Below, piece after piece: positions 1 through 27,014 of a stretch of 27,014 bases of DNA. The notes under the pieces were generated by a model, which saw only the letters and a program-made list of their open reading frames with translations, ran no database searches and was not told the DNA's origin. The translations under genes and the position numbers were made by a program. This DNA comes from a virus. Within the stretch, counting starts at the first letter, position 1, and every line of letters begins with the position of its first letter. Where the stretch lies: the IMG/VR virus record IMGVR_UViG_3300042449_000912, positions 1-27,014 of that record; one strand, written 5' to 3'.

Positions 1-1194
1 GCAGAAATAGAAAAAGGTTCATTTAGTGAACAACAAATAGCAGATGCCGCTAAACACAAAGCCGATTACGAAAAACAAAAAGGTTTATGGGATGCTATCC
101 GTGTTTTGGATGGTGATATCATCAAAACCAAAATGGCTACTAAAAATGAAGAACTAAAACAAGCACAAAAAGCACTTGATGACGCAAAGAAAAACAATGC
201 ACCAGCAGAAGCAAAACTCAATGAAAGTTATGCCAAATTAAAAGGTGAACTGGGCGAACTACAAAACGAAATGCAACGGTTGGACGCCACTAGAGCAGAA
301 GCTATCTCAAATCTGAAACCAAGTAGCGCGGTAAGTGAGTATGAGAAAACTGCCGGTTCTATTAGTTCACAGGCTTCTGCTGCAAATTCAATGGCAGGCA
401 AAGGTGCAGTATCCGGCTCACAAAGTGCCTATTATAATAAAATGTACAACGCAATCCACGCAGATGCAGTTAAACGAGGATTACCAAACCCAGAAGTAAT
501 TGCAAAATTAGGTGCTGCACAAACTTCACTAGAATCTGGATATGGTACTCGTTTAGTTGGAAATAATGCGTTTGGTATTAAAGGTGTTGGACCAGCTGGA
601 TCTACTAACGCAATGACTACCGAATATGTTAACGGTAAACCAGTTAGAATGATGCAGCAGTTTAAAAAATTCAATGACGTAGCCGAATCAGCAACTGGGT
701 ACCTTGATTTTCTTCTCCAGAACAAACGATATAAAGGTGTACTTGCGTCAACGAACATTGAAGAAGCTATTGCTAGACAAGGACAAACCGGTTATGCAAC
801 AAGTCCAACATACGCTGCCGAATTAAGTAAAATAAATGCAGTTATGTCTCGGTCAGGAAACCCAACCACGCCAGTTTCAAAATCAGTTAATACCAGTGCA
901 TTGAATGATATAGCTGCAGCAAACAAAGCAAAGCAAGATAATGCCGAGGAAGAAGCACGTACACGTCAGTTTAGAGCAGAAACCGCACTTGCTGAAGAAA
1001 AAGCAGACGCAGATAAGAAAGCATTTACTGATAAACTATCTTCTACCTCACCACTGTCTGATCCAGCAACTGCATTCGACCAGTTACTACAAGAAACCAG
1101 AACAAGTAATCAACTATTAACGGAATTACTATCAACAAATGAACGTCATGTATCTATAGCTCAAGGGCAAAGTGGTAATCTATATGCACAGTAA
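1..1194 (+). CDS. Virion/tail protein with glucosaminidase domain (5' partial)
   Basis: The reading frame is open from base 1, so the gene starts upstream of the window. The first ~100 visible residues are rich in Lys, Glu, Gln and Ala and look like a coiled coil. A FlgJ/endo-beta-N-acetylglucosaminidase-type domain follows (about bases 430-870), with the motif QTSLESGYG whose Glu (codon 532-534) is the expected catalytic acid, then NNAFGIKG and a C-terminal YATSPTYAAEL motif typical of this family. The last ~90 residues are again helical and polar. Such domains cut the glycan strands of peptidoglycan. In a phage structural region the likely role is local wall opening during DNA entry, as part of a tail tape-measure or similar virion protein; that role is inferred. 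A free endolysin is less likely because of the long helical flanks. The next gene is the portal, after a 152-bp gap. Confidence 0.75.
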   Translation, partial: AEIEKGSFSEQQIADAAKHKADYEKQKGLWDAIRVLDGDIIKTKMATKNEELKQAQKALDDAKKNNAPAEAKLNESYAKLKGELGELQNEMQRLDATRAEAISNLKPSSAVSEYEKTAGSISSQASAANSMAGKGAVSGSQSAYYNKMYNAIHADAVKRGLPNPEVIAKLGAAQTSLESGYGTRLVGNNAFGIKGVGPAGSTNAMTTEYVNGKPVRMMQQFKKFNDVAESATGYLDFLLQNKRYKGVLASTNIEEAIARQGQTGYATSPTYAAELSKINAVMSRSGNPTTPVSKSVNTSALNDIAAANKAKQDNAEEEARTRQFRAETALAEEKADADKKAFTDKLSSTSPLSDPATAFDQLLQETRTSNQLLTELLSTNERHVSIAQGQSGNLYAQ

Positions 1195-1206
1195 AAGATA
1201 ATAGAA
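1193..1206 (+). repeat. TAAAAGATAATTGA-type motif, copy 1
   Basis: AAAAGATAATAGAA follows (and overlaps the stop of) the glucosaminidase gene. It is one of six intergenic copies of an A-rich motif found just after gene ends or terminators in this window. Function unknown. Confidence 0.4.
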
Positions 1207-1251
1207 TTTAGTTCCGAGTAATGATAAAACGAAATAGATAATATTGGTATA

Positions 1252-1274
1252 GCGAGCACCGCTAGGTGCGAGCC
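1252..1274 (+). repeat. GCGA/GAGCC stem-loop, copy 1
   Basis: 23-nt hairpin: GCGA, arm GCACC, loop GCTA, arm GGTGC, GAGCC. It has a perfect 5-bp inner stem, a tandem G-A/A-G mismatch and an outer GC/GC clamp. It lies in the gap between the glucosaminidase gene and the portal gene. Confidence 0.8.
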
Positions 1275-1305
1275 TAACACAAGTAAAATAACCAAAATCC
1301 CAAGA

Positions 1306-1313
1306 CATAAATA
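1306..1313 (+). promoter_or_regulatory. Candidate T4-type late promoter for portal
   Basis: CATAAATA lies 33 nt before the portal start. T4 late promoters have a single -10 box, TATAAATA, read by the phage sigma factor gp55. The same TAAATA core precedes most structural genes in this window. Confidence 0.5.
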
Positions 1314-1346
1314 GATGAAACATTCAACAGAATAGGATTAATCTAA

Positions 1347-4300
1347 ATGTCTTGGAAAAAACACTTCAAACCAGTTACTATCGACGGCCACGGTTCTCAT
1401 AGCCCAATCAGCGGCGGTGGAAGACCAGGCCCAGCTAAAACTAACTACTCTAGCTTCCTACCAGATGTCTACGCTGGTACACCAAACCGCATCGATAGAT
1501 ACATGCAATATGATACCATGGACATGGACTCTGAAGTCAATGCCGCTCTCGATATCATCGCAGAATTCTGTACGCAAAAAGATAAAGAAAATGAAACACC
1601 TTTTCATACCTCATTCCGTGGACAACCTACCTCCACCGAAGTTAAACTCATTAAAGACTGCTTGCAGAAATGGTGCAAACAACAACAATTCGAAACTCGT
1701 ATCTTTAGAATCGTCAGAAATACCTTTAAGTACGGTGACTGCTTCTTCTTAAGAGACCCCGAAACTAAGAAATGGTTGTACGTTGACCCAGTCAAAGTTA
1801 GTAAAATTATCGCAAACGAATCAGAGGGCAAAATCCCCGAACAATACGTTATCAAAGATATTAACTTTAACTTTAAAAACTTAATCGCTGTCACTCCTCA
1901 CGGTATCACCAATACCTCACCCAGCGGTACTGCCAGCTATACTTCAGGTGGCAGCCTAGCTAGAGGTATGGTAGGCGATACCGCTAGAGCAACCGGTACC
2001 AGATTCCAAAATGCAATCAATGAAATCGCAGTCGATGCCAAAGACGTTGTTCATATCAGCCTAAGTGAAGGTCTTGATAATAACTTCCCATTTGGTAATA
2101 GCTTACTCGAATCTGTTTTCAAAGTCTATAAACAAAAAGAATTACTAGAGGATGCGGTTATTATCTACCGTGTGCAACGTGCTCCTGAAAGACGTATTTT
2201 CTATGTGGATGTTGGTAATATGCCTGCACATATGGCGATGGGTTTCGTTGAACGTGTTAAAAACGAGATTCAACAAAGACGGATTCCTAGTAGTACTGGT
2301 GGGTCGTCTGGTAGTACTGTTGACTCGAGTTACAATCCAATTGCTCAGAATGAAGATTTTTTCCTTCCGAAAACTTGCTTGTCACTTGACACAGCGATAA
2401 AATTGATGGATAATCGAGTTTTAACCTTACAGGAGATTATCCATGAATATGAAAACGGTATTGAAAATTACGCATACACTGTCAATCAAGAAACATTTGA
2501 CATCGAACAAGGTAAAATTGTTTGGGCAGGAGTTACTCGTATGAACACGCAAGTAGTTGATGTATTGTTTGACAATAATCAAACAGTCCGTTGTACCCCT
2601 GATCACAGATTCATCATGAGTGATGGTAGCGAAGTTGAAGCAAAAGACCTAAAAGATAATGACGTAGTCATGTCATTATTGAGTGAATTTGTGAAAACCC
2701 ACCACAAAGTTGAATCAGTTAAATGGTTACAAGAGATGATAGACACCGGTGATATCACAATCGAATCGCCAAGTGACAGTCATAACTTCGCAACTGCAGC
2801 TGGTGTGTTTGTTCATAATAGTGAAGGTCGTGGATCTAGTATTGAAACCTTGCCTGGTGGTTGTTTCGCAATGGATACTAAAGTATCGTTATTAGATGGT
2901 CGTGAACTATCTATCCGTGATATCGAAACAGAACTAAAAGATGGTAAAACTTTATGGTCTTACTCATGCGAACCATTAACTGGTAAAATCGTACCAGGGT
3001 TGATTACTTGGGCTGGTGTTACTCACAAGTCTGCTAAAGTTATGAAAATAACATTAGATAATGGTGAAGAGATTATTGCAACTCCAGATCACAAGTTTCC
3101 GGTATATGAACAAGAGTTCAAACGTGCCCATGAGTTGGTAGTTGGTGATAGTTTAATTCCGTTGTATAGAAAATATGACTACATCAATCCTAGTAATGAA
3201 GGCAATACTTACGAGAAATTCCATGATAATGTTGATAGAAAATGGAAGTTTACACACCGTGAAGTTGCTGACTATTTCAAAGATGATTTAGTTAAATTTG
3301 AAGTACATGATCCTTCGATTGGAGTAGATGAACATATTGTTCGTCATCACAAAAACTTCGATCGTTACGATAATTCACCAGAAAACTTGTGCTTCATGGG
3401 ATGGAAAGATCATTCTAAGTATCACAGGGATACGAATGCTGAACGCATGCAACTCCTTAAAGAGAATTATCCTGAAGAATATCAACGTATTTGCAGTGCT
3501 ATCAGCGAAGCTCATCTTGCTAGATTTGCCGCGATGGGTGACGAAGACCGTGCTAAAATTGGTGAAAGATCTGCAGAGGCGTGGGCAAGATGCACACCAG
3601 AAGAATACGATAGTTGGTGTGAAAATATCAGTATTGCGTTGCAAGAGTATTGCTCAAACTTATCTGAAGAAGAACGTGAAGCTAGAGCAGTACAATCAAG
3701 AGCAGCACGCGTTATTGGTAATCAGAAGTTCAACGAGAAGATGCAAAATGACCCAGTATTTTATGCCCAGGTTGTTGGTAAACGTATGGATCATTGGACT
3801 CCCGAAAATCGTGCTGAACGTGCAGAAGTAACTAGAGTTAATCAAGCGAAATATCAACAGACTGCCAAGTACCACGAAAATATCGAAAAGCAGGTGGAAT
3901 CACAAAGCATTAAGTATTCACATGCTATGTTGAAATTCATTATTGGTCTTGTTAAGGGTAAAACAACACATCAAGTTGGATTAACGGATGTAGTCAATGC
4001 GTTGAACAGTGACCAAGGAATGCTTGATGAATTGTACGAGTTGAACAAAGATAATACTACACCAAACTGGAATGTAGCAAACGGTTATACCGAGTCTAAT
4101 GTCAAAACTCTAGTTAAACAATTTGGTTATGAAAAATGGTCTGATTTCCGTAAAAAAGAAAGTGTCCATAATCATACGATTGTAGCCATCGAATACTTGG
4201 ATGATGAAATCGAAGTTGGTACATTGACTATTGATCAGCACGAAAAATACCATAATTATCATACATTTGCGTTAAGTTCTGGTGTATTCGTGTTCAACAG

Positions 4301-4967
4301 CAATTTGGGTGAAATCACAGATTTACGTTTCTTCACAAACAAACTTTTCCGGGCATTGAGAATCCCAGCAAGTTACTTACCTACTGGTATTGAAGAAGCC
4401 TCGAATACCGTAGCGGATGGAAAAGTGGGAACTGCGTATATCCAAGAGTTTAGATTTAATGAGTATTGTAAACGACTACAGAACTTATTGGTACAGACGT
4501 TTGATTTGGAGTTTAAACTTTGGTTATATTCTCAAGGTATCAACATTGATAGTAGTTTATTTGAACTGAAGTTTAATGAGCCGCAAAACTTTGCAGCGTA
4601 TAGACAAAGTGAGTTGGATACGACACGAGTGAATATCTTTGCGCAGTTACAAGAGATTCCATATTTGAGTAAACGATTTGCAATGAAGCGATTCTTGGGT
4701 ATGACACAAGAGGAGATCACAGAGAATGAAGCTATGTGGCGTGAAGAGAACGGACATAAGTTAGAATCATTGGTAGATGGTGCTGGAGAGTTACGTTCTG
4801 CTGGGATTTCGCCAAGTGGAATTGCATCGGATATGAGTTCACAAGACGAGCAGGCACCTGAAGGCATAGGTCAAGGACCAGAAGGTGCGGCTGGTGGAGT
4901 TAATACTACTCCTGGCTCAACCGGTAATGCGGCACCTGGACCCACTGGTGGCCCAATGGGTATGTAA
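1347..4967 (+). CDS. gp20: T4-like portal protein (gp20) containing two inteins
   Basis: Precursor of 1206 residues; removing two inteins leaves 343 + 14 + 222 = 579 residues, close to T4 gp20 (about 520). The exteins match the gp20 family: an N-terminal region with YMQYDTMDMDSEVNAALDI, then FFLPK, SSIETLPGG and GEITDLRFFTNKLFRALRIP, which read on continuously once the inteins are removed. The portal is the dodecameric ring at the unique capsid vertex through which DNA is packaged and to which the tail binds. Residues 344-491 and 506-984 are inteins (separate entries). The C-terminal tail, after about residue 1130, is rich in Gly and Pro and probably disordered. ATG 1347 has AGGA nine bases upstream and a late-promoter box at 1306. 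Codon use shifts along the gene: C-ending codons dominate the first ~800 bp, while GAG, TTG and AAG are frequent in the last extein. Confidence 0.93.
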   Translation: MSWKKHFKPVTIDGHGSHSPISGGGRPGPAKTNYSSFLPDVYAGTPNRIDRYMQYDTMDMDSEVNAALDIIAEFCTQKDKENETPFHTSFRGQPTSTEVKLIKDCLQKWCKQQQFETRIFRIVRNTFKYGDCFFLRDPETKKWLYVDPVKVSKIIANESEGKIPEQYVIKDINFNFKNLIAVTPHGITNTSPSGTASYTSGGSLARGMVGDTARATGTRFQNAINEIAVDAKDVVHISLSEGLDNNFPFGNSLLESVFKVYKQKELLEDAVIIYRVQRAPERRIFYVDVGNMPAHMAMGFVERVKNEIQQRRIPSSTGGSSGSTVDSSYNPIAQNEDFFLPKTCLSLDTAIKLMDNRVLTLQEIIHEYENGIENYAYTVNQETFDIEQGKIVWAGVTRMNTQVVDVLFDNNQTVRCTPDHRFIMSDGSEVEAKDLKDNDVVMSLLSEFVKTHHKVESVKWLQEMIDTGDITIESPSDSHNFATAAGVFVHNSEGRGSSIETLPGGCFAMDTKVSLLDGRELSIRDIETELKDGKTLWSYSCEPLTGKIVPGLITWAGVTHKSAKVMKITLDNGEEIIATPDHKFPVYEQEFKRAHELVVGDSLIPLYRKYDYINPSNEGNTYEKFHDNVDRKWKFTHREVADYFKDDLVKFEVHDPSIGVDEHIVRHHKNFDRYDNSPENLCFMGWKDHSKYHRDTNAERMQLLKENYPEEYQRICSAISEAHLARFAAMGDEDRAKIGERSAEAWARCTPEEYDSWCENISIALQEYCSNLSEEEREARAVQSRAARVIGNQKFNEKMQNDPVFYAQVVGKRMDHWTPENRAERAEVTRVNQAKYQQTAKYHENIEKQVESQSIKYSHAMLKFIIGLVKGKTTHQVGLTDVVNALNSDQGMLDELYELNKDNTTPNWNVANGYTESNVKTLVKQFGYEKWSDFRKKESVHNHTIVAIEYLDDEIEVGTLTIDQHEKYHNYHTFALSSGVFVFNSNLGEITDLRFFTNKLFRALRIPASYLPTGIEEASNTVADGKVGTAYIQEFRFNEYCKRLQNLLVQTFDLEFKLWLYSQGINIDSSLFELKFNEPQNFAAYRQSELDTTRVNIFAQLQEIPYLSKRFAMKRFLGMTQEEITENEAMWREENGHKLESLVDGAGELRSAGISPSGIASDMSSQDEQAPEGIGQGPEGAAGGVNTTPGSTGNAAPGPTGGPMGM
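2376..2819 (+). other. Mini-intein 1 in portal (148 aa)
   Basis: Residues 344-491 of the portal precursor. It starts with Cys344 (block A, CLSLDTAIKLMD), has a block B TPDH motif (Thr417-His420) and ends with the canonical block F/G, HNFATAAGVFVHN, followed by Ser492 as the +1 nucleophile. Only about 50 residues lie between block B and block F, so there is no endonuclease domain; this is a mini-intein. It is inserted between FFLPKT and SEGRG of the exteins, in a conserved part of gp20. All residues needed for protein splicing are visible. It shares WAGVT and TPDH blocks with the second intein, so the two are probably related by descent. Confidence 0.9.
2862..4298 (+). mobile_element. Intein 2 in portal with HNH homing endonuclease (479 aa)
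   Basis: Residues 506-984. Block A starts at Cys506 (CFAMDTKVSLLDGR), block B has TPDH (Thr579-His582), and the end is HTFALSSGVFVFN before Ser985. The penultimate residue is Phe rather than the usual His, which may slow Asn cyclisation but is tolerated in some inteins. Between the splicing blocks lies an HNH nuclease core: His667-His668, then NSPENL (676-681), Met684 and histidines 689 and 693, the pattern of HNH homing enzymes. A long, charged helical segment (about 695-860) with repeated Trp/Ala/Arg-rich units follows and may contact DNA. The endonuclease would cut intein-less portal alleles so that the element is copied in during co-infection. It is separated from intein 1 by just 14 extein residues. 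Confidence 0.9.
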
Positions 4968-4973
4968 GCGTAG

Positions 4974-4981
4974 TATAAATA
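4974..4981 (+). promoter_or_regulatory. Exact T4 late-promoter box TATAAATA
   Basis: A perfect match to the T4 late consensus immediately after the portal stop, but a terminator-like hairpin starts 15 nt further on. It may be fortuitous, inherited, or give only a short transcript. Confidence 0.3.
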
Positions 4982-4995
4982 AGTTTGAATGTTTT

Positions 4996-5040
4996 GCCCC
5001 TGTTTTCCTAGTAATGTTTATTAGGATTCGGGGGTTTTTT
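4996..5040 (+). terminator. Rho-independent terminator after portal
   Basis: CCCC and CCTA pair with TAGG and GGGG around an AT-rich loop, with an internal bulge, followed by six T. It ends the portal transcript. Confidence 0.65.
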
Positions 5041-5061
5041 ATTGGAAGTTGTTTTGTCATT

Positions 5062-5084
5062 GGCTCGCACCTAGCGGTGCTCGC
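5062..5084 (-). repeat. GCGA/GAGCC stem-loop, copy 2 (minus orientation)
   Basis: The exact reverse complement of copy 1 (arms GCACC/GGTGC, loop GCTA when read on the minus strand). It is the only copy in this orientation. With the + oriented copy at 5136 it forms a divergent pair between the portal terminator and the next promoter. Confidence 0.8.
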
Positions 5085-5135
5085 GACTATAACAGAGTAA
5101 TGATAAGGTGTGCTCTTGAAATTAATAGGTAATTT

Positions 5136-5158
5136 GCGAGGCGTGATAACGCCGAGCC
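5136..5158 (+). repeat. GCGA/GAGCC stem-loop, copy 3 (variant arms)
   Basis: Same frame as the other copies but with arms GGCGT and ACGCC around a GATA loop. Both arms changed together, so pairing is kept. It lies just upstream of the sigma70 promoter at 5172. Confidence 0.8.
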
Positions 5159-5171
5159 AACTGATGATTAA

Positions 5172-5200
5172 TTGACATATAAATGCATCCATGTTATAAT
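5172..5200 (+). promoter_or_regulatory. Consensus sigma70 promoter
   Basis: TTGACA (5172-5177), 17-nt spacer, TATAAT (5195-5200): a perfect host-type promoter 34 nt before the ATG at 5234. It implies early or constitutive expression of the next gene, unlike the late genes around it. Confidence 0.85.
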
Positions 5201-5233
5201 TGAATTTTAAAAACCATAAAAACGAGGTGTAAA

Positions 5234-5641
5234 ATGACAACAACCAACCAAATCGTGTATGCAGTTAATGTAGTTTGCAGTGATGGCCTAATAGAACTTG
5301 AGTTATTCACTGATAAGGAACAAGCATTAGCATATAGTGATGAAATGGAGAAATTATATGATTCGTCTTGTACTCTTCCTAATTTGCATATTGGTTTTTG
5401 GGAAAGAACCATTGACCAAGTAAATCCTACTGGTAGATTGATTCAAGTAAATCCAAATACCGGGTTTAAACCAATCATCGGTGGAGTTAAGGATGGTGAT
5501 GATTATAAAGATAATGTCACTATTGATTGCACCGAGGTTGACGGTAGACGACAATGGTCTGTCAATGTTCTTGGTGATCACACCGCTGAAGAACTTAAGA
5601 ACATAATTGAAACTTTAAGCACCCGTACTGGTATTTGCTAG
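5234..5641 (+). CDS. Hypothetical protein (135 aa)
   Basis: I do not recognise the family. The protein is 135 residues, acidic, without a signal peptide or membrane segment. The N-terminal half (QIVYAVNVVCSDGLIELELF followed by a Lys/Glu/Ala-rich helix) reads like a small alpha/beta fold, and the C-terminal part has an alternating beta pattern (RRQWSVNVLGD) and a final helix. The ATG at 5234 has GAGGTG eight bases upstream. The gene has its own consensus sigma70 promoter (5172) and its own terminator (5656), so it is an independent unit dropped between late genes. This arrangement suggests an early or constitutively made host-interaction protein; that is inference only. Confidence 0.75.
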   Translation: MTTTNQIVYAVNVVCSDGLIELELFTDKEQALAYSDEMEKLYDSSCTLPNLHIGFWERTIDQVNPTGRLIQVNPNTGFKPIIGGVKDGDDYKDNVTIDCTEVDGRRQWSVNVLGDHTAEELKNIIETLSTRTGIC

Positions 5642-5655
5642 TGGCATAAGTAACA

Positions 5656-5679
5656 GAGGGCTACTCAGGTAGCCCTTTT
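5656..5679 (+). terminator. Rho-independent terminator
   Basis: GGGCTAC, loop TCAG, GTAGCCC, then TTTT: a perfect 7-bp stem 15 nt after the stop of the 135-aa gene. Confidence 0.85.
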
Positions 5680-5689
5680 CGTTTGAACT

Positions 5690-5704
5690 AAAAGATAATC
5701 GATA
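5690..5704 (+). repeat. TAAAAGATAATTGA-type motif, copy 2
   Basis: AAAAGATAATCGATA lies between the terminator at 5656 and the stem-loop at 5714. It is a variant of the recurring motif. Confidence 0.4.
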
Positions 5705-5713
5705 ATTACTTTA

Positions 5714-5736
5714 GCGAGCACCGTTAGGTGCGAGCC
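5714..5736 (+). repeat. GCGA/GAGCC stem-loop, copy 4
   Basis: Arms GCACC/GGTGC with a GTTA loop, in + orientation, between a terminator and a late-type promoter box. Confidence 0.8.
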
Positions 5737-5750
5737 AACAAAAGCCAACC

Positions 5751-5759
5751 AATAAATAC
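5751..5759 (+). promoter_or_regulatory. Candidate late promoter
   Basis: AATAAATAC, 27 nt before the ATG at 5787, a T4-type late box. Confidence 0.45.
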
Positions 5760-5786
5760 AGCAACTAGACAAAGGCAGGTATAGCT

Positions 5787-6935
5787 ATGAGAATAAGTGA
5801 ATTGATAGAAGCAAGGAAAAATCCAGATAAGAATCCAAAAATATCAGTATGGGACTATGTGAATGCTGAATTACCAAAAGCGGATGAAATCGCAGATGTT
5901 AGTAATATGTTTGTTAGTTTCACCACTATCGATAAGTTGGGTATCAACCCAAACTCAACATATAATACACCTCTTGGTATATACGCATATCCAGGCGAAT
6001 ATGTGCAATACAAAGCACGTTACAATACAAATGATTTACCGTTTGCTGGCGGTAGCGAATATGCTAATGTATTCAAAGTAACTGGTAATATCGTCAACCT
6101 AAGTGAACTAACATCGGCTGACGAATTGAAGTATCACCAACAACTCAGCGAAGTATATGCAACTGCAGTGAAACCCCTTGGTGTGTCATGGAAAACTGCA
6201 GTGGATACTGTATACGATTTGATAATTGAATCGGACAACAAAGCAAGGGTAAAATCACCGGGTGGAAAACTGTGGTATATAACGATGAAACTTACAACAT
6301 TACCGACAAGATCGGTGACATATGCTTGGAATACCAAACCGCATATTGCTTGGAATTCACTTTTTCGTCGAATTGGTATCGATGGTTGTATTGATAACGG
6401 GGATTCGATTATTCACCCAGTAGAACCAACCCAAGCCGTATTTTTTTCAAAAACCGTAATCAAAAACAACGTTAGATTACTCAATAAGTGGACAACTGCA
6501 TCGATTAATATGGGAACTGCTAGAGGTATGTCGGCCCAGCATGCAATTGGTAAACTAGCAAAGATGACCGATCAAGAACTCGAAGACTACGTGAAATCTG
6601 TTACACATGGTATCAAGTATGTTAAACAACCAACTGAAGAACTACAATTGGCTGCGGTTGGTAGTAATGCTAATTCTATCCAACACATCAAAAATCCAAC
6701 TGAACGAGTTCAACTATTGGCGATTACTAAAGTACCTTCGACTATAAAATACATCACAAACCCAAGTGAAGCCATCCAATTTGCCGCTGTTGCCAAAGCA
6801 GCAATATCAATACAGCATATTGACAATCCAACTGAAAAGGTTCAAAGATTAGCGATTAAGCAAGAGGGTAATGCTATGATTTACTACATCAAAAACCCAC
6901 ACCCGAATGTGTTAAAACTAGTTGGGAAAGTGTGA
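5787..6935 (+). CDS. Unknown protein with C-terminal 22-residue repeats (382 aa)
   Basis: The family of the N-terminal ~270 residues is not certain. It begins MRISELIEA, a start I associate with T4-like phage proteins, and contains GDSIIHPVEPTQAVFF near residues 205-225, which also looks like a phage-specific domain of unknown role. From about residue 270 there are four repeats with a 22-residue period and the pattern AV....SIQHIKNPTE.VQLL. They resemble the helix-pair units of DUF4116-like proteins and match the repeats in the genes at 17013 and 17878. No signal peptide or membrane segment is visible. A late-type promoter box (5751) suggests late expression, so a virion or assembly role is possible but unproven. 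A terminator follows at 6945. Confidence 0.75.
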   Translation: MRISELIEARKNPDKNPKISVWDYVNAELPKADEIADVSNMFVSFTTIDKLGINPNSTYNTPLGIYAYPGEYVQYKARYNTNDLPFAGGSEYANVFKVTGNIVNLSELTSADELKYHQQLSEVYATAVKPLGVSWKTAVDTVYDLIIESDNKARVKSPGGKLWYITMKLTTLPTRSVTYAWNTKPHIAWNSLFRRIGIDGCIDNGDSIIHPVEPTQAVFFSKTVIKNNVRLLNKWTTASINMGTARGMSAQHAIGKLAKMTDQELEDYVKSVTHGIKYVKQPTEELQLAAVGSNANSIQHIKNPTERVQLLAITKVPSTIKYITNPSEAIQFAAVAKAAISIQHIDNPTEKVQRLAIKQEGNAMIYYIKNPHPNVLKLVGKV

Positions 6936-6944
6936 GTTTTTGGT

Positions 6945-6968
6945 AAGGGCTACTCAGGTAGTCCTTTT
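6945..6968 (+). terminator. Rho-independent terminator
   Basis: GGGCTAC, loop TCAG, GTAGTCC (one G-T wobble), then TTTT. It is a near copy of the terminator at 5656, with the same loop. Confidence 0.8.
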
Positions 6969-6976
6969 CTTTACCT

Positions 6977-6990
6977 AAAAGATAACTGAA
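6977..6990 (+). repeat. TAAAAGATAATTGA-type motif, copy 3
   Basis: AAAAGATAACTGAA directly after the terminator at 6945 and before the stem-loop at 6999. Confidence 0.4.
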
Positions 6991-6998
6991 ATTAGGTT

Positions 6999-7021
6999 GC
7001 GAGCCGCGTTAGCGGCGAGCC
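6999..7021 (+). repeat. GCGA/GAGCC stem-loop, copy 5 (variant arms)
   Basis: Arms GCCGC and GCGGC with a GTTA loop. This is the third distinct pair of arms, again fully complementary. It lies just upstream of the sigma70 promoter at 7037. Confidence 0.8.
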
Positions 7022-7036
7022 ATTAATACAAAACAC

Positions 7037-7064
7037 TTGACATCCTCTAATATCCCGCTATAAT
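7037..7064 (+). promoter_or_regulatory. Consensus sigma70 promoter
   Basis: TTGACA (7037-7042), 16-nt spacer, TATAAT (7059-7064), 32 nt before the ATG at 7096. Confidence 0.85.
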
Positions 7065-7095
7065 ACCCCTAACTTAATCAACCGGAGTAAAACAA

Positions 7096-7398
7096 ATGGC
7101 AGAATTCACAATCAAGTTTAGACCCGAGGATTACTTCCCACCTAGAGGGATGAAGAATCGACCACGCTCGCAATCGCTATGGTCTAAGGATTATGGCGTG
7201 TACTGGTACATACAACCCTATGAAGAGTTTAATCATAAACTATATAGAAAGTTGTTCTATCTAGGCAATTTTGCACCGTTACCTGTACAACGCAAGTGGG
7301 AGCCAGTGTATAACAAATTCATGAATAGACATGCCCCGTATTTTGTGCGATCGGTTTGCAAACGCTGGAGTAGAAAATATACTGGAAAGTTCTTCTAA
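7096..7398 (+). CDS. Small basic protein of unknown function (100 aa)
   Basis: I do not recognise the family. The protein is strongly basic and aromatic: many Arg, Lys, Tyr, Trp and Phe, ending CKRWSRKYTGKFF. It has no signal peptide and no membrane helix. The composition would suit nucleic-acid or ribosome binding, but no motif supports a specific role. The ATG at 7096 has CCGGAG ten bases upstream. It has its own sigma70 promoter (7037). No terminator separates it from the lectin-like genes that start 47 bp later, so the array at 7446-9463 may be read from this promoter. Confidence 0.7.
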   Translation: MAEFTIKFRPEDYFPPRGMKNRPRSQSLWSKDYGVYWYIQPYEEFNHKLYRKLFYLGNFAPLPVQRKWEPVYNKFMNRHAPYFVRSVCKRWSRKYTGKFF

Positions 7399-7410
7399 AA
7401 GATAATTGAA
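7397..7410 (+). repeat. TAAAAGATAATTGA motif, copy 4
   Basis: AAAAGATAATTGAA overlaps the stop codon of the 100-aa gene and is the last recognisable element before the first lectin-like gene. No stem-loop or promoter follows this copy. Confidence 0.4.
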
Positions 7411-7445
7411 TCGCAGTTCAACCATGATCTTCAATAGGTAACCCA

Positions 7446-7736
7446 ATGAACTTTCAAATAGCACCTAAATCAACCGAGATTCAAACCAACTGGTTTGATG
7501 CCAGATTTTATTGTTTCTCCCTTAATGTAAATGGAAAATCTGGTTGGAGATTACCTAACATAGATGAATTAAATGAGATATACCTTTCAGAAAATGATTT
7601 TGAAAAACGTTGGTATTGGTCCTCTACTGAGGATAGTGGCAACGACGCCTGGAGTCAGTATATGTCAAATGGCAGCCAGTACGGCGGCAATAAGAGCTTC
7701 GGCGGCACCTACGTTAGAGCCATCAGATCAATATAA
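7446..7736 (+). CDS. DUF1566/Lcl-type lectin-like protein 1, with DGR-like variable 3' end
   Basis: 96 residues forming one DUF1566 (Lcl C-terminal) domain, a C-type-lectin-like fold: an N-terminal IAPKSTEI strand, a DARFYCFSL helix, GWRLPNIDEL (33-42), then RWYWSSTE (55-62) and a closing VRAIRSI. No signal peptide. Residues 63-88 differ sharply from the otherwise close paralogue at 8461 and are encoded mainly by NNC/NNT codons, including six GGC, although this genome mostly writes Gly as GGT. This is what adenine mutagenesis of AAC/AAT template codons by a diversity-generating retroelement would produce, and DUF1566 is among the folds reported as DGR targets. The variable surface would be a ligand- or receptor-binding face; the ligand is unknown. 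The start is preceded only by a weak AGGT. A stem-loop begins 6 nt after the stop. Confidence 0.8.
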   Translation: MNFQIAPKSTEIQTNWFDARFYCFSLNVNGKSGWRLPNIDELNEIYLSENDFEKRWYWSSTEDSGNDAWSQYMSNGSQYGGNKSFGGTYVRAIRSI

Positions 7737-7739
7737 TAG
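7587..7739 (+). other. Candidate DGR variable region VR1
   Basis: Bases 7587-7631 match 8602-8646 at 44 of 45 positions. A stretch of 26 codons follows that differs mostly at codon positions 1 and 2, then an invariant end (TACGTTAGAGCCATCAG and beyond, from 7710). The two regions differ in length by two codons, so they are not simple recent copies of one template. The assignment is an inference from codon pattern and flank identity. Confidence 0.6.
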
Positions 7740-7741
7740 AA

Positions 7742-7764
7742 GCGAGCACCGCTAGGTGCGAGCC
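7742..7764 (+). repeat. GCGA/GAGCC stem-loop, copy 6, directly after VR1
   Basis: Arms GCACC/GGTGC, loop GCTA. It begins 6 nt after the stop codon of lectin 1 and ends 14 nt before the next ATG, next to its ribosome-binding site. Its place after the variable region resembles the hairpin downstream of the VR that Bordetella phage BPP-1 needs for retrohoming. Confidence 0.8.
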
Positions 7765-7778
7765 AATAGGAAAAACAA

Positions 7779-8102
7779 ATGATTGAAATAGCACCTAAAG
7801 AATACGAAGCGCCTCTACAATTCCAAGAAGCAAAACTATATTGCTTTTCACTTAATATTGATGGTAAAATAGGTTGGAGATTACCTACTATTGAAGAGTT
7901 GGAAAACATCTATACCTGTGTGAATGATTTTATGAAAAACGGGTGGTATTGGTCATCGACTGAAGTTGAAAACGGGGTTTGGTTTAAATCATTTAGTCGA
8001 TACCCGAAAAACGGACCAACTGGATGGAAAGATATCATCTATTTTACCGAATTTCATACAAATGTAAACTCCTGTTTAGTCAGACCAGTGAGAGACCTAT
8101 GA
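7779..8102 (+). CDS. DUF1566/Lcl-type lectin-like protein 2
   Basis: 107 residues, a single DUF1566-type domain: IAPKEYE, EAKLYCFSLNIDGKIGWRLP (helix and signature strand), IEELENI, NDFMKNGWYWSSTE, and the closing VRPVRDL. It is paralogous to its neighbours but lacks the GGC/AAC-rich variable stretch of lectins 1 and 4; its C-terminal third (Ser, Arg, Tyr, Lys, Pro) is unrelated to theirs. The ATG at 7779 has AGGAAAA a few bases upstream, right after the stem-loop at 7742. Its TGA overlaps the ATG of the next gene (ATGA), so the two are translationally coupled. Function unknown; ligand binding is the family expectation. Confidence 0.78.
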   Translation: MIEIAPKEYEAPLQFQEAKLYCFSLNIDGKIGWRLPTIEELENIYTCVNDFMKNGWYWSSTEVENGVWFKSFSRYPKNGPTGWKDIIYFTEFHTNVNSCLVRPVRDL

Positions 8103-8440
8103 CTTATTTTTCAACAAAACTTTACCCGCCAACTCCACGATTACCATGTCAACTGTCGGATTCTATGTATTGGAAGAAAATGAGTTGGGAAGAAGCCAAG
8201 ATGTATTGCTTTTCTCTTAATGACAGGGGTATAATTGGATGGAGATTACCTACGTTATTTGAGTTGAACAGTATTATATTACTAGTATCATCCCCATTAG
8301 ACTATGAATTTGAGATTTGGTCAGAAGAAAATGGACAGGACATTGCTTGGTTTATGTCTAGTCGGAATAGTCAGAGATTGGCAAGCAAGTATATGGATGA
8401 TATTTACTGTATCCCAGTTCGAGATCTAAAAGATGATTAA
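8099..8440 (+). CDS. DUF1566/Lcl-type lectin-like protein 3
   Basis: 113 residues from the ATG at 8099, which overlaps the stop of the previous gene; upstream in-frame starts lie inside that gene and are not needed. A 25-residue N-terminal extension precedes the domain: MSWEEAKMYCFSL, GIIGWRLPTLFEL, then IWSEENGQDIAWFMSS in place of the usual YWSSTE, and the closing IPVRDLKDD. The altered WSSTE region makes it one of the more divergent members. Its last codons and stop spell TAAAAGATGATTAA at DNA level, close to the intergenic motif TAAAAGATAATTGA. Role unknown beyond the lectin-like fold. Confidence 0.75.
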   Translation: MTYFSTKLYPPTPRLPCQLSDSMYWKKMSWEEAKMYCFSLNDRGIIGWRLPTLFELNSIILLVSSPLDYEFEIWSEENGQDIAWFMSSRNSQRLASKYMDDIYCIPVRDLKDD

Positions 8441-8460
8441 TACCACTGAGAAAAACCAAA

Positions 8461-8757
8461 ATGAACTTTGAAATAGCACCAAAATCAACCGAAATACTCG
8501 CCACATGGAATGATGCCCGTTTGTATTGTTTCTCTCTTATTATTGATGATAAAACTGGATGGAGATTACCCACTAAAGATGAATTAAACGAAATACACGA
8601 ATCAGAAAATGATTTTGAAAAACGTTGGTATTGGTCTTCTACTGAGTATAATGGCAACAGCGGCATCTATAGTCAGAATATGAATGGTGGCATCCAGGGC
8701 TACGGTGGCGATAAGAACTACGCCGTCGCCTACGTTAGAGCCATCAGGTCAATATAA
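8461..8757 (+). CDS. DUF1566/Lcl-type lectin-like protein 4, with DGR-like variable 3' end
   Basis: 98 residues and the closest relative of lectin 1: MNFEIAPKSTEI, DARLYCFSL, GWRLPTKDEL, RWYWSSTE, and the identical ending YVRAIRSI. Between WSSTE and YVRAIRSI the two proteins differ at most positions, while their Gly-rich frame is similar. Codons here are again mostly NNC/NNT (AAC, AGC, ATC, TAC, GCC, GTC). Upstream of base 8602 the two genes differ in the ordinary way, including at third positions; from 8602 to the first variable codon they are almost identical. This contrast suggests that the 3' part is renewed from a shared template. A stem-loop begins 5 nt after the stop. The start has no strong Shine-Dalgarno sequence. 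Confidence 0.8.
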   Translation: MNFEIAPKSTEILATWNDARLYCFSLIIDDKTGWRLPTKDELNEIHESENDFEKRWYWSSTEYNGNSGIYSQNMNGGIQGYGGDKNYAVAYVRAIRSI

Positions 8758-8760
8758 TAT
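8602..8760 (+). other. Candidate DGR variable region VR2
   Basis: The counterpart of VR1. The conserved lead-in is 8602-8646, the variable stretch is 28 codons from 8647, and the invariant 3' end starts at TAC 8731. Example VR1/VR2 codon pairs: GAT/TAT, AGT/AAT, GAC/AGC, GCC/GGC, AGC/ATC, TTC/TAC, GGC/GTC. Nearly all can be derived from AAT or AAC by changing only the A residues. Confidence 0.6.
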
Positions 8761-8761
8761 C

Positions 8762-8784
8762 GCGAGCACCGCTAGGTGCGAGCC
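8762..8784 (+). repeat. GCGA/GAGCC stem-loop, copy 7, directly after VR2
   Basis: Identical to copy 6 (arms GCACC/GGTGC, loop GCTA), starting 5 nt after the stop of lectin 4 and ending 15 nt before the ATG at 8800. The spacing to the variable region is nearly the same as in copy 6. Confidence 0.8.
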
Positions 8785-8799
8785 AATAAGGAAAATCAA

Positions 8800-9195
8800 A
8801 TGACAGACGACCAATTCCTGCAATCCTTAAAACTAAAGCCTAAGCCAGTTGAACCAATCGAGGTTTACGAGTCTTTGAATATAGAAATTGCACCCAGTCA
8901 TTACTGTAGGCAACTGACTTGGGCAGATGCAAAACTTTACGCATTTTCTTTAAACATAGACGGTAAGATCGGATGGAGATTACCTTGTGATGAAGAAATG
9001 GGTTGCTTACTTGAGAATCATCCAAGATTTAATGGTTTCTGGTATATGCAATACTGGTGTGATGTAAACAAATCCGGCCGTATAAAATCTAAAGAGTATA
9101 CTGCGTGGCTGGAACCCACTGGCCTACATTTCCAAACTCGTAATGGCGAATATGTACATAATACCGTCTTTGTCCGAGATCTAAAAGATGATTGA
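8800..9195 (+). CDS. DUF1566/Lcl-type lectin-like protein 5
   Basis: 131 residues from ATG 8800, chosen because AAGGAAA stands just upstream. A longer reading would start with a GTG inside the stem-loop at 8762. A charged 30-residue N-terminal extension (KLKPKPVEPIEVYE) precedes the domain: IEIAPSHY, TWADAKLYAFSLNIDGKIGWRLP, EEMG, and the closing VFVRDLKDD. The WSSTE motif has become FWYMQYWC, so the C-terminal half has diverged. Its end overlaps the next gene by 8 bp (ATGATTGA), which suggests coupling. Function unknown. Confidence 0.75.
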   Translation: MTDDQFLQSLKLKPKPVEPIEVYESLNIEIAPSHYCRQLTWADAKLYAFSLNIDGKIGWRLPCDEEMGCLLENHPRFNGFWYMQYWCDVNKSGRIKSKEYTAWLEPTGLHFQTRNGEYVHNTVFVRDLKDD

Positions 9196-9463
9196 GATAT
9201 CACCTAAATCATTCGAAAAGCACCTAACCCACGACGATGCTAAATTTTACGTATTTTCACTAGGCGATGGTTGGAGATTCCCAACCGTTGAGGAATTGCG
9301 AATAATACACGGGAGTGCCAATGATTTGGAAAACGAGTTGCATTTTACTAATTCCGATACGTTAGTTTCTTTTAGTTATCGGCGTTTCATCAAGTGTTTT
9401 GATCGAGATGAATGCGAAGATGATTGTTTTATCAGACCAGTCAGAGATCTAAAAGATGATTAA
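9188..9463 (+). CDS. DUF1566/Lcl-type lectin-like protein 6 (short)
   Basis: 91 residues, the most reduced member: IEISPKSFEKHLTHDDAKFYVFSL, GWRFPTVEEL, a middle part without WSSTE, and the closing IRPVRDLKDD. It starts inside the end of lectin 5 and has no clear ribosome-binding site, so translation probably depends on coupling. It ends the array; a strong terminator follows at 9472. It could be a decaying duplicate, but the frame is intact. Confidence 0.7.
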   Translation: MIEISPKSFEKHLTHDDAKFYVFSLGDGWRFPTVEELRIIHGSANDLENELHFTNSDTLVSFSYRRFIKCFDRDECEDDCFIRPVRDLKDD

Positions 9464-9471
9464 ATCACCAT

Positions 9472-9493
9472 AGGCTACTCCGGTAGCCTTTTT
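9472..9493 (+). terminator. Rho-independent terminator ending the lectin array
   Basis: AGGCTAC, loop TCCG, GTAGCCT, then a T run. The 7-bp stem lies 9 nt after the last lectin-like gene. Confidence 0.85.
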
Positions 9494-9531
9494 AATACCC
9501 AAAATTCACCATAACATTTCACTGTATGCTT

Positions 9532-9554
9532 GCGAGAGCCGATAGGCTCGAGCC
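9532..9554 (+). repeat. GCGA/GAGCC stem-loop, copy 8 (variant arms)
   Basis: Arms GAGCC and GGCTC with a GATA loop: the fourth distinct pair of arms, again fully complementary. It lies between the array terminator and late-type promoter boxes. Confidence 0.8.
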
Positions 9555-9580
9555 ATATCAAAATCACGAGTTTCAAAAGC

Positions 9581-9588
9581 CTAAATAC
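9581..9588 (+). promoter_or_regulatory. Candidate late promoter
   Basis: CTAAATAC, 38 nt before the ATG at 9627. A second CTAAATAC at 9615-9622 is too close to the start codon to be its promoter unless the leader is extremely short. Confidence 0.45.
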
Positions 9589-9626
9589 CGTTAATACTGC
9601 CAAATTACGGAAGGCTAAATACAACC

Positions 9627-9866
9627 ATGAAACTACTTGAATTCTTTTACTTTAACGACAATTCCGATGGAATGTCTAATGATCGTCGATATGATGCGAC
9701 ACGGGATAGCTCTGTTCTTACGAAATCAGATACCCGTAAGATTAAATTGACTTTAAGACAAATTAACCAATTGAGATTATCAACCGAAGCCCATGAAGCT
9801 GAAAAGCAAGCAGAAGCAGGGTTTATTTCTCAAATGTATTCCAAACCAGTAGATGCCCAACAATAG
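9627..9866 (+). CDS. Small conserved-type phage protein (79 aa)
   Basis: 79 residues. The centre reads KSDTRKIKLTLRQINQLRLS, a basic helix pattern I associate with small uncharacterised proteins near the head genes of T4-like phages (from memory, not checked). The N-terminus (MKLLEFFYFND) is hydrophobic but too short and too acidic nearby to be a signal peptide. GGAAGG lies upstream of ATG 9627. Its last 14 bp overlap the start of the next gene, so the pair is likely coupled. It stands in the position between portal and prohead core genes; an assembly role is possible but unproven. Confidence 0.7.
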   Translation: MKLLEFFYFNDNSDGMSNDRRYDATRDSSVLTKSDTRKIKLTLRQINQLRLSTEAHEAEKQAEAGFISQMYSKPVDAQQ

Positions 9867-10452
9867 TCCCGCTTTCGTCTTAGGGAATGGTCGTAGTCGC
9901 TTGGCTATTGATTGCTCTCAATTATCAACAAATGGAACTGTTTACGGTTGTAATGCAGTTTATAGGGAATTTGACCCAGACTACTTAATTGCAGTCGATA
10001 CCAAAATGGTCAATGAAATTGTCTCAACTGGATACCAAGAAACCCACCAAGTTTGGACTAATCCCAATAGAGGGATTCATACTAAAAAGAATCTTAACTT
10101 CTTTAGTCCACACAAAGGATGGAGCTCAGGTCCAACTGCTCTTTGGTTTGCCGCATCTAATGGCCATTTGAAAATCTACATCCTTGGTTTTGACTTTCAA
10201 GGCATCGATGGAAAATTCAACAATGTCTACGCGGATACATACAATTATAAGAAGAGTAACGAAGCTGCTACTTATTACGGTAATTGGGTTAACCAAACAC
10301 AACGGATAATCGAAGAGTTTAAGCATATTAAGTTTACCAGAGTTGTTGAAGATAACGCGTTTAATCCTGAAATCTTCGGCAATTTAAAAAACTTAAATAC
10401 AGTTAGTTATAGCGAATTTCACAGCATATTTCCTAATATAACGCGAAATTAA
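9853..10452 (+). CDS. Unknown alpha/beta protein, phage head-region type (199 aa)
   Basis: 199 residues beginning with a Rossmann-like strand-loop, FVLGNGRSRLAID, followed by VYGCNAVYREFDPDYLIAVD and, later, SSGPTALWFAASNG and IYILGFDF. Together these resemble the small group of DUF115/MptE-like or sialyltransferase-like folds in which LGNG.S binds a nucleotide or nucleotide-sugar. I offer this as a fold-level resemblance only; no catalytic assignment is made. The ATG at 9853 lies inside the end of the preceding gene and has no strong Shine-Dalgarno sequence, consistent with translational coupling. It is the last gene before the head-core cluster and has no terminator after it. Confidence 0.7.
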   Translation: MPNNSPAFVLGNGRSRLAIDCSQLSTNGTVYGCNAVYREFDPDYLIAVDTKMVNEIVSTGYQETHQVWTNPNRGIHTKKNLNFFSPHKGWSSGPTALWFAASNGHLKIYILGFDFQGIDGKFNNVYADTYNYKKSNEAATYYGNWVNQTQRIIEEFKHIKFTRVVEDNAFNPEIFGNLKNLNTVSYSEFHSIFPNITRN

Positions 10453-10492
10453 GCAAAAAACAAGCATTTTGAATACATTCTTTTCAAGTGCG

Positions 10493-10500
10493 TTAAATAT
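10493..10500 (+). promoter_or_regulatory. Candidate late promoter for head-core cluster
   Basis: TTAAATAT, 36 nt before the ATG at 10537, similar to the other TAAATA boxes. Confidence 0.4.
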
Positions 10501-10536
10501 CAACACAGACTTATCAAACCCCAAAGGAGAACACTG

Positions 10537-11316
10537 ATGGCAAACTCATCCATTCTTGAAGAGATGTTAGAACATCTCGTTAATGAAAACAGAACACAAG
10601 CGGAAGAATTATTCCACGACTACGTTGTGGCTAAATCACGCGAAATTTACGAATCTTTGTTAGAAGAATCTTATTCTGATGACGAAGCTGGTGATGACGA
10701 ATACGAAGAAGCATTCGATTTCGGTAAATCAGCTAACGATGACGACTTCGGCGATGACGAAGAAGAAGGCGAAGACGATGACCAATTCGGCGAAAAAGAA
10801 TTCGGTGACGAAGAAGAAGGCGAAGAAGGTTCTAAAGAAGAAATCTTCCAAAGTTTAGATGAAATCGTTGACGAATTACAAGCTAAATTTGACGAACTTC
10901 GTGGCTTAACTGGTTCAGATGCAGCTAACGATGACGAATTCGGTGGTGATGCAACTGACGAATTGAATACAGAATTCGATGACTCTGAAGACGAAAACGA
11001 ATCTTTCGAATTAGAAACAGTTCGTGAATATGTTGAAAAAATCGGTACTGTTAAAGGCGGCGACAACGGCGCAAACGCAAAGTCTATCGTAGCTGGTAAA
11101 AATGACATGGGCGGTACTACTGCCAATTTAAAAGGTGGCACATCTGAAACTGGTGGCACTCAAGGTGGCTTAGTTAACCCTAAAGCACAAGATTTGAAAT
11201 CTGGCAACATCAATGTTCCAGGTGGCAAAGCAGGCGATGCTTTCAAAAAAGCTGCTGCTCCTAAAAAAGCAGACGATGGCGCGAACTCAACTAGCTTATT
11301 TCGCAACAAACGATAG
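10537..11316 (+). CDS. gp67: Acidic prohead core protein (gp67-like)
   Basis: 259 residues. The N-terminal helix (SSILEEMLEHLVNENRTQAEELFHDYVV) resembles the start of T4 gp67, and a very acidic stretch of Asp/Glu follows (about residues 45-150). The rest is a Gly/Asn-rich segment (AGKNDMGGTTANLKGG) with a basic tail ending SLFRNKR. T4 gp67 is about 80 residues, so this version is extended, possibly fusing the roles of T4 gp67 and gp68. Core proteins help the scaffold shape the prohead and are cut up by the gp21 protease. The position directly before gp21 is the T4 order. AAGGAGAA precedes the ATG. The stop codon overlaps the Shine-Dalgarno sequence of the protease gene. Confidence 0.75.
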   Translation: MANSSILEEMLEHLVNENRTQAEELFHDYVVAKSREIYESLLEESYSDDEAGDDEYEEAFDFGKSANDDDFGDDEEEGEDDDQFGEKEFGDEEEGEEGSKEEIFQSLDEIVDELQAKFDELRGLTGSDAANDDEFGGDATDELNTEFDDSEDENESFELETVREYVEKIGTVKGGDNGANAKSIVAGKNDMGGTTANLKGGTSETGGTQGGLVNPKAQDLKSGNINVPGGKAGDAFKKAAAPKKADDGANSTSLFRNKR

Positions 11317-11325
11317 GAAGCTAAC

Positions 11326-11952
11326 GTGAGAACTCCCTTAACTGAACATCTGAGTTTTGACCAAGCACATATCGTTCTTGAACACTCAAATGAAGGTGAC
11401 CAAAAATCTTTGCATCTTAACGGTATCTGCATCCAAGGCGATATCAAAAATGCAAACCAACGGGTCTACTCTTCTCAAGAAATCGGTAAAGCTGTTAAAA
11501 CTCTTAACGAACAGATCTCAGGTGGCTACTCAGTTTTAGGCGAAGTTGACCACCCAGCAGACTTACGAATTAACCTCGATAGAGTCAGCCACATGATTAC
11601 CAAAATGTGGATGGACGGTCCCAACGGCTACGGTAAACTTAAAATCTTACCAACTCCAATGGGTAAACTTATCGAATCCATGCTAGAAGCCGGTGTAAAA
11701 CTGGGAGTTTCAAGTAGAGGGTCTGGTGATGTAGATAACAACGGCTATGTCCAAGGTTTTGAAATCATTACCGTAGATGTCGTCGCTCAACCTAGCGCAC
11801 CAGGTGCCTACCCAACTCCCGTTTATGAACATATCATGAACACAGCCGGTGGTAATACCGCTTTACGTATCGCTCAAGAAGTTCAAGGCGACCCAAAAGC
11901 ACAGAAATACATCTCAGAGAGCTTGATGCGCATCATCAAGGGCCTGAACTAA
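11326..11952 (+). CDS. gp21: Prohead core serine protease (gp21-like)
   Basis: 208 residues, near the 212 of T4 gp21, a protease of the herpesvirus-assemblin-like group (MEROPS S80). Visible signatures: GEVDHP with the likely catalytic His76, LGVSSRGSG with the nucleophile at Ser129 or Ser130, and DVVAQPSAPGA near residue 151. The enzyme matures the prohead by cutting scaffold, core proteins and the capsid N-terminus after (Leu/Ile)-X-Glu. The start is GTG at 11326 with AGGAAG at 11314-11319; that Shine-Dalgarno sequence includes the stop of the previous gene, so translation is coupled. It lies between gp67-like and scaffold genes as in T4. Confidence 0.9.
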   Translation: MRTPLTEHLSFDQAHIVLEHSNEGDQKSLHLNGICIQGDIKNANQRVYSSQEIGKAVKTLNEQISGGYSVLGEVDHPADLRINLDRVSHMITKMWMDGPNGYGKLKILPTPMGKLIESMLEAGVKLGVSSRGSGDVDNNGYVQGFEIITVDVVAQPSAPGAYPTPVYEHIMNTAGGNTALRIAQEVQGDPKAQKYISESLMRIIKGLN

Positions 11953-11956
11953 ATAC
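11949..11956 (+). promoter_or_regulatory. Candidate late promoter for scaffold and capsid
   Basis: CTAAATAC spans the end of gp21, 20 nt before the scaffold ATG. It could add transcripts for the abundantly needed scaffold and capsid genes. Confidence 0.45.
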
Positions 11957-11976
11957 ACACAAGAGAGGAGAATCAC

Positions 11977-13065
11977 ATGCAGGATTTTGTAAAACAATTG
12001 TTTGAAAACAATGTGATTTCCGAGGATATGAAATCGGAAATTGAAAACGCTTGGGAAAGTCGAATTCAAGAAAACCGTGATCAAGTCACTGCCACTCTAC
12101 GTGAAGAATTTGCTCACAAATATGAGCACGATAAAGCCTCCTTACTCGAAGCTGTCGAAAACATGATTTCAGATAAATTAGCGTCTGAACTTCAAGATTT
12201 CGCTGAAGACCGTCAAGGACTTATCGAAGCAAAAGCAAAATATGCTATGAAAATTGCTAAAGATACCAAAGCCATGGAATCTTTCGTTATGCAAAACCTT
12301 AGCAAAGAACTTGCCGAACTTAATGAAGACCGTAGAGCAGTAGCCGACAACGTATCTAAATTGGAATCTTTTATCGTGGATGCACTAGCGAAAGAAATCG
12401 CAGATTTCCACACAGACAAAAAAGACTTAGCCGAAACTAAAGTTCGTTTAGTTAGAGAAAGTAAAGCTAAGTTCGAAGAAGTCAAAAAAGATTTCATTGC
12501 TCATTCAGCAGCTATCATCGAAAGCACCGTGACCAAAGGTCTTCGTGCAGAAATGACGCAACTGAAAGAAGATATCGAATCAGCTCGCAGAAATGACTTC
12601 GGTCGCAGAATTTTTGAAAGTTTTGCCAGCGAATACGCAGCTAGTCACCTTAACGAGAAATCGGAAACTGTTAAATTGATGCAAGTCATTCAACAAAAAG
12701 AGATCGAGTTGGAAGAAGCAGCAAAAATCGTAGTACAAGCTAAACAACTCGCTGAAAGCAAAGAAGCTCAAGTACGCGTTCTTAAAGAATCAACTCAACG
12801 CAAAGACGTTCTTAACGAACTTCTCGGCCCATTAGTTGGCGACAAAAGAATCGTTATGAGTGAACTGCTCGAATCGGTACAAACAGATAAACTGTACGCA
12901 GCTTACGACAAATACCTACCTGCCGTCTTAGATAGCGGTGCTAGAACTTCTCGTAAAACTCTTACAGAATCTACAGAGATTACAGGTAACAAACAGGTAC
13001 CGTCTTTCAGTGAAAAGACTGCCGAACTCACAGACATCCGCAGACTTGCGGGATTATCAGCTTAA
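11977..13065 (+). CDS. gp22: Prohead scaffold protein (gp22-like)
   Basis: 362 residues, almost entirely helical and charged (Lys, Glu, Ala, Leu, Asp), with long heptad-like runs typical of the T4 scaffold gp22 (about 270 residues). Several L-x-E and I-x-E triplets provide sites for the gp21 protease. The C-terminus ends DIRRLAGLSA, a compact conserved tail that may contact the capsid protein. It builds the internal core around which gp23 assembles and is then degraded. GAGGAGAA precedes the ATG. The gene lies between protease and major capsid genes, 11 bp from the latter, so they share a transcript. Confidence 0.88.
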   Translation: MQDFVKQLFENNVISEDMKSEIENAWESRIQENRDQVTATLREEFAHKYEHDKASLLEAVENMISDKLASELQDFAEDRQGLIEAKAKYAMKIAKDTKAMESFVMQNLSKELAELNEDRRAVADNVSKLESFIVDALAKEIADFHTDKKDLAETKVRLVRESKAKFEEVKKDFIAHSAAIIESTVTKGLRAEMTQLKEDIESARRNDFGRRIFESFASEYAASHLNEKSETVKLMQVIQQKEIELEEAAKIVVQAKQLAESKEAQVRVLKESTQRKDVLNELLGPLVGDKRIVMSELLESVQTDKLYAAYDKYLPAVLDSGARTSRKTLTESTEITGNKQVPSFSEKTAELTDIRRLAGLSA

Positions 13066-13076
13066 GGAGAACATAT

Positions 13077-14246
13077 ATGTCACAATTATTAGAATCACGT
13101 TGGTCAGAAACCAAAGAAGCTCTTTTGGAAGGCTTACAAGGTACCAAAAGAACAGTTATGGCAACTGTCCTTGAAAACACCCGCAAACAATTATCAGAAT
13201 CTGCTACTGCAGGTGCTACTTCTGCTGGTAACGTTGCAACATTAAACCGCGTTATCTTACCAGTTATTCGTCGTGTGATGCCAACTGTTATCGCTAACGA
13301 ATTGATTGGTGTACAACCAATGACTGGTCCAGTTGGCCAAATCCACACACTTCGTGTGCGTTATGCTAACTCTTTCACTGGTTCGGCTGGTGGTTCAACA
13401 ACTGCTGGTGACGAAGCATTATCACCATTCAAAATTGCTGAAGGTTACTCTGGTAACACTAATGGTAAAGCCGATGCAACTGCAGCGAAAGAAGCGGTAG
13501 CTGGTAACCAATTAAGCATCCAAATCTTGAAACAAACTGTTGAAGCGAAATCACGTAAATTGTCAGCACGTTGGACTTTCGAAGCTGCACAAGATGCACA
13601 AGCTCAACAAGGTATTGACATCGAAGCAGAAATCATGGCTGCATTAGCGCAAGAAATCACTGCTGAGATCGATCAAGAAATCTTAACAAGTTTGGCAACT
13701 TTGGCTGGTACTAACAACCTTATTGCTTGGAACCAAACACAAGTTTCTGGTGTTGCTACTTTCGTTGGTGATGAACACGCTTCCTTGGCTGTTGCTATCA
13801 ACCGTGTTGCAAACACTATCGCACAACGTACACGTCGTGGTGCTGGTAACTGGGCTGTTGTTTCACCAACTGCTTTAACTATCTTACAATCAGCTACTAC
13901 TTCAGCATTCGCTCGTACTACTGAAGGTACTTTCGAAGCGCCAACCAATACTAAATTTGTTGGTACATTGAACAGTGCAATGAAAGTTTATGTTAACACA
14001 TATGCTGCAAATGATGACGTGTTAATTGGTTACAAAGGCCAAAACGAGAGTGACGCAGCGGCTTTCTTTGCGCCCTACATTCCATTGATGTCAAGCGGCG
14101 TTGTACTCGATCCAAATACGTTCGAGCCAACCTGTTCATTTTTAACGCGTTATGGCTACGTAGAATTAACAAACTCGAGTTCGAGTTTGGGCAACGCGGC
14201 CGACTATTTGGGTAAAGTAACTGTTGCACAGGCTTCTTTCTTCTAA
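13077..14246 (+). CDS. gp23: Major capsid protein (gp23-like)
   Basis: 389 residues, shorter than T4 gp23 (521), as in relatives with a reduced insertion domain. The N-terminal pro-segment is helical (SRWSETKEALLEGLQGT). A likely gp21 cut is after Glu41 (QLSE before SATAG), fitting the Leu-X-Glu rule. The HK97-type core follows, with LNRVILPVIRRVMPTVIANELIGVQPM, a characteristic T4-family block, then ARWTFEAAQDAQAQQGIDIEAE and the C-terminal TRYGYVELTNS. It forms the capsid hexamers. AAGGAGAA precedes the ATG. A strong hairpin terminator with a UUCG loop follows at 14272, ending the head cluster. Confidence 0.93.
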   Translation: MSQLLESRWSETKEALLEGLQGTKRTVMATVLENTRKQLSESATAGATSAGNVATLNRVILPVIRRVMPTVIANELIGVQPMTGPVGQIHTLRVRYANSFTGSAGGSTTAGDEALSPFKIAEGYSGNTNGKADATAAKEAVAGNQLSIQILKQTVEAKSRKLSARWTFEAAQDAQAQQGIDIEAEIMAALAQEITAEIDQEILTSLATLAGTNNLIAWNQTQVSGVATFVGDEHASLAVAINRVANTIAQRTRRGAGNWAVVSPTALTILQSATTSAFARTTEGTFEAPTNTKFVGTLNSAMKVYVNTYAANDDVLIGYKGQNESDAAAFFAPYIPLMSSGVVLDPNTFEPTCSFLTRYGYVELTNSSSSLGNAADYLGKVTVAQASFF

Positions 14247-14271
14247 GTCGAACGTTCTTATACGGCTTACC

Positions 14272-14297
14272 AAAAAAGCACCTTCGGGTGCTTTTTT
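14272..14297 (+). terminator. Rho-independent terminator after gp23
   Basis: AAAAAAGCACC, loop TTCG, GGTGCTTTTTT: a perfect 11-bp stem with a UUCG tetraloop. The A run before the stem could let it work on both strands. Confidence 0.92.
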
Positions 14298-14308
14298 GTT
14301 GCCTATCG

Positions 14309-14322
14309 AAAAGATAATTGAA
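14309..14322 (+). repeat. TAAAAGATAATTGA-type motif, copy 5
   Basis: AAAAGATAATTGAA between the gp23 terminator and the sigma70 promoter at 14332. Confidence 0.45.
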
Positions 14323-14331
14323 AAATAATAC

Positions 14332-14359
14332 TTGACATCGTTAAAACTACGTGTAAAAT
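14332..14359 (+). promoter_or_regulatory. Sigma70 promoter
   Basis: TTGACA (14332-14337), 16-nt spacer, TAAAAT (14354-14359), 40 nt before the ATG at 14400. Confidence 0.75.
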
Positions 14360-14399
14360 GTAAACGTAACCTGTAATTTTAACAACAAGAGGAAACCCG

Positions 14400-14846
14400 A
14401 TGAAAGAGTTAATTGAAACTTTAATTAATCAACACCCTAAAACGTATTCGGCTATGATAAAAAGTAGACCTGAAATGCACAAGTGGGTAATGGAAAATAG
14501 CACTGCTACAACTGAACATTTACCTACTCACATATTCAGTGCGATTAACGGTGTATCGAACGTATGCCCACACGGTAATCATAAGAAATTGAGTCGTTGG
14601 GGTGACGGTAGATTGACTAATTGTGGTCACGTTAATAACTGTGTATGTACTAAAGCGGAACATTCAGAAAAATCAAAAGCTGGATGGGGAACTTTAACTG
14701 ACGACAAAAAGGCCGAGATGAAATCAAATAGAGAGAAAACCATGACAGCAGTGTATGGTTCGGCGTACAATTTACAACGCGATGAAGTTAAAGAAGCACG
14801 TTTCGGTAAATCGTTTACTTCCGTTGATACGGCAGATAACGATTAG
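14400..14846 (+). CDS. Homing-endonuclease-like N-terminal module without nuclease domain (148 aa)
   Basis: 148 residues with a Cys/His cluster (VCPHGNH, then TNCGHVNNCVC) and a downstream T..VYGSAYNLQRDEV block. The same order, VCQFGNN / NCGKAGTCRC / T.YGVANI, occurs in the N-terminus of the nuclease at 15429. This protein stops before the HTH and nuclease parts, so it looks like the detached or truncated front end of a free-standing homing endonuclease. It has an intact frame, its own promoter (14332), a good AGAGGAAA site and its own terminator (14853), so it may have a retained role such as DNA binding; that is inference. Confidence 0.65.
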   Translation: MKELIETLINQHPKTYSAMIKSRPEMHKWVMENSTATTEHLPTHIFSAINGVSNVCPHGNHKKLSRWGDGRLTNCGHVNNCVCTKAEHSEKSKAGWGTLTDDKKAEMKSNREKTMTAVYGSAYNLQRDEVKEARFGKSFTSVDTADND

Positions 14847-14852
14847 GACTAC

Positions 14853-14882
14853 AAAAGACCATGATAAAAGCATGGTCTTTTT
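14853..14882 (+). terminator. Rho-independent terminator
   Basis: AAAAGACCATG, 7-nt loop, CATGGTCTTTT: an 11-bp stem ending in a T run. Confidence 0.88.
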
Positions 14883-14884
14883 CT

Positions 14885-14898
14885 AAAAGATAATTGAA
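14885..14898 (+). repeat. TAAAAGATAATTGA motif, copy 6
   Basis: AAAAGATAATTGAA directly after the terminator at 14853 and 8 nt before the -35 box at 14907. The terminator-motif-promoter order repeats that at 14272-14359. Confidence 0.45.
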
Positions 14899-14906
14899 AA
14901 TAATAG

Positions 14907-14935
14907 TTGACACGTCGCTGCAGTTGATATATACT
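14907..14935 (+). promoter_or_regulatory. Sigma70 promoter
   Basis: TTGACA (14907-14912), 17-nt spacer, TATACT (14930-14935), 31 nt before the ATG at 14966. Confidence 0.85.
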
Positions 14936-14965
14936 ACGTATACACTAACAAAAACGGAGATTACA

Positions 14966-15442
14966 ATGAATAACATTATAACCACATTGAAAGAAATAGC
15001 AACATATCCATCTAAAACAATTGGCTCTCGTTTACGGAATAAACCGGAGTTGATGGCATATATTACAGAGTTCAGCACACTACACGGTACACGTAAAATC
15101 AACGAAGCAATGTACTGTATCGCAAATGATACCATACCATCAAGATGTGCGTGTGGTAAAATTGCAAGGTTTGAAACATTTGATACTGGATACGCGACTT
15201 TCTGTTCGTTTAAATGTCCAGAAAAAGGAAAAGCCCATTCCTCTGTTATGAGCAAGGTTTGGGAAGATGAGGAAAAAGTATCTGGTATGCTTGAAACCAG
15301 AGATGCCACAATGTTGGATCGTTATGGGGTGAAAAGTGCGATGAAGCACAAACCATTCCGTGACAAATTCAAGTCAACAATTGCAGCTAAGAAAGCTGCA
15401 GTACTTTCTGAAAAACATGGAGAAATTTATGACAATACGTGA
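14966..15442 (+). CDS. Zinc-finger homing-endonuclease-like module without nuclease domain (158 aa)
   Basis: 158 residues from ATG 14966, chosen because ACGGAGAT stands upstream and because an earlier in-frame TTG at 14894 lies before the promoter. It holds a probable zinc ribbon (SRCACGK ... FCSFKCP) and then TMLDRYGVKSAMKHKPFRDKFKST, a block common next to Vsr-like phage nucleases. The nuclease domain itself is missing. The gene runs 14 bp into the start of the next gene, which does carry a nuclease. The two may be coupled parts of one split enzyme, or this may be a remnant of an older homing gene. Confidence 0.65.
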   Translation: MNNIITTLKEIATYPSKTIGSRLRNKPELMAYITEFSTLHGTRKINEAMYCIANDTIPSRCACGKIARFETFDTGYATFCSFKCPEKGKAHSSVMSKVWEDEEKVSGMLETRDATMLDRYGVKSAMKHKPFRDKFKSTIAAKKAAVLSEKHGEIYDNT

Positions 15443-16955
15443 AGAACTTGAAGTTCTAATTAAAACAACTGGCGAGCGTCAGTTAGCGGCTAAACTTGGT
15501 AAGATGCCACATATTATGAGTGTGTTGCAACCTTGTCACGGTGCGAAAGTTCCAGAGAAGTTGTACAACTACCTTAACCCTAACGCAGTTAGAGTTTGTC
15601 AATTTGGTAATAACCGCAATTTTGTATCATTCCCTGATGGTTACAAAAACTGTGGTAAAGCTGGTACGTGTAGATGTACTAGAAACTCGGTTAGCAATAG
15701 TGTAATCGCAGCTAAGAAGTTAGTCACACCAGCACAGCAGCAGCTGACTAATGCAATACGTGCAGCTACCAATATCGCTACGTATGGTGTTGCTAATATC
15801 GGGCAAACGCCACATGCTAGACGAATGCATGCTGCATTTTATGCGGATAAAGGTAAAGTAGCACTTGCAACTGCAAAAGGAAAGGCAACACGTTTAGCAC
15901 GATATGGTGATGAAAATTACTCAAATCGCAAGAAAGCCGCGAAAACATTCAAGAAACGTTATGGTTCTGACTGGTGGGCTAAACGCTTAAACAATCCACA
16001 TATCGTCACTTTGCATAATAGGGACGAACTTGAAAAATTGTTTGATCAATTCACAATTCAAGAGATTGCAACCATGTTGGATGTAAAACCAAGCACGGTG
16101 TGTAGAAATTTGAATTCAATGGGCTTGCGAGATCCATTTAAGAGTTCTGAGGAAATGGAAGTTGTAAGGTTTCTAACAAATATTGGTGTTACCAAAATCG
16201 TTAGAAACTCAAGAAGTTTACTTGGTAATCGTAAGGAAATCGATATCTTCTTACCAGATTATGGTATTGCAATTGAATACAATGGCGTTCATTGGCATCA
16301 TACTGAAATCGATCACATGTATGATATGTACCACCGAGATAAGTTTCTCGATGCTGAAAACAAAGAAATTAAATTGATTTCACTGTTTTCAAGTGTGTGG
16401 CATGCGAAAAAGCCAACCGTTAAAATGGAATTACTTAACGCGTTGGGTTTGAATGATGACAAGGCTGACTTGGTTGATTGTGAACTGGTTATCGTTACTG
16501 ACCAAGATGCCAGTGATTTTCATGAGACCTACAATGTACTTGGTTATGCAGGTGGTACATTGCATTATGGATTAATCAGCAACGATGAAATTATCTCAGT
16601 GATGTCATTCACCGTTACTGGTTCTGTGCTAGAACTTACAAGATATTCATACAATACAGTAGTTGATGGTGGAGCATCAGCTATGCTTGATCAATGTATA
16701 TTTGATGCAAATCCAAGTACTATATTTTCATATACCGATAATGAATGGTTACGCGGTGATATGATGTCTGAACTTGGATTTACTATGAACGAAGATGTTG
16801 ATCCTGTATGTTGGTATTTAAGTGATCGTAGTTCAATTTTGTACAAAACGGAGAGTGAATTCGAAATTGAATTCGAAGCTGCCTCCGCGACCAGTAAACC
16901 AAAAATGAAATCCGTGTGGAGTTGCGGATCTCGTAAATGGGAACTAGTGATTTAA
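15429..16955 (+). CDS. Vsr-like (EDxHD-type) homing endonuclease
   Basis: 508 residues from ATG 15429, which has GGAG six bases upstream; an in-frame ATG at 15417 is the alternative. Domains in order: a Cys-rich N-terminal module (Cys57, Cys75, Cys81, Cys83), two RYG-type blocks (NIATYGVANI and ATRLARYGDENY), a helix-turn-helix (about 208-233, FTIQEIATMLDVKPSTVCRNL), and a Vsr/EDxHD-like nuclease core with EEMEV (241-245), KEIDIFLPDYGIAIEYNG (Asp272, Glu283) and VHWHH (287-291). The C-terminal ~150 residues are an alpha/beta domain I cannot name. Such free-standing enzymes cut phage genomes lacking them and spread by repair. The position just downstream of gp23 is typical, since conserved late genes offer stable targets. 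A terminator follows at 16963. Confidence 0.82.
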   Translation: MTIREELEVLIKTTGERQLAAKLGKMPHIMSVLQPCHGAKVPEKLYNYLNPNAVRVCQFGNNRNFVSFPDGYKNCGKAGTCRCTRNSVSNSVIAAKKLVTPAQQQLTNAIRAATNIATYGVANIGQTPHARRMHAAFYADKGKVALATAKGKATRLARYGDENYSNRKKAAKTFKKRYGSDWWAKRLNNPHIVTLHNRDELEKLFDQFTIQEIATMLDVKPSTVCRNLNSMGLRDPFKSSEEMEVVRFLTNIGVTKIVRNSRSLLGNRKEIDIFLPDYGIAIEYNGVHWHHTEIDHMYDMYHRDKFLDAENKEIKLISLFSSVWHAKKPTVKMELLNALGLNDDKADLVDCELVIVTDQDASDFHETYNVLGYAGGTLHYGLISNDEIISVMSFTVTGSVLELTRYSYNTVVDGGASAMLDQCIFDANPSTIFSYTDNEWLRGDMMSELGFTMNEDVDPVCWYLSDRSSILYKTESEFEIEFEAASATSKPKMKSVWSCGSRKWELVI

Positions 16956-16962
16956 TCTTTTT

Positions 16963-16991
16963 GGTAGGGTGTTAGCGCACCCTACCTTTTT
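16963..16991 (+). terminator. Rho-independent terminator
   Basis: GGTAGGGTG, loop TTAGCG, CACCCTACC, then TTTTT: a perfect 9-bp stem 8 nt after the endonuclease gene. Confidence 0.9.
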
Positions 16992-17012
16992 CTAACCTTG
17001 GAATTATATTAT

Positions 17013-17744
17013 ATGACAATTCAAACAGAAGTGCCAACCTTTTTTTGGGATGCAGCAACAAAATTAATTGATGACTATCGAGAAAGTGATCAACCACTAC
17101 CAGAATTTGACTGGGTTGATGAGGATGAATGCTTCGAACTTGCAATCGCACACAATGGATACAATATACAATTTGTGAAAGAACAAACTGATGATTTGAT
17201 TTACAATGCACTTATGTCACGACCATATTCGTTGAAGTATATAACAAATCAAACAGAAGAATATTGCAAATTGGCGGTTGAGTGCAATGGATTGGCATTG
17301 AAACATGTTAGAACCCAAACTCGGGAAATCTGCATGATGGCTATTAAGAATAATCCTATGGCGTTAATGTTTGTTCATGACCAAGATCCAAAAATGGTGG
17401 AATATGCGCTTGAACTAGATCCATGCGCGATTGGATATGTGAAACACAAAACTCCTAAGATGTGCATGGATGCGATCGATCGTAACACAGAAGCATTCCT
17501 CAGAATATACAATCCATCACCAGAAATGTGCTTATATGCCATACGGAAAGATTATCGGTTGTTCGGTAACGTTAAATTCGATAAAATACCAGAAGGTATT
17601 ATCAAAGAACATCTGAAAGTGATACTAACACAGGCTTTACTTTCTATCCCCAAAGAATGGACTAGCCATTACAAAGGTAATTGGTGCTTTTATGGTCTTT
17701 CATATGATGCAGGATATGATGTATATCAAGATCATGATATTTAA
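17013..17744 (+). CDS. 22-residue-repeat (DUF4116-like) protein A (243 aa)
   Basis: 243 residues from ATG 17013; an in-frame TTG at 16998 would add five residues and is less likely. After an acidic 45-residue N-terminus there are seven consecutive units of exactly 22 residues, pattern .LAI..N..AL.FV..QT.E.C., each readable as a short helix pair, so the whole is probably an alpha solenoid. The resemblance is to DUF4116-type repeats. A C-terminal tail (WTSHYKGNWCFYGLSYDAGYD) caps it. The protein is paralogous to the next gene and shares the repeat with the gene at 5787. Solenoids usually bind proteins; the partner is unknown. No signal peptide or membrane segment. Confidence 0.75.
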   Translation: MTIQTEVPTFFWDAATKLIDDYRESDQPLPEFDWVDEDECFELAIAHNGYNIQFVKEQTDDLIYNALMSRPYSLKYITNQTEEYCKLAVECNGLALKHVRTQTREICMMAIKNNPMALMFVHDQDPKMVEYALELDPCAIGYVKHKTPKMCMDAIDRNTEAFLRIYNPSPEMCLYAIRKDYRLFGNVKFDKIPEGIIKEHLKVILTQALLSIPKEWTSHYKGNWCFYGLSYDAGYDVYQDHDI

Positions 17745-17757
17745 CACTTCATCCAAA

Positions 17758-17782
17758 AGAAAGCACCCTTCGGGTGCTTTCT
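17758..17782 (+). terminator. Probable terminator
   Basis: AGAAAGCACC, loop CTTCG, GGTGCTTTCT: a 10-bp stem, but without a clean T run after it. It may terminate weakly or stabilise the 3' end. Confidence 0.6.
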
Positions 17783-17840
17783 GCATTCTAATCCCATGAC
17801 AATCCCATGATAAATCCATAAACCCACAATTCCAACCATA

Positions 17841-17848
17841 ATAAATAC
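17841..17848 (+). promoter_or_regulatory. Candidate late promoter
   Basis: ATAAATAC, 29 nt before the ATG at 17878, a T4-type late box. Confidence 0.5.
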
Positions 17849-17877
17849 CAACAACACTAAAACAGAGGGTATATATT

Positions 17878-18570
17878 ATGGATATTGAAGAGATCTTATA
17901 TTATTATTTTGACGAGAATGAAGACGATGATTTGACAATTGACTTTCATGACTGGAGTGATCCAGAGTTTTGTTATTATGCGATGTTATGGAATGGGATG
18001 AATTTAAAGTATGCTGAGTATCAGGATGCAGGTATTCGGTATGCGGCGGTAGAGCAGAATGGAATGGCTATACAGTATGCGAAGAAAAAACCGCAGTATC
18101 TTTGCCATATGGCTGTGCAAGATGATGGTATGGCTTTGCAGTTTATAAAGAAGCAGGAACGGTATATTTGCAAGTCTGCGATTCAGAATGATCCAAGGGC
18201 ATTTAGGTTCGTAATTAAACAAGATGAAGAGTTATGTAAGTTAGCTATTGAGTTAGATCCAAGAAATATTAGATTTGTCAAAGAAAAGACACCTTTGTTA
18301 TGTAAGTTAGCGATTGATACAAATCCATTTGCTATTTTTGAGATTGAGATGCCTTCGGTTGAGCTGTGTGCATATGCGGTTATGCAGGATTTGAGAACTA
18401 TAGGTGCTGTGAATAATTATAAATTAGCGAGCCCGTGGAAGGAGTTTTTCGAGCATAATCGATTAATGGCTATGATGAAGTTTGGTGATAAGATGCTTAA
18501 AGATGGTAAAGATACATGGAGTTACAATGGAATGATGTATGCACCTGGCCTTGGCATCCCTGAATATTAA
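17878..18570 (+). CDS. 22-residue-repeat (DUF4116-like) protein B (230 aa)
   Basis: 230 residues, a paralogue of the previous gene: an acidic N-terminus (DENEDDDLTIDFHDWSD), seven 22-residue units such as MAVQDDGMALQFIKKQERYICK-type repeats, then a C-terminal tail ending WSYNGMMYAPGLGIPEY that matches WCFYGLSYDAGYD of the neighbour. The two proteins have the same number of repeats and the same ends but differ at most residues, so the duplication is old. Codon use here is rich in GCG, GAG and TTG compared with protein A. AGAGGG lies upstream of the ATG. A late box at 17841 suggests late expression. Role unknown. Confidence 0.75.
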   Translation: MDIEEILYYYFDENEDDDLTIDFHDWSDPEFCYYAMLWNGMNLKYAEYQDAGIRYAAVEQNGMAIQYAKKKPQYLCHMAVQDDGMALQFIKKQERYICKSAIQNDPRAFRFVIKQDEELCKLAIELDPRNIRFVKEKTPLLCKLAIDTNPFAIFEIEMPSVELCAYAVMQDLRTIGAVNNYKLASPWKEFFEHNRLMAMMKFGDKMLKDGKDTWSYNGMMYAPGLGIPEY

Positions 18571-18572
18571 GG

Positions 18573-18580
18573 CTAAATAC
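18573..18580 (+). promoter_or_regulatory. Candidate late promoter for tail-fibre cluster
   Basis: CTAAATAC, immediately after the repeat gene and 67 nt before the ATG at 18648. A small hairpin (GCAGA, ATCCC loop, TCTGC; 18598-18612) lies in the leader between them. Confidence 0.5.
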
Positions 18581-18647
18581 CGTATCTAAGTAATTATGCA
18601 GAATCCCTCTGCGTAGACCTAGAACGTCAACTATAAGGAGAAAACAA

Positions 18648-19031
18648 ATGGGACGTCCGTTAAAAAGAGATGTGAATGGTATTTTAGTATTTGGTACATA
18701 TACCGGTGATGCAGGTATTCGTTGCGAAGCGTATATTGGTGGAAGTAATCAAAATGACGTGTATATTGTACGTCAACGTGGTGTAAGAACTTATTTGGTA
18801 CACGACACCAGTGCGGGTACTGAAGTTATCGCACGATTGGTTGCTGGTACACCTGCTGCGGCTGGTGAAATGAGATTAACTGGCTATATTGATGGTGCTG
18901 ATACACCAGTTTACTTGAGAAAGTTAACTAAAAAATCTGCGATTGATTTTAACAACAACAAGTATCGTTGGGAATTGACCAACTATGCGGATTCAACAGC
19001 TGATCAAATCAAATTGACTCCATACGTATAA
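18648..19031 (+). CDS. Small structural-type phage protein (127 aa)
   Basis: 127 residues starting MGRPLKRDVNGILVFG. It is rich in beta-prone residues, with Tyr, Val and Gly in alternation and a closing RWELTNYADSTADQIKLTPYV. I associate the MGRPL start with small virion-type proteins beside tail-fibre genes in T4-like marine phages, but this is from memory and no function is assigned. No signal peptide. ATAAGGAG is a strong ribosome-binding site. The next gene begins 11 bp downstream with its own AAGGAG site, so the two share a transcript; a fibre-attachment or baseplate-associated part is a reasonable guess. Confidence 0.7.
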   Translation: MGRPLKRDVNGILVFGTYTGDAGIRCEAYIGGSNQNDVYIVRQRGVRTYLVHDTSAGTEVIARLVAGTPAAAGEMRLTGYIDGADTPVYLRKLTKKSAIDFNNNKYRWELTNYADSTADQIKLTPYV

Positions 19032-19041
19032 GGAGTAAGCC

Positions 19042-22000
19042 ATGGGACAAGTAATACAAATTAATGGTGATTATACCATAAAAGCCAGACGAGCCGGTGG
19101 AGCTAATGTCATGTTTGACACAGGCGAGCAAATTGGTTCAGTAACTGTTACTGGCGATTTGCATGTATTGGGAACAACTCATACATTTAACTCTCAGGTG
19201 ATTAGTGATGTAGTGCTTGTCCTAAATCGTGGTGAAACTGGTACTGGTGTTACTTTACGAAGATCTGGACTTGAGATTGATCGTGGATCGTTGGATAGAG
19301 CGGATTTCTTATTTGATGAGGATGTTAACGCGTGGACGGTAACTCATAAATTAACAGATGGGACTTATAGTTATGCAGATAGTAATCTTCAAGTACGCAA
19401 AATATTAACAGATGCTAGTACTGACAATGGCGATTTGACTTTAATTAATACTGGTACTGGTGTGGTTAAAGTTGCTGGTACTAATGCGTATGAAACACGA
19501 GTATTAGATTATACTCGATTAGCTTCGGTAGCAATAACGCACATTGAGCGTAGTTCTACGTTGCACATGATTACGGTAACTACTGCTACACCGCATGGAT
19601 TGGCAATTAATGATTATGTTGATATCCACTGTGCTACGTTTCCTGCGTTTAACGCGTCTGATAAGATCATTCTTGATAGAACTGATACAACGTTTAAGTA
19701 TGCGGATAACGGTGCTACATTTGCTATTACTCCGGTATCTGGTTATGTAATTAAAAATTCGTTGATGTGGATTGATGGGTCATCTTACGTTCCAACAGAT
19801 GATTACATTCCAAGTATGCGAACAGTATCTGATTACTCTCGTTCATTGGTTAATGCTGCTATTAGTAACTTTTCAACTAGCCATATCGAAGATCAGAACA
19901 GTAATGTTTTAGTATATGATTCAGAAACTGCAGGTGGAACATCGTATGTTAAAGTTACAGTAGATGGTATTGAAAAGATTAGAGTTGTTGGTACTGGTAT
20001 TACAACACCTGCTTCTACATTTGATTTATTGAATGAAAATGCATTGACTGTAAACTTTGCAGGTGCTGGTACATTGATTAATGTTGGTTCTGGTACTACT
20101 GGTACTACAACTAATTTGAAAAATGCTACCGTTGTTATTGGTAATGGCACGGTTTCAGCCATTACAACACCTGCTGCTACTTTTAATTTAGTTAATGATA
20201 CAGCAACTACAGTAAACTTTGCTGGTGCTGGTACATTACTCAATATTGGTTCTGATGCAGTTAGTACAACTACTAATTTGAAGAATGCGACTCTTAATGT
20301 TGGCAATGGTATTGTTTCTGCCATTACAACACCAGCCGCTACGTTTAGTTTGGTTAATACCAATGCTGCTACAGTGAACTTTGCTGGTGCTGGTACATTG
20401 ATTAATATTGGTTCTGATGCGGTTAGTACAACTACTAATTTGAAGAATGCGGAAGTTAAGATTGGTAATGCGAATGGCAATGCATCATTAACAACTCCAG
20501 CTACTACCTTTAACTTAATTGATGATACCGCAACCACAGTGAACTTTGCTGGTGCTGGTACTGCAATTCGTATCGGTGCTATTACTGGTAAAACTACAGT
20601 TCGTAATCCAGAGTTATCTGTTGGGAATGCGACTGGTGTTGGTAGTTCATCTGCAATAACTACACCATCAGAAACATTCAATTTGATTAATGGTACTGCA
20701 TCCACGATTAACTTTGCGGGTGTTGGTTCAACCATCAATATTGGTTTAGCCACTACTGGTACTATTACAAATTTAAAAAATGCGGAAGTTAAGATTGGTA
20801 ATGCGAATGGTGATGCATCATTATCAACCCCAGCTACTACTTTTAATTTGATTGATTCGATTGCAACAACCGTTAATCTTGCTGGTGCTGGTACAACTAT
20901 CAATGTTGGTTCAGGTACTATTGGTACAACCACTAATTTAAAGAATTCAGTTATTGCGGTTGGTAATGGAACTACTTCGTCAATTACAACACCTGCAACT
21001 ACATTTAACTTAGTCAATGACACTGCAACTGCAGTTAATCTTGCTGGTGCTGGTACAACCATTAATGTTGGATCTGCTACGGCTGGTACAACCACTAATT
21101 TAAAGAATGCGGTTGTTGCGGTTGGTAATGGAACTACGTCGTCAATTACAACACCTGCAACTACATTTAACTTGGTTAATGGCACTGCGACTACTGTGAA
21201 CTTTGCTGGTGCTGCAAACATAATTAATATTGGTGCTGCATTACCTGGTACAACAACAATCAATCACGATTTGGTTGTTGCTGGTACGTTAACGTTTAAT
21301 GGCTCAAATACCATTAATGCATCTACTATTTCGGTAGTAGACCCATTAATTTTCTTAGCTGATGGGAACGCGTATGATTCAGTAGATATCGGACTTTACG
21401 CAGCCTATAATGTCGGCAGTCCACCAAACCCAACACACCCATACACTGGATTAGTCCGTGATGCGAGTGATGGTATTTGGAAATTATTTAGTGGGGTTAC
21501 CGATGCGCCAGGAATAACAGTTGATTTCACTAATGCAGTTTATGATAAATTAAAAATAGGTGACTTAGCAGCAGTAAAAGGTGTATTCACCGGTGATGTA
21601 TCTGGTGTTAAAGGAACTTTTACTGGTGATTTAGCAGTTGGTAGTACGTTCAAGGCGACTGCAACCACTGGTGATCTTACAGTAAATGATTTAACCGCAA
21701 GAAAAGGTACATTTTCTGGTAATGTTTTGACAACTGGTAATATTACAGGTGTAACAATCACTGGTGCTACAATCTCTGGTACTACATTTACTGGTATTTT
21801 ACCTGCGATGATTGGTGGTAATGGTGTTTATGACAGATCGACAACTGATCAAAAAATTGCAGATGTTGCGGCTGGTTTAGCTGCTGGTGATGTAACGGTG
21901 ACGATAACGGGAAATACTGGTAGTAGTGTAGATCTCGCGGCGGCAACTGGCATTTTACCAGTACTACATGGCGGAACTGGCGCATCCGCAGCGACAGGTA

Positions 22001-22554
22001 CCGGAAATGTTGTATTGGCTTCTAGTCCAGTATTGACTACCCCAACGATTGGAGTTGCCACAGCAACTTCAATTAACAAGGTAACAATAACACAACCCTC
22101 AGCTAATGCCACACTGACATTATTCAATGGTTCAACGTTAGCTACCAATGGTGCTCATTCGTTAACCCTGAAAACAACATTGGATACAATTGCAACATTT
22201 CCAGCCGGTGATATTACAGTTGGTTACATTGACATGCCACAAGTTATCCAAAATTCGCAAGGTGGTCCAGGCTTAACGGATGTTGGTAAACACTGGTTCC
22301 ATACCGATTCTGGTGCAGTAACTTATTACATCGATGGAAATGAACCGTTCCCAATTGGTAGTGTATTGACTTTTATTAATGATAGCGGTGCTGGTGATGT
22401 AACAATTACTGCTACAGGCACATCATTGGTATTAGCTGGGACTGGGTTTGTTGCTAGCTTATCTGTAAAATTAGCAGCTGATGGTATTGCAACTGCTATC
22501 AAAACTACTACAAGTAAATGGTTAATCAACGGTGTTGGATTGACAGTAGTATAA
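19042..22554 (+). CDS. Large repetitive tail-fibre protein (1170 aa)
   Basis: 1170 residues, rich in Thr, Gly, Ala, Asn and Val and poor in Cys and Trp, typical of trimeric beta-rich fibres. The N-terminus has an attachment-type segment with VTVTGDLHVLGTTHTFNS. Residues ~320-745 hold eight tandem units of ~54 residues with the pattern ITTPATTFNLV...TTVNFAGAGT.INIGS (bases 19999-21270). A conserved block then reads VVDPLIFLADGN...DIGLYAAY and TGLVRDASDGIWKLFSG, followed by shorter GTFTGD-type repeats, LPVLHGGTGA, and a C-terminal beta domain (VLTFINDSGAGDVTITATGT). The last two blocks recur in the next gene. Such proteins recognise host surface receptors. AAGGAG precedes the ATG; a UUCG terminator follows. 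Confidence 0.82.
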   Translation: MGQVIQINGDYTIKARRAGGANVMFDTGEQIGSVTVTGDLHVLGTTHTFNSQVISDVVLVLNRGETGTGVTLRRSGLEIDRGSLDRADFLFDEDVNAWTVTHKLTDGTYSYADSNLQVRKILTDASTDNGDLTLINTGTGVVKVAGTNAYETRVLDYTRLASVAITHIERSSTLHMITVTTATPHGLAINDYVDIHCATFPAFNASDKIILDRTDTTFKYADNGATFAITPVSGYVIKNSLMWIDGSSYVPTDDYIPSMRTVSDYSRSLVNAAISNFSTSHIEDQNSNVLVYDSETAGGTSYVKVTVDGIEKIRVVGTGITTPASTFDLLNENALTVNFAGAGTLINVGSGTTGTTTNLKNATVVIGNGTVSAITTPAATFNLVNDTATTVNFAGAGTLLNIGSDAVSTTTNLKNATLNVGNGIVSAITTPAATFSLVNTNAATVNFAGAGTLINIGSDAVSTTTNLKNAEVKIGNANGNASLTTPATTFNLIDDTATTVNFAGAGTAIRIGAITGKTTVRNPELSVGNATGVGSSSAITTPSETFNLINGTASTINFAGVGSTINIGLATTGTITNLKNAEVKIGNANGDASLSTPATTFNLIDSIATTVNLAGAGTTINVGSGTIGTTTNLKNSVIAVGNGTTSSITTPATTFNLVNDTATAVNLAGAGTTINVGSATAGTTTNLKNAVVAVGNGTTSSITTPATTFNLVNGTATTVNFAGAANIINIGAALPGTTTINHDLVVAGTLTFNGSNTINASTISVVDPLIFLADGNAYDSVDIGLYAAYNVGSPPNPTHPYTGLVRDASDGIWKLFSGVTDAPGITVDFTNAVYDKLKIGDLAAVKGVFTGDVSGVKGTFTGDLAVGSTFKATATTGDLTVNDLTARKGTFSGNVLTTGNITGVTITGATISGTTFTGILPAMIGGNGVYDRSTTDQKIADVAAGLAAGDVTVTITGNTGSSVDLAAATGILPVLHGGTGASAATGTGNVVLASSPVLTTPTIGVATATSINKVTITQPSANATLTLFNGSTLATNGAHSLTLKTTLDTIATFPAGDITVGYIDMPQVIQNSQGGPGLTDVGKHWFHTDSGAVTYYIDGNEPFPIGSVLTFINDSGAGDVTITATGTSLVLAGTGFVASLSVKLAADGIATAIKTTTSKWLINGVGLTVV
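19999..21270 (+). repeat. Eight tandem ~162-bp coding repeats in fibre 1
   Basis: Eight in-frame units of about 54 codons starting at ITTP, LTTP or LSTP. Neighbouring units are clearly similar in DNA but not identical. Units 6-8 share more with each other (GNGTTSS ends) than with units 1-3, suggesting stepwise expansion. The repeats also open long false reading frames on the other strand. Confidence 0.85.
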
Positions 22555-22577
22555 CGCGGTAGCATTATCTTTTAGAC

Positions 22578-22585
22578 CTAAATAC
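22578..22585 (+). promoter_or_regulatory. Candidate late promoter (upstream of terminator)
   Basis: CTAAATAC after fibre gene 1, but it lies before the terminator at 22618, so it is unlikely to drive the next gene efficiently. Confidence 0.3.
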
Positions 22586-22617
22586 AATACCGGAATCACA
22601 AACATGTTGAACTCCAA

Positions 22618-22642
22618 AGCAGCCTTCGGGCTGCTTCTTTTT
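22618..22642 (+). terminator. Rho-independent terminator after fibre 1
   Basis: AGCAGCC, loop TTCG, GGCTGCT, then TCTTTTT. The same terminator, with the same flanks, recurs at 26058. Confidence 0.9.
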
Positions 22643-22666
22643 GTCCACAAAATATCAAAATACCTC

Positions 22667-22674
22667 CTAAATAT
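22667..22674 (+). promoter_or_regulatory. Candidate late promoter for fibre 2
   Basis: CTAAATAT, 68 nt before the ATG at 22743 and downstream of the terminator. It is duplicated at 26107 together with its surroundings. Confidence 0.5.
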
Positions 22675-22699
22675 TATCAATGACATACGTCACACTGAG

Positions 22700-22716
22700 C
22701 TAACGGAGTGCGTTAG
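22700..22716 (+). promoter_or_regulatory. Leader hairpin upstream of fibre 2
   Basis: CTAACG, loop GAGTG, CGTTAG, a perfect 6-bp stem 26 nt before the start codon. It is conserved in the duplicate leader at 26141. It may protect the mRNA 5' end or influence translation. Confidence 0.5.
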
Positions 22717-22742
22717 TTCTACTACCTATAAAGGAAAGCAAA

Positions 22743-25700
22743 ATGAGTAAAAATTTCGTTGTAAAACATGGACTTGAAATAGCCAGTGGCGGTATTACTA
22801 TTAACCAAGGCGGTCTTAATATTGTTGGTGGTGATATAACATTACCAAGCGTACTGAGAATTGGAACTGCATCTGGTGCTGATAGATTCCCAAATACCGT
22901 AGTTTCTATCTCTAATACTACAATTTCTACAAAACCATCTGAATTACACAACATTGGGTTATTAGCAGAAGGCACCGCTAATAGTTCAGACACTACAGTG
23001 TACGGTGTGGGTGTTTACGGTATTGGATATACAGCAGGCGCCACTCGTTCCGGTGGTGTTGTTGGTGAAGGGCATGTATCCGATACAACAGATACAGGAT
23101 CGGCTATTGGTGTCCGTGGGTATTCATCAGACAATCATGCCAGTGGAATGAATATTGGTTTGTATGGAAGTGCTGCTAATGGTTTAACGAATTATGCATT
23201 ATACATGCCAGCTGGTAATATCTATACCGGGTCATCGCAATCATGGACATTGGGTGGAGATCTAACTTTCTCTGGCGCATATGCTGTTACAATACCAACA
23301 TTAAGTTTAACGAATGCTTTACCTGTATTGTCTGGTGGCACGGGTGTAACAACTTCCACTGGTTCAGGTAGCGTGGTATTAAGTAACAGTGCAGCATTGG
23401 CTACTATAACAGTTGGGACATCACTAGGGACTCCGAGTACTTCGTTTAATTTAATTAACGCGAATGCCACCACAGTAAACTTTGCCGGTGCTGCATCTGA
23501 ATTGAATATATCTTCTGGTACTGGTACTACCACGATCAATAATGATTTAGTTGTTGCCGGTAATATTACGTTTGGTTCTGGTGCTACACAACTAAGTGCC
23601 ACCGTGCTTAATATCGAAGATCCATTGATTTACTTAGCAGATAATAATGTCGCTGATACGTTGGATGTTGGTATAATCGGTGCTTATAAAATTAACGACG
23701 TTCACCTACATACCGGTATAATCAGAGATGCTTCTGATAAAGTATGGAAATTATTCAGTGGGATTACTTCCGAGCCAGTTGGTAATGTACTAGATCTGAC
23801 GGATGCGGTGTACGATGATTTTCAAATAGGTAAATTGTCAACTACTGGTGTTAATAAAGTCACTATCACCGAACCTGATACTTCTGCAGTATTAACATTA
23901 GCAAACGGATCAACCTTGGCGACTTCCGGTGCTCACAGTATTACGTTAACAGCAACCGCTGATTCTGTTATAACTTTACCAACTACTGGTACTTTGGTAA
24001 GTACCACAACAACTGCATTATCTGATTTGTCAACAGTTGGTACTGTTACTACTGGTACTTGGTCCGCTTCATTTGGTGCTGTTTCTGGTGCTAACTTAAC
24101 TGACTTAACAGCAGGTAACTTATCTGGTACTATTCCCAGTACTGTTTTAGCTAATAGTTCAGTGTATATTGGTAATACTACAATCGCACTGAATCGAGAG
24201 TCTGGGGATTTGGCACTCACTGGTGTTAGTATCGATGGTGCTTCAGGTGCTTTAGCAACCACAACTTCTCCAGTAGTTGTTAGTGGTACAGCATCCCCAG
24301 CCGTTGGTCAAGTGCTAACTGCTATATCTGCTACGTCTGCTCAATGGAGTGATATCCCTGAGAGTTTGGGGAGTACTGGAACGGTAACGAGTGTAAGTGG
24401 ACAAGGTACGGTTAACGGTATTACCCTATCTGGCGTGGTAACACTCGATGGTCACTTAACATTAGGTGGTACGTTATCGGGAGTCGATTTAACTACACAA
24501 ATAACTGGTATATTACCAGTTGTAAATGGTGGTTCTGGGACAACTAGTTCTACTGGAACCGGAAATCTTGTACTAGCAACTAGTCCAGATATTGGCACTT
24601 CGTTAACTACTTCGAGTACTTCGTTTAATTTAATTAACGCGAATGCCACCACAGTAAACTTTGCCGGTGCTGCAACTGCCTTGTCCGTTGGTAGTGCGAC
24701 TGGTAATACAACAGTTAATAATAATCTAGTGGTAAGTGGTGATTTAACTGTTAATGGGACAAATAACATCATTAACACTACTAGTATCAATGTCCAAGAT
24801 CCGATGATTTCAATGGCTAGTGGTAATACAGTTAATTCAGTAGATATTGGTTTTTATGGGTTATACAACTCCAACACTACCAGTAAATATACCGGGTTTG
24901 TTCGGGATGCTAGTGATAGTAATACTTGGAAATTATTCGATAACGTACCAATATTACCTGATACTACTGTCGATTTCACAAGTGCTACTTATTCTCCAAT
25001 TAGAGTCGGTACCATTACAGGTACATCATTAAATAATGTCACGATAACTGCACCAGCAAACGGCGCGACGCTGACACTAGCAAACAATTCCACATTATCA
25101 ACCGCTGGTAATTTTACAACGACTGGTGCTTATGCCATAACACTAACCGCTACCGCTGATACCTCTGTAACATTACCAACTACTGGAACATTATTGTCAT
25201 CAGCATCGACGGTGTTTAATAAAGTAACTATCACAACACCGACTAATACCGCAACTCTGACACTAGCAAACAATTCTACACTATCAACTGCTGGTAATTT
25301 CACAACGTCTGGTGCATATCCCATAACACTAACCGCTACCGCTGCTACAACAGTAACATTACCAACTACAGGTGCATTAGTTGCAGATGGTTATACCACG
25401 ACAGCTACCGCTGCTGGTACTACCACGTTAACAAATGCAAGTACATCAATGCAAGTATTCACTGGTACTACTACACAAACTGTTAAGTTACCAGACACAG
25501 CGACTCTATCAATTGGAAAAAGGTTTACCATTACAAATAATAGTACAGGTACTCTTACTATACAGACGTCTGCTGCTGGTGCAGTTGCTACACAAACAGC
25601 TGGTACGACAGCAACGTACACCGTTGCATCAATTGGTGCGCAAACGTGGGTAAGTGCAATTGTTCCGTTGATAAGTTCGGTAAATGGGGTGGATGGTATT

Positions 25701-26036
25701 GTTTCGGATGTTTCTGGTAATTTACGTTCTATTCCACAAGTTTCAAAATCTGCAGCTTACACGTTAGTTGCTGGGGATAATGGTAAAAATATTAACATTA
25801 CGACAGGTGGTATTACTATTCCTACAAGCAGCGTGTTTATTGCAGGTGACGTAATTTCAATCTACAACCGATCGGGATCTGCTCAAAACATTTCTTGGTC
25901 GGGTGGTACGGTTTACAGTTCTGGAACTTCCGCAGCGAAATCTTCACCGTTGTCATTGGCTGCTCGTGGTATTGCAACGATAATGTTCGTAACCGGGGGT
26001 ACTTCGCCTGAAATTGTAGTATCTGGTAACGTGTAA
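22743..26036 (+). CDS. Large repetitive tail-fibre protein 2 (1097 aa)
   Basis: 1097 residues with fibre-like composition (Thr, Ser, Gly, Ala, Val). The N-terminal ~190 residues form a distinct module (NFVVKHGLEIASGGITINQG, then YGVGVYGIGYTAG and GMNIGLYGSAANG) that is nearly repeated in the next gene. The body contains two copies of the SFNLINANATTVNFAGAA unit, two of the DP.I..A..N..DSVDIG.YG / FVRDASD.WKLF block seen in fibre 1, and tandem TLANNSTLSTAGNFTT units. It closes with an adhesin-type C-terminal beta domain (GDVISIYNRSGSAQNISWSGG). There is no chaperone-like or catalytic motif. AAAGGAAAG precedes the ATG; a terminator follows at 26058. Confidence 0.82.
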   Translation: MSKNFVVKHGLEIASGGITINQGGLNIVGGDITLPSVLRIGTASGADRFPNTVVSISNTTISTKPSELHNIGLLAEGTANSSDTTVYGVGVYGIGYTAGATRSGGVVGEGHVSDTTDTGSAIGVRGYSSDNHASGMNIGLYGSAANGLTNYALYMPAGNIYTGSSQSWTLGGDLTFSGAYAVTIPTLSLTNALPVLSGGTGVTTSTGSGSVVLSNSAALATITVGTSLGTPSTSFNLINANATTVNFAGAASELNISSGTGTTTINNDLVVAGNITFGSGATQLSATVLNIEDPLIYLADNNVADTLDVGIIGAYKINDVHLHTGIIRDASDKVWKLFSGITSEPVGNVLDLTDAVYDDFQIGKLSTTGVNKVTITEPDTSAVLTLANGSTLATSGAHSITLTATADSVITLPTTGTLVSTTTTALSDLSTVGTVTTGTWSASFGAVSGANLTDLTAGNLSGTIPSTVLANSSVYIGNTTIALNRESGDLALTGVSIDGASGALATTTSPVVVSGTASPAVGQVLTAISATSAQWSDIPESLGSTGTVTSVSGQGTVNGITLSGVVTLDGHLTLGGTLSGVDLTTQITGILPVVNGGSGTTSSTGTGNLVLATSPDIGTSLTTSSTSFNLINANATTVNFAGAATALSVGSATGNTTVNNNLVVSGDLTVNGTNNIINTTSINVQDPMISMASGNTVNSVDIGFYGLYNSNTTSKYTGFVRDASDSNTWKLFDNVPILPDTTVDFTSATYSPIRVGTITGTSLNNVTITAPANGATLTLANNSTLSTAGNFTTTGAYAITLTATADTSVTLPTTGTLLSSASTVFNKVTITTPTNTATLTLANNSTLSTAGNFTTSGAYPITLTATAATTVTLPTTGALVADGYTTTATAAGTTTLTNASTSMQVFTGTTTQTVKLPDTATLSIGKRFTITNNSTGTLTIQTSAAGAVATQTAGTTATYTVASIGAQTWVSAIVPLISSVNGVDGIVSDVSGNLRSIPQVSKSAAYTLVAGDNGKNINITTGGITIPTSSVFIAGDVISIYNRSGSAQNISWSGGTVYSSGTSAAKSSPLSLAARGIATIMFVTGGTSPEIVVSGNV
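23434..23495 (+). repeat. 62-bp exact repeat within fibre 2 (first copy)
   Basis: Bases 23434-23495 are identical to 24613-24674, including silent positions, and encode the SFNLINANATTVNFAGAA unit. Perfect DNA identity over 62 bp, 1.2 kb apart, implies recent duplication or gene conversion. Confidence 0.85.
24613..24674 (+). repeat. 62-bp exact repeat within fibre 2 (second copy)
   Basis: The second copy of the segment at 23434-23495. Flanking codons differ. Confidence 0.85.
25067..25370 (+). repeat. Two tandem ~180-bp coding repeats in fibre 2
   Basis: Units starting at 25067 and 25247 encode LTLANNSTLSTAGNFTT and then ITLTATA...VTLPTTG. They are highly similar in DNA with scattered differences. 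Confidence 0.75.
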
Positions 26037-26057
26037 TTAGTAGTTTATATTGATAGT

Positions 26058-26082
26058 AGCAGCCTTCGGGCTGCTTCTTTTT
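26058..26082 (+). terminator. Rho-independent terminator after fibre 2
   Basis: A second copy of the terminator at 22618: AGCAGCC, TTCG loop, GGCTGCT, TCTTTTT. The following ~40 nt are also nearly identical. Confidence 0.9.
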
Positions 26083-26106
26083 GTCCACGAAATATCAAAA
26101 TACCTC

Positions 26107-26114
26107 CTAAATAT
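26107..26114 (+). promoter_or_regulatory. Candidate late promoter for fibre 3
   Basis: CTAAATAT, a duplicate of the box at 22667, 69 nt before the ATG at 26184. Confidence 0.5.
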
Positions 26115-26140
26115 TATGTAATGACATCAGTCAATATGGA

Positions 26141-26157
26141 CTAACGGAGTGCGTTAG
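26141..26157 (+). promoter_or_regulatory. Leader hairpin upstream of fibre 3
   Basis: A duplicate of the hairpin at 22700 (CTAACG, GAGTG loop, CGTTAG) at the same distance from the start codon. Confidence 0.5.
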
Positions 26158-26183
26158 TTCTACTACCTATAAAGGAAAGCAAA

Positions 26184-27014
26184 ATGCGTAAAAATTTCGT
26201 TGTAAAACATGGCCTTGAAATAGCCAGTGGCGGTATTACTATTAACCAAGGCGGTCTTAATATTGTTGGTGGTGATATAACATTACCAAGCGTACTGAGA
26301 ATTGGAACTGCATCTGGTGCTGATAGATTCCCAAACACAATAGTTTCTATCTCTAATACTACGTTATTTACAAAACCATCTGAATTACACAACATTGGGT
26401 TATTAGCAGAGGGCACTGCAAATGGTTCTGATACAACGGTATACGGTATCGGTGTATATGGTGTTGGTTATACGGCCGGTGGTACCAGATCAGGTGGTGT
26501 TGTTGGTGAAGGACACGTATCAGATACAACAGACACCGGTTCATCGATCGGTGTACGTGGCTATGCGTTAGATGCACATGCTGGTGGAATGAATATTGGT
26601 TTGTATGGAAGTGCTGCTAATGGTTCGGGAAATTACGCACTGTACATGGCTTCTGGTGATATCAATTCAGCAACTACACAATCGTGGTTTTTGAATGGTG
26701 ATTTAACATTTTCTGGTGCATACACCGTAACTATTCCAACATTAAGTTCTACGACGGTTAATGCGACGTCAGTTAACAATGTGACTATCACCAAACCAGC
26801 AGCCAATTCGACACTTACTATACTTGATGGAAAAACGTTAACCGCAAATAATACATTAACCTTCACTGGTACTGATTCTTCTTCTGTGAATTTTGCTGCA
26901 GGTGGTGATGTAGTTTACAAGGCGAACAAATTATCTGATTTGGCTTCTACTACTTCAACTGAATTAGCGGGTGTTATATCAGACGAAACTGGTACTGGAT
27001 CGTTGGTGTTTGCT
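26184..27014 (+). CDS. Tail-fibre protein 3, paralogue of fibre 2 (3' partial)
   Basis: 277 codons are visible and the frame is open at the window end. The first ~190 residues match fibre 2 (NFVVKHGLEIASGGITINQG, PSELHNIGLLAEGTAN, GMNIGLYGSAANG). After that it diverges into VNNVTITKPAANSTLTILDG and then LSDLASTTSTELAGVISDETG, a motif widespread in phage tail fibres. DNA identity with fibre 2 is near perfect for 26184-26410 and again for 26584-26625, but between these segments many silent sites differ. It is probably an alternative or additional receptor-binding fibre using the same attachment module. AAAGGAAAG precedes the ATG. Confidence 0.8.
   Translation, partial: MRKNFVVKHGLEIASGGITINQGGLNIVGGDITLPSVLRIGTASGADRFPNTIVSISNTTLFTKPSELHNIGLLAEGTANGSDTTVYGIGVYGVGYTAGGTRSGGVVGEGHVSDTTDTGSSIGVRGYALDAHAGGMNIGLYGSAANGSGNYALYMASGDINSATTQSWFLNGDLTFSGAYTVTIPTLSSTTVNATSVNNVTITKPAANSTLTILDGKTLTANNTLTFTGTDSSSVNFAAGGDVVYKANKLSDLASTTSTELAGVISDETGTGSLVFA

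Follow-up and report, generated by a model that had tools for sequence, protein, structure and literature searches.

Two lectin-like genes in the head-gene cluster of a T4-like jumbo phage end in stretches that, judged by their sequence, we regard with high confidence as products of a diversity-generating retroelement (DGR), and they probably are orphan variable regions, i.e. regions written by a DGR machine that acts in trans or has since been lost. The DNA analysed (hereafter the window) is a 27,014-bp IMG/VR virus record, a fragment of the phage genome. Because neither a reverse transcriptase nor a template was found, the machine is known only from its trace. The two genes (genes 1 and 4 below) are part of an extensive group of stand-alone Lcl_C mini-proteins in this phage. 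For the variable-type members of this group, a DGR reverse transcriptase would have copied, making errors at adenines, a template RNA rich in AAC/AAT, and the mutated cDNA would have replaced the C-terminal 26-28 codons between conserved flanks (mutagenic retrohoming). Reverse transcriptase and template would reside outside the phage, in a DGR of the host chromosome, of a prophage or of a co-infecting phage acting in trans, or the DGR would since have been lost, and the phage would retain a stock of diversified lectins, duplicated and recombining.

The lectin array and its surroundings

Six Lcl_C-related ORFs stand in tandem (7446-9463; Table 1) in the interval from the T4-like portal gene to the prohead protease and major capsid genes. 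Only genes 1 and 4 of the six, not 2, 3, 5 and 6, show the variable signature. The initial annotation had singled out two lectin-like genes; the signature on these two stands, but the array has six members. Alignment confirmed that genes 1 and 4 agree at 44 of 45 bases ahead of the variable region (7587-7631 against 8602-8646) and that they then differ over 26-28 codons, for the most part in the first two letters of NNC/NNT codons, and the two-codon length difference between the regions is real. The 3' end, which had been called identical, is indeed shared, albeit with one mismatch (29/30 bases the same), having the form TACGTTAGAGCCATCAG(A/G)TCAATATAATA, and the similarity runs on past it through a 23-nt hairpin element.

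Table 1. Features of the lectin array and the portal gene (window coordinates)
Feature	Position	Strand	Remarks
T4-like portal gene	1347-4967		matches to intein-splicing domains; two pairs of intein-like start/end motifs
Lectin gene 1, variable type	7446..7736	+	96 aa, Lcl_C / C-type lectin fold; Pfam PF07603 52.2 bits (cut-off 34.9)
Gene 1 5' flank	7587..7631	+	44/45 vs gene 4; 100% vs orthologue in 327-kb relative
Variable region 1	7632..7709	+	26 codons; 65.4% vs G002 orthologue
Gene 1 conserved 3' end, TACGTTAGAGCCATCAGATCAATATAATA	7710..7739	+	sits where the initiation-of-homing site would be
Hairpin element behind gene 1	7742..7764	+	GCGAG-CACC-GCTA-GGTG-CGAGCC, just past stop codon; 5-bp GC-rich stem, 4-nt loop
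Paralogous lectin gene 2	7779..8102	+	not variable between phages, 93.5% identity
Paralogous lectin gene 3	8099..8440	+	ATG overlaps gene 2 stop; not variable, 97.6%
Lectin gene 4, variable type	8461..8757	+	98 aa, Lcl_C; PF07603 38.9 bits
Gene 4 5' flank, common to gene 1	8602..8646	+	by alignment
Variable region 4	8647..8730	+	28 codons; 95.2% vs G002 orthologue
Gene 4 conserved 3' end	8731..8760	+	by alignment with gene 1
Hairpin element behind gene 4	8762..8784	+	23 nt
Paralogous lectin-like gene 5	8800..9195	+	not variable, 96%
Paralogous lectin-like gene 6	9188..9463	+	not variable, 92.5%

Genes 1 and 4 are members of Lcl_C (PF07603), both scoring above the curated cut-off, with a fold match in addition for gene 1; gene 2 reaches 34.8 of the 34.9 bits, and genes 3, 5 and 6 fall under the cut-off yet are related to 1 and 4. 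The AlphaFold2 model of gene 1 (pLDDT 96.7) has its best solved-structure match in the C-terminal domain of Legionella Lcl (8q4e, Z 13.1, 30% identity), and also matches the DGR variable protein TvpA (2y3c, Z 8.4). From this fold and the behaviour of known DGR targets, the gene 1 and gene 4 lectins would be expected to bind host-surface or other ligands. The protein encoded next to the array (9853-10452) bears a weak similarity to alpha-2,3-sialyltransferase (CST-I, PHROG 4603).

The window also encodes tail-fibre-like genes. Long internal repeats occur at 20003-21286 and 22618-26419, within the large fibre-like genes and from one to another, including 300-bp copies at 94% identity that lie 3441 bp apart. 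Another duplicated small-repeat family of the window phage is formed by the repeat proteins at 5787-6935, 16998-17744 and 17878-18570, the first two having PHROG families in common and the last two scoring for DUF4116. An Rfam freshwater-2 RNA (RF02980, 51.7 bits) was found at 18578-18650, upstream of the 18648 ORF, and the motifs in the portal gene suggest two inteins in that one gene.

Two related contigs were used throughout. The 51-kb contig G001 covers the first 26,919 bases of the window with three mismatches, so that 27 kb plus about 24.5 kb of the window phage are known, while G002 is a 327-kb close relative whose genes around the array are 89-98% identical to those of the window. Since its ends overlap (first against last 176 bp, 98.9% identity), G002 is apparently a circularly closed, complete genome. 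When the window was compared with 50,697 phage records by megablast, the sole match lay in the major capsid gene of Xanthomonas phage XaC1 (74%), the nearest isolate encountered; this phage has neither Lcl_C nor RVT_1. Gene 4 had no tblastn match at 1e-5 in the same records.

A codon signature tied to DGR templates

The genome had been said to favour GGT and the variable stretch to be rich in GGC, which the counts in G002 bear out: its glycine codons are 64% GGT and 11% GGC, whereas the variable frames hold as many GGC as GGT (18 and 18). In 13 standard-length copies most variable columns stay with one third letter, which is C in some and T in others, while nearly every base occurs at letters 1 and 2. 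For nine copies, picked solely by their 3' flank, the differences at positions 1, 2 and 3 were 0.455, 0.455 and 0.234 per codon pair in the variable region, against 0.148, 0.133 and 0.377 in the constant region (column permutation of this contrast, P = 5e-5), although the lower third-position rate taken alone is significant in only some disjoint pairs. Two pairs show the pattern most strongly. Gene 1 of G002 and a copy in the large contig G015 differ at 10, 12 and 0 sites of the three positions in 19 variable codons and at 11, 8 and 23 in 48 constant codons; for the G002 copy 240030 against window gene 1 the corresponding numbers are 8, 9 and 1 (19 codons) and 13, 6 and 27 (48 codons). Pairs that have diverged far at synonymous sites of the constant region thus still retain the third letters of the variable region. 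The share of position 1 and 2 differences that involve A, 0.706 in the variable and 0.690 in the constant region, gave no discrimination.

Restoring adenine at the variable letters yielded an inferred template word, the 18-mer GCCTGGAATCAGAATWTS, which matched 14 of 2.9 million viral contigs, 11 of them with a reverse transcriptase (RVT_1). In the three that lack RVT_1 the word sits in an unrelated frame, with no lectin frame, and these look like chance matches. Among phages, the inferred template matched Pseudomonas phage Haboob and one relative, the Haboob match (80.6% over 62 bp, with a different 3' end) adjoining an annotated RNA-directed DNA polymerase; the inferred template had no match in plasmids. 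We then took the template repeats of independent DGR contigs as the reference, leaving out the searched word, and found that the jumbo-phage copies match their third letters 69 times, where their amino acids and the codon usage of G002 lead one to expect 31.1 +/- 4.7 matches (z 8.1). As this match lies outside the searched word, it links the variable regions to templates of Lcl-type DGRs by a test that is not circular. With a leave-one-out control, third-letter matches in the constant region exceeded expectation too (153 observed, 119 expected), which reflects some common ancestry, but the excess in the variable region was stronger (110 against 62). Taken together, the codon and third-letter tests uphold the initial proposal of DGR-type variable regions on stand-alone Lcl_C (DUF1566-like) lectins within the head genes.

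Fidelity to the third-letter pattern, which was derived from the copies themselves, ranges from 9/9 down to 3/9 tested letters per copy. Codons 15-16 come either as ATG-TC(A/G) or as TTC-NNC and, in view of this and of the 26- and 28-codon lengths, the copies did not all arise from one template by A-only mutation; the difference at codons 15-16 requires two templates, or recombination as well.

Search for reverse transcriptase and template

The initial annotation had proposed to look for a DGR reverse transcriptase and for a non-coding template repeat, and neither turned up. No RVT_1 match was obtained in the window, in G001-G003, G012, G015, G061 or G062, or in any of the 41 contigs whose capsid (MCP) genes are related, whereas the domain was detected in the positive controls, BPP-1 and DGR contigs. 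A profile of 14 DGR reverse transcriptases, run in maximum-sensitivity mode, found nothing in the window, G001, G002, G003, G012, G015 and G062 (best E 1.8; controls 1e-184 and 1e-119). Outside the lectin ORFs no template repeat was seen in the window or in G001-G003 (nhmmer in max mode gave three matches, all with E over 6). The Avd profile PF05635 misses even the BPP-1 control and so has no power here.

A matching template would be expected to carry the 3' end TACGTTAGAGCCATCAGA after its AAY codons. Apart from relatives and chance matches, no template with the same 3' end was found in the viral contigs or in 84,980 species genomes. Among these sampled sequences the exact core of the gene 1 3' end itself recurs only in relatives and in two chance matches. 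The single match of CTACGTTAGAGCCATYAGA in the species genomes lies inside a recombinase-like gene, and a shorter form of it gave one extra match in the viral contigs, in a reductase-like gene; both were judged to be chance. AAYTAYGTTAGAGCNRTNMG had no template-like match in viral contigs. We therefore hold with high confidence that no detectable DGR is present in G002, an absence established for this relative and not for the window phage, whose genome is mostly unsequenced. Of the original suggestion that the phage carries a DGR or recently had contact with one, contact is supported and carriage is not, neither component being found in the window or in the 327-kb relative. It had further been argued that a lack of reverse transcriptase and template, together with variation spread evenly over codon positions, would speak against a DGR; the former is what was found, but the variation is clearly uneven.

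The lectin family and a dispersed hairpin

Iterated profile searches identified 82 related ORFs in G002 (Pfam Lcl_C gives 62 matches, with E up to 1), in 21 clusters; the ORFs take up 7.5% of the 327-kb genome and mostly have 70-130 aa. About 28 of the 82 have a YWSS...R(A/P) frame and count as variable type. The large contigs G012 and G015 hold 43 and 46 Lcl-like ORFs, respectively, whereas Lcl_C is missing from each of the 41 contigs in which the capsid genes are related, which indicates that the expansion is lineage-specific. Another large phage contig (G061, L200; 306 kb) encodes two- and three-domain Lcl_C proteins, one of which has a variable frame near-identical to that of a G002 gene, a similarity in sequence that likely reflects horizontal exchange.

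The 23-nt element behind genes 1 and 4 has the consensus GCGAG-NNNN-G(C/A/T)TA-N'N'N'N'-CGAGCC, in which the flanks are fixed and changes in the stem compensate each other. It occurs in the window at 1252, 5084(-), 5136, 5714, 6999, 7742, 8762 and 9532, with four stem sequences, and in G002 in 34 paired copies with nine stem sequences, and is absent from G015. In G002 it lies directly downstream of 5/28 variable-type genes and of 0/54 other Lcl genes, yet 29 of the 34 copies are not directly behind an Lcl gene. Phage DGR targets are followed by a GC-rich hairpin/cruciform with a 7-10 bp stem and a GRNA tetraloop (PMC3240598), compared with a 5-bp stem and mostly a GCTA loop here. The hairpin may be a general element that is reused behind lectin genes.

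Change between close phages and the origin of the variable regions

Between the window and G002, two phages of about 95% identity, gene 1 is unchanged in its 5' flank (45/45) and nearly so in its 3' end (26/27), whereas its variable region is only 65.4% identical; genes 2, 3, 4, 5 and 6 are 92-98% identical throughout. The variable region of gene 4 has not recently been rewritten as a whole, and where gene 4 differs from G003 the differing part is the 5' half. The usual polarity of DGR conversion is the opposite. At a further locus, at 97.6 kb, the variable-region protein is the same in G002 and G062. Hence one locus (gene 1) has been rewritten since the window and G002 split and two have not (gene 4 and the copy at 97.6 kb), and since these two static loci are near-unchanged between close phages the rewriting activity is rare or over. 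A locus at 15.6-16.2 kb of G001 differs from G002 in whole genes and is uninformative on the variable region alone. The 5' part of gene 1 differs between the window and G002 as well; here the alignments point to a deletion in the window by which the 5' part of an adjacent paralogue became joined to gene 1, whereas in G002 this paralogue is still a gene of its own. Exact blocks common to the variable regions of different loci do not exceed 16 nt, save for one pair with 23, and being so short they imply that the variable regions are not copies of each other.

Retrohoming would account for these regions, and the machine may since have been lost or may act in trans. Loss, in which a DGR wrote the regions long ago and duplication, deletion and homologous exchange now shuffle the alleles, is quite possible, if somewhat short of probable. 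It agrees with the lack of reverse transcriptase and template in the apparently complete G002, with visible gene turnover such as the apparent deletion fusion of window gene 1, with a third-letter fidelity that varies as decay would have it, with the two static loci, and with the ATG-TCA versus TTC-NNC difference in gene 1, which needs exchange or a second template. On the other hand, some copies have all nine tested third letters intact despite diverged constant regions, no long variable blocks are common to different loci, and the window gene 1 allele has no donor among the known copies (most of the window phage genome being unsequenced). That a host or prophage DGR acting in trans diversifies dozens of lectin mini-genes of a jumbo phage without a reverse transcriptase of its own seems rather unlikely, though by no means negligible.

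One may also consider that the window phage encodes reverse transcriptase and template in its unsequenced part and that G002 lost both, given how little of the window phage is known and that gene 1 has changed since the split from G002. We consider this improbable, as the 51 kb of G001, G002 itself, the Lcl-rich G012, G015, G061 and G062, and the 41 MCP-related contigs are all devoid of a detectable reverse transcriptase. Very improbable is a mechanism like that of antigenic-variation systems, in which silent cassettes serve as donors for gene conversion: one genome does house paralogues by the dozen, with conserved flanks, and two loci do have one 23-nt block in common, but conversion moves whole blocks, of which the others between loci are of 16 nt or less, and it would not leave letter 3 in place where letters 1 and 2 are scrambled. 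That a fast-evolving lectin surface was shaped by ordinary diversifying selection, without any retroelement, is scarcely plausible, for even though Lcl_C proteins generally vary in this region and some residues (Asn, Asp, Tyr and Ser among them) favour NNY codons, the third letters are template-like with amino acids and codon usage controlled, and the unchanged flank of gene 1 adjoins about 35% changed sites, while selection does not raise the mutation supply in one 78-bp stretch alone.

Comparison with known systems and implications

The closest parallels to the orphan variable regions proposed here are DGRs with Lcl_C/DUF1566 targets (IMG/VR contigs G005, G013, G014 and eleven of G063-G076), which have the same target domain with the variable region at the 3' end of the gene; Stenotrophomonas sp. 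SKA14 has such a DGR (PMC6642488). As in the jumbo-phage copies, one finds the template frame GCC TGG (A/T)AT CAG AAT TTC AAC AAY GGC AAC CAG with scrambled adenine letters. However, those DGRs have reverse transcriptase and template near the target and a handful of targets, whereas here there are about 28 variable-type genes and neither component is detectable, and the 3' end encodes YVRAIR here and RARAVR there. Mtd of Bordetella phage BPP-1, diversified by Brt, likewise has a C-type lectin fold, a C-terminal variable region and, just behind the stop codon, a GC-rich hairpin whose loop is of 4 nt, although that hairpin has an 8-bp stem and a GAAA loop (PMC3240598) in place of the 5-bp stem seen here. 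Unlike G002, BPP-1 encodes its own reverse transcriptase and template, and Mtd is a large tail protein, whereas the present lectins are lone domains of ~96 aa in a head-gene cluster. In Legionella pneumophila Lcl the matching C-terminal domain is part of a long collagen-like adhesin, while gene 1 is stand-alone. TvpA of Treponema denticola, a DGR variable protein with the same general fold as gene 1, is bacterial and larger, and is served by a cellular DGR.

Surveys of DGRs begin at the reverse transcriptase and seek adjoining targets, and the largest of them states that remote targets would be missed (PMC8144416); here targets were found without the enzyme. Up to eight similar target genes have been described in Treponema denticola and Stenotrophomonas (PMC10743442), a number well exceeded by the variable-type genes of G002, and no C-type-lectin domain of the FGS type was reported when 224 jumbo phages were surveyed (PMC7824862). 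The third-letter test can detect orphan variable regions in any genome. If it is true that the diversifier acts from outside, retroelement-driven diversity would be a resource common to host and virus; if, instead, the DGR was lost, these genomes would record how diversified repertoires outlast the machine.
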